DNA from: Gemmatimonadaceae bacterium
GTDB taxonomy: Bacteria; Gemmatimonadota; Gemmatimonadetes; Gemmatimonadales; Gemmatimonadaceae
Assembly: GCA_024710705.1 (NCBI GenBank)
Contig: JANJUF010000035.1
Coordinates: forward strand, 1-54,627
Length of the DNA stretch: 54,627 nt
Direction: 5' to 3'
Below the pieces are notes generated by a model that was given only the letters and a program-made list of their open reading frames with translations, made no database searches and was not told the origin of the DNA. Both the position numbers and the translations under genes were made by a program. Every line of letters starts with the position of its first letter. Position 1 is the stretch's first letter. Below, piece after piece: positions 1 to 54,627 of the stretch.

Positions 1-438
1 GCGGCGGATGAGCGGGACCTGCGCGAGGATCGCGAGGCCCTTGGCACGATGGTCGCCCTCGAACGGATATTCCAGCGAGGCGAAGATCGCGCCACGCGTG
101 TCGCCGATGAGGGCGCCGGCGCCCTTGCCGCGCTCGTGGCCGCCGAGGATGAGGAAGAGCGGACGACGATGTGCACTGTCCGCCGCTCCGGGGATGGGCC
201 GACGGATTGCCAGCTCGATGCCCAACCCGCTCGAGCCCGTGACGCGGACTTCTTGTTCACGCGTGCCCGCGGAGTCCACGGCGGGCCGCTCCTCGAACGC
301 CGCGAGCGAGCCGCGTCGCGCCTCGAAGTACGGCGTCGGGTCGCGCAGCAACCACGCGCGCAGGGCGACGAGCGCCAACGCAAACGAAAAGGCGAGCGCG
401 CCCAGGATACGCCAGACGCGCCCGCCGATCCGTGCCAT
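1..438 (-). CDS. alpha/beta-hydrolase-like protein, N-terminal part
   Basis: The first 146 codons of a minus-strand gene that runs off the left edge. It begins with ATG 7 bases after the stop of the LolA-like gene, so it is probably the last visible gene of that operon. The N-terminus carries a single hydrophobic helix (ILGALAFSFALALVALRAW), suggesting a membrane-anchored or exported protein. Further on, RRPLFLILGGHERGKGAGAL and FASLEYPFEG resemble the first strands of an alpha/beta-hydrolase fold, with GGH in the place of the usual HG oxyanion motif. The nucleophile elbow would lie outside the window, so the hydrolase call rests only on the visible part. Confidence 0.55.
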   Translation of the reverse strand, partial: MARIGGRVWRILGALAFSFALALVALRAWLLRDPTPYFEARRGSLAAFEERPAVDSAGTREQEVRVTGSSGLGIELAIRRPIPGAADSAHRRPLFLILGGHERGKGAGALIGDTRGAIFASLEYPFEGDHRAKGLAILAQVPLIRR

Positions 439-445
439 CACGACC

Positions 446-1183
446 TCAGGGCTTGAGCGCCTTGATCTCGGCCGGCAGGGCGAACAGCGCGGCCGGCTGC
501 GGGCCGAACTCCACCGACGTCGTGGTCATCGTCATCTGCATGCCCATCATGGACGACTCCACGCGGTGCGGCACGTTGAGGCCGCCCACGTTGCGGTAAT
601 CCTTGATGAACATCTCGACCTCGACCTCGCCCATCTGCGACACCTGCTTCGTGACCGAGCGGGCGAGCAGGCCGGTGGCGTTGGAGAAGCAATCCGTGGA
701 CTCGCGGCCCGACTTCCACGTGAACTTCACGCAGGTCGTGGCGTCGCCGGCGGCGTCATACGTGCCGGCGGGCTCCATCGCCGAGAAGAGGTCGGGCGAG
801 CGGAGGATCGAGTTCAGCGACGAGCTCTCGACCAGCGTCGAGGCTTCCTGGCCCGCGAGGATGCGCGGCCCCTGCATGGGATCGGAGGACCACGCCGTGC
901 TGCCATCGTGGCCCTGACGGATGACGCCGAGGCCCGGCACGTCCGTCTCGACGACGAGGAGGTTGGGGCGCGCGGCGACGGCGTTGATCGTCATGGACAT
1001 GCCCATGGCGGGCGCTTCCATGGTGACGGTGCTCTTCATGCCCTGCAGCGACGCGAGCGCGCCGTTGGGATCCACGGCCTTGTTGTAGCGCTCGAGGATG
1101 GCCGCGGGGGTCTGGGCGGAGAGGGCGCCCGCGCCAAGCATGACGAGCGCGGCCAGTGCGGTGTGGGCGATGCGGCGGTACAT
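446..1183 (-). CDS. LolA-like exported periplasmic protein
   Basis: A 245-residue protein with a Sec signal peptide (HTALAALVMLGAGALSAQ, cleavage near residue 24). After it comes a run typical of the LolA/LppX beta-barrel fold: AAILERYNKAVDPNGALASLQGM, then repeated amphipathic strands ending in a DYRNVGGLNVPHRVE segment that is common in this superfamily. It probably binds a lipid or hydrophobic ligand in the periplasm; the ligand is not evident. AGGAG lies 5 bases before the ATG. It follows the S41 peptidase gene after 41 bases and precedes the hydrolase-like gene by 7 bases, so all three are probably co-transcribed. Family assignment is by fold-like pattern, not by a catalytic motif. Confidence 0.6.
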   Translation of the reverse strand: MYRRIAHTALAALVMLGAGALSAQTPAAILERYNKAVDPNGALASLQGMKSTVTMEAPAMGMSMTINAVAARPNLLVVETDVPGLGVIRQGHDGSTAWSSDPMQGPRILAGQEASTLVESSSLNSILRSPDLFSAMEPAGTYDAAGDATTCVKFTWKSGRESTDCFSNATGLLARSVTKQVSQMGEVEVEMFIKDYRNVGGLNVPHRVESSMMGMQMTMTTTSVEFGPQPAALFALPAEIKALKP

Positions 1184-1224
1184 CGGGACTCCTGGAGAAG
1201 TGGGGACGAGCGTTGCGGAAAATT

Positions 1225-2568
1225 CTACTGACGTGCCAAGGTGTCGGCGAGCCAGCGGCGGGCGGCGTCCAATGCCGCGTCGCGACCGGTTGCCAGTTCA
1301 CTACGGACCAGCGGCGTGCGGGTGTCGGGTTGTACCCCGTTCCCCTCCACTCGGCGCCCGGAGGCATCGAGATGGTCGGCGATCGGGTGGAGTAGCACAT
1401 CGCCGGAGACGAGGCGCAGCATGGCCGCCGGGAGCGCCTGGCCGGCGGTCACCTCGCCAAAAACGCGGGCGCGGCCCAGGGCCTGCATGCCGGCGGCGAA
1501 GAACTCCGACGCGCTGGCCGTCATCTCGTCCACGAGGATCGCCACCGGTGCCGTGATGACTCCGACGCGCTCGCCCGACGCGGTGGCGCGCCGCGGGTTG
1601 GCGGCGAGCCGCAAATCCGCGCCGCGGCCGCGCATCGTGCCGAGCGACCGCACCGAGTCCGAAAAGTGTCCAGCGAATCCGCCGATGATGCCGACCGCGC
1701 CGCCGAGGTTGCCGCGCAGGTCGATGATCACGGCCGGTGCGTTGCGGGCGCCGAAGGCGAAGCCGTCCAAGTCGCGGATGATGACGGGAAACCAGCCGCT
1801 GAAGCTGATGATGGGGATCTGCAGATCCGCATCTCGCACGCGCAGCGCCGTGGTGTCGAGGTCGGCGCGGATGACCATCGGCGGGAGGTTGCCGTACTGC
1901 GACACGCGGCCGGGCATGGCGCCCATCTGCAGCGTGAGCGCACGCGTCTGGCCCGCCAAGTCGCGCAGCGTCACCTGCACCGTGTCGCCGGCATTGCCGT
2001 CGAGCAAGCTGGTCATGACCTGGATGAACAGCGCGTTCGACTCGCGCGCGCCGCCGGGGAAGGCGCTGGCGAGACGCTTGCGGACGACATCCACGTCGTT
2101 GTCGTTCACGCGCGCGATTGCATCGCCGGGCCGCACGCCGGCCGCCGCGGCCGCCGAGCCCGGTTCTACGCGCCAGACGATGAGCGTGTCCGCGGCGAGC
2201 CGTGGCACGATGCCGGTCGTGCCGCGCGGCGCACCCGGCGCGCTGCCGCCGCGGGACTTCGCGGCGGGCAGTGCATCGGCAGGGATCAGCGCGAAGTGCG
2301 ACTGGCCCGGCACCTGGATGAGGGCGCGCAGCGCTGCACGGGATTCGTCGAGCGTCGGGCTGGCACCCAGGCTGCGTCGCAGTGAATCGTAGGCGACGCG
2401 CCAGGGGCCGTTCACCATCGCCGTATCGAAGTACGTGCGCGACATCGCCGACCAGGCGCTGTCGTACACGGCGAGCGGAGCCGCGTCCTGCGCCAACGCG
2501 CCTGCCGCGGGCGCGGCGAGCGCCGCGAGGACCATCAGCGCGCGGAAGTGGCGTCGCATCTCAGGCAT
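1225..2568 (-). CDS. S41-family peptidase with PDZ domain
   Basis: A 447-residue exported peptidase. The signal peptide is MPEMRRHFRALMVLAALAAP followed by AGALAQ. A PDZ-like segment (VWRVEPGSAAAAAGVRPGDAI) is followed by the S41 core: APAVIIDLRGNLGG, then DEMTASASEFFAAGMQALG, whose SAS holds the nucleophilic serine. The lysine that CtpA-type enzymes carry in TFGKG is replaced here by EVTAGQALP, as in S41 members that use a Ser/His/Glu-type arrangement. The start at 2568 has GGAG 7 bases upstream and overlaps the preceding membrane-protein gene by 8 bases; an ATG at 2559 is the alternative. The open frame continues further upstream, but that part is only antisense noise over the preceding gene. 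Confidence 0.85.
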   Translation of the reverse strand: MPEMRRHFRALMVLAALAAPAAGALAQDAAPLAVYDSAWSAMSRTYFDTAMVNGPWRVAYDSLRRSLGASPTLDESRAALRALIQVPGQSHFALIPADALPAAKSRGGSAPGAPRGTTGIVPRLAADTLIVWRVEPGSAAAAAGVRPGDAIARVNDNDVDVVRKRLASAFPGGARESNALFIQVMTSLLDGNAGDTVQVTLRDLAGQTRALTLQMGAMPGRVSQYGNLPPMVIRADLDTTALRVRDADLQIPIISFSGWFPVIIRDLDGFAFGARNAPAVIIDLRGNLGGAVGIIGGFAGHFSDSVRSLGTMRGRGADLRLAANPRRATASGERVGVITAPVAILVDEMTASASEFFAAGMQALGRARVFGEVTAGQALPAAMLRLVSGDVLLHPIADHLDASGRRVEGNGVQPDTRTPLVRSELATGRDAALDAARRWLADTLARQ

Positions 2569-3034
2569 GCTGCAACTCCAGGTCATCGAGGCGGTCCGGT
2601 TCGCGCCAGGCGAGGAAGGCACTCGGCAGCGTCGTGAGATAGATGAAGAGCCCCCAGAAGATGAGGTTCCACTCGTCGTAGGTCGAGGGCACCCACCAGA
2701 GCCCCAAGTCAATGCCGAGGGCGATCCAGATGACGCCGAGCAGCACGATGCCCGACGCGATGCGATAGGCATCGAGGTAGGCGGCGTTGCGCAGCGCGAG
2801 CTGGCGCTCGTCGAGACGGCTGTCAATGTCGTCGGCGATGGCCTTGCCGATGCGCCCGACGCGCTCGATGGCGAGCAGCCAGAGGATCAACACCGTGGCC
2901 ACGAGGTGCGTGAGCGCGAAGAACGTGTGGTCGCGCATCGTGGTCCAGAGGATGGCGCAGACGATCGGGTAGCTGAGCAGGAGCAACAGCACGTTGCGCC
3001 GCCGAACGCTCTGCGGGGGAATCGGAATGCTCAT
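2561..3034 (-). CDS. four-helix membrane protein of regulator-linked type
   Basis: A 157-residue integral membrane protein with about four hydrophobic segments (near residues 15-32, 38-56, 90-108 and 121-140). The second pair is separated by a cytoplasmic-looking stretch with DSRLDERQLALRNAAYLDAYRI. A DERQ-containing stretch before a helix is typical of small membrane proteins encoded next to YozG-like Xre regulators. Its ATG overlaps the stop of the regulator gene by four bases (ATGA), so the two are translationally coupled. No enzymatic motif is present. It could transmit an envelope signal to the regulator or be its main target; the function is unknown. Confidence 0.6.
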   Translation of the reverse strand: MSIPIPPQSVRRRNVLLLLLSYPIVCAILWTTMRDHTFFALTHLVATVLILWLLAIERVGRIGKAIADDIDSRLDERQLALRNAAYLDAYRIASGIVLLGVIWIALGIDLGLWWVPSTYDEWNLIFWGLFIYLTTLPSAFLAWREPDRLDDLELQHA

Positions 3035-3333
3035 CGGTCAGGTCCTCGGTCCGGGGAAGGGGCGCTGTCGGCGCGGGCGTAGAGCATCTGCGACAGCGGG
3101 GCGAAGGGGTGGCGGGAGAAGACGGCCTCGACCGGCAGGCCGAACAGCTCGGCGATGCGGAGCGCCAGCTCGAGGGAGGGGTTGTACTCGCCCCGCTCGA
3201 GGTAACCGATCGTCTGGTAGTTCACGCCGAGGGCCTCGGCTAGCGCCTGCCGCGAGAGGCCGCGTTCGGTGCGCAGCACTGCGAGTCGATTGTGGATCTT
3301 GGGGCTCTCGGCCCGCCCGCTTTCTGTCTTCAT
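3031..3333 (-). CDS. Xre/Cro-type helix-turn-helix regulator (YozG-like)
   Basis: A 100-residue DNA-binding protein. Residues 14-70 form a complete HTH_3 domain: NRLAVLRTERGLSRQALAEALGVN, then YQTIGYLERGEYNPSLELALRIAELF. The ALAEALGVNYQTIGYLERG portion is the helix-turn-helix, and the tail VEAVF is typical of the small YozG-like regulators. It is the first gene of a probable five-gene minus-strand operon and is coupled to a membrane protein. A perfect 7-bp inverted repeat with a 4-bp spacer lies 12 bases before its start codon and is the obvious autoregulatory operator. The short, AT-rich divergent region also serves the dehydrogenase gene on the other strand. Confidence 0.9.
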   Translation of the reverse strand: MKTESGRAESPKIHNRLAVLRTERGLSRQALAEALGVNYQTIGYLERGEYNPSLELALRIAELFGLPVEAVFSRHPFAPLSQMLYARADSAPSPDRGPDR

Positions 3334-3344
3334 GGTGCACGAAA

Positions 3345-3362
3345 TGTTGTATAACTACAACA
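3345..3362. promoter_or_regulatory. inverted-repeat operator TGTTGTA-TAAC-TACAACA
   Basis: A perfect 7-bp inverted repeat with a 4-base spacer in an AT-rich island (about 3340-3440) of otherwise GC-rich DNA. It lies 12 bases upstream of the Xre regulator gene and about 80 bases upstream of the divergent dehydrogenase. Dyads of this size next to a small Xre gene are usually the regulator's own binding site. Binding itself is inferred. Confidence 0.65.
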
Positions 3363-3429
3363 AATGGTCAAGAGAGTACAGAAAATAGTATTGTAACGGT
3401 TGCATAAAGCACGAGTTGCCCAGCGCCGC

Positions 3430-3435
3430 TACTAT
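3430..3435 (+). promoter_or_regulatory. -10 box TACTAT of a probable leaderless transcript
   Basis: TACTAT ends 5 bases before the GTG start of the dehydrogenase gene at 3441, and no Shine-Dalgarno sequence is present. This fits transcription beginning at or next to the start codon. No convincing -35 box is seen at standard spacing. Confidence 0.45.
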
Positions 3436-3440
3436 TAAGC

Positions 3441-4616
3441 GTGCAACGAACCACGATTTCGCCTCCTGAGGCCGCGCAGCTCTCGCCGGAACTGGCCGCA
3501 TCGCGGAACCCGAACGTCTGGGTGTATCGCTACCGCCACGCGACGATGCCGTGGACGTTGTCCATCGCGACGCATGCACCGCCGGGCTCGGGCAAGCTCT
3601 CGCTGGGCGGGTTCCGCATCGCGCCGCTGGAGCGCACGGAATCGCCGGGCTTCACGACGGACGGCGAGAGCATCGCGCTGGCCATCGGGATGGAAGAAAA
3701 GGTCCATTGGTCGCGCGTGATCCGCGTGGGCGGACCGTTGGCGCTGCGCGACCTGACCCGCGTGGTCGGCGGCAAGTGCGTGCTCGCGCCGACGGCGGAT
3801 GCGCGCGTCGGCAATCCGCGCGACGCGGAGATGTTGGACTGGGCCGCCGAGTGCCTGAACGACTGCGAGCGGCACGCCGGCATCCACATCACGACGGGGC
3901 AGGACCTGGGGCACGGGCGCATGCACGGCGGCGCGATGGGCTCGCTGGAGTTCCTCAATGCCCGCTTCGCCGGTAGCGTCGTCGCCGACACGTCCATTCC
4001 GACGGGCGAAGGCAACTACCAGATCCTCAAGGGCATGCTGCGTGCCTTCGACCTGCCGCTGGAGCGCGCCACGGTGGGGCTGATCGGCTGCGGCAACATC
4101 GGCATGCACATCATCCGGCAGCTGCGCGCGCATCCCGGCGTGACGATCCTCGCCTGCGAGTCGCGTGAGGAGCGGCGGGCGGAGCTCGAGGCGATGGGCA
4201 TCCGCACCTGGGGCCCCGAGCAGAAGGCCGCTTTCCTCGCGCTGCCGATGGATGCGCTGGTGGTGAATGCCGCCGGTGCGACGCTCGACGCGGCGTCGGT
4301 GGCCGTGTGCGCGGCGAACGCGCGCCTCAAGGTGATCTGCGGCAGCGAGAACCTCGTGATGCCGGATCACCGCGGCGTCGAGACGCTGCGCGCGGCGCAC
4401 AAGGTCTTCGCGCCCACCGAGCTGGGCGGGATGATGGGTTATCTCACGGCGGTGGAGCAGTACTTGGCCGTGATCGAAGGCGAATCCTTCGAGGTCACGA
4501 CGATGCTCGAGGCGGCCAGGCGGCTCGAGGTCGCGGGCTACGAGACGACGGCACGCATCATCGCCGGCGGGCACGCCGAGGACTTCGAGACGGCGGTCAC
4601 GGCGCTGTACGCGTAG
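3441..4616 (+). CDS. Leu/Phe/Val-type amino acid dehydrogenase
   Basis: A 391-residue protein of the Glu/Leu/Phe/Val dehydrogenase family, which oxidatively deaminates an amino acid to its 2-oxoacid with NAD(P). The N-terminal half has SLGGFRIAP and GMEEKVHWSRV, aligning with the LGGxR and GMTYK substrate-site segments of leucine and phenylalanine dehydrogenases, then VVGGKCVLAP for the GGGKAVI lysine motif and TTGQDLGHG for the TAEDVG segment. The Rossmann domain has VGLIGCGNIGMHIIRQL. The sequence is divergent, so the substrate cannot be read from it. The neighbouring paa genes and a fused 2-oxoacid dehydrogenase make phenylalanine or a branched-chain amino acid plausible. The GTG start fits the adjacent -10 box; a later ATG at 3546 would remove part of the fold. 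Confidence 0.75.
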   Translation: MQRTTISPPEAAQLSPELAASRNPNVWVYRYRHATMPWTLSIATHAPPGSGKLSLGGFRIAPLERTESPGFTTDGESIALAIGMEEKVHWSRVIRVGGPLALRDLTRVVGGKCVLAPTADARVGNPRDAEMLDWAAECLNDCERHAGIHITTGQDLGHGRMHGGAMGSLEFLNARFAGSVVADTSIPTGEGNYQILKGMLRAFDLPLERATVGLIGCGNIGMHIIRQLRAHPGVTILACESREERRAELEAMGIRTWGPEQKAAFLALPMDALVVNAAGATLDAASVAVCAANARLKVICGSENLVMPDHRGVETLRAAHKVFAPTELGGMMGYLTAVEQYLAVIEGESFEVTTMLEAARRLEVAGYETTARIIAGGHAEDFETAVTALYA

Positions 4617-4625
4617 GTCCCGCCT

Positions 4626-4663
4626 ACGCGAACGGGCCCGCCGAGTGGCGGGCCCGTTCGCGT
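4626..4663. terminator. bidirectional hairpin terminator
   Basis: A perfect 17-bp stem (4626-4642 with 4647-4663) and a GAGT tetraloop between the convergent genes ending at 4616 and 4671. There is no T-run on either side, but the very stable stem between two stop codons fits a two-way terminator. A smaller GCGTAGG/CCTACGC hairpin overlaps the dehydrogenase stop. Confidence 0.8.
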
Positions 4664-4670
4664 TGATGGC

Positions 4671-5456
4671 CTAGCGCGCGCGGAACTTGTCGAGCGCGGC
4701 CTTGGTGAAGTCGCTGAGCACCATGCGTCCGCTCATGGCGGCGCGCTCGGTCATCTGGGCCTCCCAGCCATCAGTGTCGCGCCAAAAGACGCGCTTCATC
4801 TCGCGCATGGCTTCGGGATTCGCGGCGGCGAGGCGCTGCGCGTGGCTGTGCACGATGGCATCGAGCGCGTGCACGTTGTCCACGACCTGCGAGTACAACC
4901 CGTGTCGCTCGCACCAGGCGGCATCGTGCCAGTCGGCATGCACGCCGAGGTTCATGAACGGGGCGGGGCCGAGCTTGCGCTCGAGCACCACACCGACGAC
5001 AAACGGCCCGATGCCCACCTGCAACTCGGACAGCTTGGCCTGCGCGCTCTCCACCGCAAACGAGTAGTCGCTGGCGGCGATGACGCCGAGCGCGCCACCG
5101 GCGGCGCGGCCATGCACGCGCGTGATGACGAACTTGGGCGCGCGCACCATCGCCATGATGACGCGCGAGAAGCCGAGGAAGAACTCCTGGCCCTGCTCGG
5201 GCGTGGCGACGGCGGTGAACTCATCGAAGCTCGCTCCGGCGCAGAAGGCGCCCTCGCCGGCCGAGCGCAGAACGATGACGCGCGCCTTGGGATCGTCGCC
5301 GAGCGTGGCGATGCCGGCGGCGAGCTCACGGAGGAGCGCGGAGGGGAGGGAGTTCCCCTTGGGGTGGAAGAACTCGACGGTTCCGATGCCGTCGGCGAAG
5401 GAAAGCTGGACACGTCCGTCCGTGAGGGCGCTGGGGGCTGGGCTGGTCTGCGTCAT
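4671..5456 (-). CDS. enoyl-CoA hydratase/isomerase (crotonase), possible PaaF
   Basis: A 261-residue crotonase-superfamily protein. It has the two oxyanion-hole segments GEGAFCAGASFDEF and VHGRAAGGALGVIAASDYSFA, and a QVGIGPFVVGVVLERKLG helix at the active-site acid position. The C-terminal half has the usual NPEAMREMKRVFW trimerisation region. It is divergent from paaA with a spacer of under 30 bases, so it probably acts in phenylacetate or related acyl-CoA beta-oxidation, for instance as the 2,3-dehydroadipyl-CoA hydratase that the paaG-Z block lacks. The start at 5456 is chosen because a TAGTAT box lies 10 bases upstream; the ATG at 5468 lies inside that box. Confidence 0.75.
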   Translation of the reverse strand: MTQTSPAPSALTDGRVQLSFADGIGTVEFFHPKGNSLPSALLRELAAGIATLGDDPKARVIVLRSAGEGAFCAGASFDEFTAVATPEQGQEFFLGFSRVIMAMVRAPKFVITRVHGRAAGGALGVIAASDYSFAVESAQAKLSELQVGIGPFVVGVVLERKLGPAPFMNLGVHADWHDAAWCERHGLYSQVVDNVHALDAIVHSHAQRLAAANPEAMREMKRVFWRDTDGWEAQMTERAAMSGRMVLSDFTKAALDKFRAR

Positions 5457-5466
5457 GGGGGGAAAC

Positions 5467-5476
5467 ATACTAAATT
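5467..5476. promoter_or_regulatory. overlapping divergent -10 boxes
   Basis: The 26-base spacer between the crotonase ATG (5456, minus) and the paaA ATG (5483, plus) contains TAGTAT on the minus strand (5467-5472) and TAAATT on the plus strand (5471-5476). Each lies 6-10 bases from its start codon. Neither gene has a Shine-Dalgarno sequence, so both mRNAs are probably leaderless and transcription of one should interfere with the other. Confidence 0.55.
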
Positions 5477-5482
5477 GCGACC

Positions 5483-6445
5483 ATGACCCAGACGACCGTC
5501 CCGCAGGAGGATCCGGCGCTCCTGGCCGCCTTTGAGGCCCGCATCGCCGCCGGGGAGAGCATCGAGCCCAAGGACTGGATGCCCGAGCGCTATCGCAAGC
5601 AGCTGACCCGGATGATGGCGCAGCATGCGCACAGCGAGATCGTCGGGATGCTGCCCGAGGGCAACTGGATCACGCGCGCGCCGTCGCTGCGGCGGAAGAT
5701 GTCGCTGATCGCCAAGGTGCAGGACGAGGCCGGCCACGGGCTCTACATCTACTGCGGCACCGAGACGCTGGGCGTGGACCGCCACGACCTGTTCAACCAG
5801 CTGCTCGACGGCTCGGCGAAGTACTCGTCGATCTTCAACTACCCGACGCTCAGCTGGGCGGACATGGGCGTGATCGGCTGGTTCGTGGATGGCGCGGCGA
5901 TCGTGAACCAGACGGTGCTGGCGAAGGCCTCCTACGGGCCGTATGCGCGCGCCATGGTGCGGATCTGCAAGGAGGAGAACTTCCACAAGCGTCAGGGCTT
6001 CGAGATCTGCGCGACGCTGGCCAAGGGCACGCCGGCGCAGAAGGAGATGCTGCAGGACGCCGTGAACCGTTTCTGGTGGCCGTCGCTGATGATGTTCGGA
6101 CCGTCGGACAAGGACAGCCCGAACTCGGCCGAGCTGCTCAAGTGGCGCGTCAAGCGGAAGACCAACGACGAGCTGCGTCAGCGCTTCGTGAACCTCACGG
6201 TGCCGCAGGCGCAGGCGATCGGGGTCACGCTGCCGGATCCGGATTTGCGATACGACGCGGCGACCAAGAACTGGGAGTTCGGGGAGATCGACTGGAGCGA
6301 GTTCTGGGACGTCGTGAAGGGGAACGGGCCGTGCAACGTGGAGCGGCTCGAGGCGCGCAACGCGGCGCACGATGCGGGGCGTTGGGTGCGCGAGGCGGCG
6401 CTGGCGCACGCGGCCAAGAACGCCCGTTCGGTGTCGGCGGCGTGA
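5483..6445 (+). CDS. paaA: phenylacetyl-CoA 1,2-epoxidase catalytic subunit
   Basis: The 320-residue diiron oxygenase subunit that, with PaaC as structural partner, inserts oxygen into the ring of phenylacetyl-CoA. The two carboxylate/histidine iron-binding helices are visible: KVQDEAGHG with E82 and H85, and [12 protein letters not shown] with E165 and H168. The N-terminal [21 protein letters not shown] and the [15 protein letters not shown] stretch are characteristic of PaaA. Length is close to that of the E. coli protein. It opens the block paaA-B-C-D and is probably read from a leaderless promoter. The spacer to paaB holds a single arm of repeat family B instead of the usual tight junction. 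Confidence 0.96.
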
Positions 6446-6456
6446 TGAACCGCTTT

Positions 6457-6483
6457 GCCACTGAGGCACGGAGACACGGAGGG
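6457..6483 (+). repeat. single arm of repeat family B
   Basis: Twenty-seven bases matching the left arm of the palindrome at 12100-12235 with about three substitutions: GCCAC.GAGGCAC.GAGACAC.GAGGG. No partner arm is nearby. It occupies most of the 45-base gap between paaA and paaB, and its GGAGG end lies in ribosome-binding position for paaB. Confidence 0.75.
6478..6482 (+). promoter_or_regulatory. paaB: repeat-derived Shine-Dalgarno (GGAGG) of paaB
   Basis: GGAGG ends 8 bases before the paaB ATG at 6491 and is the terminal part of a family B repeat arm. It favours the start at 6491 over the upstream in-frame ATG at 6455, which would translate the repeat. Confidence 0.7.
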
Positions 6484-6490
6484 ACTGCTG

Positions 6491-6781
6491 ATGTCGAGTG
6501 AGACGTCCTGGCCTCTGTGGGAGGTCTTCACGCAGGGCAACGCGGGCGAGCCGTTTGAGCACGCCGGTTCGTTGCACGCCACGGACGCCGAGCACGCGTT
6601 GCAGAATGCGCGCGATGTGTACGCGCGGCGCGGGGAGGCGGTGAATCTCTGGGTCGTGCCGTCGTCCGCCATCACGGCCTCCGCGCCGTCGGATGCCGGG
6701 CCCTTCTTCGAGCCGGGGAACGACAAGGCGTATCGCCATCCCCAGTTCTACAAGGTGCCGCAGGGCATCCGCGTCTTCTGA
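6491..6781 (+). CDS. paaB: phenylacetyl-CoA epoxidase subunit PaaB
   Basis: A 96-residue protein with the conserved PaaB core: WPLWEVFTQGNAGEPFEHAGSLHA, then ALQNARDVYARRGEAVNLWVVPSSAI and a C-terminal KAYRHPQFYKVPQGIRVF. PaaB is a small non-catalytic subunit of the PaaABC(D)E oxygenase that helps organise the complex and its contact with the reductase. Length is typical. The start is fixed by the GGAGG 8 bases upstream; the longer frame from 6455 would add twelve residues encoded by the repeat. Its TGA shares one base with the paaC ATG (TGATG), giving strict translational coupling. Confidence 0.95.
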   Translation: MSSETSWPLWEVFTQGNAGEPFEHAGSLHATDAEHALQNARDVYARRGEAVNLWVVPSSAITASAPSDAGPFFEPGNDKAYRHPQFYKVPQGIRVF

Positions 6782-7623
6782 TGGCCGCCCACGAGGAGGA
6801 AGAAGGGGGCGTCGCTGCTGGTGAGGCGAAGTCCGGGGTGGGCACGGTTGCCGGCCCGCGGCAGGCGCCGTTGGCGGCGCCGCTGGTGGAGTACCTGCTG
6901 CGCCTCGGCGATGACCGCCTGATCCTCGGCCACCGGATGTCGGAATGGACCGGCCATGGGCCGATCCTCGAAGAGGACATCGCCACCGCCAACATCGCGC
7001 TGGACCTCATCGGCCAGGCGGCGCAGCTGCTCAAGCTGGCCGGCGAGGTCGAAGGAAAGGGACGCACGGAAGACACGCTCGCCTACTTTCGCGATGGCGT
7101 GCAGTTCCGGAACTGCCTGCTGGTGGAACTGCCCAAGGGTGACTTCGGCGATACGATGGTCCGCCAGTTCCTCTTCGACGCGCACAGCGTGCTGTTGTGG
7201 GAAGCGCTCGCGGGCTGTGGTCACGCAGGGATCGCGGGCATCGCAGCGAAGGCGTTGAAGGAGGACAAGTACCATCTCCGCCACTCGAGCGAGTGGGTGG
7301 TGCGCCTGGGCGACGGCACCGAGGAGAGCCGCGCGCGCGTGCAGCGTTCGCTGGACCGACTCTGGAAGTACACGGCCGAGCTCTTTGCCGCCGACGAGAT
7401 TGACGACGCCGTGGCGGCACTCGGTGTGCGCGTGGATGCGGCGGGACTCAGGGCACGCTGGGACGCGATGGTGAATGAGGTGCTCGCCCGCGCGACGCTC
7501 ACGCGCCCCGCCGAAGGTGCCGCCCAGCGCGGCGGGCGCCGCGGGCGCCACACCGAGCACCTCGGGCACCTGCTGGCCACGATGCAGAGCGTGGCCCGCG
7601 CCCACCCCGGCGCCACCTGGTGA
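6781..7623 (+). CDS. paaC: phenylacetyl-CoA epoxidase structural subunit PaaC
   Basis: A 280-residue diiron-like subunit that pairs with PaaA. After a variable N-terminus of about 28 residues comes LVEYLLRLGDDRLILGHRMSEW, then GPILEEDIATANIALDLIGQA, FRNCLLVELPKGDFGDTMVRQFLFD and a HLRHSSEWVVRLGDGTEESRARVQ segment, all hallmarks of PaaC. The EEDIA/LKEDKYHLRH helices correspond to the degenerate metal-binding helices. The acidic, low-complexity N-terminus (AAHEEEEGGVAAGEAKSG) is longer than usual; a later start is conceivable, but the TGATG coupling supports this one. The 3' end overlaps the GTG start of paaD by four bases. Confidence 0.95.
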   Translation: MAAHEEEEGGVAAGEAKSGVGTVAGPRQAPLAAPLVEYLLRLGDDRLILGHRMSEWTGHGPILEEDIATANIALDLIGQAAQLLKLAGEVEGKGRTEDTLAYFRDGVQFRNCLLVELPKGDFGDTMVRQFLFDAHSVLLWEALAGCGHAGIAGIAAKALKEDKYHLRHSSEWVVRLGDGTEESRARVQRSLDRLWKYTAELFAADEIDDAVAALGVRVDAAGLRARWDAMVNEVLARATLTRPAEGAAQRGGRRGRHTEHLGHLLATMQSVARAHPGATW

Positions 7624-8111
7624 AGACGCGCGAGGAGCTCTTCGCGATCCTCGACACCGTCCCCGATCCGGAAGTGCCGGCGATCTCGGTGGTGGAGCTC
7701 GGGATCGTGCGTGATGCCTCGCAGCGCGCCGACGGCACCGTTGAGGTGACGATCACGCCCACCTACAGCGGCTGTCCGGCGATGTTCGAGATCGAGAAGG
7801 ATGTGCGCAGCGCCCTCGAGGCCGCCGGCGCCAGCGCCGTGGAGGTGCACACCGTGCTCTCGCCCGCCTGGACCACCGACTGGATCCCGGAGTCGGCGCG
7901 CGAGAAGCTGAGGAAGTACGGCATCGCCCCGCCGGGCCGCGCCGACGACGGCGGACTCGTCACGCTCGTGCGTGCCAAGCCGCCGGTGCAATGCCCCTGG
8001 TGCGGCTCACGGAACACGACGCTCAAGAGCGAGTTCGGCTCGACGGCCTGCAAGGCGATCCACGTGTGCAACGAGTGCCGGCAGCCGTTTGATGAGTTCA
8101 AAGCGATATAG
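7620..8111 (+). CDS. paaD: phenylacetate degradation maturation protein PaaD
   Basis: A 163-residue MIP18/DUF59-family protein needed for PaaABCE activity, probably in Fe-S cluster handling for the reductase. The N-terminal domain has VPDPEVPAISVVELGIVRD and ITPTYSGCPAMFEIEKDV, the latter with the conserved cysteine. The C-terminus has the zinc-ribbon-like CPWC...CNEC motif followed by FDEF, as in other PaaD proteins. The GTG start overlaps the paaC stop (GTGA). paaE, which usually follows, is absent: the next gene is convergent, and a family A repeat begins 8 bases after the stop. Confidence 0.94.
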   Translation: MKTREELFAILDTVPDPEVPAISVVELGIVRDASQRADGTVEVTITPTYSGCPAMFEIEKDVRSALEAAGASAVEVHTVLSPAWTTDWIPESAREKLRKYGIAPPGRADDGGLVTLVRAKPPVQCPWCGSRNTTLKSEFGSTACKAIHVCNECRQPFDEFKAI

Positions 8112-8118
8112 AGAACTT

Positions 8119-8223
8119 GGACGGAAGACGGTAGACGGAAGGCACCAGCAACGAAAACGGCGATACGGGACCCCCGCATCGCCGTTGTCGTTGTCCATTC
8201 CTTCCGTCTTCCGTCTTCCGTCC
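8119..8223. repeat. family A palindromic repeat, copy 1
   Basis: Outer arms of 24 bases (8119-8142 and 8200-8223) made of three GACGGAA-type heptads pair with one mismatch. Inside, 8150-8164 and 8178-8192 form a second stem of 15 bp, also with one mismatch. The element fills the gap between the convergent paaD and MATE genes to within 8 bases on each side, so it probably also ends transcription from both. Confidence 0.85.
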
Positions 8224-8231
8224 CAAACCTT

Positions 8232-9656
8232 CTATACGATTCTCCCCTTCCACGTCCCGCGCTTGAACAGAATCGCACTCACTGTCGCCAGCGCGGTATA
8301 CGCGATCGGCACCGCAATGAACACGCCCTTCTCTCCCAACGCCGTGTAGCGCGCCAGCGCCCACGCCAGCGGGATCTGCAGCGCCCAGAAGACCCAGAAA
8401 TTGATCCAGCTCGGGGTCCTCGTGTCGCCGGCTCCGTTGAACGACTGCTCGAGCACCATGCCCAGCGCATAGAGCGGGAAGCCTACCGACATCGCCCGCA
8501 ACCCAAACACGCCGGTGGCGTGCACGGCGGCGTCCTGGGTGAACCACCCCACGATCGTCGGCGCAAAGAACAGGAACGCGATGCCGGTGAGACCGAGCAC
8601 GATCATGTTCAGGCGCGCGGCCGTCCACACCGACTGCTCGGCCCGATCGGGATTCTCGGCGCCGAGGGCTTGGCCCACCATCGTTGCCGCCGCCGCACCC
8701 ACGCCATAGGCTGGCATCAACGCGAACAGCAGGATTCGGATGGCGATGGTGTAGCCGGCCATCGCATTCGCCCCGAAAATCGCCATGATGCGCACCAAGC
8801 CGATCCAGCTCATGGAGCTGAGCGCCACCTGGAAGGTGCCCCAGCCGGAGAGCTTGGCGATGCTGATCATCGTCTTCGGTTCGAGCCCGACGTGGTGCCT
8901 GTGGACGTGCAGCTTGCCCTTGCCGTTGCCGATGTGCCAGAGCGCCCAGCCGAAGCCGATCGCTCGGCCGATGGCCGTCGCCCACGCGGCACCGACCACA
9001 CCGAGTTCGGGGAAGGGACCGATGCCGAAAAGCAGCAAGGGGTCGAGCACTATGTTGATGGCGTTGCCCAGCACGAGCACGCGCATGGCGACGGCGGCAT
9101 CGCCCGTGCCGCGGAAGGCGGCGTTGATCAGGAAGAGCAGGAAGACGGCGCTGTTGGCCCCCAACGACACGCGCGCGTAGCCCGTGCCGACAGCCAAGAC
9201 GTCGGCGTCGGCGCCCATCAGCGTGAGCAGCTGCGGCGCGAAGATCGCGCCGATGACGCCGAGCAGCGCCGAGAGCGTGAGGCCGAGGAGGAGGGATTGC
9301 ACCGCCGCTCGGGCGGCGCCATCGGGATCCTTCTCACCGATGCGGCGGGCCACGGTGGCCGTGACGCCGATGCTGAGCCCCATGGCGACCGTGTAGATCA
9401 CGATCATCAGCGACTCGGTGAGTCCCACGGTGGCGACGGCGGCCGGGCCGAGTCGGCCGACGAAGAAGATGTCCACCACCGCGAACACGCTCTCCATCGA
9501 CATCTCGATCACCATCGGGATGGCGAGGAGGAAGATGGCGCGCCCGATGGGGCCTTGGGTGTAGTCGTGCTCGCTGCCGCGGATGGCGTCGCGGATGTCG
9601 CGCCAGACGCTGCCGGGCGTGGTGGCGTGTTGCTGGAGTTCGGTCGAGTTATGCAC
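8232..9656 (-). CDS. MATE-family multidrug efflux transporter
   Basis: A 474-residue integral membrane protein with about twelve hydrophobic segments arranged as two homologous six-helix halves. The first half starts with IGRAIFLLAIPMVIEMSMES and FFVGRLGPAAVATVGLTES, the second with IAKLSGWGTFQVALSSMSWIG. GLEPK...SIAKLSGWGTFQ and the AFRGTGD and SFNGAGDTRTPSWINF loops are typical of MATE antiporters, which export cationic or aromatic compounds with H+ or Na+. It sits inside the phenylacetate region but is oriented opposite to paaD, and nothing ties it to a specific substrate. AGGA lies about 10 bases before the ATG. A hairpin-rich leader precedes it. Confidence 0.93.
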   Translation of the reverse strand: MHNSTELQQHATTPGSVWRDIRDAIRGSEHDYTQGPIGRAIFLLAIPMVIEMSMESVFAVVDIFFVGRLGPAAVATVGLTESLMIVIYTVAMGLSIGVTATVARRIGEKDPDGAARAAVQSLLLGLTLSALLGVIGAIFAPQLLTLMGADADVLAVGTGYARVSLGANSAVFLLFLINAAFRGTGDAAVAMRVLVLGNAINIVLDPLLLFGIGPFPELGVVGAAWATAIGRAIGFGWALWHIGNGKGKLHVHRHHVGLEPKTMISIAKLSGWGTFQVALSSMSWIGLVRIMAIFGANAMAGYTIAIRILLFALMPAYGVGAAAATMVGQALGAENPDRAEQSVWTAARLNMIVLGLTGIAFLFFAPTIVGWFTQDAAVHATGVFGLRAMSVGFPLYALGMVLEQSFNGAGDTRTPSWINFWVFWALQIPLAWALARYTALGEKGVFIAVPIAYTALATVSAILFKRGTWKGRIV

Positions 9657-9949
9657 GCGGGGTCCTGGGATCAGAATGTGAAACGCCCCATCTGCTCGTC
9701 GCGAAGCAGGTGGGGCGTGGATCCGCGGTTGCAGCGGCCCGTACTGTCGCCGCTACCCGAGGTGCCCTGCTTCGCGCACACGCACGGCCGTGACGACCCA
9801 GGTCGTCCGCGGGCGGACCCGCACGGCAGTGTGGTTTGGGCGAAGCGTGTTCATCGAAGCACCTAGAGGGTGAAATCCTACGTCAGCACGATAGCGCGGC
9901 AGGGGAGTGCCTGTAAAGGGGGACGCAGATCCCCGAGCGTTCGACCTTC
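9657..9949 (-). promoter_or_regulatory. structured leader of the MATE gene, no protein gene
   Basis: This 293-base stretch holds no supported gene. Read on the minus strand, a 14-bp stem (9705-9718 with 9683-9696, one G-U pair, 8-base loop) ends in TTT about 25 bases before the MATE ATG and resembles an intrinsic attenuator. Upstream on the same strand are further short stems, including AGCGGC/GCCGCT and GCGGG-TCCG-CCCGC, and a 33-codon frame starting at 9854 (MNTLRPNHTAV...). No known riboswitch class is recognised. The part from about 9880 to 9949 shows nothing clear. Confidence 0.4.
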
Positions 9950-12052
9950 TCAACTGCGCAGCAGCCCCTCGATTCCCGCCACGATGCCGTCCACGTCCGG
10001 CAGCACGGCGGCCAACAGGTCCGGGTGATAGGGCATGGGGATGTCGTGCGGGGCGATGCGGGCCACCGGGGCGTCGAGGTGCCAGAAGGCCTCCTGCGCC
10101 ACCGTCGCCGAGACCTCGGCGCCGAAGCCGGCCGTGAGATTGTCCTCGTGCACGATCAGGCAGCGCCCGGTCTTGGTGACGGACGCGAGCACGGCATCGC
10201 GATCCCAGGGAGCGATCGTGCGGAGGTCAAGCACCTCCACCTCGCCCGCGAACTTCGCCGCCGCCTCCACGCAGCGATGCACCAGCGCGCCCCAGGTGAC
10301 GAGCGTGAGCGCCGTACCGGCCTGCACGACGCGAGCGCGCCCGAAGGGCAGCACGTAGTCGTCGCCAGGGTAGCGTGCGCTGCCATCGCCGGTCATGAGC
10401 AGCGCGCGGTGCTCGAAGAACACGGTGGGGTTGGGCGAGCGCATCGCGGCGCGCAACAGGCCGACGGCATCGGCGGCGTTCGACGGCATCGCCACCTGCC
10501 AGCCGTAGGCGTGGGCGAAGCGCACTTCATCGCTGAGCGAATGCCAGGGATCTCCCACGTCCTTGCCGAAGCCGCCCGGCATGCGCACGACCATCGGCGA
10601 GGCGAAGCGATTGGCCGTGCGCCAGCGCAGCGTGCCGGCATTGTTCAACTGCTCGGCGGCGGGGTCGGCGTACTTCCGGAACTGGATCTCGGCCACCGGC
10701 ATCAACCCGCTGATGGCCAGTCCAGCGGCGCGCCCGATGATGCCTTCCTCGCTGAGCGAGGTGTCGAACACGCGGTGGGCGCCGAACTGCTTCTGCAGGC
10801 CTTCGGTCACGAGATGCACGCCACCCTTCTTGCCCACATCCTCGCCGAAGACGACGAGTTTCGGATTCACCATCAGCTCGTGGCGCAGGGTGCGGCGCAG
10901 GGCCTCGGCGAAGCGCAACAGCTCGCCCTCGTCCGCGGCCTGGTCGCGGCCGCCGAGTTTGCGGCGCTCGGCGCGGCGCAGTCCGCCGAACGCCTCCGGC
11001 ACACCGTCGCGGTCGTCCGCGTAGCGATGCTCGGCGACGCGGGTGGGATCCGGCTTCGGTCGCGCCCGTGCGGCGCCCAAGGCACGCTCCACGTCGCGCG
11101 CCACTTCGGTCTCGAGTTGGCTCCAGTCGGCGGCGCTCATCCGCGACGGCACGAGGAAGCTGCGCAGGCGCGGCAGGGGATCCCGCTTCTGGTCGGCGGC
11201 GATCTCGTCGTCGCTGCGGTAGCCCTTCTGGTTGTCGGGGCCGGAGTGGCTGGAGAGGCGTGGCACCGTGAGGCGCACGAGGGCCGGTCCGGTGCCGCCG
11301 CGCACGTGGGCCACGGCCTCGCCAAGGCACTGCGCGGTATCGGCCGGATCGGTGCCGTCACCGCTCTTGACGAGCAGGTTCTTGAACGAGGCCAGGTTCT
11401 CGGCGATGTTCGCGCCCGGCGTCTGCATGTCACCGCTGACGGAAATGCCGAGGTTGTTGTCCTCGATGTAGAAGAGCATCGGGAGCTTGAGGGTGGTGGC
11501 CATGGTGAGGGCCGCCCAGAAGCCGTTGGTCGCCACCGAGGCGTCCCCACCGAGCGCGACACCAATTGCGCCGGTGAAGGCCGCGTCCTTGAGAATGTCG
11601 CGGTGGTAGGTGATGCCCTGCGCCCAGCCGGCGGTGGGCGTGTACTGCGACCCGACGTCGCCGGCCATGGGCAGCACGATGCAGCCTTCCTCGCGCGGGA
11701 AGTTGCAGACCACGCCGATGTCGCGGCCGTCGGAGAATCCTCCGGCGCGGCCGAGCGGCGATCCCAGCGCGTCCTCGAGGGTGAGGCCGAGGGAGAGCAG
11801 CAGCGGGCGACTGCGGTAGTACGCGCCGGCGGCGTCACGCTGGCCGGTGAGCAGTTGGCCGAGGATCACCTGGGCGACGTCGTGCCCGCGCGCTGAGAAC
11901 TGGTAGAGCACGACGTGGTCCTTGGGGACCGTCGCGCGGTTCCGGTTCGTTTGCTCCTCGATGTCGTCGAGGGCGCGGGAACAGAGGACGTGGTAGGCGA
12001 CCTTGCGCCAGTCGAGGGCGGGCCCGGAGGGCGTCTTCGTCTTCGGAGGCAT
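9950..12052 (-). CDS. 2-oxoacid dehydrogenase E1, fused alpha and beta subunits
   Basis: A 700-residue thiamine-diphosphate enzyme in which the alpha and beta subunits of a branched-chain/acetoin/pyruvate-type E1 are fused. Residues 1 to about 340 are E1-alpha, with the TPP motif GDASVATNGFWAALTMATT...FYIEDNN (the usual GDG is GDA). Residues from about 375 are E1-beta: VVFGEDVGKKGGVHLVTEGL, FDTSLSEEGIIGRAAGLAI and the C-terminal VEVLDLRTIAPWD...VHEDN. It decarboxylates a 2-oxoacid and passes the acyl group to an E2 lipoyl domain encoded elsewhere. Located between paaD and paaG and divergent from paaG, it may convert phenylpyruvate or branched-chain oxoacids to acyl-CoA. A TAGATT box lies 9 bases before the ATG. 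Confidence 0.9.
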   Translation of the reverse strand: MPPKTKTPSGPALDWRKVAYHVLCSRALDDIEEQTNRNRATVPKDHVVLYQFSARGHDVAQVILGQLLTGQRDAAGAYYRSRPLLLSLGLTLEDALGSPLGRAGGFSDGRDIGVVCNFPREEGCIVLPMAGDVGSQYTPTAGWAQGITYHRDILKDAAFTGAIGVALGGDASVATNGFWAALTMATTLKLPMLFYIEDNNLGISVSGDMQTPGANIAENLASFKNLLVKSGDGTDPADTAQCLGEAVAHVRGGTGPALVRLTVPRLSSHSGPDNQKGYRSDDEIAADQKRDPLPRLRSFLVPSRMSAADWSQLETEVARDVERALGAARARPKPDPTRVAEHRYADDRDGVPEAFGGLRRAERRKLGGRDQAADEGELLRFAEALRRTLRHELMVNPKLVVFGEDVGKKGGVHLVTEGLQKQFGAHRVFDTSLSEEGIIGRAAGLAISGLMPVAEIQFRKYADPAAEQLNNAGTLRWRTANRFASPMVVRMPGGFGKDVGDPWHSLSDEVRFAHAYGWQVAMPSNAADAVGLLRAAMRSPNPTVFFEHRALLMTGDGSARYPGDDYVLPFGRARVVQAGTALTLVTWGALVHRCVEAAAKFAGEVEVLDLRTIAPWDRDAVLASVTKTGRCLIVHEDNLTAGFGAEVSATVAQEAFWHLDAPVARIAPHDIPMPYHPDLLAAVLPDVDGIVAGIEGLLRS

Positions 12053-12061
12053 CGGGTGGGG

Positions 12062-12067
12062 AATCTA
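12062..12067 (-). promoter_or_regulatory. -10 box TAGATT, 9 bases before the E1 start codon
   Basis: Read on the minus strand, TAGATT is followed by exactly 9 bases and the ATG of the E1 gene. No Shine-Dalgarno sequence is present. The same box and the same spacing occur on the plus strand before paaG, so both divergent transcripts are probably leaderless. Confidence 0.6.
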
Positions 12068-12099
12068 GCTTGGTTCCCCCGCGACAGGGATTCGAACGT

Positions 12100-12235
12100 G
12101 GCCACAGAGGCACAGAGACACCGAGGGCACCCACCACCGGCGACTGGCTTGCTGTTTCCAAGGTGAAACTCCCTTCAGGGTGAACGGCGCCAACGCCGCG
12201 AGCGAGTCCCTCTGTGTCCCTGTGTCTCTGTGGCC
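12100..12235. repeat. family B palindromic repeat, full copy
   Basis: Arms of 28 bases (12100-12127 and 12208-12235) pair with three mismatches; the left arm begins GGCCACAGAGGCACAGAGAC. The 80-base centre contains small stems such as CGGCG-CCAA-CGCCG and CCCTTCAGGG. The element fills most of the 217-base space between the divergent E1 and paaG promoters. A single arm of the same family lies at 6457-6483. Confidence 0.8.
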
Positions 12236-12254
12236 GCAGTCCCAGTCGACGGGC

Positions 12255-12260
12255 TAGATT
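12255..12260 (+). promoter_or_regulatory. -10 box TAGATT, 9 bases before the paaG start codon
   Basis: TAGATT is followed by 9 bases and the ATG at 12270, mirroring the E1 promoter on the other strand. With no Shine-Dalgarno sequence, the paaGHIJY mRNA probably starts within about 3 bases of the paaG initiation codon. Confidence 0.6.
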
Positions 12261-12269
12261 ACCCGTCCT

Positions 12270-13055
12270 ATGCCAAGCATCCTGAGCGAGCTGAAGGACG
12301 GGGTCCTCGAGCTGACGCTGAACCGCCCGGACGTGTTGAACAGTTTCGACCGGGCAATGGCGCAGGCGCTGCAGGTTGAGCTCGCGCGGGCCGCGGCCGA
12401 GCCAGCGATCCGGGCCGTGCTGCTCACCGGCGCCGGGCGCGGGTTCTGTGCTGGGCAGGACCTCCAAGAGGCCTTGCCGGTCGGCGACGGGCCCATGCCG
12501 GACATCTCCGAGATCGTGCGTGGGAGCTACAACCCCATCATCCGCGCCATCCGCAGCCTCGAGAAGCCGGTGGTCTGCGCGGTGAATGGCATCGCCGCGG
12601 GTGCAGGCGCGAACCTAGCCTTCGCCTGCGACCTCACTGTCGCCGCCGAGGAGTCGAGCTTCGTGGAGAGCTTCGCCAAGCTCGGCCTCATCCCTGACAC
12701 CAGTGGCACCTTCTTCGTGCCGCGCCTCGTGGGGCCGCAGCGCGCGACGGGGATGTTCTTCCTGGCGGGCAAGGTGCCGGCCAGGCAGGCCAAGGAGTGG
12801 GGCCTGATCTGGGACGTCGTGCCGGCGGCGCAGCTGATGGACAGCGCCCGCGCGCTGGCAGCATCGCTGGCCACACAGGCCACGCGCGGCTTCGGCCTCA
12901 CGAAGCGCGCGATGAATGCCTCCTGGGCCAACGGACTGGACGAGCAGCTGGAACTCGAGGCGCGCTGCATGCAGGAAGCAGGACGCACGGCCGACTACGA
13001 GGAGGGCGTACGGGCCTTCCTGGAGAAGCGCGCTCCCACTTACAAGGGGCGGTAG
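12270..13055 (+). CDS. paaG: ring-1,2-epoxyphenylacetyl-CoA isomerase (PaaG-type)
   Basis: A 261-residue crotonase that converts the ring epoxide of phenylacetyl-CoA into the oxepin and also shifts double bonds later in the pathway. Diagnostic features are GRGFCAGQDLQEA (first oxyanion segment), YNPIIRAIRSLEKPVVCAVNGIAAGAGANLAFACDL (here split across its two motifs) and LGLIPDTSGTFFVPRLVG with the catalytic Asp. The GAGAN sequence separates PaaG from ordinary enoyl-CoA hydratases. Length is standard for PaaG. It is first in the block paaG-H-I-J-Y-Z. The next gene begins one base after its stop, so translation is coupled. Confidence 0.92.
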   Translation: MPSILSELKDGVLELTLNRPDVLNSFDRAMAQALQVELARAAAEPAIRAVLLTGAGRGFCAGQDLQEALPVGDGPMPDISEIVRGSYNPIIRAIRSLEKPVVCAVNGIAAGAGANLAFACDLTVAAEESSFVESFAKLGLIPDTSGTFFVPRLVGPQRATGMFFLAGKVPARQAKEWGLIWDVVPAAQLMDSARALAASLATQATRGFGLTKRAMNASWANGLDEQLELEARCMQEAGRTADYEEGVRAFLEKRAPTYKGR

Positions 13056-13056
13056 C

Positions 13057-14253
13057 GTGACGCGCGCAATCGGATCCGATGCGGTGATTGGCGTCATCGG
13101 CGCGGGGGCGATGGGCGCGGGCATCGCGCAGGTGGCGGCGCAGCACGGGCACCGCGTCTTCCTCGCCGACGCAATCCCCCAGGCCATCACCAAGGCGATG
13201 GAAGGGCACATCAAGGCGATGGCGCGCGAGGTGGAGAAGGGGCGACTCGATCGCCCTGCCGCCGACGCGGTGCTGAAGCGCTTCACGTACGTGAACGGCG
13301 TGGGGGCCGACGAGCTGCGCGAGTTTGCCGGCTGCGCGCTGGTGATCGAGGCCATCGTCGAGGACCTCCATACCAAGCAAGGGCTGTTCAAGGCGCTCGA
13401 GCAGGTGATCGCCCCCGACGCGGTGCTGGCCACCAACACGTCCTCACTCTCGGTTGCCGCGCTGGCCGGCGCCTGCGCGCACGGCGATCGCGTCATCGGC
13501 ATCCACTTCTTCAATCCGGCGCCGGTGATGGCGCTGGTGGAAGTGATCCCCGCCCTGGCGACGGCGCCCGCCCTCGTCGCCGAGTGCCGCGCGCTGATGG
13601 AACGCTGGGGGAAGGTTCCGGTGGTGGCTGCCGACACGCCGGGCTTCATCGTGAACCGCATCGCCCGACCCTTCTATGGTGAGGCGTTGCGCATCTTCGA
13701 AGAGGGCATCGCCGACGCCGCCACGATCGACTGGGCCATGACCACGCTCGGCGGATTCCGCATGGGCCCGTTCGAGTTGATGGACTTCATCGGCAACGAC
13801 GTCAACTACGCGGTGACGCGGTCGGTGTTCGAGGCGATGTACTTCGATCCGCGCTACCGGCCGGCGCTCACGCAGCGTCGGCTCGTCGAGTCGGGATGGC
13901 TGGGGCGCAAGTCGGGACGTGGGCACTACATGTACGGCACGGACGCGCCGACGTCGCAGCCCACCCAGGACGAGGCTCTCGGCCGCGTCATCGTGGACCG
14001 CATCGTCGCCATGCTCATCAACGAGGCGGTGGACGCGGTGCAGCTCCGCGTGGCCTCTCCTGCGGATCTCGAACTCGCGATGACCAAGGGCGTGAACTAT
14101 CCCCGCGGCTTGCTGGCGTGGGGTGACCAGCTTGGTGCCTCGGCCGTGCTCGCAACGCTGGAATCGCTCCAACAGGAGTACGGCGAGGATCGGTACCGGC
14201 CCAGCCCGCTGCTGCGCCGCGTGGCAAAGCAGGGCGGGAAGTTGCTCCCATGA
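13057..14253 (+). CDS. paaH: 3-hydroxyacyl-CoA (3-hydroxyadipyl-CoA) dehydrogenase
   Basis: A 398-residue NAD-dependent dehydrogenase that oxidises 3-hydroxyadipyl-CoA. The Rossmann fold begins IGVIGAGAMGAGIAQVAAQHG. It continues with VIEAIVEDLHTKQ, ATNTSSLSVAALA and the catalytic-His region GIHFFNPAPVMALVEVIP. After PGFIVNRIARPFYGEALRI come one complete and one partial C-terminal helical domain, the latter with GVNYPRGLLAWGDQLG. The GTG at 13057 is chosen because it lies one base after the paaG stop and just before the fold; the frame open further upstream is only the shadow of paaG. It is shorter than E. coli PaaH (475 residues) but contains the catalytic core. Confidence 0.92.
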   Translation: MTRAIGSDAVIGVIGAGAMGAGIAQVAAQHGHRVFLADAIPQAITKAMEGHIKAMAREVEKGRLDRPAADAVLKRFTYVNGVGADELREFAGCALVIEAIVEDLHTKQGLFKALEQVIAPDAVLATNTSSLSVAALAGACAHGDRVIGIHFFNPAPVMALVEVIPALATAPALVAECRALMERWGKVPVVAADTPGFIVNRIARPFYGEALRIFEEGIADAATIDWAMTTLGGFRMGPFELMDFIGNDVNYAVTRSVFEAMYFDPRYRPALTQRRLVESGWLGRKSGRGHYMYGTDAPTSQPTQDEALGRVIVDRIVAMLINEAVDAVQLRVASPADLELAMTKGVNYPRGLLAWGDQLGASAVLATLESLQQEYGEDRYRPSPLLRRVAKQGGKLLP

Positions 14254-14660
14254 ATGACCCGCGTACCGTCATCGCCAAGATGTTTGCGCAGGACGCCTTC
14301 TCGCAGTGGCTCGGCATCGAAGTGGTGGAGGTTGCCGAGGGGCATTGCATCCTTCGGATGACCGTGCGCGAGGAGATGACCAACGGCTTCGGCACGGCGC
14401 ACGGCGGGATCGTCTTCTCGCTCGCCGACACCGCGCTCGCCTTCTGCACCAACGCCAGCGGCGAGATTTCCGTCGCACTCGACTGCACCATCAGCTATCC
14501 CACGGCCGTGCGTCCCGGGGACGTGCTCACCGCCGTGGGCACGCAGCAGGACACCACTCGCAAGGTGGGCTTTGCCGCCGTGACCGTGACCAACCAGAAC
14601 GGGGAGACCGTGGGCCACTTCCGCGGCACCGTGTATCGCACCCAGAAGCCCCATCGATGA
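14250..14660 (+). CDS. paaI: hydroxyphenylacetyl-CoA thioesterase PaaI
   Basis: A 136-residue single hot-dog domain protein. The pattern DAFSQWLGIEVVEVAEGHCIL...TNGFGTAHGGIVFSLADTALAF is typical of PaaI, with Asn, the HGG turn and the following Asp at the active site. PaaI hydrolyses ring-hydroxylated phenylacetyl-CoA and other dead-end thioesters, freeing trapped CoA. The start codon overlaps the paaH stop by four bases (ATGA), and paaJ starts inside its stop region. Length is normal. Its place inside the pathway operon makes the assignment secure. Confidence 0.92.
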   Translation: MNDPRTVIAKMFAQDAFSQWLGIEVVEVAEGHCILRMTVREEMTNGFGTAHGGIVFSLADTALAFCTNASGEISVALDCTISYPTAVRPGDVLTAVGTQQDTTRKVGFAAVTVTNQNGETVGHFRGTVYRTQKPHR

Positions 14661-15868
14661 CCCACGCGTTCATTGTAGACGGGATCCGCACGCCGATCGG
14701 CAACCTCGGCGGATCGCTGAGCCCGGTGCGCCCCGACGACCTCGCCGCGCACGTCATCAAGGCGCTGCTCGCGCGCCACGCCGGACTCGATCGCGCGCGC
14801 ATCGCGGACGTCGTCCTCGGTTGCGCGAACCAGGCCGGCGAGGACAACCGCAACGTGGCCCGCATGGCCTTGCTGCTCGCCGGGTTGCCGCAGACGGTGC
14901 CCGGGGAAACGGTGAACCGGCTCTGCGCCAGCGGCCTGAGCGCCGTGGCCAATGCCGCGCGCGCGATCCGCGCCGGCGAGGGCGAGCTGTACGTGGCCGG
15001 CGGCGTGGAGAGCATGACGCGGGCGCCGTACGTCCTGAGCAAGAGCGCGCAGCCCTTCGGCCGCGACATGCAACTCTTCGACACCGCCCTCGGCTGGCGC
15101 TTCGTGAATCCGGCGATGCGCACGGCCTACGGCACGGACTCGATGGGCGAGACCGCCGAAAACGTCGCCGCCAAGTACGGCGTCACGCGGGAGGACCAGG
15201 ATGCGTTCGCGCTGCGGTCGCAGCAGAAGGCGGTGTCGGCGCGAGCGGGTGGGCGGCACGCCGAGGAGATCACGGCGGTGCTGATTCCGCAAAAGAAGGG
15301 CGATCCACGACCCTTCGCCGAGGACGAGTTCTTGCGCCCGGACTCGACGATGGCCACGCTGGCGAGGCTGAAACCGGCGTTCCGACACGATGGGCAGGGG
15401 TCGGTGACGGCCGGCAACAGCTCGGGGCTGAATGACGGCGCGGCGGCGCTGCTGCTGGCGTCGCCGGCGGCACTGAAGGCCCACGGGCTCGCGCCACTGG
15501 CGCGGGTGGTGGCGAGCGCAGCCGCGGGTGTGGAGCCGCGCATCATGGGCATGGGTCCGGTGCCGGCCACGCGGCTGGTGTTGGAGCGCGCCGGGCTCAC
15601 GCTCGAGCAGATGGACGTGATCGAGATCAACGAGGCCTTCGCGGCGCAGGGGCTGGCCTGCCTGCGGGAGCTCAAGGTGGCGGACGACGATCCCCGCGTG
15701 AATCCGAATGGCGGTGCCATCGCGCTCGGGCATCCGCTCGGCATGAGCGGCGCGCGGCTGGCGCTCACCGCCGCGCGGGAGCTGCAGCGGCGCAAAGGAC
15801 GCTACGCACTCTGCACGATGTGCATCGGCGTGGGACAGGGCTACGCGATGGTGATCGAACGGCCATGA
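14657..15868 (+). CDS. paaJ: 3-oxoadipyl-CoA/3-oxo-5,6-didehydrosuberyl-CoA thiolase
   Basis: A 403-residue thiolase catalysing the CoA-dependent cleavages that yield acetyl-CoA and finally succinyl-CoA. The nucleophilic cysteine is in TVNRLCASGLSAVANAARAI, the histidines are in EINEAFAAQGLA and NPNGGAIALGHPLGMSGAR, and the second cysteine is in ALCTMCIGVGQGYAMV. GGVESMTRAPYVL is a usual PaaJ/PcaF signature. The ATG at 14657 overlaps the paaI stop (ATGA) and starts directly with MTHAFIVDGIRTPIGN, the expected N-terminus. The 3' end overlaps paaY by four bases. Confidence 0.95.
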   Translation: MTHAFIVDGIRTPIGNLGGSLSPVRPDDLAAHVIKALLARHAGLDRARIADVVLGCANQAGEDNRNVARMALLLAGLPQTVPGETVNRLCASGLSAVANAARAIRAGEGELYVAGGVESMTRAPYVLSKSAQPFGRDMQLFDTALGWRFVNPAMRTAYGTDSMGETAENVAAKYGVTREDQDAFALRSQQKAVSARAGGRHAEEITAVLIPQKKGDPRPFAEDEFLRPDSTMATLARLKPAFRHDGQGSVTAGNSSGLNDGAAALLLASPAALKAHGLAPLARVVASAAAGVEPRIMGMGPVPATRLVLERAGLTLEQMDVIEINEAFAAQGLACLRELKVADDDPRVNPNGGAIALGHPLGMSGARLALTAARELQRRKGRYALCTMCIGVGQGYAMVIERP

Positions 15869-16464
15869 CGATCTACGCCTTCGACGACTTCATCCCGGTG
15901 GTGCACGAGAGCGCCTTCGTGCATCCCAAGGCGTCGGTCACCGGGAACGTGATCATCGGCAAGGACGTCTACATCGGTCCAGGCGCCGCCATCCGCGGGG
16001 ACTGGGGCGGCATCGTCATCGAGGATGGCTGCAACGTGCAGGAGAACTGCACCATCCACATGTTCCCGGGCGTGACGGTGGTGCTCGAGGCCGGTGCGCA
16101 CATCGGGCATGGTGCGGTGGTGCATGGTGCGCGGATCGGCGCCAACGCGCTCATCGGAATGAACGCGGTGGTGATGGACAACGCGCTGGTCGGCGCCGGG
16201 AGCATCGTCGGCGCGCTGTGTTTCGTGCCCACCGAGATGCAGATCCCGCCGCGGAGCGTGGTGGTGGGGAATCCGGCCAAGGTCGTGAAGGACGTGAGCG
16301 ACGAGATGCTCAGCTGGAAATCCGACGGCACCGCGCTGTATCAGCAGTTGCCGGAGCAGATGCGCGCCTCGTGGCGCGAGGTGGAGCCGCTGCGCGCCGT
16401 GCCGGCCGACCGCCCCACCCAATCGAACGCCCTCAAGACCTGGAAGCAGACGCGTGGCGCCTGA
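15865..16464 (+). CDS. paaY: hexapeptide-repeat protein PaaY (gamma-carbonic anhydrase fold)
   Basis: A 199-residue left-handed beta-helix protein: repeated hexads such as VHPKASVTGNVIIGKDVYIG, GAHIGHGAVVHGARIG and ANALIGMNAVVMDNALVG. The histidine positions match the zinc sites of the gamma-carbonic-anhydrase/PaaY group. PaaY is a thioesterase thought to remove inhibitory CoA esters during phenylacetate catabolism. The C-terminal ALYQQLPEQMRASWREVEPLR extension is typical of PaaY and absent from plain carbonic anhydrases. ATG overlaps the paaJ stop; 31 bases separate it from paaZ. Confidence 0.9.
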   Translation: MTIYAFDDFIPVVHESAFVHPKASVTGNVIIGKDVYIGPGAAIRGDWGGIVIEDGCNVQENCTIHMFPGVTVVLEAGAHIGHGAVVHGARIGANALIGMNAVVMDNALVGAGSIVGALCFVPTEMQIPPRSVVVGNPAKVVKDVSDEMLSWKSDGTALYQQLPEQMRASWREVEPLRAVPADRPTQSNALKTWKQTRGA

Positions 16465-16495
16465 TGCGCCGCTTCGCTGATCCCTTGGAGATCCA

Positions 16496-18535
16496 ATGAA
16501 GCTCAAGAACTACGCACTCGGCCAGTGGGTCGAGGGAACGGGGAAGTCCACCACGCTGCTCCACGCGGTGACCGGCGAGCCGGTGGCCGAGGCCTCGAGC
16601 GGCGGACTCGACTTCAAGGCGATGGCGGAGTACGCGCGGCGGGTGGGCGGGCCGAAGCTCCGCGCGCTCACGTTCCACCAGCGGGCCGCCTTGCTCAAGG
16701 CGATGGCCAAGCACCTGATGGAGCGGAAGGACGCGTTCTATGCGGTGTCCGCCGCCACCGGCGCCACCAAGGGCGACAGTTGGGTGGACATTGACGGCGG
16801 CATCGGGACGTTCTTCGCGTACTCGAGCCGCGGGCGTCGCGAGTTTCCCAACGAGACCTTCCACGTGGAAGGCCCGACCGAGGCGCTCTCCAAAGGGGGC
16901 ACGTTCGTGGGGCGCCACATCTGCGTGCCGCTCGAAGGCGTCGCCATCCACATCAACGCCTTCAATTTCCCCTGCTGGGGAATGCTGGAGAAGCTGGCGC
17001 CGACGCTGCTGGCCGGTGTGCCCGCCATCGTGAAGCCGGCCACGGCGACGAGCTACGTCACCGAGGCGATGTTCCGCGAGATGATCGCCTCGAACATCCT
17101 GCCCGAAGGCGCGATCCAGCTCATCTGCGGGAGCGCCGGCGATCTCCTCGACCACGTGACCGAGCAGGATGCCGTCGCCTTCACGGGATCGGCCGCCACC
17201 GGCCGCATGCTGAAGGAAGCGAAGCCGATCGTCGAGCATGCGGTGCGCTTCAACATGGAGGCCGATTCGCTCAACTGCGCGATCCTCGGCCCCGACGCCG
17301 CGCCGGGGACGGAGGAGTTCGACCTCTTCATCAAGGAAGTCGTGCGTGAGATGACCACGAAGGCGGGGCAGACGTGCACCGCGATCCGTCGCACGATCGT
17401 GCCGGACGGTATGGAAGAGGATGTGATCAAGGCGATCCGCGCGCGGCTGGAGAAGACCATGGTCGGCGATCCCAGCGTGGAGGGCGTGCGCATGGGACCC
17501 TTGGCGAGCCGCAGCCAGGTGCGCGATGTGGGCGCCGCCGCCGAGCGCATCCGCGCCGCCGCCGAGCGCGTGGTGGGCGGAGGTGAGTTCCAGGTGGTCG
17601 GCGCCGACCGCGAGAAGGGCGCCTTCTACCAGCCCGAGCTGATGTACTGTGCGGATCCCCTCGGCCGCAGCGAGCCGCACGACATCGAGGCCTTCGGCCC
17701 GGTGAACACGGTGATGCCGTATCGCTCGCTCGATGAGGCCATCGAGCTGGCGCGCCGCGGCAAGGGCTCGCTCTGCGGATCGCTCACCACTGCCGACCCG
17801 GCCGTGGCCCGCAAGGTCGTGCTCGGCGTGGCGCCGTACCACGGCCGCTTGCTCGTGCTGGACCGCACGAGCGCGAAGGAATCCACCGGGCACGGTTCTC
17901 CGCTGCCCAACCTCGTGCACGGTGGCCCTGGGCGGGCCGGCGGTGGCGAGGAGATGGGCGGCGCGCGCGGCGTGCTCCACTACATGCAGCGCACGGCGGT
18001 GCAGGGAAGCCCGAGCGTGCTGACTGCCATCACCCGCGAGTGGACGAAGGGGGCGGCGGAGACCACCGATGCCGTACACCCCTTCCGGAAGACCTTCGAC
18101 GAACTGCAGGTCGGCGACACGCTGGTCACCGGAACGCGCACGATCACGCTCGACGACATCGTGAAGTTCGCCGAACTGAGCGGCGACCGGTTCTATGCGC
18201 ACATGAATGATGAAGAGGCGCGCTCGAACGGCATCTTCGAGGGGCGGGTGGCGCACGGGTACTTCATCGTCTCGGCGGCGGCCGGGCTGTTCGTCGAGCC
18301 GAGCCTCGGCCCCGTGCTCGCCAACTACGGGCTTGAGAACCTGCGCTTCACCAAGCCCGTGTATCCCGGGGATACGATCCGCGTGCGGCTAACCGTGAAG
18401 CAGAAGACGGCCAAGGACACGCCGGAGGGGGGAATCCCGCAGGGCGTGGTCGAGTGGGATGTGGAAGTGACGAATCAGGCCAATGATGCAGTCGCGCTCT
18501 ACAGTATCCTCACGCTGGTGCGTCGGGGTGAGTGA
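16496..18535 (+). CDS. paaZ: bifunctional oxepin-CoA hydrolase / 3-oxo-5,6-dehydrosuberyl-CoA semialdehyde dehydrogenase
   Basis: A 679-residue fusion enzyme that opens the oxepin ring with its C-terminal hydratase and oxidises the resulting aldehyde with its N-terminal aldehyde dehydrogenase. The dehydrogenase part (about 1-520) shows INAFNFPCWGMLEKLAPTLLAG, VAFTGSAATGRML, NMEADSLNCAIL and the catalytic cysteine in MTTKAGQTCTAIRRTIV. The MaoC-like hydratase (about 545-679) has VKFAELSGDRFYAHMNDEEA and IFEGRVAHGYFIVSAAAGLF, with the Asp/His hydratase pair. Full length and both domains argue for a working ring-opening step. GGAGATCC supplies the ribosome-binding site 5 bases upstream. Confidence 0.97.
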   Translation: MKLKNYALGQWVEGTGKSTTLLHAVTGEPVAEASSGGLDFKAMAEYARRVGGPKLRALTFHQRAALLKAMAKHLMERKDAFYAVSAATGATKGDSWVDIDGGIGTFFAYSSRGRREFPNETFHVEGPTEALSKGGTFVGRHICVPLEGVAIHINAFNFPCWGMLEKLAPTLLAGVPAIVKPATATSYVTEAMFREMIASNILPEGAIQLICGSAGDLLDHVTEQDAVAFTGSAATGRMLKEAKPIVEHAVRFNMEADSLNCAILGPDAAPGTEEFDLFIKEVVREMTTKAGQTCTAIRRTIVPDGMEEDVIKAIRARLEKTMVGDPSVEGVRMGPLASRSQVRDVGAAAERIRAAAERVVGGGEFQVVGADREKGAFYQPELMYCADPLGRSEPHDIEAFGPVNTVMPYRSLDEAIELARRGKGSLCGSLTTADPAVARKVVLGVAPYHGRLLVLDRTSAKESTGHGSPLPNLVHGGPGRAGGGEEMGGARGVLHYMQRTAVQGSPSVLTAITREWTKGAAETTDAVHPFRKTFDELQVGDTLVTGTRTITLDDIVKFAELSGDRFYAHMNDEEARSNGIFEGRVAHGYFIVSAAAGLFVEPSLGPVLANYGLENLRFTKPVYPGDTIRVRLTVKQKTAKDTPEGGIPQGVVEWDVEVTNQANDAVALYSILTLVRRGE

Positions 18536-18588
18536 TCTGGCACACTTACGGATTCGTGTGGCATTTCGGCGAATGTTCGGGGCGCGAT

Positions 18589-18617
18589 TTGCGCAGGGAA
18601 ATCCCTCGACTTAGCAT
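18589..18617 (+). promoter_or_regulatory. sigma-70-like promoter before the hybrid kinase
   Basis: TTGCGC (18589-18594), a 17-base spacer and TAGCAT (18612-18617), about 57 bases upstream of the kinase ATG. The 138-base gap between paaZ and the kinase holds no other feature. Confidence 0.45.
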
Positions 18618-18673
18618 CGCTTGAGTCGGAGTCTGCAGCCAGGACTCCGTTCCCCTCTCGTCGGACGGGCGCC

Positions 18674-20870
<2,197 letters not shown>

Positions 20871-20881
<11 letters not shown>

Positions 20882-21281
20882 GCTTGCCGGCCACGAGGTA
20901 GCCGGCGGCGCTCACGCAGGCGGTGAGGACCACGCCCCAGGCGAGATCCACCGGCACCACGCCCGCGGGAAATCCCTTGAGCAGCGCCAGGCCGGTGAGA
21001 TCGAACGCCGCATAGGCCGCGAGGCCGAACACGCCACCGAGCGCCAGCGCGCGCAGTATCGACTGCTTCTCGACCGCCGGCAGCACGCAGAGGACGACAA
21101 TCGCGGCCACGTAGATCAAATAGAACAGGATCGCCGCCCCCCACCGCGTCTGCTCGGCGAGCAAATGCCCCATCTGCCGTTGGTAGAAGCCCTTCGCGAC
21201 GAATCCGAGCCAGGCGATGTCGAGCGCGAAGAAGACGGCGGTACAGGACGCGTAGAGCTTGAGATAGTACGCGACGGGCAT
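20871..21281 (-). CDS. DUF2177-family membrane protein
   Basis: A 136-residue protein with four hydrophobic helices. The N-terminal AYYLKLYASCTAVFFALDIAWLGFVAKGFYQRQMGHLL is diagnostic for DUF2177, as is the later AAYAAFDLTGLALLKGFP. The function of the family is unknown; members are inner-membrane proteins. It is the second gene of a two-gene minus-strand unit, starting 7 bases after the DUF4399 gene. Its stop lies inside the last codons of the convergent histidine kinase gene, so there is no room for a terminator between them. Confidence 0.88.
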
Positions 21282-21288
21282 CAGCGGC

Positions 21289-21735
21289 TCAACGCACGGT
21301 GATGCGGATGGGACGCGAGTTCAGCGCCGGGCCGATCACCTTGTGCTCATGGTCGGCGAGCACCAGCCGCAGCGTGTAGGTGCCGGGGCGCAGCGTGAGC
21401 GTGGTCTCGATCTGGCCCGCACCGTAGTGTCGGTGCAGCGAGTCGGCCGTGATGACGACGCCAGGCGCCGGCGGTTCCACATTGATCAGGATGTGGAAGT
21501 GACCGGTGTTCGGGTACTGCACCATCGCCGGCGCGACCCCGTAGTTGCGCAGGCCGAACACGACCGGGAAGGTGGTGGGGACCGTCGCCCCATCGGCAGG
21601 CGCGCGGAAGAAGATCTCGGGGGCGGGGGCGGCGGCGGGCGCTGCCTGTGCACCGCCGGTGGTGGCGGTCATCGCAAGGGCGGCGATGGCGAGCACGAGG
21701 CTTCGGCGGGCGGAACGGCGAACGATTGGCGGCAT
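21289..21735 (-). CDS. DUF4399 secreted protein
   Basis: A 148-residue exported protein. A signal peptide (about residues 1-31, ending AQAAPA) is followed by a single beta-rich domain: FFRAPADGATVPTTFPVVFGLRNYGVAPA, then GHFHILINVEPPAPG and LRPGTYTLRLVLADHEHKVIGP. The GHFHILIN and LADHEH elements define DUF4399. The histidine pairs might bind a metal, but no function is established. A TAGTAT box lies about 35 bases upstream of the ATG, so this is probably the promoter-proximal gene of the pair with the DUF2177 gene. Confidence 0.85.
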   Translation of the reverse strand: MPPIVRRSARRSLVLAIAALAMTATTGGAQAAPAAAPAPEIFFRAPADGATVPTTFPVVFGLRNYGVAPAMVQYPNTGHFHILINVEPPAPGVVITADSLHRHYGAGQIETTLTLRPGTYTLRLVLADHEHKVIGPALNSRPIRITVR

Positions 21736-21952
21736 GCGAGTCGGGGACGTTGGCGTGGGTCCTGGTGAGAAGCATACTACCCCGGGAAACGTGCCGAGGG
21801 GCGCAATCGTTCACGTGACGCCCCCGCCTCGGGATGCCGCGGTTCGCGACTCCGGTTGAAACGGGGGCGCTCACGGGGAAACCTTCTCCCCTGCGGTCGC
21901 GTACGCATCGGCAGGCCTTGCCGCGACGCCAGCCCCCATTGGAGTCCCCCCT

Positions 21953-22609
21953 GTGCAGACGAACACCGCCCAACCCAGCACCGCCCCAGCGGCAGCGCAG
22001 ACCACGGCCACACCGACCGCGACCGCGGTCGTGACGCTGCCGGCTTCGGGTCCTGCCACGGCGCGGGAGATGTACGAGGCCATGCGCTTGCAGCGCCAGG
22101 TCATCCAGAACCAGCTCGACAATGCGCTGTCCGATCGCTTCTCGATTGCCTCGAGGCTCCGAGAGGGTCAGGTCACGGGTCCGGACAAGGCCGGGCTGGA
22201 GCAGCGGCTGGAGTTGATGGACGCCCGGATCATGGATCTGCAGCGCTCGCTGGCGACGGCGGAGGCCCAGGAGGCGCAGGCGGCGGCCCTGCCGGGCGCC
22301 CACGCGCGAGACATCCGCGAACAGCGCGCTGAGGAGCGGGAGATCATCCTCGGGTTCAGCATCGCACTGGTGTTCCTGATCGCGATCCCGATGACGCTCG
22401 TGTGGGCGCGGCGCCTGTGGAAGAAGAACGCCGTGACGATCAACATGCCGCCGGAGCTGGCCGAGCGGCTCGATTCGATCGAGCGCGGGATCGAGACGAC
22501 GGCCATTGAGGTGGAGCGGATCGGGGAGGGGCAGCGCTTCGTGACGCAGCTGCTGGCGCAGCGAGGGGAAGCGGTGCGGGAGCTGTCGGCGGGACGGGAG
22601 CCGAGGTGA
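21953..22609 (+). CDS. coiled-coil membrane protein, function unknown
   Basis: A 218-residue protein of no recognised family. The N-terminus (about 1-35) is rich in Thr/Ala/Gln and probably disordered. Residues 36-115 are heptad-rich and predicted coiled coil (REMYEAMRLQRQVIQNQL; ARIMDLQRSLATAEAQ). A single transmembrane helix (ILGFSIALVFLIAIPMTLVWA) follows a charged RDIREQRAEER segment. The C-terminal part is again amphipathic (AERLDSIERGIETTAIEVERI). The topology suggests a single-pass protein with helical domains on both sides of the membrane. The GTG start is chosen because GGAG lies 8 bases upstream and no ATG is available. No operon partner is evident. Confidence 0.6.
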   Translation: MQTNTAQPSTAPAAAQTTATPTATAVVTLPASGPATAREMYEAMRLQRQVIQNQLDNALSDRFSIASRLREGQVTGPDKAGLEQRLELMDARIMDLQRSLATAEAQEAQAAALPGAHARDIREQRAEEREIILGFSIALVFLIAIPMTLVWARRLWKKNAVTINMPPELAERLDSIERGIETTAIEVERIGEGQRFVTQLLAQRGEAVRELSAGREPR

Positions 22610-22648
22610 CGCAGGTCACGCCCCGCTGACAGCGTTGCGGTTTCGCGG

Positions 22649-22677
22649 TTGACAGCCTGCCGTCGCGGTCCTACGAT
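22649..22677 (+). promoter_or_regulatory. consensus sigma-70 promoter of the S8 protease
   Basis: TTGACA (22649-22654), a 17-base spacer and TACGAT (22672-22677), about 72 bases before the protease ATG. It is the best-matching promoter in the window. Confidence 0.7.
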
Positions 22678-22749
22678 GGACCCGCCTCGGCGCCTCGCAG
22701 GCGGCCGGAGAGCATCCCCAGACCCCACCGAATCACTGGAGGACGGCTC

Positions 22750-24432
22750 ATGACGTTTCGTGCCACCGCAGCGGCGCTGTCCGTTGCACTCGTACTTGCT
22801 GCCTGTTCCGACGCGACCACCCCCACGGAGGTCGCGTCGTTGCGTTCCGCCGATGCGGACGCCCAAGGCCGCAGCAGCTACATCATCACGTTCCGGGACG
22901 GCGTGGACAACGTCCCCGGCTTCGCGCGACAGCTGACCAGTGCGAACGGCGGCGAGCTCGGGTACATCTACGAGCACGCCCTCGAGGGCTTCTCGGCGCG
23001 GCTGCCAGCGGCGGGGGTCTCGGCGCTCTCACGGCATCCGATGGTCGCGAGCATCGAGCCCGACCAGGTCATGACGGCCGTGGCCACGCAGTCGAACGCC
23101 ACGTGGGGGCTTGATCGCATCGACCAGCGCGATCTCCCGCTGAACGGCACCTACGTGTACAACGCGGACGGCACGGGCGTGCGCTCGTACATCCTCGACA
23201 CGGGCATCCTGCCGAGCCACGTGGACTTTGGTGGGCGCGTGACCTCGGGTTACACCGCGATCAACGACGGGCGCGGCACGAGCGACTGCAACGGCCACGG
23301 CACGCACGTGGCGGGCACAGTTGGCGGCACGACCTGGGGCGTGGCCAAGAACACGCAGCTCGTGGCGGTGCGCGTGCTCGACTGCCGCGGCTCGGGCACC
23401 ACGAGCGGCGTGATCGCCGGAGTGGACTGGGTGACGGCGAACCACATCAAGCCAGCCGTGGCGAACATGTCGCTTGGCGGCGGCGCCAGCTCGACGCTGG
23501 ACAACGCCGTGAACAACGCCGTGGCGGCGGGCGTGACCTTCGTGGTGGCCGCCGGCAACAGCAACGCGAATGCCTGCAACTATTCGCCGGCGCGTGCGGC
23601 CTCGGCCGTCACCGTCGGCGCGACGACCAACACCGACGCCCGGGCGTCGTACTCCAACTTCGGCAGTTGCCTCGACCTCTTCGCGCCGGGCAGCGCCATC
23701 ACGTCGGCGTGGTACACGAGCAACACGGCGACCAACACGATCAGCGGCACGTCCATGGCGTCGCCGCACGTGGCCGGCGCCGCGGCGCTGTACCTGCAGG
23801 GCGCCCCCGGCGCGAGCCCGGCGACCGTCACGAGCGCGCTGACGGGCAACGCGACCACCGGCAAGGTGACCAGCGCCGGCACCGGATCGCCGAACCTGCT
23901 GCTCTACACCGGATTCATCGGTGGCGGCGGCGGTGGCGGTGGCAACCAGGCGCCAACGGCGGCGTTCACGTTCAGCTGCACGGACCTCACCTGCTCCTTC
24001 AACGGGTCGGGCTCGAGCGACCCCGACGGATCGATCTCCAGCTACGCCTGGAACTTTGGCGATGGCACCACCGGCAGCGGCGCCACGGTCAGCAAGACGT
24101 ACGCGTCGGGCGGTACGCGCACCGTGACGCTCACGGTGACGGACAATGGTGGCGCGACCGACTCGGAGTCGAAGTCGGTGACGGTCTCGGGGCCCTCGAG
24201 TGGCATCACGCTCGCGGTGTCGACCGCGAAGGTGCGCGGCAACACGACGGCCACGCTCTCGTGGTCGGGCGCGGGATCCAGTGTGGACGTGTTCCGTGAC
24301 AACGTGCTCATCGCCACGGTGGGCGGGACCTCCTACGCCGACAATCTGGGCAAGGGCGGCGGCACACGGACCTACCGCGTGTGCAACGCCGGCTCGACGA
24401 CCTGCTCGAACAGCGTGACCGTGAGTTATTGA
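22750..24432 (+). CDS. subtilisin-like (S8) serine protease lipoprotein with PKD domain
   Basis: A 560-residue secreted protease. A lipoprotein signal (VALVLAACSD) is followed by an inhibitor I9 propeptide (YIITFRDGVDNVPGFARQL ... VASIEPDQ). The proteinase-K/aqualysin-type catalytic domain carries D150 (YILDTGI), H183 (CNGHGTHVAG), the oxyanion Asn in AAGNSN and S335 (GTSMASPHVAG). An eight-glycine linker leads to a PKD domain (AFTFSCTDLTCSFNGSGSSD; SYAWNFGDG), then a C-terminal fibronectin-like domain. Paired cysteines (TCSFN region and C-terminal CNAGSTTCS) suggest disulphides. GGAGG lies 7 bases before the ATG. It is monocistronic between its own promoter and a strong terminator. It probably digests external protein. 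Confidence 0.95.
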   Translation: MTFRATAAALSVALVLAACSDATTPTEVASLRSADADAQGRSSYIITFRDGVDNVPGFARQLTSANGGELGYIYEHALEGFSARLPAAGVSALSRHPMVASIEPDQVMTAVATQSNATWGLDRIDQRDLPLNGTYVYNADGTGVRSYILDTGILPSHVDFGGRVTSGYTAINDGRGTSDCNGHGTHVAGTVGGTTWGVAKNTQLVAVRVLDCRGSGTTSGVIAGVDWVTANHIKPAVANMSLGGGASSTLDNAVNNAVAAGVTFVVAAGNSNANACNYSPARAASAVTVGATTNTDARASYSNFGSCLDLFAPGSAITSAWYTSNTATNTISGTSMASPHVAGAAALYLQGAPGASPATVTSALTGNATTGKVTSAGTGSPNLLLYTGFIGGGGGGGGNQAPTAAFTFSCTDLTCSFNGSGSSDPDGSISSYAWNFGDGTTGSGATVSKTYASGGTRTVTLTVTDNGGATDSESKSVTVSGPSSGITLAVSTAKVRGNTTATLSWSGAGSSVDVFRDNVLIATVGGTSYADNLGKGGGTRTYRVCNAGSTTCSNSVTVSY

Positions 24433-24451
24433 CCCAGTTGGTGCAGGACGG

Positions 24452-24483
24452 GGGGCCCCCGTGGCGATTGCCACCGGGGCCCC
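24452..24483 (+). terminator. GC-rich hairpin terminator after the protease
   Basis: A 14-bp stem (24452-24465 with 24470-24483) with one mismatch and a GATT loop starts 20 bases after the protease stop. There is no T-run, like the other hairpins in this genome segment. Confidence 0.7.
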
Positions 24484-24531
24484 TCGGCATTCGGTGGCGA
24501 ACATTCACGGGAGCCGGCGCGTATATTCCCC

Positions 24532-24537
24532 GTCCGA
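24532..24537 (+). promoter_or_regulatory. -10 box TATATT of the SulP-Dab operon
   Basis: TATATT lies 13 bases before an in-frame GTG at 24551 and 49 bases before the ATG at 24587. It is the only AT-rich hexamer between the protease terminator and the SulP gene. Confidence 0.45.
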
Positions 24538-24586
24538 GTCGCGCGCCCCCGTGCGTGGCGCCCCCTCACCCCTCGTCCTGGTGCTG

Positions 24587-26071
24587 ATGCCGCGCTCCTC
24601 GATGTTCGCGTATCCCCGGCAGGACGTCGTTGCCGGCATCGTCGTCTTCCTCGTTGCGCTTCCCCTCTGCCTCGGCATCGCCATCGCCTGCGGCGTGCCT
24701 CCGGTGTCGGGGCTGGTGGCGGGCGCCGTCGGCGGCATCGTGGTGCCGTGGATCAGTCGCTCGCCGCTCTCGGTGACCGGGCCCGCGGCCGGCCTCACGT
24801 CCATCGTCCTGGCGGAAGTGGCTGCGCTCGGGTCGCTCAATCTCTTCCTCACCGCGACCCTGCTCGCGGGGCTCCTGCAGATCGTGATGGGTGTGCTGCG
24901 CTCCGGACGCTACGCGGCGCTCGTGCCCTCGGCGGTGATCAAGGGCATGCTCGCGGCCATCGGCATCACCATCATCTGGAAGCAGGTGCCGGTGGCGGTG
25001 GGTGTGACGGGTGGGTTGGGGGACATCCTGGGGAATGTGCACGTCGGCGCGACGCTGCTGACGCTGCTCTCGTTGGTCATCCTGTATGGCTGGAAGAAGA
25101 CGCCGTTCGGCAAGATCGCGTTCCTGTCGCCGGCACTGATCGTCGTGGTCGCCTCAAGTGCCCTGGCGGCAGCCTTTGGCGGGTCCACGTCGCTCGGGCT
25201 CTCGCCTGAGCAGTACGTGGACGTGCCGCTCGGCGGCGTGATGGCGCTGGCCGCGGCCCTGCCGCGTCCGGACTTCGCCGGGCTCACGATGCCGGCGGTC
25301 TGGATTGCCGCCATCACGGTGGCCGTCGTCGCCAGCATCGAGACCCTGCTGTCGCTACAGGCCGTGGACCGACTCGACCCGATGAAGCGGACCAGTCCGC
25401 CGGACCGCGAGCTGCTGGCGCAGGGCGCGGCGAACACGGTGTCGGGTTTCCTCGGCGGCCTGCCGGTCACCGCCGTGATCGTTCGCTCCGGGGCCAACGT
25501 GGCCGCCGGAGGCCGCGAGCGGATGAGTGCCCTCGTGCACGGTGTGTTGCTGGTGGTCGCGGTCGTGTTCGCGGGGTCGTTGCTCAACCTGATTCCGCTG
25601 GCGGCGCTGGCTGCCGTGCTGATCCAGGTCGGCCTCAACCTCTGCAAGCCGGCGCTCTTCTCCACCCAGGTGAAGCTCGGGTGGACGCAGCTGGCGCCCT
25701 TCGCGATCACCATCGCCGCCGTGCTCACGCTCGACCTGCTCAAAGGCGTGATCGTGGGCATCATCGTCGGTGTGGGGTTCGTGCTTTACCAGAACTCGCG
25801 TGGCGCCATCGTGAAGAGCGTGGATCCCAACGGCGCGACCCTGCTGCGCTTCCGGCGTGACGGCACCTTCCTCTCGAAGCCCTCGATCGTGGCGGCGCTC
25901 GAGGAGATCGCGGACGGTGAACGAGTGGTGATCGACGGCACTGGGGAGTACATCGACCACGACGTGAAGGAAACCATCGCCACCTTCATCGCCGACGCGC
26001 CGCGGCGCAATATCCTCGTCTCGGTGGCTGGCATCGACCTGTCGATGGCGTCAGTCGGAGGCGGGCACTAG
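24587..26071 (+). CDS. SulP-family anion (bicarbonate/sulfate) transporter
   Basis: A 494-residue SulP/SLC26-type permease. The first helices carry DVVAGIVVFLVALPLCLGIAIACGV and SPLSVTGPAAGLTSIV, the conserved SulP segments around the anion site. Some twelve to fourteen hydrophobic segments are followed by a short C-terminal STAS-like domain (from VDPNGATLLRF; VVIDGTGEYIDHDVKETIATF). Many bacterial SulP proteins with this pattern (BicA-like) carry bicarbonate, which fits the DabA gene that starts on the last base of its stop codon. GTG 24551 is an alternative start if the mRNA is nearly leaderless; ATG 24587 places the N-terminus next to the first helix. Confidence 0.88.
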   Translation: MPRSSMFAYPRQDVVAGIVVFLVALPLCLGIAIACGVPPVSGLVAGAVGGIVVPWISRSPLSVTGPAAGLTSIVLAEVAALGSLNLFLTATLLAGLLQIVMGVLRSGRYAALVPSAVIKGMLAAIGITIIWKQVPVAVGVTGGLGDILGNVHVGATLLTLLSLVILYGWKKTPFGKIAFLSPALIVVVASSALAAAFGGSTSLGLSPEQYVDVPLGGVMALAAALPRPDFAGLTMPAVWIAAITVAVVASIETLLSLQAVDRLDPMKRTSPPDRELLAQGAANTVSGFLGGLPVTAVIVRSGANVAAGGRERMSALVHGVLLVVAVVFAGSLLNLIPLAALAAVLIQVGLNLCKPALFSTQVKLGWTQLAPFAITIAAVLTLDLLKGVIVGIIVGVGFVLYQNSRGAIVKSVDPNGATLLRFRRDGTFLSKPSIVAALEEIADGERVVIDGTGEYIDHDVKETIATFIADAPRRNILVSVAGIDLSMASVGGGH

Positions 26072-28944
26072 TGCAGGACGGTGCCGCTGTGAACGGTCCG
26101 GCCACGGACCCGATCGCAGCGGCGCTGGAGCGGGCGCATCACGTGCTCCCCGATCAAGGGCCGATCGGGGTGTTCATCCACCACAACACGCTCCACGCGT
26201 ACCAGCATCTCACGTTCCACGACGGCGTGCAGGCGGGCGCGTCACTGTTGGGCGCGCGGCCCTATCCCGAGCTGGAGACGTTCCGCGCTTGGCACGCGTC
26301 GGGCCGCATCGCCGACGACGATGTGGCGGCGGCCATCGCCGAGCACCTGGGATCGGCTGCGAAGGACCCGATCATCCCGGGGCTGTCGCGAGCGCTGCTG
26401 TGGCGCACGTTGATGCTGGAGCCAGTGGACCTCTCCGACGGCGCGGGGCTGCGATTCCTGGCGGCGACGGGCGAGGGACCGGCGCGCAGCGACGCGCCGC
26501 GATGGACGGCCGCGTTGGAGCGCATCGGGCGGGGGCCGCGCCGGATGCCGGAGCCGGCGCCGCTGCCGAAGCGGCACCGCGACGCCCTGGTGGCGCACGG
26601 CGCCGCCGACACGGACGTGCTCGTCCACGCCGAGTTGGTGCGGCTCTCGGCGGGCTTCCTCGACCAAGGGCAGGCGCGCGACGCGATGCCGGGTCGAGGG
26701 CGCGGCTTTCTCGCGGCGGTGTCGGCGCTGTACGCCTCGGGCGCACGGCCGCCACGGGGCTGCGAGGGCGTCGTCGCCGACTTCGCACACATCGCCGGCG
26801 ATGATCGTCCGGCCCTCGTGGTCATTCGTGAGGCGCTCGACGCGCTCGACGTACCGGCGTCGGCGCGTGAGGAGTACCTGCTGGCGGTGGCGCTGTCCCT
26901 GCGCGGCTGGGCCGGGATGTTCGGCCGGCTCGAGCGGCATCCGGACGAGAACGTCGGGGGCCCGCCCTGCTCGCTGGCCGAGTACCTGGCCGTGCGGATG
27001 GTGTTCGAGCGCCGCGCGGTGGCCGCCGCCTGTGCGCGCGCTGGACTTCCGCTGGCCTGGTCGAACTTGCGGGCCAGCGTGCCTGCCTCTGCGCCCCGCG
27101 CGCCGGAACTCGATGCGCTCCTGCTCTGGGGGCTCACGCGGGCGGCCGGTCTCGCCGTGGAAGAAGTTGCGGCGCTCACCGACGCGGCGCTCGCGCGCGT
27201 GTGGAGTGCGGTGGAGTCCTGCGACGACGTGACGCGCCGCGCGCTGCTGCTTGAGGCCTACGAGCGGCACTACCGGCACGAGGTCCTCGACGCCCTCGCC
27301 GCGCGCCGCGCGAGGCCAACACCGGATTTCGTCGGCCGCCGCGCGGCCCAGGTGGTGTTCTGCATCGACGAGCGCGAGGAGTCCATCCGCCGCGCCATCG
27401 AGGAGCAGGGGCCGGAGTACGAGACCTTCGGTGTCGCCGGATTCTTCGGTGTGGCCATCGATTACCAGGGCCTCTACGACCCGGTGCCGGCCGCGCATTG
27501 CCCAGTGGTGGTAGTGCCGCAGCACGAGGTGCACGAGGCCCCGGTGGAGTCTGATGCGCGGTGGGCGCAGATGCGCCGGCGCCTGCGCGATGGGTGGCAC
27601 GCGCTCGAGCGCCAGGTGGGACGCGGCTCGCGCACGTTGGGCTTGGGGGCGGGCCTGACGTTCGTGTTGGGCCCGCTCGCGGCGGCAGCCAGCGCCGGAC
27701 GGGTGATGGCACCGCGCCGCTCGCTGCGCCTCCGCGACCGCATCGCCCAGCGCTTCGCCCCGCGCCCACGCACCAAGCTGTCGGCGTTGCGCGAGGAGTG
27801 GGCACGCACCCACTCGGAGCGCGGCAAACCCATCGGCTTCGCGTTGGAGGAGATGGTGGAGCGGGTGACGGGCGTGCTGCGCAGCATCGGAATGGTGCGC
27901 GACTTCGCGCCGCTGGTGGTGGTGCTGGGCCATGGCTCGACCAGCCTCAACAACCCGCACGAGTCGGCGCACGATTGCGGCGCCTGTGGTGGACGGCGCG
28001 GCGGTGCCAACGCCCGTCTCTTCGCCGAGATCGCCAACCGCGCCGACGTGCGCACCGGCGTGGCGGCGCGCGGCATCGTGATTCCCGACGACACCGTGTT
28101 CGTCGGCGGGCTGCACGACACGGCCGATGACACGATCCAGCTCTTCGACCTTGGTGCCATTCCGGCCTCGCACGAGGCGCGCTTCGAGGCCGTCTGCGTG
28201 GTGCTCGAGCAGGCACGCCGCGAGAGCGCCCGCGAGCGGGCACGCCGCTTCGATGACGCGCCGCTCGGCCTCACGCCCGAGGAGGCATTGGCCCACGTCG
28301 AGGACCGGGCTTCGCACTTGGCGCAGCCGCGTCCCGAATACGGGCACTGCACCAACGCCTCGGCGGTGGTCGGTCGGCGCGCGCTGACGCGCGGCCTGCA
28401 CCTCGACCGCCGCGCCTTCCTGATCAGCTACGACCCGAGCATCGATGAAGGGGCGGCGATCCTCGAGCGCATCCTCGCCGCCGTGGGTCCGGTGGGTGCC
28501 GGCATCAGTCTCGAGTACTACTTCTCCTCGGTGGACGTCGAGACCTTCGGCTGCGGGACGAAGCTGCCGCACAACGTCACCGGACTCATCGGCGTGATGA
28601 ACGGCCACCAGGGCGACCTCCGCACGGGGCTGCCCCTGCAGATGGTGGAGCTCCACGAGCCGATGCGCCTGCTGCTCATCGTGGAGGCCACGCCGGAGTC
28701 GCTGCTCGCCGTCGCCGGACGCCAGCCGGAAGTGGCCGAGCTGGTGGTGAATCGCTGGGTGCAGCTGGTGTCGGTGGATCCGCGGACGGGCGCCATGCAG
28801 GAGTTCCGCGGCGGTGGCTTCGTGCCCTATGTGCCGGCACCGAGGGCGTTGCCCGAAGTGCAGCGCTCCGTGGAATGGCACGGACGCCGCCGCGACTTCG
28901 TGCCGCCGGCTTTCGTGCGCGCCGGGTTGGGTCTCGATGCCTGA
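26071..28944 (+). CDS. dabA: inorganic-carbon accumulation protein DabA (DUF2309)
   Basis: A 957-residue DUF2309/UPF0753 protein, the carbonic-anhydrase-like catalytic subunit of the DAB complex that hydrates CO2 at the membrane using energy from its DabB partner. All four zinc-site residues are recognisable: C431 and D433 in VVFCIDEREESIRR, H621 in VVLGHGSTSLNNPHESA and C636 in HDCGACGG. Their spacing (2 and 15) equals that of the characterised Halothiobacillus protein. N-terminal FIHHNTLHAYQHLTF and the C-terminal ISLEYYFSSVDVETFGCGTKLPHNV segment are family hallmarks. The GTG start shares one base with the SulP stop, and dabB starts 8 bases before its end, so all are co-translated. Confidence 0.93.
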   Translation: MQDGAAVNGPATDPIAAALERAHHVLPDQGPIGVFIHHNTLHAYQHLTFHDGVQAGASLLGARPYPELETFRAWHASGRIADDDVAAAIAEHLGSAAKDPIIPGLSRALLWRTLMLEPVDLSDGAGLRFLAATGEGPARSDAPRWTAALERIGRGPRRMPEPAPLPKRHRDALVAHGAADTDVLVHAELVRLSAGFLDQGQARDAMPGRGRGFLAAVSALYASGARPPRGCEGVVADFAHIAGDDRPALVVIREALDALDVPASAREEYLLAVALSLRGWAGMFGRLERHPDENVGGPPCSLAEYLAVRMVFERRAVAAACARAGLPLAWSNLRASVPASAPRAPELDALLLWGLTRAAGLAVEEVAALTDAALARVWSAVESCDDVTRRALLLEAYERHYRHEVLDALAARRARPTPDFVGRRAAQVVFCIDEREESIRRAIEEQGPEYETFGVAGFFGVAIDYQGLYDPVPAAHCPVVVVPQHEVHEAPVESDARWAQMRRRLRDGWHALERQVGRGSRTLGLGAGLTFVLGPLAAAASAGRVMAPRRSLRLRDRIAQRFAPRPRTKLSALREEWARTHSERGKPIGFALEEMVERVTGVLRSIGMVRDFAPLVVVLGHGSTSLNNPHESAHDCGACGGRRGGANARLFAEIANRADVRTGVAARGIVIPDDTVFVGGLHDTADDTIQLFDLGAIPASHEARFEAVCVVLEQARRESARERARRFDDAPLGLTPEEALAHVEDRASHLAQPRPEYGHCTNASAVVGRRALTRGLHLDRRAFLISYDPSIDEGAAILERILAAVGPVGAGISLEYYFSSVDVETFGCGTKLPHNVTGLIGVMNGHQGDLRTGLPLQMVELHEPMRLLLIVEATPESLLAVAGRQPEVAELVVNRWVQLVSVDPRTGAMQEFRGGGFVPYVPAPRALPEVQRSVEWHGRRRDFVPPAFVRAGLGLDA

Positions 28945-30238
28945 GTCGATCACGCTGGCCTTGGCGGCGGCGGTGCTGGCGCCGATGGCGGCGGCGCTGG
29001 TCGTCGGCGCGCGCGTGCTGCTGGCGGGCTCGCTCCCGGGCGAGCGGTTCGTGCGCACGGTGATGGGGTGGGGGCTCAGCCTCTCGGCGCTCGGCGCGGT
29101 GGCGACGCTCGCGCTGTGGCGCGGATGGCTCGGCCCGGCCGTCAGCGGCGACATCGAGTATGGGAGTTGGCTGCGGATCGGGTCGTACGTCATCCCGGCG
29201 GTGGCGCGCGTGGATGACCTGGCGGTGGCGCTCTCGATGCTGGGGGCCTGGCTCACGTGGTTGGTGGCGCGGTTCTCGGGCACCTACCTGCACAAGGAGC
29301 CCGGCTTCACACGCTTCTTCGTGCTGCTCGGCTTCTTCGCCGCTGGCGTGCAGCTCGTGGCCTACGCTGGGGCGCTGGACCTGTTCTTCGCCGGCTGGGA
29401 GTTGATCGGCATTTCGTCGGCGCTGTTCATCGGCTTCTTCCATGAGCGCGACGAGCCGATGCGTTCGTCGGTGCGCGCCTTCGCCACATATCGGCTCTGC
29501 GATGCCGGCTTCCTGATGGCGATGGTTTCGGTGCACGAGGTGCTCGGGAGCACGCGTTTCACGGTACTCGGCCTCGCCAACACGTTGCCGGTGTGGGAGA
29601 CCACGACCATCGCGGCGCTGTTCTTCGTGGCGGCCATGGGCAAGTCTGCGTTGTTGCCGTTCTCGGGCTGGTTGCCACGCGCCATGGAGGGGCCCACGCC
29701 CTCGAGCGCGCTGTTCTACGGTGGCATCAGCGTGCACATGGGGCTCTTCCTCCTGCTGCGCATCTGGCCGATGCTCGACGCTGCGCCGGCGGTGGAGCTG
29801 GCCGGTGTGATCATCGGCTCGGCGACCGCGGTGTACGCGGCCGCCGTGGCCCGCATCCACCCCGACGCCAAGGGCGCGCTCGCCCACGCCACGCTCGCCC
29901 AGGTGGGACTGATCGCCGCCGAGATCTGCCTCGGGCTCACCACCCTGGCGATGGTCCACATCGCATCGCACGCGATGTTGCGGGTGTTCCAGTACCTTCG
30001 GGCGCCGAATGCCATCCACGATGCCCACCGTCTCGGGCACGCGCCGCATCCGGTGCACGCCGAGGGCGTGCTGCCGTCGCGGTTCGAAGCACGCTCGTAC
30101 CTGGCGGCCTTGCATCGCCTGCGGCTCGAGGATCGTCTCGACGCGCTGGTGGCCCCGGTCGTGTGGCTCGCGCGCGGGCTGGACTGGCTGGACGTCCGGC
30201 TCCGGCAGGCGCTCTCGACGGAGCGTGACGCCCGATGA
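28937..30238 (+). CDS. dabB: DabB, NuoL-like proton-conducting membrane subunit
   Basis: A 433-residue integral membrane protein of the Mrp/NuoL/NdhF antiporter family. Diagnostic stretches are DLFFAGWELIGISSALFIGFFHERDEP, FFVAAMGKSALLPFSGWLPRAMEGPTPSSALFYGG (the TM7 lysine and the GPTPVSALIH-like turn) and KGALAHATLAQVGLI. It couples ion movement to DabA-driven CO2 hydration. It is shorter than a full NuoL. Its C-terminus (from about residue 345) is a soluble, positively charged segment with two amphipathic helices where DabA may dock. It starts inside the dabA stop region and overlaps the next membrane gene by four bases. Confidence 0.88.
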   Translation: MPESITLALAAAVLAPMAAALVVGARVLLAGSLPGERFVRTVMGWGLSLSALGAVATLALWRGWLGPAVSGDIEYGSWLRIGSYVIPAVARVDDLAVALSMLGAWLTWLVARFSGTYLHKEPGFTRFFVLLGFFAAGVQLVAYAGALDLFFAGWELIGISSALFIGFFHERDEPMRSSVRAFATYRLCDAGFLMAMVSVHEVLGSTRFTVLGLANTLPVWETTTIAALFFVAAMGKSALLPFSGWLPRAMEGPTPSSALFYGGISVHMGLFLLLRIWPMLDAAPAVELAGVIIGSATAVYAAAVARIHPDAKGALAHATLAQVGLIAAEICLGLTTLAMVHIASHAMLRVFQYLRAPNAIHDAHRLGHAPHPVHAEGVLPSRFEARSYLAALHRLRLEDRLDALVAPVVWLARGLDWLDVRLRQALSTERDAR

Positions 30239-31356
30239 CGGCGCACTGGGGTGTGGCCCTGGCGGTGCTCGCCATCGCGGTGCTCGTGCTCTGGGCACCG
30301 CGGGTGGCGCGGCGCACGGATGGGGGCGCCGATCACGCCGTGATTCACACCGCGCTCTTGGTGATTGCGCTGTTCACGGACACGGGCCCGGCGGCGCTGG
30401 TGGCGATGGCGGTGAGTGGTGGGTTCCACGCGAGCACGGCGTGGAGAGTGGCGCCAACGGCGGCGCTCGGTTTCGGGCTCTCGGCGGCGTCCACCGGCAT
30501 CGCCGCGCTCGCGCTGTGGTGGGGCGACGGCGTGACCGCCTTCGTGGCGTCGCTGCTGGCCGTCGCGCTGCGCGCCGGTCTCGTGCCCTTCCACGCGGGG
30601 GTGGCGCGCCTGTGCGAACGGGCGCCGTGGCTGCAGTCGCAGCAGCTGGCCACGCTGGTGGGACTGGGCGTGGCGCATCTCCGCTTCGTCGATCAGGTGC
30701 CATTGGCGTTTCAGTGGTCGGCCGTCGTGGTCATGTACGGAGCGGCGATGACCCTCATCCCGGCGCTGATGGCACTCGTGCAGCGCGACCTGCGCGGGTT
30801 CTATCGCTCGGCGAGCATGATGCATGGCGGGATGATCGTCGCGGCCATCGGTGCGGCGGGGCGTGGCCACAGTACCGTCGCGTTGATGGTGCTCGTGACC
30901 ATCGCGATGGCGATGGGCGGGCTCGGGTTGATGCTGGAGGCGCTCGAGGAGCGGGTGGGGCCCGTGACACTCGACGGACGCGGCGGACGCGTGCAGGCCT
31001 TCCCGCGGCTGGCCGCCGCCTTCCTCGTATTCGGTGGTGCCGGCGTCGCGATGCCGGGCACCGCCGGCTTCATCGCCGATGATCTCCTGCTGCATGCGCT
31101 GTGGGAAGAAAGCGTCAGCGCCACGCTCACCGTCATACTTGGCAGCGCCATCCTCGCCGTGGCCACGCTCATGACCTACTCCAAGGTGTTCCTCGGACGC
31201 GCCGTGCCCTCGCTTGCGCCCGACCTCGGCACGCGCGAGCGTTGGGTGGCGGTCCTGCTCGTCTTCGTGCTCGTGTGGTTGGGGATCGTTCCGGCCACGC
31301 TGTTGGAACCCGCTGACCCGTTCCTGCGCGCGCTGGGCGACCCCGCCGCGCACTGA
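30235..31356 (+). CDS. second NuoL/NuoM-like membrane subunit of the Dab operon
   Basis: A 373-residue protein with about ten to eleven hydrophobic helices. The order VAHLRFVDQVPLAFQWSAVVV, LMALVQRDLRGFYRSASMMHGG and AFPRLAAAFLVFGGAGVAMPG is that of proton-pumping NuoL/M/N-type subunits, including a loop charged pair and the GVAMPGTAGF turn. LRAGLVPFHAGVARL resembles the lysine-helix region but has Arg/His in its place. It is separate from DabB yet translationally coupled to it (ATGA), so this operon has two antiporter-like subunits per DabA. It may complete the ion path missing from the short DabB. Confidence 0.75.
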   Translation: MTAHWGVALAVLAIAVLVLWAPRVARRTDGGADHAVIHTALLVIALFTDTGPAALVAMAVSGGFHASTAWRVAPTAALGFGLSAASTGIAALALWWGDGVTAFVASLLAVALRAGLVPFHAGVARLCERAPWLQSQQLATLVGLGVAHLRFVDQVPLAFQWSAVVVMYGAAMTLIPALMALVQRDLRGFYRSASMMHGGMIVAAIGAAGRGHSTVALMVLVTIAMAMGGLGLMLEALEERVGPVTLDGRGGRVQAFPRLAAAFLVFGGAGVAMPGTAGFIADDLLLHALWEESVSATLTVILGSAILAVATLMTYSKVFLGRAVPSLAPDLGTRERWVAVLLVFVLVWLGIVPATLLEPADPFLRALGDPAAH

Positions 31357-31382
31357 CCATTCCCTCCGACTTCCAGGCTCCG

Positions 31383-33776
31383 ATGCTTCGCCTCCTTCGC
31401 GCCGCTTCCGTCGTGCTGGCCCTGTTCCTTCCCCTGGGACGCGCCAATGCCCAAGGCGCGCTCATCGGGGTCCGGGTGGACGCCGACCGCAATCGCTTGA
31501 TGCTGGAGATCCCCGCCGGGCAGCTCGACCGCGATCTCCTGCACCAGGCGGTGCTTGCGACGGGCGCCGGCGTCTCGGCGCTTGGCCTCGACCGCGGACA
31601 GACGGGGGACGCCACCGTGGTGCGCTTCGAGCGTCGCGGCCGGCGCGTGCTCCTGGTGGCGGACAACTGGGGTGTGCGGGCCACCGGTGCCGACGCCGCC
31701 GGACAGCGCGCCGCCACCGAGTCGTTCCCGCGGGCCGTGTTGGCGTCGTTCCCGATCGAAAGTGACAGCGGCGGACGCATCGTGGTGGATGCGACCGCGT
31801 TCTTTCTGAGCGACACCTACGGCGTGGCCGATGGACTGCGCCGCAGCCAGCAGGGGAGCGCCCGCGTGGACGCGGCGCGGAGTTGGTTCGATGTGGCGCG
31901 CACCAAGGCCTTCCCGCGCAACACCGAGATCCACGCCGTGCTCACCTTCGCCGTGGACAACGCCGGACCGGCACTCCGCCGCTGGGCCGCCGACGGTGCC
32001 GCCCCGGTGTTCGAGATCCACCACTCCTTCGTGGCGCTGCCCGAGGCCGCCGGCTTCACGCCCCGGAAGGCCGATCCGCGCGCCGGCTACTTCGGCACGT
32101 CGTTCCTCGATGTCTCGCAGGGATTGGACGGCACCTACCGCGACGGGTTCGCCAACCGCTGGCGCCTCGTGCCGCGCGATCCGGCGGCCTACCAGCGCGG
32201 GGTGCTCACCGAGCCGGTCACACCGATCGTCTACTACCTCGATCCGGCAATCCCGGCGCCGTACCGCGAGGCGTTCCGCGAAGGCGGCATGTGGTGGAAC
32301 ACCGTGTTCGAGGCCGCCGGGTTCCGCAACGCGTTCCAGGTGCGCGACCTGCCGGCCGGAGCCGATCCGATGGATGCGCGCTATAACCTGATCTACTGGG
32401 TGCATCGCGGCGGGCCTGGGCCGTCGGTGGGTCCGTCGTTCGCCGATCCGCGCACGGGTGAGATCCTCCGCACGGTCGTGCGCATGGATTCGTGGCGCTC
32501 GCTCATTGACTACAACATCTGGGCCGGGCTGGTCCCCGCCGCCGGCGCGCAGGGGCTCGGCGTCAGTGGCGAACAACTGGCGATGTCGCGTCGCAAGCAG
32601 CACACCGCGCACGAGATCGGCCACACCCTCGGACTCTCGCACAATTTCATCGCCGCCACGCAGGACCGCTCGTCGGTAATGGACTATCCCTTCCCGCTCA
32701 TCACGGTGGATGCGCGTGGCCGTCTCGACCTCTCGCAGGCCTATGCCCCGATGGCCGGCGGCTGGGACTCGCTCGCCATCCGCTACGGCTACCGCTGGTA
32801 TCCCGACGCACGCGCCGAACGCGAGGGCCTGCAGCAGATTGTCGCCGAGGGCATTCGCCGTAACCTGCGCTTCGTGGCGGACCAGCACGCCGGCGCCGAC
32901 GGATCGTTGCCCGCGGCCACGCGCTGGGTGGAAGGCCGCACGATGTTCGACGCCCTCGAACGCACCGCCATCGTGCGGCGCGTGGCCATGGACGCCTTCG
33001 ACGAGCGCGCGATCCAGCCCGGGGAGCCGATGTATCTGCTCTCGATGCGATTCGCACACGTGTACCTGCATCACCGCTACTCGCTGGAGGGCGTGATCAA
33101 GTACGTGGGCGGAATGGATTTCCGCTACGCGATCCGCGGCGACGGACAGGCGCCGACCACGCCGATTCCTGGCGCCGAGCAGCGGCGAGCGCTCAGCCTC
33201 GCGCTCGACGCGGTGTCGCCGGCAGCGCTGGCGGTGCCGGAGCGGGTGCTGGCGATGATCCCCCCGGTGCCGCCAAGCGGCGATCCGTCGATGGACTGGC
33301 TGCCGCGAGCCGGCACCACCGTGGATCAGGTCGCGCTCGCCGGTGGACTCGCGACCGAGGTGATCGAAGGCCTGCTCGACCGCACGCGCCTCCAACGTGT
33401 CGTGATCCAGCACGCCCGCGATCCGCAGTTGCCCACCCTGGCCGAGGTGCTGCAGGCGGTGCTCGACCGCACCTGGTACGCGCCGACTCCCGCCGATCCG
33501 AATGCGCAGGCGCTGCGTCGCGCCGTGCAGCGCGTGGTGCTCAACACCATGCTCGACCGCGCTGGCGACGCGCGGGCGAGCGCTGATGTGCGGCAGGTGG
33601 TGGCGTTCCATCTCGAGCTCTTGCAGGAGCAGCTCGCCGATGCCGGCCCGGCAAGGCCATTGGCCGACCGTGCGTTGCGCGCGGCGGCCCGTCGCGAGAT
33701 CGCCCAGTTCTTCGATGGGCGCGATGATCCGACGCAGCGGACCCGCTACTCGGTGATTCCGCTGCCGTGGCCCTGA
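31383..33776 (+). CDS. secreted zinc metalloprotease (DUF5117/DUF4953 type)
   Basis: A 797-residue exported metalloprotease. A signal peptide (about 1-24, GRANAQ) is followed by a DUF5117-like beta domain (GVRVDADRNRLMLEIP ... VLLVADNWGVRATG). The gluzincin/metzincin motif HTAHEIGHTLGLSHN has zinc ligands H410, H414 and H420 and the catalytic E411, with SSVMDYPFP downstream as the Met-turn. The long C-terminal region (DUF4953-like) is helical. Proteins of this build are frequent in Bacteroidota and Gemmatimonadota; the substrate is unknown. The gene starts 26 bases after the Dab operon with only a weak CAGG, so it may be read through from that operon. Confidence 0.9.
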   Translation: MLRLLRAASVVLALFLPLGRANAQGALIGVRVDADRNRLMLEIPAGQLDRDLLHQAVLATGAGVSALGLDRGQTGDATVVRFERRGRRVLLVADNWGVRATGADAAGQRAATESFPRAVLASFPIESDSGGRIVVDATAFFLSDTYGVADGLRRSQQGSARVDAARSWFDVARTKAFPRNTEIHAVLTFAVDNAGPALRRWAADGAAPVFEIHHSFVALPEAAGFTPRKADPRAGYFGTSFLDVSQGLDGTYRDGFANRWRLVPRDPAAYQRGVLTEPVTPIVYYLDPAIPAPYREAFREGGMWWNTVFEAAGFRNAFQVRDLPAGADPMDARYNLIYWVHRGGPGPSVGPSFADPRTGEILRTVVRMDSWRSLIDYNIWAGLVPAAGAQGLGVSGEQLAMSRRKQHTAHEIGHTLGLSHNFIAATQDRSSVMDYPFPLITVDARGRLDLSQAYAPMAGGWDSLAIRYGYRWYPDARAEREGLQQIVAEGIRRNLRFVADQHAGADGSLPAATRWVEGRTMFDALERTAIVRRVAMDAFDERAIQPGEPMYLLSMRFAHVYLHHRYSLEGVIKYVGGMDFRYAIRGDGQAPTTPIPGAEQRRALSLALDAVSPAALAVPERVLAMIPPVPPSGDPSMDWLPRAGTTVDQVALAGGLATEVIEGLLDRTRLQRVVIQHARDPQLPTLAEVLQAVLDRTWYAPTPADPNAQALRRAVQRVVLNTMLDRAGDARASADVRQVVAFHLELLQEQLADAGPARPLADRALRAAARREIAQFFDGRDDPTQRTRYSVIPLPWP

Positions 33777-33783
33777 GCCGCGC

Positions 33784-34515
33784 CTAGAACGTCAATTGGA
33801 TGCCGGTCGTGAAGAGGCGATCGGTCGTCCGGAAGGTCGGCTCGGGCACGTTGTCGTAGCGCACGACATACGACAGCTTCATGCCGATGCGGGCCGAGAT
33901 CGGCGCCACCAGCGACGACTCGGTGTTCACCCGCCAGTCGTCGGTGTCCCGCAGGTTGGGCAGGAACTCCACGTTCTGCTGGTAGTACGCAGCGGCCGTG
34001 AAATTGTGGCGCCAGGAACCGGCGGCCCGCGCCGACGGGAAATTCTGCTGGGCGCCGCCCACTGCGATCTGCTGCGTGATGGCGGCACCGCCCTCGAACC
34101 GGACGGTGTCGCGCGGCGCGGCGATGGCCCGCCACTGGAGACCCATCTGTTCCTCGAACCGCCGCTCGATGCCGGCGAAGGTGTTGCGGTCGAAGGCCCC
34201 AGTGATGAACAGCGCGAAGAACTTGTCGATGGTATAATCGGCGCGGAGCGAGGCCTTCAGGAAATTGGTGTTCACCACGCCCTCCTGCTCGCCGTACACC
34301 AAGTTGAACGTCTGCTCGAAGGCCCAACGGCCGCGGGATTGCGTGAGCTTCTCGCCCGCGCTCATCGTGGTGACCTGGGTGTTCCCGCTCGTGGTGACGT
34401 AGCCGAAGTCGGCGGTGAACTTGGTCACGACCTCCGGCGCCTCCTGCGCGGTGAGTGGGGCGGCGACGACGGCCGCGACGAGGACGGAGCGACGGAAGGT
34501 GTGGGCGAGGCGCAT
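33784..34515 (-). CDS. DUF481 outer-membrane beta-barrel protein
   Basis: A 243-residue protein with a signal peptide (LVAAVVAAPLTAQ). A continuous series of alternating amphipathic strands of the DUF481 barrel follows: FTADFGYVTTSGNTQVTTMSAGEKL, then LKASLRADYTIDKFFALFITGAFD. It ends with FTTGIQLTF, whose terminal phenylalanine is the usual Bam recognition signal. Its role is unknown; family members are often called salt-induced outer-membrane proteins. It is convergent with the metalloprotease gene, whose stop lies 7 bases away. On the minus strand a TAGATT box (34542-34547) lies 26 bases before the start codon. No ribosome-binding site is evident. Confidence 0.85.
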   Translation of the reverse strand: MRLAHTFRRSVLVAAVVAAPLTAQEAPEVVTKFTADFGYVTTSGNTQVTTMSAGEKLTQSRGRWAFEQTFNLVYGEQEGVVNTNFLKASLRADYTIDKFFALFITGAFDRNTFAGIERRFEEQMGLQWRAIAAPRDTVRFEGGAAITQQIAVGGAQQNFPSARAAGSWRHNFTAAAYYQQNVEFLPNLRDTDDWRVNTESSLVAPISARIGMKLSYVVRYDNVPEPTFRTTDRLFTTGIQLTF

Positions 34516-34585
34516 TGCCGAGTGGGGTTGGGGACTTGAAGAATCTAATCGGGAAGTCCCGCTCGTCGCTGGGCCCTGCGCGCCC

Positions 34586-37500
34586 CTACCAGCGCCAGTC
34601 GCGGAACAGGTCCAGGCCCACTTGGTAGATCTGCGCGAACGTGCCGATGCGGTTGCAGGGCGCAGAGCCCGGAGTCAGCGACAGCTCGGCCGACAGACGC
34701 TCCCGTGGGTGGTACTCGGCGGCGACGCCGAACCAGGCCGGCAGCGACTGGGCCGCGCGATTCTCGCCGCGGCACACTCCGGTGGACAGCCGAAGGTAAG
34801 AGTCGGTGCCGAGCTGCGTGCCGGCGGTGAGCGCGAAACTGTTCAGCAGCCCCTCGAAGGAGTTCAGCGTGAAGTCGCGCGGCGAGTCGCCGGCGATGGT
34901 CACCACCTGCAGTTCACTGAGGAAGGGAAGGCGGGCGCCCAGCGCGCGCTCGGCGGCCCCGCCGAGCGAAGGCACAAGGGCGGCCGTGGCGAGCCGCACG
35001 GCCGAGGCGCTCTGGCCATCGAGCACGAAGGTCGGGGCGCCGAAGAGCAGGTAGGAGATGATCTCCGTCTCGCTCGCCGCAGTACCGAGGTCGCCCGACG
35101 ACAGCGTGAGCCGTGGCTGCTCCACGGTGCCGGTGAGCCGCGCACCGATCTTCACGTCCTCGCGCTCGGCCTGCCGCACCGTGTACGAGGTCTGGATGTC
35201 GAGGCTGGGCGGGATGCTCAGGGGGCCGTTCATCCGCACGCGTCCGCTGTCCACCTGGAAGGTGCGCTGCAGCAGTCCGAGATCCAGGCGATACGTGCCG
35301 CGTTCGGCGAAGATCTCGCCGCGCACGTCGGGGGCATCGAGCGTGCCCACGACGGCGACCTCGCCCGTGAGCTGCACGTTGGCCTCGGGGGAGCGCAGGC
35401 GAACCTCGTTCCCGAGTCGGAGCCGCAGGCCCGTCAGGCGTGGGGCATAGCGTGAGGCCGCGTCGTCCTCGGCGGCGTCCTCGGCCAACTGCAGCACCTG
35501 ACGCCGCTGCTGTCCGATGTACACGTTGGCATTGGGGATGAAGACGTCGCCGCCGAGGAGGAGGGAGTCGAGCGGGCCGCGCAGGTGGAGCGTCCACGAG
35601 ACGTCGGCCTCGGCCACCCGCGGATCATCAATGACGCGCAGGTTGCGGGCCATGGTGCGCAGGTCGGCGCGCCAGCCGCGCGCGTCGCGGGTGATCGCGC
35701 CCTCCACGGAGGCGGTATCGTTGGGCGCGCGCTCGTCGGCCAAGCGGGCCCGGTGCACGATGATCGAGTCGGGCGCCAGCGAAAGGTCCATCAGGACGTC
35801 GCGGAACCCGGTGCCGAGGGCGGGCACGGCGAACTCGCCCTCACGCACGAGGACGATCCCGCGCGGCTCAAGCGCGTCCCACGAGCCCGTCACCTGGACA
35901 TCGGCGTCCACGCCTCCGGCGAGACCCCGCACGCCGGGGATCAGCGCCTCGAGTCCGGCCAAGGGCGAGCCATCGGCCACGAAGCGCAGGTAGAGATCGC
36001 CGTCGATCAAGCGGTCGGCCAGCGCCCGATCCTCGAGCGCGAGGTCCAGCGGGAGCTCGGCGGTCAGGGTGAAGGCATCGCGCGTGAGCATGCGCCCAGA
36101 GGCCGCGACATCGGCCTTGCGCGCGGCGTAGCGCGCATCCATCTGGAGTTCCGGCGCGGCTTGCCCGTCCACCTGCGTGGAGTCGAGTTGCGCGGTGAGC
36201 GTCATCTCGGGCGCGGTCGCTGAACCCGACATGGCGAAATCGGCGGTCAGGAGCCCATTGACCCGTGCCGGCATCAGTCCCGTGAAGCGCGCATGGGCGA
36301 GCGGCACACGCTCGGCCTGCATGCGAAAGGTGATTGGGCCGGCGGAGTCGAGGCGGGCGTCGAGCGAGAAGCGCGCGCCGTCGCGGCTGACCAGTTCCAG
36401 CGAATCCACCGTGAACCGGTCCGGCCCCCGGAAAAGCGTGGTGGGGCGCTGCAACGTCCACCGCACGTCGGCGGTGGAGGCGACCAGCGAGTCGAGACGG
36501 AACGCGAGGCTGTCGCCCATCCAGTGGATGTCGGTGCGGGCGGTGGTGACCAGCGTATCACCTGCCACGATCCGGATGGAGGCATCGGCCCAGGCGGCTT
36601 CGCGCACCATGGCTTCGGCGCTGACGCTGGTGACGGGCACGCCATTGGCGAGCAGATCCGTGGCGGCGAAGGACACGAGCCCACGCGTGGCGCTGGGCAG
36701 TCCGTCGAGCGAGAGGTCGGCCTCGAGGTGCGCCACGCGGCTGCTGCCCGCCTGCAGGTCATCGGCCACGAGCACCGCGCGGACGTCGAGCGTGTCGAGC
36801 GAGCCGAGCGCGACGCCGGTGAGTGTGGCCCGCCCGGCGATCGAATCGATCCAAGCCGCGGCCAGGCTGTCGGGCAGGAATCCGCGGAGCAGGCTGGCCG
36901 AGTCGAGGACGGCCGCAAAGCGCAGCGTGTCGCGCAGTGCGGGCTCACGGCTGAGTCGTCCGCGGGCCGCGAAGTGCCCAATCGGTCCGTCGAGCACCAG
37001 CGTGTCCACGCGGATGCCGCCGGGTTCGAGCACGAGGTCGCCGTGCCCCTCGCGCAAGCGGATGCCGGCCAACACGCTCGAGGAGTCGAGCCGGAAGGCA
37101 ATCGGGCCGCTCGGCGTGTCCCAGGGGCCATCGATGCCGAGCTGGGATGTGGCGGTGATGCTGTGCGAAGGGAATGTGAGCGCGGGCAGGAAGGGACGCA
37201 GGTCGAGCGACCAGATGGCCAATGCGCCCGAGAGGACCAGGCGTGTGCTGTCCAAGGAGGTCGCGCCTGTGAAACTCAAATCCGTCCCCTCGCCCGAGAG
37301 GACCAGCGCGAGGGCCACCGAGTCGCCGGTGGCGCTGGCCTCGAGTGTCCCGTGCATTCGGCCCGCCAGCACCTCGGAGGTGAAGGGGTGGCCGACGGCG
37401 GCGATGCCCACCGTGTCGAGCGTGAGGCGCGCCTCGAGCCAGGTGCGCGTAGGGTCGTCGCCGATGCGTCCGCTGCCGCGCACGTGCGACACCGGTAAGG

Positions 37501-38938
37501 CCCCGTCGGTGTGGATCAAATCGAGTTCAGTGAACGCGATGTCGCTGAGCGCGCCGTCGAGCCGTACGCGACCCGCGAGGAATCCCCGGAGACTGTCGGC
37601 CACCTCCGTGACCGCGCCGACGGTGCGGACGTCGAGCGAATCGATCGTCACGTCGAGCGGGCGCAGCGTGGTCTGGTCGGCCAGGAGGTCGAGGGTCCCG
37701 CCGATCGTGAACTGGGAGCGGGCGCCGCCGATGCGACGGTCCTCGAACGCCAGCGCGGAGGGCGCGAGCTCCCAGCGGTCGAGCGGACCGCCCGGCGCGC
37801 GAATCCGTCCGCGCAGGGCGCCGTCCCAGGGCGGGGGCGGGGACGAATCGCCAAACAGCTCGCGCACCAGGCGCAGGTCCAGCGGCGCCGCGATGGCATC
37901 GAGGTCGCGGATGGCGAGCGTCTCACCGATCTCGGCCACTAGCCGGCCGCTCAGGCGCGAGTGCGTGGCCTCGACGACGAACTCGGTCACGTTCACGCGG
38001 TACTCGCCACGACCGGCGCCGTTGTTGATCTGCACGACAGCGCTCGCGCTGCCTTCGCGTGGCACCAGGGCGTGCGCCCAGGCCACGTCGGCAAGGTTCA
38101 CGGTGTCGGCGCGCACGAGCAGGGCCAGGCGGCTGTCACGCTCCGCCTTCGCGAACCCGATGGCGCCGCGCACCGACGCGTGGGAGCCGCCGAAGCGGAG
38201 CCGGGGGAAGTCGAGCTGCGCTGAGTCGGGGAACAGGCCTATGGACCCCGCTCCGGACGCAATGCCGAGTTCCATGACCGCGTCATCGCCCTCGCGCCGC
38301 AGGAGTGCGTCGGTCACTCGGGCGCCCAGCGCCTGGAGCGTGACCCTTCCGCGCGGCCCTGCGGTACTGATGGTCGAGGCGCCGAGCGCGAGCGAGAGAT
38401 CGCGCAGCGTCGTGCGCCGCAGCGGGAGCTCGGGGAGCGAATCGCGGCGGTCCAGCGTCACGTCGCCGTCGGCGATGGACAGCGTGTCGAGGCGCACGCG
38501 CCATGCGGGGCCGATGGCAGTCGCCTCACGGGCGGCGAGCACCCGCGCTGCGTTCCAGCCGCCATCGTCGCCCTGCACGAGTGCCGCGCGCACCCCGTCC
38601 ACGTGCACCTCGCGCAGATGCACTTCCCGTTCCAGCAGCGGCCGGATGGCGAAGCGCGCGCGCAGGCCGCGCACAGCGATGACCTCGGTGCCCTGCTCGT
38701 CGCGCACGACCACGGAATCCACGCGGAGGTGCCCGAGCGGAAAGAGCCGGAGGCCTTCGGCGCGGAAGGACACGCCCTCGGCCAGCATGCCGGCCAGCCG
38801 CTGTTCCACTTGCCCCTGCACCCAGGCCTGCCCCCGCGCCGACCGCAGCAGCACGCTGCCACCGACGATGACGACCAGCGCGGCCAGCGCGCCGAGCGCC
38901 AGCGTGACCCACAGCGCAATCCGCAGCCGACGGCGCAT
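34586..38938 (-). CDS. tamB: TamB-like translocation/assembly module protein (AsmA/DUF490)
   Basis: A 1450-residue inner-membrane-anchored periplasmic protein. The single N-terminal helix (LWVTLALGALAALVVIVGGSVLL) and the AsmA-like segment GQAWVQGQVEQRLAGMLAEGV are followed by more than 1000 residues of repetitive beta strands with DTLSIADGDVTLDRRD-like units. The C-terminal DUF490 domain begins near residue 1100 with LRGPLDSLLLGGDVFIPNANVYIG. It carries VRGEIFAERGTYRLDLGLLQRTF and a terminal DLFRDWRW. TamB forms a hydrophobic groove that moves phospholipid between membranes and assists barrel assembly with TamA. Its gene starts 2 bases after the stop of the TamA-like gene. Confidence 0.9.
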   Translation of the reverse strand: MRRRLRIALWVTLALGALAALVVIVGGSVLLRSARGQAWVQGQVEQRLAGMLAEGVSFRAEGLRLFPLGHLRVDSVVVRDEQGTEVIAVRGLRARFAIRPLLEREVHLREVHVDGVRAALVQGDDGGWNAARVLAAREATAIGPAWRVRLDTLSIADGDVTLDRRDSLPELPLRRTTLRDLSLALGASTISTAGPRGRVTLQALGARVTDALLRREGDDAVMELGIASGAGSIGLFPDSAQLDFPRLRFGGSHASVRGAIGFAKAERDSRLALLVRADTVNLADVAWAHALVPREGSASAVVQINNGAGRGEYRVNVTEFVVEATHSRLSGRLVAEIGETLAIRDLDAIAAPLDLRLVRELFGDSSPPPPWDGALRGRIRAPGGPLDRWELAPSALAFEDRRIGGARSQFTIGGTLDLLADQTTLRPLDVTIDSLDVRTVGAVTEVADSLRGFLAGRVRLDGALSDIAFTELDLIHTDGALPVSHVRGSGRIGDDPTRTWLEARLTLDTVGIAAVGHPFTSEVLAGRMHGTLEASATGDSVALALVLSGEGTDLSFTGATSLDSTRLVLSGALAIWSLDLRPFLPALTFPSHSITATSQLGIDGPWDTPSGPIAFRLDSSSVLAGIRLREGHGDLVLEPGGIRVDTLVLDGPIGHFAARGRLSREPALRDTLRFAAVLDSASLLRGFLPDSLAAAWIDSIAGRATLTGVALGSLDTLDVRAVLVADDLQAGSSRVAHLEADLSLDGLPSATRGLVSFAATDLLANGVPVTSVSAEAMVREAAWADASIRIVAGDTLVTTARTDIHWMGDSLAFRLDSLVASTADVRWTLQRPTTLFRGPDRFTVDSLELVSRDGARFSLDARLDSAGPITFRMQAERVPLAHARFTGLMPARVNGLLTADFAMSGSATAPEMTLTAQLDSTQVDGQAAPELQMDARYAARKADVAASGRMLTRDAFTLTAELPLDLALEDRALADRLIDGDLYLRFVADGSPLAGLEALIPGVRGLAGGVDADVQVTGSWDALEPRGIVLVREGEFAVPALGTGFRDVLMDLSLAPDSIIVHRARLADERAPNDTASVEGAITRDARGWRADLRTMARNLRVIDDPRVAEADVSWTLHLRGPLDSLLLGGDVFIPNANVYIGQQRRQVLQLAEDAAEDDAASRYAPRLTGLRLRLGNEVRLRSPEANVQLTGEVAVVGTLDAPDVRGEIFAERGTYRLDLGLLQRTFQVDSGRVRMNGPLSIPPSLDIQTSYTVRQAEREDVKIGARLTGTVEQPRLTLSSGDLGTAASETEIISYLLFGAPTFVLDGQSASAVRLATAALVPSLGGAAERALGARLPFLSELQVVTIAGDSPRDFTLNSFEGLLNSFALTAGTQLGTDSYLRLSTGVCRGENRAAQSLPAWFGVAAEYHPRERLSAELSLTPGSAPCNRIGTFAQIYQVGLDLFRDWRW

Positions 38939-38940
38939 CG

Positions 38941-41190
38941 CTAGAACGCCTCGCCGATGCTGAAGTGGAACGTGAGGCGCGGGAAGAACCCGCGACTCGT
39001 CGGCGGGCGGAAACTCGACGGACAGGGCACGGGGCCCACGGCCTCGGCGGCCCCGTCATCGAGCGGTTCGGTGGAACCTGGCGACACGCAGATGGCGCGG
39101 CCGAGCGTGGTGGCGGTGGCCCGCTGCAGGTAGAAGGCCGGGCCCGCCTCGCGCTGGTGCGGATTGTAGCCGACGTCCACGCGGAACGGACCGAGCGGCG
39201 TGATCACGCGCAGTCCTACGCCCGGCGTCGCGCGCAGGCCGGTGACGGCATAGTTGCCGGAGTTGTTCCAGACGCGGCCGGCATCGAGGAAGACCACCCA
39301 CCGCAGCAGGTCGCTGGGCCAGCCGCTTCGCGAGCGCAGTTCCAGATTCAGCAGCGCCGTCGCCGTGCCGCCAGCGGGCGCCACGCGATCGAATCCGCGC
39401 GCCTCGTCGGCGATGCCGACTTCGTTTCCATCCACGATGATGGTGTCGCTGGGCGCGCGCACGATGTACACCGCCGGCCCGAGCTGGCCCTGGTTGTAGC
39501 CGCGCACGGTGTTCTGCCCGCCGGAGTAGAAGCGCTCCTGCGGCGGCACCAGGCCCTCGAGGTCGCGGCGGGTGGCGATGTACCCGCCCGAGATGCGGGC
39601 CGCGCCGACGATGGACCGATTGAGGGGGCGGTAGATCGCGTACTCGAGTTGCGTCCGGCTGAAGTTGATCCGCGTGCCGGGGCGCCCGACGTTCACGGTG
39701 CCGAGCCGGGATTCGATGGCCCAGCGCGCGTCGTTCACCGCGAAGTTCCCGATGGCCGGCGCCGAGCGCGACCAGGTCATTCCCGCCGCGTGGGTGACGC
39801 TCGGTGAGTTCAGGAGCAGGCGATCGTTGAAACGGCAGAGGCCGAACGTGGCGCAGGACACCGCCGCGTCGGAGGTCGTGCGTCCCGCATCGAAGCGGTA
39901 GGTGAACGTGGTGTTCACGCGCGGCACGATGGGCCGGTCGAAGGAGCCCACCCCGCCGATGTAGGTCTCGCGCACGTAGCTCTGGAACTCGGTGCGGCGC
40001 TCGCTGTAGAGCGTGCCCTGGGGATGCCAGCGGTCCCCGAGGATGCCTCGCAGGGCCACCGAGGCGCCCACGTAGTAGTTGAGTCGCGCGCTGAAACTGT
40101 CGGCGCGGACGGACGGGGCGCAGGCCGAGGGGAATCCATCGGCGGGGGCGCCGACGCCGAGCTTCGAGAGCCGCGCATCGAGCTGCAGGCGATGCCCACG
40201 GGCGAGGAAGTTCTGCTGCACCCACCGCACCCGTGTGCGGAAGCAGTCAATGGTGCCCCAGCCGGCTCCGGCGCGCAACGCGTTGTGGCGACCCTCGATC
40301 AATCGCACCACGACCGGGATCGTGTCACTGCTGGCGCCCGTCGGCAGCGTGTCGATCGCCACGGTGCGGTAGAGTTCGTACGAATAGAGCAGCTGTTGGC
40401 TCGATCCCACCGCCCGCGATGAATACACATCGCCGGGCTTGAACCGGAGCAGCGACCGCACGTCGGCTTCGCCGATGGCCGGGCGCTCGGAGTCATTGGC
40501 GGTGAGGTCCACCTCGATGCTCCCCACGCGCACCTGCGCACCGGGGCGGAACTCCAGTGTCACACGGGCGCGACGCGCGACGCTGTCCACGGTGACGCTG
40601 CGCGTCGGTGGACGGGCGCGCGCGTATCCCTCGGCCCGCAGCAATTGCTGCACCGAGTCGAGGACCGACACCAGCAACGAATCATCGAGCGGCTCGCCGC
40701 GGAGTTGCCGCAAGAGTTTCGGTTGGTCCACGAGGCGAGCCGGCAGTCCGAGCAGCCGCAGGGTGTCGATCAGCACCGGCGGCTGCTCCGAGACGCGGAT
40801 CGCCACCGTGGCGGTGCGCTCGCCGGTGCGTTCGAACCGCGCCGTCGCCGTCGTGCCGGGATAGCCGCGCATCGCGTACCAGGCGGCGATGCGTCGCTCG
40901 TCGCGCGAGAGCTCCAGCGAGTCGAGGCAGGCGGTGGCCCCGACATTCCAGCCGAACCAACGCCGCAGGCGTCCGGCGCGCTCCGTGTAGATGATGGAGC
41001 GCAGGTCGGCGGCGGTGATGGACTCGTTCCCGCGGATGGTGAGCCCTTCGACCCGCGGACGCCGCGTCGTGCAGCGGTCGCCCTGCGCCCACGCCTCCGC
41101 CCCCCCTGCGACCAGCAGGACGAGCACGCCGAGGGTACGACGGAGCAGGGCACGCGCACGCTGCGGCGTACGCGTTGCAGTCTGGGGCAT
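38941..41190 (-). CDS. tamA: TamA/BamA-family outer-membrane protein (Omp85)
   Basis: A protein of about 749 residues with a signal peptide (LLRRTLGVLVLLVAGGAEAWA). Three POTRA-like repeats follow, beginning VEGLTIRGNESITAADLRSI, VLIDTLRLLGLPARLVD and VRVGSIEVDLTANDSERP. The C-terminal 16-strand Omp85 barrel contains the family signature YSGGQNTVRGYNQGQLGP (the RGY of strand-loop 6) and ends in HFSIGEAF, a Phe-terminal beta signal. It is followed directly by the TamB gene, as in other tamAB operons, so it is more probably TamA than the essential BamA. The ATG at 41223 is an alternative start; 41190 gives a more normal signal peptide. Confidence 0.88.
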   Translation of the reverse strand: MPQTATRTPQRARALLRRTLGVLVLLVAGGAEAWAQGDRCTTRRPRVEGLTIRGNESITAADLRSIIYTERAGRLRRWFGWNVGATACLDSLELSRDERRIAAWYAMRGYPGTTATARFERTGERTATVAIRVSEQPPVLIDTLRLLGLPARLVDQPKLLRQLRGEPLDDSLLVSVLDSVQQLLRAEGYARARPPTRSVTVDSVARRARVTLEFRPGAQVRVGSIEVDLTANDSERPAIGEADVRSLLRFKPGDVYSSRAVGSSQQLLYSYELYRTVAIDTLPTGASSDTIPVVVRLIEGRHNALRAGAGWGTIDCFRTRVRWVQQNFLARGHRLQLDARLSKLGVGAPADGFPSACAPSVRADSFSARLNYYVGASVALRGILGDRWHPQGTLYSERRTEFQSYVRETYIGGVGSFDRPIVPRVNTTFTYRFDAGRTTSDAAVSCATFGLCRFNDRLLLNSPSVTHAAGMTWSRSAPAIGNFAVNDARWAIESRLGTVNVGRPGTRINFSRTQLEYAIYRPLNRSIVGAARISGGYIATRRDLEGLVPPQERFYSGGQNTVRGYNQGQLGPAVYIVRAPSDTIIVDGNEVGIADEARGFDRVAPAGGTATALLNLELRSRSGWPSDLLRWVVFLDAGRVWNNSGNYAVTGLRATPGVGLRVITPLGPFRVDVGYNPHQREAGPAFYLQRATATTLGRAICVSPGSTEPLDDGAAEAVGPVPCPSSFRPPTSRGFFPRLTFHFSIGEAF

Positions 41191-41246
41191 CGCCAGGGGT
41201 TGAGGGATCGAGACCGAGCGCATCCGCGCGCCGCGTGCTCTGCAAT

Positions 41247-41254
41247 TCTATATT
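41247..41254. promoter_or_regulatory. overlapping divergent -10 boxes (TATAGA / TATATT)
   Basis: TATATT on the plus strand (41249-41254), 43 bases before the lipoprotein ATG, overlaps TATAGA on the minus strand (41247-41252), about 24 bases before the longer tamA start. This AT-rich island is the only candidate promoter for both genes. Confidence 0.5.
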
Positions 41255-41297
41255 GGAGTACCCGGCCCGAGCCATTCCGACTCCAGGAGATTCGCTG

Positions 41298-41852
41298 ATG
41301 CGTCGCACCGCCCTCGTTCTCGCGCTCCTCCTCACCGGGGCCTGCAGCGCCGAACGCGCCGCTCCCACCGCCGACACGACCTGCTTCGGCACCCGCATCC
41401 TCTCGTATCGCGATCTCGTGGCCGAGGTGGTGATCCCACCTGGGGAGTCGTGCGAATCCGGCACTTTCCAGATGGTCTTCACCCGCGGCGTGGACACCCT
41501 CCAGGTGCTCACCGAGACTCGGTCAGGCACCGTGGGGCTCATCGGCACCGCCGACGTGGATGGGGACGGGCGAGGGGAATTCTTCGTGACGACCCAGGCC
41601 ACCGACTCCAGCGCCCGCGGCACGCTCTACGCCTACACCGACGGCGCGGCGGGCATCGCGCGTTTCGCCGTCTCGGCGCTCGCCGAGGACCAGCTGTCGG
41701 AGTACCGCGGGGGCGACCGCTTCGGCTTCGGCGGCGCCAACCAACTCGTGCGGGCGTATCCGCTGGGCACGTCCGGCGACACCGCGTGGTTCGGATACTC
41801 GCACGGCCAGCAGCGCTGGAATCGCATTGACCGCCCGGACTGGGTGCGCTGA
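41298..41852 (+). CDS. small lipoprotein of unknown function
   Basis: A 184-residue protein with a lipoprotein signal (LVLALLLTGACSAE; lipidated Cys at about residue 16). No family is recognised. The mature part contains VGLIGTADVDGDGRGEFFV, resembling an EF-hand-like or FG-GAP calcium loop (DVDGDGRGE), then FFVTTQATDSSARGTLYAYTDGAAG. One calcium-loop-like element in a short beta-rich protein suggests a surface or periplasmic binding role, but that is a guess. CAGGAGA lies 8 bases before the ATG. It stands alone, divergent from tamA and convergent with hrpB, whose stop is 11 bases away. Confidence 0.65.
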   Translation: MRRTALVLALLLTGACSAERAAPTADTTCFGTRILSYRDLVAEVVIPPGESCESGTFQMVFTRGVDTLQVLTETRSGTVGLIGTADVDGDGRGEFFVTTQATDSSARGTLYAYTDGAAGIARFAVSALAEDQLSEYRGGDRFGFGGANQLVRAYPLGTSGDTAWFGYSHGQQRWNRIDRPDWVR

Positions 41853-41863
41853 CGTCGCGGGCC

Positions 41864-44383
41864 TCAGGTGCCGCGCGGCTTCACCCGCCGCGTCGGTGCC
41901 GCCGTGAGCGGGTCCTCAGGCCATGGGTGACGCGGATAGCGTCCTTTGAGATCGCGCTTCACGTCGAAGTAGCCGTGGCGCCAGAAGCTCGCGAGGTCCT
42001 TCGTCACCTGCACCGGCCGGCCGGCCGGCGAGAGCAGGTGCAGTGTGAGCGGTACGCGGCCCTCGGCGAGCCTCGGCGTCTCGAGGAGTCCGAAGCACTC
42101 CTGCAGCTTCACCGCCAGCGCCGGTTGGGCGGGATCGCCGTAATCCACGCGAATGCGTGAACCGCTGGGCACTTCGACGTGCGTCGGTGCCACCGCATCG
42201 AGGCGCGCGCGCGCCTGCCACGTCAGCGTCGCGAGCAACGCCTCGCCCATCGGCACGCGGGCGAGATCGCTCCAACGGCGCGCGTCGCCGAGCTGCGGCG
42301 TCAGCCAGGCGTTGAGCGAGGCCAACAGCGCCGCATCGGACACATCGGGAAAGAGTTCCGGGAGATGGCGATGGGCGAAGCGCAGCCGTTCACGGAGTGC
42401 GCGCGACTCCGCTGACCACGGGAGGGCGGCCAGTCCGCGCCGCTGCACTTCGCCGACCAGCGCCTGCACGATGTCCTCTCTCGGAACCTCACGCAGGGGG
42501 CGATCCCGGAGGACGATGGCGCCGAGTTGCTCGCGCTCGACAGCGCGGACGGCATCGGCGGCATCGTCCCACGCGACGAGGCGCGTGGTGGCGAGCGCGG
42601 GCCCGGCGCTCTCACGCAGGTCCGCTTCCTCGAGGGGCGCGGCCAACCAGATCCGGCTCTCGGCGGGGTCGCCGTCGAGGTCCGCCACCGCGAGGTAAGG
42701 CGATGCCCCCAGCGGCTGTATTGTGGCGAGGCGTGCGCCGCGCCCGTTGCGGAGGAGGTACCGCGGCGCCTCGCCGCTGCGCCGCTGGGCGATGCGGTCG
42801 GGGTAGGCCAGCGCGACCAACGCGCCGATCATCGCGAGGTCATCGGCGGCGTCGTGCGATCCACGTGGAAGCGCCTGCCGCAGCGCCCGCGCCTCCTGCC
42901 GCACGCGCGCGAGTCGCGCCGCATCCACCAGCCCGCGCTCGCGGCCGCGCAGCGCCTCCACGCGGGTGCCGATGTCTGCGTCGTACTCGGCGGCCTCGCG
43001 CCGTAGCACATCGCGTTCGGCGAGCAGCGCCGCCAGCTCGCAGGCCAGCGTGGCGCAGCCGCGGGTCGCGCCGATGAGCACGAGGTGGGCAAGCCGCGGC
43101 GCGATGCCAAGCGCGGCCATGGCGCGACCGTGTGCCGTGACGCGTCCCGCGGCGTCGAGCGCCCCGAGGTCGGTGAGGAGCGCACGGCCCTGCGCCAGCG
43201 CCCCGGCGGGCGGCGCGTCCAGCCAGCGCAGCGCGCGTGGGTCGGCGATGCCGGCACAGGCGAGTTCGAGGGCCAGCGGAGTGAGGTCGGTCTCGAGGAT
43301 CTCGGGCGCCGTGCGCGCCGGCAGCGCGGCCTGCGTGGCGTCGTCCCAGAGCCGGATGCAGTGGCCCGGCGCGGTACGACCGGCGCGTCCGCGGCGCTGG
43401 TCGGCCGAGGCCTGGGAGACGCGCACCGTCTCGAGTCGTGACATCCCGCTGCGCGGGTCGTAGCGGGGCACGCGCGCGAGACCCGAGTCGATCACCACAC
43501 GCACGCCATCGAGCGTGACCGACGAGTCGGCGATGGCCGTGCGGAGGATCACGCGTGGTGCGACCCTGCGGGGGCGCAGCACGTGGTCCTGTTCGTCGAG
43601 CGTGAGTCCGCCGTGGAGCAACTGCACCTCGGCGCCGAGGGTGGCCTCGTCGAGCGCCGCGCGCGTCCGCTGCAACTCGGCGATGCCCGGCAGGAAGACG
43701 AGGATGTCGCCAGTGTGCTCGGCACGCGCGGCGAGGACGGCACCTGCCGCGGCGCGCGCGATCGGTGCACCGTCCCGCGGCGGACGCCACTGCGTGCTGA
43801 CGGGAAACTCTCTCCCCGCGCTGGTGATGATCGGCACCTCGTTGGCGCCGTCGGCAGCCAGGAGCCGCGCGACCGGCGCGGCCTCGAGCGTGGCCGACAT
43901 CACGAGGAGGCGGAGGTCGGGTCGCAACACGTTGCGCGACTCGAGCGCGAGGGCGAGCCCAAGGTCGCTGGGAAGGTGCCGCTCGTGGAACTCGTCGAAG
44001 CAGAGCGCGGCCACCCCGTCGAGCGAAGGGTCGTCCTGGATCATCCGCGTGAGGATTCCTTCCGTGACGACCTCGATGCGGGTGCGCGGTCCCACGCGCC
44101 GCTCGAGGCGCACGCGGTAGCCCACCGTGTCCCCGACGTCCTCGCCGAGGAGATACGCCATCTGTTGGGCGGCGGCGCGTGCGGCGAGACGTCGCGGTTC
44201 GAGCACGAGGACGCGTCCCTCGCCGCGCCAGGACGCATCGAGCAGCGCCAGGGGCACCCGGGTGGTCTTGCCGGCGCCGGGGGCGGCCACCAGGACCGCC
44301 GCCCCCACGCGATCCAGTGCCGCCAGCAGTGGCGGCAGGACGTCATCAATCGGGAGCGGCGGGGCGTCGGGACGGAGAGGCAC
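41864..44383 (-). CDS. hrpB: ATP-dependent helicase HrpB (DExH box)
   Basis: An 839-residue DExH helicase of the HrpB type. Motif I is VAAPGAGKTTRVPLALL, Ia VLEPRRLAARAAA, Ib VTEGILTRMIQDDP, II CFDEFHERHLPSDLGLAL and III VMSATLEAAPVA; motif VI is RVSQASADQRRGRAGRTAPG. The HA2 domain follows, and the characteristic HrpB C-terminus ends with HGYFDVKRDLKGRYPRHPWPEDP. The E. coli protein is of similar length (about 810). Its cellular role is still unclear; it is presumed to act on RNA. The GTG start lies just before PLRPDAPPLPIDDVLPPLL, the usual N-terminal motif. It is divergent from lspA with about 90 bases between them. Confidence 0.95.
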   Translation of the reverse strand: MPLRPDAPPLPIDDVLPPLLAALDRVGAAVLVAAPGAGKTTRVPLALLDASWRGEGRVLVLEPRRLAARAAAQQMAYLLGEDVGDTVGYRVRLERRVGPRTRIEVVTEGILTRMIQDDPSLDGVAALCFDEFHERHLPSDLGLALALESRNVLRPDLRLLVMSATLEAAPVARLLAADGANEVPIITSAGREFPVSTQWRPPRDGAPIARAAAGAVLAARAEHTGDILVFLPGIAELQRTRAALDEATLGAEVQLLHGGLTLDEQDHVLRPRRVAPRVILRTAIADSSVTLDGVRVVIDSGLARVPRYDPRSGMSRLETVRVSQASADQRRGRAGRTAPGHCIRLWDDATQAALPARTAPEILETDLTPLALELACAGIADPRALRWLDAPPAGALAQGRALLTDLGALDAAGRVTAHGRAMAALGIAPRLAHLVLIGATRGCATLACELAALLAERDVLRREAAEYDADIGTRVEALRGRERGLVDAARLARVRQEARALRQALPRGSHDAADDLAMIGALVALAYPDRIAQRRSGEAPRYLLRNGRGARLATIQPLGASPYLAVADLDGDPAESRIWLAAPLEEADLRESAGPALATTRLVAWDDAADAVRAVEREQLGAIVLRDRPLREVPREDIVQALVGEVQRRGLAALPWSAESRALRERLRFAHRHLPELFPDVSDAALLASLNAWLTPQLGDARRWSDLARVPMGEALLATLTWQARARLDAVAPTHVEVPSGSRIRVDYGDPAQPALAVKLQECFGLLETPRLAEGRVPLTLHLLSPAGRPVQVTKDLASFWRHGYFDVKRDLKGRYPRHPWPEDPLTAAPTRRVKPRGT

Positions 44384-44474
44384 GCAGCGGGAAACGGAAG
44401 GGGGCTCGCGCGCGTACTACTTTAGGTGCGCCCCGGGTAACTTAGGAGCGTCGCCCGACTCGCGCTCTCCTCCC

Positions 44475-45035
44475 ATGACGACACCCGACTTCACGCCAAC
44501 TGATCGCTCCGGTGCCCGCGACCGCATCTTCTGGTCCGTGCTCCTCTTTGTGGCGGTCAGCGACATCGTCACCAAGCGCTGGGCCGAGCGCGCGCTGGAC
44601 CTGCACCTGCCGCAGGAGGTCGTCGGCCAGTGGTTGCGGTGGACGCTGACGTACAACACCGGCGCTGCCATGAACCTTTCGGTGGGCGATGCCTCGCGCC
44701 TGGTATTCAGCGTCATCGCCATCGGGATGATCGGCTACCTCTTCTACCTGTATCGGCAGTCGCACCCGGCCGAGAGATGGACCCCCGCCGCGCTCGGCAT
44801 GATCACCGCCGGCGCCTTCGGCAATCTCGTGGACCGCCTGCGGCACACGAAGGGCGTCGTGGACTTCATTGACGTCGGCAGCGCTGGCTGGCGCTTCTGG
44901 ACCTTCAACATCGCCGACATGGGCGTGACCGTCGGCGCCGTGTTGTTGGCCATCCTGATGTGGCGCGAGGAACGCGCAATGAATAGCGTCAGTGCGGACA
45001 CCCCTTCTTCCACCGATACGAGCTCAACACCATGA
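44475..45035 (+). CDS. lspA: lipoprotein signal peptidase II
   Basis: A 186-residue membrane aspartic protease that removes the signal peptide from prolipoproteins, acting after Lgt in the inner membrane. It has four hydrophobic helices and the conserved boxes TLTYNTGAAMNLSVGD (NxGAA), GAFGNLVDRLRHTKGVVDFID with catalytic D120, and FNIADMGVTVGAVLL with D148. The GNLVDR and NIAD motifs are complete, so the enzyme should be active. The in-frame upstream codons are antisense to the divergent helicase and are excluded; ATG 44475 gives the expected N-terminus. A Ser/Thr-rich tail of about 20 residues is longer than usual. The stop overlaps the next gene by four bases. Confidence 0.95.
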   Translation: MTTPDFTPTDRSGARDRIFWSVLLFVAVSDIVTKRWAERALDLHLPQEVVGQWLRWTLTYNTGAAMNLSVGDASRLVFSVIAIGMIGYLFYLYRQSHPAERWTPAALGMITAGAFGNLVDRLRHTKGVVDFIDVGSAGWRFWTFNIADMGVTVGAVLLAILMWREERAMNSVSADTPSSTDTSSTP

Positions 45036-45691
45036 CCCAGCGCCGCGACTTCCTCCGTCAGGCCTCCCTCCTCGCCGCCGGCGGACTCGCCGCCAGCCAG
45101 CTCGAGGCCCAGGCGGCCGCGCCCGCCGCCCAGGGCAGCTGGGACATGTCCTGGACCGAGCGCGTGACCGGCAAGCATCGCATGGTCTTCGACGCCCACG
45201 CGATCTCGGACGGCGTCTGCCTGCATCAGGCCCGGTCCTTCCTGCAGGGCTACACGGACGTGTATGGCATGACCGATGCCGACGTCACCGCCGTGCTGGT
45301 GATCCGGCACTCGGCCGTGCCAATGGTGATGAATGACTCGCTCTGGGCCGACGGCTTCCTCAACGAAGCCGACAAGCTGAAGGATCCCAAGACGGGCGAG
45401 CCGGCTCGCCGGAATCCGTTCATCAACATCGAGCCGGGCTCGCAGCATGCGCTCACCTGGCCCGATGGCGCGCTCGACACCCTGATCTCACGCGGCGTGA
45501 TCGTGCTCGCCTGCGACCTGGCGCTCCGCAACTTCACTGGGCGCATCGCCAACCATCGCAAGATCCCGCGCCCCGACGCCGCCGCGCTCGTGAACGCGAA
45601 CCTCATTCCCGGCATCTACCGCATGCCGACGGGCGTCTTCGCCACCTGCCACGCCCAGCAGCTGGGCTGTGGCGTGCTCAACGCCGTCTGA
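45032..45691 (+). CDS. Tat-exported DsrE/F-like protein
   Basis: A 219-residue protein whose N-terminus MTQRRDFLRQASLLAAGGL is a twin-arginine signal (RRDFL). The mature part starts with KHRMVFDAHAISDGVCLHQARSFLQGY and continues DADVTAVLVIRHSAVPMVMNDSLW. This resembles the DsrE/DsrF-like domain seen in other Tat-exported proteins, including a hydrophobic beta strand ending in RHSA. Cysteines occur at VCLHQ, LACDLALRN, ATCHAQQ and LGCGVLN; the CHAQQLGC pair may be redox-active. The start codon overlaps the lspA stop (ATGA). Function is unknown; a periplasmic thiol or sulfur-carrier role is possible. Its stop is immediately adjacent to that of the convergent oxidoreductase gene. Confidence 0.6.
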   Translation: MTQRRDFLRQASLLAAGGLAASQLEAQAAAPAAQGSWDMSWTERVTGKHRMVFDAHAISDGVCLHQARSFLQGYTDVYGMTDADVTAVLVIRHSAVPMVMNDSLWADGFLNEADKLKDPKTGEPARRNPFINIEPGSQHALTWPDGALDTLISRGVIVLACDLALRNFTGRIANHRKIPRPDAAALVNANLIPGIYRMPTGVFATCHAQQLGCGVLNAV

Positions 45692-46966
45692 TCAGGCGAC
45701 GCTGACCCGCATCCCGCCGAGGTCCGCCACCACGGCCTCGGCGGCGCGACGCCCGCTGCGCAGCGCGCCGTTGATGGACGGCGTCTCGAGGTAGTCGCCG
45801 CAGCCGTAGAGCCCGTCGCCGAGACGCACCGCGTCGTGCACCTGGTCCGGACGCGGGAACGTGCGCGGCAGCGAGTACGGGACGCGCACCACGCGAAGCA
45901 ACCGCCAGCTGTTGACCGCGCGCGCGCCGAACCAGCGTGAGAGCTGGGCCCGCGCGTCGCGGTCGAGCACGCCATCGTCCGGGCCCGCCGGCGCGACGAC
46001 GGTGGCCGAGATGAGCGCCTGCCCAGGCGGCGCGTAGCTCGGGGCGATGTCGCTGGGGACACAGACGTGATTCACCGGCCCGCGGCGGCCTTCGCCGTCG
46101 AGCACGAGCAGGGAGCCCTCCACCGGCGAAGAGGACGCCGCGTAGTAGAGCGTGGCGCATCCACTCCACGCCGGTGTACGCGAGCCCGGGACCAAGACGG
46201 CGGCGTTCCGCGCATCGGCAGCGATGATGACGGCGCGTGCCGCGAGGGTCTCGCCGCCGGCCAGCTCCACCGCGCCGCGGCGCAACGCGCGCACGCGAGT
46301 GCCGGTGCGCACGCTGCCGGCCGGCAGCGCGGCCGCCAACTGACGCGGGATGGTCTGCATACCGCCCGCGGGCAACGTGGCGCTCCCCGTGGCGAACATC
46401 CCGAAGAGGAAGTCGAACCACTGCGCCGGCGCGGTGAGCTGCGCGTCGAGGAACACCCCGCCGAAGAACGGACGGAAGAATCCCTCGATGGAGCGGTCGG
46501 AGAACCCGCGTTCGTGGAGCGCGCGGGCGGCCGTCGCCTCGGCGCTGGATGCCGGCGTTCCTTCGAGGGCGAGGATCGCGTCGGCGCGCAGGCGCAGCAT
46601 CCGCCAGGCATCGGCCGGCGTGAACACGCCGGAGACGAGCGACTGCATGCCAGCCAGCGGCGCGCGCCAGGGATCGGCGACCCGGCCGAACCTGTTTCCG
46701 CGCCAGACCAGCGCACCGGGCGCGAAACGGCCCAGCTGCAGGGCCTCGAGGTCGAGCACGCGCCGCGCCTCGGGATACGAATCGAGCAGCACCTGGAACC
46801 CACGGTCGAGGAGGAAGCCATCAACCTGGTCCGTGGCGAGCCGGCCACCGACGTCTGGCCCCGCCTCGACGACGAGCGGCGACAGCCCGGCCTCCGCGCA
46901 GCGCCTCGCGGCGGCCAGTCCGGCCAGCCCGGCTCCCACAATGATGACCTCGTGTGGCGCAGTCAT
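45692..46966 (-). CDS. FAD-dependent amine-oxidase-type oxidoreductase
   Basis: A 424-residue flavoprotein of the protoporphyrinogen oxidase/phytoene desaturase group. The N-terminal FAD fold is VIIVGAGLAGLAAARRCAEAG, followed by VVEAGPDVGGRLATDQVDGFLLDRGFQVLL. The middle contains GFSDRSIEGFFRPFFGGVFLD, and the C-terminal FAD contact is LGDGLYGCGDYLETPSINGALRSGRRAAE. The substrate is not evident; such proteins are often called NAD(P)/FAD-dependent oxidoreductases or carotenoid-related desaturases, but no other carotenoid gene is nearby. ATG 46966 is used; codons upstream are not supported, since the frame there runs antisense to the space before the divergent gene. Confidence 0.85.
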   Translation of the reverse strand: MTAPHEVIIVGAGLAGLAAARRCAEAGLSPLVVEAGPDVGGRLATDQVDGFLLDRGFQVLLDSYPEARRVLDLEALQLGRFAPGALVWRGNRFGRVADPWRAPLAGMQSLVSGVFTPADAWRMLRLRADAILALEGTPASSAEATAARALHERGFSDRSIEGFFRPFFGGVFLDAQLTAPAQWFDFLFGMFATGSATLPAGGMQTIPRQLAAALPAGSVRTGTRVRALRRGAVELAGGETLAARAVIIAADARNAAVLVPGSRTPAWSGCATLYYAASSSPVEGSLLVLDGEGRRGPVNHVCVPSDIAPSYAPPGQALISATVVAPAGPDDGVLDRDARAQLSRWFGARAVNSWRLLRVVRVPYSLPRTFPRPDQVHDAVRLGDGLYGCGDYLETPSINGALRSGRRAAEAVVADLGGMRVSVA

Positions 46967-47025
46967 ACTGAGGTGAACGCAGGCGCGCGCCACCGGTTCC
47001 GCGTTGCCCCGCGCAGGTCCGGCGC

Positions 47026-47031
47026 TAGCTT
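47026..47031 (+). promoter_or_regulatory. -10 box TAGCTT, 7 bases before an ATG
   Basis: TAGCTT, 7 bases (CCCGCCC) and then ATG at 47039, without a Shine-Dalgarno sequence. This is another example of the near-start box seen before paaG and the E1 gene. Confidence 0.5.
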
Positions 47032-47038
47032 CCCGCCC

Positions 47039-47809
47039 ATGCCCACGGTCACCGGCTCCTTCGCGGCATCCTTCTCCGCGTCGTTCTCCACTGCCGCCGC
47101 CTTCGTGGCGGGTGCGACGGGGTACACGGGGCGCGCCGTGGTCGCCGCCCTCCGCACCCGGGGCGTCGAGACGGTCGCCCACATCCGGCCGGGATCAGTC
47201 AACGGCGCAGAGTGGCGCGCACGGTTTGAAGCGCTCGGCGCCACGGTGGACGAGTCGCCGTGGGAGCCCGCCGCCATCGTCGCGGCGCTGACCACGCATC
47301 GTCCCACACACCTGTTCGCCCTGCTCGGGACGACGCGTGCGCGGGCGAAGCGCGAAGGCATCACCGCGCCGTACGAGACCGTGGACTACGGCCTCACGAA
47401 GCTGCTCTTGGATGCGGCCAGCGCCTGCGGGCATGGACCGCGGTTCATCTACCTGTCGGCACTCGGGGCCCGCGAGGGCACATCGAACCCCTACCTCTCG
47501 GTCCGCGGGCGACTGGAGCGCGAGCTGCAAGCCTCGCGGCTGCCGTTCTTGATTGCGCGGCCGGCATTCATCTCCGGACGTGATCGCGAGGAATCACGGC
47601 CCACCGAGCGTGCGGTGTCGCTGCTGGTAGATGCGGCCCTGCGCGGGCTCGCCACCGCCGGCCTGAGTGGACCGCAACGGCGCTTCGCGTCGCTGACCGG
47701 TAGGCAGCTGGCCGAGGGACTCACGGCCTTGGCCCTCGCCGCGCGCGACGCGCGTACGATCGCCGACGCAGCCGCCATCCGCGGCGCCATCCCGGCGGAG
47801 CAGGCGTGA
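47039..47809 (+). CDS. NAD(P)-binding SDR-like protein
   Basis: A 256-residue atypical short-chain dehydrogenase/NmrA-like protein. The nucleotide-binding motif is FVAGATGYTGRAVVAALRTRG (about residues 22-42), then VAHIRPGS. FIYLSALGAREGTSNPYLSVRGRLERELQAS holds the YLSxRG stretch corresponding to the YxxxK region, with the usual lysine replaced by Arg. SRLPFLIARPAFISG is the typical substrate-domain entry. Such proteins modify or sense NADP-linked metabolites; the substrate is unknown. The Ser/Ala/Phe-rich N-terminus (SFAASFSASFSTAAAF) is unusual, but the leaderless promoter supports this start. The 3' end overlaps the following methyltransferase gene by four bases. Confidence 0.75.
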   Translation: MPTVTGSFAASFSASFSTAAAFVAGATGYTGRAVVAALRTRGVETVAHIRPGSVNGAEWRARFEALGATVDESPWEPAAIVAALTTHRPTHLFALLGTTRARAKREGITAPYETVDYGLTKLLLDAASACGHGPRFIYLSALGAREGTSNPYLSVRGRLERELQASRLPFLIARPAFISGRDREESRPTERAVSLLVDAALRGLATAGLSGPQRRFASLTGRQLAEGLTALALAARDARTIADAAAIRGAIPAEQA

Positions 47810-48414
47810 GTGCGGGGAAGAAGGCCTACGATCGGGCCTACTTCGAGCAGTGGTACCACGATCCCGACCGGCGGGTGATCACGCCGGCCGCCGTCGCGCG
47901 GAAGGCACGGCTCGCCCTCGGCATCGCCGAGCTGTTGTTGGAGCGTCCGGTGCGGAACGTCCTCGATGTCGGATGCGGGGAAGGGGCCTGGCGAGAGCAT
48001 CTGCGACGCGAGCGCCCGAACGTCCACTACACCGGCGTGGAGTCCAGCGCGTACGCGGTGGAGCGCTTCGGGCGCACGCGCAACATCCTGCGCGGCTCGC
48101 TTGGCACGCTGGAGTCGCTCGCGCTCGAGGGGCCGTACGACTTGATCGTGGTCTGCGACGTGCTGCAGTACGTGCCGGATGCGGAACTCGATCCCGGCCT
48201 GCACGCGATTGCCGGCTTGCTGGGCGGCGTGGCGTATCTCGAGGCCTACACACTCGAGGACCAGGTCGAGGGCGACCGTGCCGGTTGGCACGAACGGAGC
48301 CGGGCCGAGTACCTGCGGCGCTTCGCCGCGGCGGGGCTCGGCAGCGTGGGCATGCACTGTTACGTGGGCGAGGCCCTGCGGGACGCCACCGCCGCCCTCG
48401 AACGCGCGGGTTGA
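47806..48414 (+). CDS. class I SAM-dependent methyltransferase
   Basis: A 202-residue methyltransferase. The SAM-binding motif I is VRNVLDVGCGEGAWREHLR, followed by NVHYTGVESSAYAVERFG (acidic end of beta2) and EGPYDLIVVCDVLQYVPDAEL as motif IV. The N-terminal KKAYDRAYFEQWYHDPDRRVITP is typical of small-molecule methyltransferases of the ubiE/Coq5 type, but the acceptor is unknown. The GTG start overlaps the stop of the SDR-like gene (GTGA), so both are coupled. The -35 box of the next promoter lies on its stop codon. It is the first of two methyltransferase genes before the SAH-removing enzyme. Confidence 0.85.
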   Translation: MSAGKKAYDRAYFEQWYHDPDRRVITPAAVARKARLALGIAELLLERPVRNVLDVGCGEGAWREHLRRERPNVHYTGVESSAYAVERFGRTRNILRGSLGTLESLALEGPYDLIVVCDVLQYVPDAELDPGLHAIAGLLGGVAYLEAYTLEDQVEGDRAGWHERSRAEYLRRFAAAGLGSVGMHCYVGEALRDATAALERAG

Positions 48415-48459
48415 CAGCCGGGCGCCATTGAATAACCTTTCATCCGGATATACGGATGA
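48411..48459 (+). promoter_or_regulatory. promoter and palindromic operator of the ArsR-methyltransferase gene
   Basis: TTGACA (48411-48416), a 16-base spacer and TAACCT (48433-48438) form a promoter overlapping the previous stop codon. Directly after it lies the perfect 7-bp dyad TCATCCG-GATATA-CGGATGA (48440-48459), whose right arm contains the ATG (48456-48458). A protein bound there would block both the transcription start and the initiation codon region, as expected for ArsR autorepression. Confidence 0.65.
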
Positions 48460-49394
48460 AGCGCACCCCCCTCTTCGACCGGTTGTCGGCCCTGGCCGAC
48501 CCGACCCGCTCGCGCTGCCTCCTGTTGCTGGAGCGGCACGAGCTGACGGTGTCGGAACTGCGTGCGGTGCTCCAGCTGCCGCAATCCACTGTGAGCCGGC
48601 ACCTGAAGGTGCTGACGGATGCCGGCTGGCTCACCGCCCGCGAGGACGGGACGAGCAATCGGTATCGGCTGGACCTGAAGACGCTGGACGCGGCGGGGCG
48701 CAAGCTCTGGGGTTCGGTACGCGAGGAAGCGGAGGGGTTGTCCGCGGCGGCTCGCGACGCGCAACGGGTGAAAGGCGTCCTCGCCGAGCGCCACACGCGC
48801 TCGCAGCAGTTCTTCGCGAGTTCGGCGGCGCAGTGGGACAAGGTGCGGGCCGAGCTCTTCGGGGCGCGCACCGAGCTCTTCGCCCTCGTGGGCCTGCTGG
48901 GCGCCGACCAGGTGGTCGGCGACCTCGGCTGCGGCACGGGGCAGCTGTCGGAAGTGATATCGCCGTTCGTGTCACGCGTGATCGCGGTGGACGAGTCGGC
49001 GGCGATGTTGAAGGCGGCCAAGGCGCGGTTGGCGCCGCTCGAGAACGTCGAGTTGCGCGCCGGTCGCATCGAGGAGTTGCCGATCGAGGATGGCAGGCTG
49101 GACGTGGCGATCCTCTCGTTGGTGTTGCACTACGTGGCGGAGCCGGCGCAGGTCTTGGCAGGCATCCGTCGCACGCTCAAGCGAGGGGGCAAGCTGCTCC
49201 TCGTGGACATGCTCCCGCACGACCGCGCCGAATACCGCCAGACGATGGGCCATGTGTGGTTGGGATTCGATGCGGAGCAGTTGGAGCAGTGGGGGAAGCT
49301 CGCCGGGTTCACCGGCGTGCGGACCCATGGGTTGCCGTCGGGGCCCAAGATGAGTGGGCCATCACTCTTTACTGCGGTGTTTGCGACGACTTGA
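48456..49394 (+). CDS. ArsR-family regulator fused to a SAM methyltransferase
   Basis: A 312-residue two-domain protein. Residues 1-75 are a winged helix of the ArsR type: LSALADPTRSRCLLLLERHEL, then LQLPQSTVSRHLKVLTDAGWL and the wing REDGTSNRYRL. Residues 125-312 are a class I methyltransferase fold: VVGDLGCGTGQLSEVISPFV, VIAVDESAAMLKAAKARL and LSLVLHYVAEPAQVLAGIRRTL. No metal-binding cysteines of classic ArsR sensors are present. In many bacteria such fusions lie next to ahcY or methionine-cycle genes and are thought to sense SAM or SAH through the methyltransferase domain; here ahcY follows 114 bases later. The start overlaps its own palindromic operator. Confidence 0.9.
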   Translation: MKRTPLFDRLSALADPTRSRCLLLLERHELTVSELRAVLQLPQSTVSRHLKVLTDAGWLTAREDGTSNRYRLDLKTLDAAGRKLWGSVREEAEGLSAAARDAQRVKGVLAERHTRSQQFFASSAAQWDKVRAELFGARTELFALVGLLGADQVVGDLGCGTGQLSEVISPFVSRVIAVDESAAMLKAAKARLAPLENVELRAGRIEELPIEDGRLDVAILSLVLHYVAEPAQVLAGIRRTLKRGGKLLLVDMLPHDRAEYRQTMGHVWLGFDAEQLEQWGKLAGFTGVRTHGLPSGPKMSGPSLFTAVFATT

Positions 49395-49494
49395 GACGGA
49401 AGACGGAAGACGGAAGGACCTTCGTTTCGGTTCCGCCCGCACTCCCGGACTGCGTCTCGCTCTCGCCATTTCCTTCCGTCTTCCGTCTTCCCTC
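49395..49494. repeat. family A palindromic repeat, copy 2
   Basis: Arms of 23 bases (49395-49417 and 49472-49494), three GACGGAA heptads against their complement with one mismatch, enclose a 54-base centre with no clear second stem. The left arm starts directly after the regulator's stop codon, and the right arm ends 14 bases before the ahcY ATG. Confidence 0.85.
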
Positions 49495-49508
49495 TTTCCA
49501 ATCTTCCT

Positions 49509-50999
49509 ATGACTGCCATCGCCCCGACCCTCCATCCCTTCGACGCCGTGAAGTCCACCGGCCGGCCGCCCTTCAAGGTCGCCGACATCTCGCTGGCCAA
49601 CTGGGGCCGTCAGGAAATCCGCCTCGCCGAGTACGAGATGCCGGGCCTGATGGCGCTGCGCGCCGAGTACAAGGGGAAGAAGCCCCTCGCCGGCGCCCGC
49701 ATCATGGGCTCGCTGCACATGACCATCCAGACGGCGGTGCTCATCGAGACGCTGACCGAACTCGGCGCCGACGTGCGCTGGGTGAGCTGCAACATCTTCT
49801 CCACGCAGGATCACGCCGCGGCCGCGGTGGCCGTGGGCAAGGATGGCTCGGTGGAGCAGCCGCGCGGCACGCCGGTGTTCGCGTGGAAGGGCGAAACGCT
49901 CGAGGAGTACTGGTGGTGCACCGAGCAGGCGCTGATGTGGCCCGACGGCCAGGGCCCCAATCTCATCCTCGATGACGGTGGCGACGCCACGATGCTCGTG
50001 CACAAGGGCACCGAGTACGAGGCCGCGGGCGCCGTGCCGGCGTTCGATGCCAAGAACGAGCCCGAGGAGTGGGGCGTGATCCTCGAGCTGCTCCGCAAGA
50101 CGATCAAGGAAGACCCGAAGCGCTGGACGAATGTCGGCAAGGCCATCCGCGGCGTGTCCGAGGAGACCACCACCGGCGTGCACCGGCTCTATGAGATGAT
50201 GCAGGCTGGCAAGCTGCTCTTCCCGGCCATCAACGTGAACGATGCCGTGACCAAGTCGAAGTTCGACAATCTCTACGGCTGCCGGCACTCGCTCACCGAC
50301 GGCATCCTCCGCGCGTCGGACGTGATGCTGGCCGGCAAGGTCGCCGTGGTCATGGGCTACGGCGACGTGGGCAAAGGCTCGGCACAGTCGCTGCGGGCGC
50401 AGGGCGCGCGCGTCGTGATCACCGAGGTGGACCCCATCTGCGCCCTGCAGGCGGCGATGGAAGGCTACCAGGTCACCACGCTCGACGAGGTCGTGAGCAC
50501 CGCCGACGTGTTCATTACCGCCACCGGCAACGCCGACATCATCACGGTGGAGCACATGGCGAAGATGAAGGACAAGGCGATCGTCGGGAACATCGGCCAC
50601 TTCGACAACGAGATCGACATGGCCGGCCTCAAGAACGTGAAGGGCATCAAGCGCAACCAGATCAAGCCGCAGTTCGACGAGTGGATCTTCCCCGATGGCC
50701 ACTCGGTGCTCATCCTGGCCGAAGGCCGCCTGCTCAACCTCGGCTGCGCCACCGGCCATCCGTCCTTCGTGATGTCGGCGTCGTTCACCAACCAGGTGAT
50801 GGCGCAGATCGAGCTGCACACGAACAACAGCAAGTACGAGAAGAAGGTGTACACGCTGCCGAAGCACCTCGATGAGAAGGTGGCGCGCCTGCACCTCGAC
50901 AAGCTGGGCGTGAAGCTGACGAAGCTGACGCCGAAGCAGGCGGCGTACATTGGGGTGCCGGTGGATGGGCCGTACAAGCCGGACCATTACAGGTACTAG
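49509..50999 (+). CDS. ahcY: S-adenosylhomocysteine hydrolase
   Basis: A 496-residue enzyme splitting SAH into adenosine and homocysteine, which relieves product inhibition of methyltransferases. The N-terminal substrate part has [16 protein letters not shown] and [13 protein letters not shown]. It carries the roughly 40-residue insertion ([21 protein letters not shown]) of the long bacterial/plant-type enzymes. NAD binding is [20 protein letters not shown], and catalytic segments include [18 protein letters not shown] and [12 protein letters not shown]. The C-terminus ends KPDHYRY, the motif reaching into the neighbouring NAD site. The start has a wholly pyrimidine upstream region (the right arm of repeat A2) and no Shine-Dalgarno sequence. 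The stop codon lies inside the next repeat. Confidence 0.98.
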
Positions 51000-51086
51000 A
51001 CGGAAGACGGAAGACGGAAGGTACGGGCGGAGTGGCCAGTGCGGCTGCTCCGCCCGTTCTTCCGTCTTCCGTCTTCCGTCTTCCGT
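50999..51086. repeat. family A palindromic repeat, copy 3
   Basis: The left arm (50999-51021, three heptads) begins on the last base of the ahcY stop codon. The right arm (51059-51086) has four CTTCCGT heptads. A perfect 10-bp inner stem (51023-51032 with 51048-51057) makes the whole element one long hairpin. It ends 1 base before the stop of the convergent YVTN gene and should act as a two-way terminator. Confidence 0.88.
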
Positions 51087-51087
51087 C

Positions 51088-52281
51088 TTACTTCTGCACC
51101 TCGATCCCGCCCGCCTGCTGCCCGACTTCCACCGTCGCCACCACGCGCAGCGCCTCGAGGTCAATGATGTCCACCGTGGCCTTTTCGGAGCCGACGCCCT
51201 CATTGGACACGAAGGCGTAGCGGTCGTCGGCGGTGATGGCGACGCCGTGGACCACGCGCCGTGACGTGCGGATGCGCGCCATCTCTCTCCCCGTCGCGGC
51301 GTCCCACACCGACACGGATTGGTCGCGCTTGTTGGTGGCGACGAGCAGGCGGCCGTCGCTGGTGACCGCGAGGTTGTAGATGCCGTTGCCAGCGGGGATT
51401 CGGCGGGTCACGCGCCACTCGGCCACGTCCACCTCCACCAGTTCGCTGGACTTGTTGCAGGCGATCCAGACCTTCGCGCCATCCGGCGAGGGTTGGGCCC
51501 AGGTGGGCGAGCAGCTCACATCGCCCGGCGCCGGCGGCTCCATGCCGTGTCCGCCCATGTCGTGGCCGCCGTGGTCGGCGCCGCTGGCCACCCGCCGCGG
51601 CGGGGCGCCGGCCATCCCACGTTCCTTTCCCTGCGTGAGGAACAAATGGCGCGCCACGCTGAAGCCCCGCGTGTCAATCTCCACGAGCATCTCGTCCATC
51701 ATGCACGCCGAGTAATGGCGCGTGCCGGTGGCATTGAGGCGTGAGCCGTGCGGCATGGTGCAGGTGGGGATGCGCGCCACCTCGAGCATGGCACTCGTCT
51801 CCACCACCGACACGCTCGACGTCTCCATCTCGCCGTGCAGGTTGAAGTTCACCACCCAGGCGAAGTAGCCGTCGGGGCTCACCTGCACGGTGGCCGGGAA
51901 CTGGCCGAGGGTGGCGCGGCCCACCGGCACGTCATCGGCGCTGCGGAACTTCCACAGCGAGCCCCCCGGCAAGCCGTGGGCGGTGCTCACGAAGTAATGC
52001 TGGCCGTCCGGCGAGAGGGCCACGCCGTGCGGGCCGTCGGGGTCGATCAACGACATGCCCACCGGCGCCACCTTCACCACCCGCGCGCCGGCGGAGTCGA
52101 ACACGATGCGGGCGATTTCGTCCACCGACTCGGAGACGACGATGGCGGCGTAGCTCCGCGGCGGCGCGGAGGGCGGATCAGGCGCGAGCGCGTCGGCGTC
52201 ACCGGCGCTGGCGCGGCACCCGCCCACGAGCACGAGAGCCGCGAAGGCGGCGGCAAGGCCGCCGCCACGTCGCCGCGTCAT
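51088..52281 (-). CDS. YVTN-type beta-propeller lipoprotein
   Basis: A 397-residue lipoprotein (signal AAAFAALVLVGGCRAS). Six to seven propeller blades of the YVTN/lactonase type are visible from repeated units such as PHGVALSPDGQHYFVSTAHG, ATVQVSPDGYFAWVVNFN and YNLAVTSDGRLLVATNKRDQ. A histidine-rich loop (SGADHGGHDMGGHGMEPP) is inserted between blades and might bind metal. Such proteins are usually surface or periplasmic binding proteins or subunits of secreted dehydrogenases; nothing here shows catalysis. The ATG at 52281 overlaps the stop of the LVIVD gene by four bases, so the pair is co-translated. The frame upstream of 52281 is not supported. Confidence 0.85.
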   Translation of the reverse strand: MTRRRGGGLAAAFAALVLVGGCRASAGDADALAPDPPSAPPRSYAAIVVSESVDEIARIVFDSAGARVVKVAPVGMSLIDPDGPHGVALSPDGQHYFVSTAHGLPGGSLWKFRSADDVPVGRATLGQFPATVQVSPDGYFAWVVNFNLHGEMETSSVSVVETSAMLEVARIPTCTMPHGSRLNATGTRHYSACMMDEMLVEIDTRGFSVARHLFLTQGKERGMAGAPPRRVASGADHGGHDMGGHGMEPPAPGDVSCSPTWAQPSPDGAKVWIACNKSSELVEVDVAEWRVTRRIPAGNGIYNLAVTSDGRLLVATNKRDQSVSVWDAATGREMARIRTSRRVVHGVAITADDRYAFVSNEGVGSEKATVDIIDLEALRVVATVEVGQQAGGIEVQK

Positions 52282-54296
52282 GGAACCACGCCCGCCTTGG
52301 GCTCGATCCGCACGATCCACAATCCGTTGTTCATGTCATTCACGTAGGCCAGGCCGTCGCGCACCACTACGCCCCAGGTCATGGCCGTATTGCTGGCGCG
52401 CCCGTCCATGTCGGCGGTGTTCAGGTGGCCGATCTCACGCCCCTGCGCGCGGAGGTCTCCGCGCAGCTCGCCCGACACCTCGAATACGCGGAAGCCGGCG
52501 TTGTACGCGCCCATGTACAGCGAGTCGCCCGCCACCCACACGTTGTGCACGCCGCCGAACTCCGGCTCGTAGTACGCCACCGAGCGCGGCCGTTCGATGT
52601 CCGACACGTCAATGACCTGCAGTCGACCGTAGGCGCGCCCCGCTGCGGCGTCCTTCGCGCCGCGCACGCCGCTGGCCGGGAACACCTCGTCGGCAATGAA
52701 CACGTAGTTCCGGTGGCGCCAGGCGGTATGCGTGCCGCGGATGAAGCCCTCGCCGCCGCTGGCGGCCACGTCGCGGTACAGCGCATTGAGATCGTACTTG
52801 TACTGCGAGACCATCACTGGCCGGGACGGCGTGCCGCCCTTGATGCCGTTGCCCACGTCGAGGATCACGAGGCCGTCGTTCCACCACGAGCCGTAGAGCA
52901 GGCCGTCCTGGACGTCAATGTCGTGCAGCGTGCGGCCGGCGTCGGGACGGTTCTCCGTCTTCCACTGCGCCACCTCGCGCGGCTTCGCCGGGTCGTCAAT
53001 GTTGAGCACGTGCAGCGCACCGGTGCCGTCGTTGGTGAGGAACACGTGCTGGCCGTAGCGTGGATCCTTATAGATGAATGTGGAATGCACCCCGGCACTG
53101 ACGCCCTCGGTGAACTCGGAGATCACCTTGGGATGGCGCGGGTCCTCCAGCGAGGCGAACACCACGCCGTTGCGGCGGTCGGCCGCGCCCTCGCGCGTGA
53201 ACACGAGGTACTTGCCGTCGGGCGTGGTCATCACGTCGTTCACGCGGCGCGTGTTGGCGATGATCGAGTCGGTGACGAACGGCGCCGCCGGATTGGAGAT
53301 GTCAATCGTGTACAGCACGTCGCCACCGCCACCCGACCCGAGGTACGCCACCTCCCCGTTCGGATGCAGCCAGACCTCTTCGGTGTTGAAGCGCGTGCGC
53401 GGGAGGCGCCCCACCACGCTGAGCGGGCGCCGCACGTCGCGCGGCGCCAGCGTCACGACGCTCTCGGCGGTGCGATTCCCCAGGGACGCGGTCACGGTGT
53501 AGGTGCCGGCGTCGTAGCCCACGAACGCCCCGTCGGCGTCAATCATTCCCTGGCCGGGGCTGATGCTCCACACCGGCGTGAGCCCGGCGATGTCGCGGCC
53601 GGCGGCGTCCTTGGCCACGGCCTTGAAACGGATCACGTCGCCCGTGCGGGCGTCGGTGACGCCAGGCTCCACGGCGAAGGACTCGAGTGCGGCATTCAGC
53701 ACCTGCACCTCGAGTGCCTGCAGCACCGTGCCCACCCGCGCCGTGAGTGTGGCCCGACCGGCGCCGACGGCCGTCACCATGCCCACCTCGTTCACCGAGG
53801 CGACGCGGGTGTTCGAGGAGCTCCAGACCACGCGATCGTCGCGGATGTCCCCGATCGCCGACCGTACCTCGGCGCTCAGGCGGATGCGCTGACCTGGCAC
53901 CAGCCGCTGGACCGCCGGAAGGATGGCGATGCGCGCCGCCGGACCCGGAACCATGCGGACCTCGAAGCGCTCGATCGTCGGCGGCTCGTTGGGCAGGATC
54001 GCGACGACGGCCGCCGGCAGCGTGCCAGTGGACCCTGACGTCACGAGACCGTCCTGCGAGACGCTGCCCTCGAAGCGCGCGCCCGTCTGCGTCCAGCGGA
54101 ACTGCACGCCGGGGATCACGCGGTCGTCGGCATCGCGGGCTTCGGCCTTCAGGCGCAGCGTGTCGCCAGCCGTGACCACCTTCTGCACGGGGGTGATGAC
54201 GATGCGTGCGATGCGCGAAGGCGTGGTGGTGGGGGCCGCCTGGGCCTCCAAGAGCAGAGGGACCGCGAGCGCGGCCAGGGTCAGGGCACGAAGCAT
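52278..54296 (-). CDS. exported Ig-like/LVIVD-repeat surface protein
   Basis: A 672-residue secreted protein. After the signal peptide (LTLAALAVPLLLEAQA) come three Ig-like BIG2-type domains (about 28-310). Examples are VQKVVTAGDTLRLKAEARDADDR, VQRLVPGQRIRLSAEV and WSSSNTRVASVNEVGMVTAVG. From about residue 330 to 672 an LVIVD-type propeller has repeats such as TIDISNPAAPFVTDSIIANT, HVLNIDDPAKPREVAQW and VIDVSDIERPRSVAYYEPEF. It is probably an outer-membrane-linked adhesin or scaffold. It is the first gene of the pair with the YVTN lipoprotein. The start at 54296 fits the signal peptide; the frame upstream is non-coding. Confidence 0.85.
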   Translation of the reverse strand: MLRALTLAALAVPLLLEAQAAPTTTPSRIARIVITPVQKVVTAGDTLRLKAEARDADDRVIPGVQFRWTQTGARFEGSVSQDGLVTSGSTGTLPAAVVAILPNEPPTIERFEVRMVPGPAARIAILPAVQRLVPGQRIRLSAEVRSAIGDIRDDRVVWSSSNTRVASVNEVGMVTAVGAGRATLTARVGTVLQALEVQVLNAALESFAVEPGVTDARTGDVIRFKAVAKDAAGRDIAGLTPVWSISPGQGMIDADGAFVGYDAGTYTVTASLGNRTAESVVTLAPRDVRRPLSVVGRLPRTRFNTEEVWLHPNGEVAYLGSGGGGDVLYTIDISNPAAPFVTDSIIANTRRVNDVMTTPDGKYLVFTREGAADRRNGVVFASLEDPRHPKVISEFTEGVSAGVHSTFIYKDPRYGQHVFLTNDGTGALHVLNIDDPAKPREVAQWKTENRPDAGRTLHDIDVQDGLLYGSWWNDGLVILDVGNGIKGGTPSRPVMVSQYKYDLNALYRDVAASGGEGFIRGTHTAWRHRNYVFIADEVFPASGVRGAKDAAAGRAYGRLQVIDVSDIERPRSVAYYEPEFGGVHNVWVAGDSLYMGAYNAGFRVFEVSGELRGDLRAQGREIGHLNTADMDGRASNTAMTWGVVVRDGLAYVNDMNNGLWIVRIEPKAGVVP

Positions 54297-54339
54297 CGGG
54301 GAATCGATCTGTGGGTGAGTAAGGGGCTGCGGTCCTCGG

Positions 54340-54345
54340 AATATA
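54340..54345 (-). promoter_or_regulatory. -10 box TATATT of the LVIVD-YVTN operon
   Basis: TATATT on the minus strand lies 43 bases before the LVIVD start codon. It is the only promoter-like hexamer seen in the 172-base space before the divergent gene at 54469; no other feature was found there. Confidence 0.4.
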
Positions 54346-54468
54346 CCGCGGCCTGCGGTGAGGGTTTCCCCGGCGCAGGTTCCGGGCTGAAGACTACGCC
54401 GGAACGCTCGCCGAAGCGCGAGGATACATCGAAAGCGATACCACGGCCCACCTCGAATCGGAGTCCCC

Positions 54469-54627
54469 ATGTTCAAGGTCAATGCAGGAACCCTCGACCG
54501 CGCCTTTCGCGCCCTGCTCGGCATCGGGCTGATCAGCCTCGTCTTCGTCGGCCCTCAGACCCCGTGGGGCTGGCTCGGGATCATTCCGCTGGCCACGTCC
54601 CTGATGGGCTGGTGCCCGGCTTACGCC
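54469..54627 (+). CDS. DUF2892/YgaP-like small membrane protein, N-terminal part
   Basis: The first 53 codons of a gene cut by the right edge. NAGTLDRAFRALLGIGLISL and the second hydrophobic stretch WGWLGIIPLATSLMGWCPAY are the two helices of the DUF2892 (YgaP transmembrane) family, and GWCPAY is its near-invariant end motif. These proteins are about 65-75 residues long, so most of it is visible. The function of the family is unknown; the C-terminal cysteine may be redox-active in YgaP-type fusions. CGGAG lies 6 bases before the ATG. Confidence 0.85.
   Translation, partial: MFKVNAGTLDRAFRALLGIGLISLVFVGPQTPWGWLGIIPLATSLMGWCPAYA

Follow-up and report, generated by a model that had tools for sequence, protein, structure and literature searches.

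Heptad palindromes beside ahcY in a Gemmatimonadaceae genome: probable short forms of hairpin elements that carry S23p genes

What are the palindromes on either side of the ahcY gene in a Gemmatimonadaceae genome, and to what kind of element do they belong? The whole stretch of DNA that we analyzed (54,627 nt; here called the window) contains three of them, at 8120-8222, 49395-49494 and 50999-51087, and in each, tandem copies of GACGGAA face their own complement. The first occupies a convergent junction between genes at 7620-8111 (plus strand) and 8232-9656 (minus strand). Its left arm (8120-8140, plus strand) reads GACGGAA GACGGTA GACGGAA, with GACGGTA as the middle unit; its centre (8141-8201) contains an inner GC-rich stem, and its right arm (8202-8222, minus strand) has three units. 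The left arm of copy 2 (49395-49415, plus strand; three units) begins immediately after the TGA (49392-49394) of the gene at 48456-49394. Its centre spans 49416-49473, and its right arm (49474-49494, minus strand), with three units of which the outermost is imperfect (TTCCCTC), ends 14 bp before ahcY. The ahcY gene itself (TIGR00936; 49509-50999, plus strand) lies between copies 2 and 3. Copy 3 has a left arm of three units (50999-51019, plus strand), which uses the G of the ahcY TAG jointly with the gene, a centre (51020-51059) with an inner stem GGGCGGAG / CTCCGCCC, and a right arm of four units (51060-51087, minus strand) that abuts the stop of the minus-strand gene at 51088-52320. Read from that convergent gene, the far side of copy 3 is TAAGACGGAA. 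All three copies are located between protein genes rather than in 23S rRNA, and their outer edges lie at or very near the ends of genes. Their centres measure 40-61 bp, with no S23p-family ORF between the arms.

This layout agrees with the original prediction in most respects: copies 2 and 3 directly flank ahcY, the left arm of copy 3 begins on the ahcY stop codon (the G of TAG is at 50999), the three copies share one build fitted to gene ends, and the number of units varies between three and four. The span predicted for the ahcY region, 49395-51086, has the right start, but its true end is 51087. The prediction also described ahcY as bracketed. The gene is indeed flanked on both sides, but this is incidental, as it lies between two complete palindromes and not inside one.

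The repeats are far from chance expectation. Two GACGGAA units with at most two mismatches have 14 matches in the window, against a mean of 0.47 and a maximum of 3 in shuffled sequence, and the predicted RNA folds of the copies are each far stronger than those of shuffled sequence (z -13.6, -6.3 and -13.1). A known RNA family was ruled out for the palindromes, given that the window has no Rfam match at gathering thresholds. A role as terminators had also been suggested. However, we found no intrinsic terminator (a GC-rich stem followed by a T run) around copies 1-3, although the stems may have a different mode of action.

The source genome (G000; 3.0 Mb in 137 contigs, 87.6% complete) contains far more than three copies. 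The proposed genome-wide search for (GACGGAA)3, allowing at most two mismatches, gave 201 overlapping matches (91 + 110), and the backwards-motif control gave 0. To describe placement, we used a sample of 451 kb, consisting of 20 stretches plus the window. A simple codon model, which recovered the stop codon of 34 of the 36 conserved genes in the window, assigns 93% of this sample to coding sequence. Despite this coding density, 36 of the 38 arrays of at least two units are intergenic and only two overlap a called gene, in keeping with the expectation that arrays are not frequent inside genes. The 21 junctions with arrays are tandem (13) or convergent (8) and never divergent, as against 63 tandem, 15 convergent and 47 divergent among all gaps of at least 60 bp (Fisher p 2.7e-5, with array gaps counted from 40 bp up). 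Where arrays are paired, the purine-rich array comes first in 12/12 pairs, i.e. with one polarity; single arrays without a partner are also present. For most arrays (14/17 left arrays and 12/16 right arrays), the nearest gene is no more than 17 bp away.

The exact sequence is rare elsewhere. Of 119 genomes, 7 contain the exact 19-mer, its own genome included, and no other genome has more than six matches. The exact two-unit palindrome was found in three stretches (from an uncultured bacterium, a Saprospiraceae MAG and a Lentisphaerae MAG) of a species-level collection that may omit near relatives of the window. Among relatives, a strict palindrome detector yielded 23 period-7 palindromes in nine genomes (11 in G000 and none in G003 or G009); its control lags are not empty (0-4 per genome for lag 5, and 6 in G015 for lag 8), and coding sequence also raises the raw counts for periods that are multiples of 3. 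Because the strict detector misses degenerate arrays, a tolerant detector was used at ahcY. There, among 14 congeneric genomes including the source genome, 9 have period 7 upstream of the gene and 5 have it downstream. Control lags of 5, 8, 10 and 11 gave 0 in the same genomes, and lag 13 gave 3 downstream.

The units at this site differ between genomes: GACGGAA in G000, AGATGGG in G009, AGGTGTG in G003 and G007, and AGTCGTG in G015, with none in some genomes. In the heptad-free G012, an ordinary-looking stem follows ahcY, as judged by eye. Along the window, we compared six relatives. Heptads are present in 3 of the 8 comparisons made where G000 has an array at the junction, versus 2 of 113 where it has none (p 0.0018), and in most relatives the array is absent from such junctions. 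Given that the ahcY and ychF sites are old and common to relatives, recent jumping within the genus is not supported. The repeats hold their positions, and the sequence at those positions changes from one species to the next. The idea of one unit per species, a strict species dialect, is not supported: unit identity is 0.79 within and 0.60 between genomes when G000 is counted, but 0.63 versus 0.58, with 0.67 at the same site, when it is not. Two genomes of the same genus, G006 and G013 (96 and 100% complete), have 0 matches to the heptad motif; G006 has two S23p matches. The backwards motif is no null across relatives, as it has at least 100 matches in several and is probably catching other heptads. 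It exceeds 150 matches in each of G021, G032, G036, G057 and G058, which probably have other heptad families.

Genes for four-helix-bundle proteins are often found near such repeats. A search with the S23p/four-helix-bundle profile PF05635 gave three matches in G000 and at least one match in 121 of 148 genomes of the family. Two of the three G000 genes have GACGGAA arms. The third (L011, 1230-1900) lies in a much longer inverted repeat with a score of 80.5, whose units resemble GATGCGG and not GACGGAA. For the family, we took the 30 best-scoring S23p loci, one per genome, of which 27 could be evaluated. In 24 of these 27, the gene is enclosed by an inverted repeat scoring at least 17, with period 7 or 8 in 20. 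Displaced positions at the same loci gave 0/112, and random places gave 13/1215, three of them with such a period. The arm units include AGAGTTG, GACGGGC, AGCCGGA, AGTTGGG, GTGATCA, GCTATTG, GCCATCA, CAGGTAT and AGATGTG, and four loci (L161, L174, L181 and L182) have period-8 arms.

A scan of 1213 called genes that was blind to function found only six with such flanks: the S23p and GxxExxY genes of contig 120, ahcY and one further gene between two palindromes, and two others. The proteins have the NCBIfam names TIGR02436 and TIGR04256. The GxxExxY genes (PF13366) appear to define a sister class, with enclosure at 17 of 30 family loci (controls 1/112); their units resemble CACAGAGG and are 8 to 10 bases long. 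An inverted repeat with CACAGAGG-like units surrounds one such gene on contig 120 of the source genome (TIGR04256; L148, 4929-5303).

Heptad-motif counts correlate with S23p counts among 14 congeneric genomes (rho 0.58, p 0.03), although the motif represents a single group of units, which makes this a weak test. G010 and G008 have some motif matches and no S23p match; both counts are low, and the backwards control is equal or larger. Counting against the S23p link, G000 contains only three S23p genes and many arrays. The solved structure nearest to a congeneric S23p protein (L183) is 2gsc, XCC0516, which would be the Xanthomonas campestris S23p pentamer mentioned in the available part of PMC4990558.

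The ychF locus illustrates how genes and arms relate. In 15 of the 31 such loci that we examined (14 genomes, four genera), an S23p gene lies upstream of ychF in the opposite orientation, and the pyrophosphatase gene hppA adjoins it in 14 of these 15. Arms are detectable at 11 of the 15 loci and not at the other 4, with units such as GACGGAA, AGATGTG, GACTTGA, AGTTGTG, AGATGGG, AGGTGGG, GGCTGAA, GCTATTG and others. Given that the S23p gene is present with varied arm units, the gene stays while the arms change. In the source assembly, the hppA-S23p-ychF block occurs on two contigs (131, L009, and 49, L010) whose ychF proteins are 91% identical, so that a second strain or species is probably present in the assembly. 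One of these contigs has an AGTTGGG palindrome behind ychF, and the other has a GACGTGA/GACGGAA array there.

The association extends to other phyla. In Lentisphaerae and Saprospiraceae MAGs, all eight S23p matches above the family cut-off are enclosed (controls 0/28). Two of these eight have the units ACGGAAG/ACGGAAA and GACCGAA/GACGGAA, in genomes that also gave GACGGAA palindrome matches. Weak S23p matches in the three MAGs searched number six, and none of the five evaluable ones is enclosed. In cyanobacterial plasmids, we found 15 S23p matches, of which 13 were evaluated directly, H4 was evaluated via L309, and H6 was left out. Enclosure was seen at 6 of the 13 loci (controls 0/52). Because arms overlap gene ends, and so were missed by this first test, we drew the gene edges in by 60 bases, which gave 11 of 13, plus L309 and L310 (controls 1/59). 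By sequence comparison, S23p-family genes therefore lie inside such arms in all four groups sampled: this family, a Lentisphaerae MAG, a Saprospiraceae MAG and cyanobacterial plasmids.

Comparison of otherwise alike plasmids further shows that gene-bearing elements are present in some and absent from others at the same gene ends. At cas10/cmr3, an element is present in PCC 7003 and absent from PCC 7002; its octad arms score 14.5, below the threshold. Behind an integrase gene, one plasmid has an element and three do not. At cas6/cas4, one plasmid has an element, and another (L307) lacks the gene but still bears a short AATTACG array. Given that this array occurs without an S23p gene, causality may also run the other way. 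Arm-bearing S23p genes thus occupy both the cas10/cmr3 gap and the cas6/cas4 gap in cyanobacterial plasmids (L297 and L289). In one Nostoc strain, two junctions of an operon differ between plasmids pNsp_a and pNsp_c, each plasmid having the element at the junction that is empty in the other. In these comparisons, the left edge of an element coincides with a stop codon or is at most about 10 bases away from one, and the right edge is near the following start; the exception is the pNsp_c site, with some 35 additional bases. With regard to a possible target-site duplication, the filled and empty sites have a few edge bases in common (TTCTA; ATG), but arms and stop codons overlap.

At a TraM junction, one plasmid is empty, two have an element, and pNsp_c of ATCC 53789 has a palindrome of related repeats. 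This last interval is 260 bp long, with units that are similar but not identical to those in its relatives. It contains no S23p match, and the best tblastn hit (E 0.14) lies elsewhere. Although it is one case and from another phylum, this palindrome is the best evidence for descent of ORF-less forms from gene-bearing elements.

We think that the window palindromes probably belong, as short forms without an ORF, to a class of hairpin elements; in the coding form of this class, one S23p (four-helix-bundle, 23S_rRNA_IVP) gene lies between heptad arms. Their descent from S23p elements, like the mechanism, would follow by extrapolation from the comparisons above. The short form may arise by gene loss or be moved in trans. 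The arms may act as a hairpin in RNA or in single-stranded DNA, and placement behind stop codons could reflect selection or target choice. Fast turnover of unit number and sequence, through slippage combined with copying between the arms, would leave a site with its palindrome while the unit differs between species.

Slippage might, however, be most of the story. The original prediction suggested that arrays grow by slippage, and one could add that template switching copies the arms, while S23p elements merely land in or share the repeats. Unit numbers that differ between arms and copies make slippage plausible for unit number, and the sites kept while units change, the unpaired arrays and the gene-less array of L307 are all consistent with this account, as are the findings that 21 of 23 genomes lack a reverse transcriptase and that G000 lacks a Y1 transposase. 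Nevertheless, slippage alone does not explain why S23p genes are enclosed far above controls or why whole elements are present or absent at gene ends, and we regard it as a rather unlikely explanation overall.

Alternatively, the palindromes could be useful to the host as 3' structures, namely terminators or 3'-end protectors kept by selection, with the heptads as an elaboration. The absence of divergent junctions among the 21 with arrays, the strong RNA folds with their inner GC-rich stems and the stem seen by eye after ahcY in G012 fit such a role. Yet no terminator-like site occurs around the window copies, array junctions are array-free in most relatives, and selection would not place S23p genes inside; we therefore find this account improbable. 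An even more remote idea is that they are regulatory G-quadruplex repeats, as was proposed for GGGAATC and GGGGA(C/T)T in the available text of PMC4692102. The period, placement and inverted pairs are the same, but GACGGAA has only GG runs, and GACTTGA, AGATGTG and GCTATTG lack GGG.

The reading of the palindromes as members of an S23p-carrying class could be widened, although we do so tentatively and with slightly more doubt than belief. Heptad and octad palindromes across bacteria, including those of Nostoc and Xanthomonas, might be ORF-less populations of one hairpin class that settles at stop codons and has a coding form with S23p. Intervening sequences (IVSs) of rRNA with S23p would then be the same elements in 23S genes, and GxxExxY would belong to a sister class with units of 8-10 bases. 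The link between heptads and S23p could unite intergenic heptads of unknown origin, 23S rRNA IVSs with unexplained mobility and a four-helix protein, S23p, without known function. It also makes an old question testable, by supplying a gene for deletion and a repeat that can be counted. KTEDGRR-type peptides in annotations are explained as repeat read-through.

Several known systems resemble these repeats in part. Like REP and REPIN sequences with their RAYTs, they are short intergenic palindromes in many copies, but arms in the window class are tandem heptads and G000 has no Y1 transposase. An origin from RAYT or IS200-like elements was rejected on the basis of 0 matches to PF01797 in G000, which is 87.6% complete. 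Avd is a relative of S23p, which is the origin of the idea that a reverse transcriptase copies the arms, as in DGRs. We also rejected this idea, since PF00078 (RVT_1) is present in only 2 of 23 genomes (G007 and G201) and is absent from the heptad-bearing G000, G003, G005, G009, G011 and G015. MITEs, too, are short, gene-less inverted-repeat elements found beside fuller, gene-bearing ones. However, heptad elements have no known transposase, and their arm sequence differs between species at one site.

The tandem heptanucleotides of Calothrix are named STRR. Three of these are cited in PMC4692102, the available text of which describes the heptads GGGAATC in Xanthomonas and GGGGA(C/T)T in Nostoc as intergenic, in inverted pairs and biased to stop codons. 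These heptads lie on the sense strand at stop codons and are rare between divergent genes; convergent inverted pairs number 70 and 75 in two Xanthomonas genomes and are few in the Nostoc studied (PMC4692102). They thus share with the window class tandem seven-base units, intergenic location, stop codons, a scarcity at divergent junctions and inverted pairs, but differ in having G-tracts for quadruplexes. Therefore, the repeat kind itself is already in print, and the original statement of knowing no named class with this design is partly wrong. The tie to S23p hairpin elements does look new and is well supported. Although X. campestris was among the organisms studied, the accessible text of PMC4692102 includes neither 'S23' nor 'xcc0516'. 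In the accessible open-licence literature, we found no paper joining intergenic heptads with S23p, and the words 'heptameric' and 'S23p' occur together in PMC4990558.

That paper, in the part available, concerns the Coxiella 23S rRNA IVS, which is 428 nt long and has terminal inverted repeats and an S23p ORF. Two or three GACAGAT heptads, their number varying between strains, precede the ORF, and RNase III, which has a site at the first repeat, cuts the IVS out (PMC4990558). Unlike the window copies, which are ORF-less and lie between genes, this IVS is in 23S rRNA and is excised by RNase III. Regardless, it combines inverted repeats at its ends with tandem heptads and an enclosed S23p gene, as do the S23p hairpin elements.
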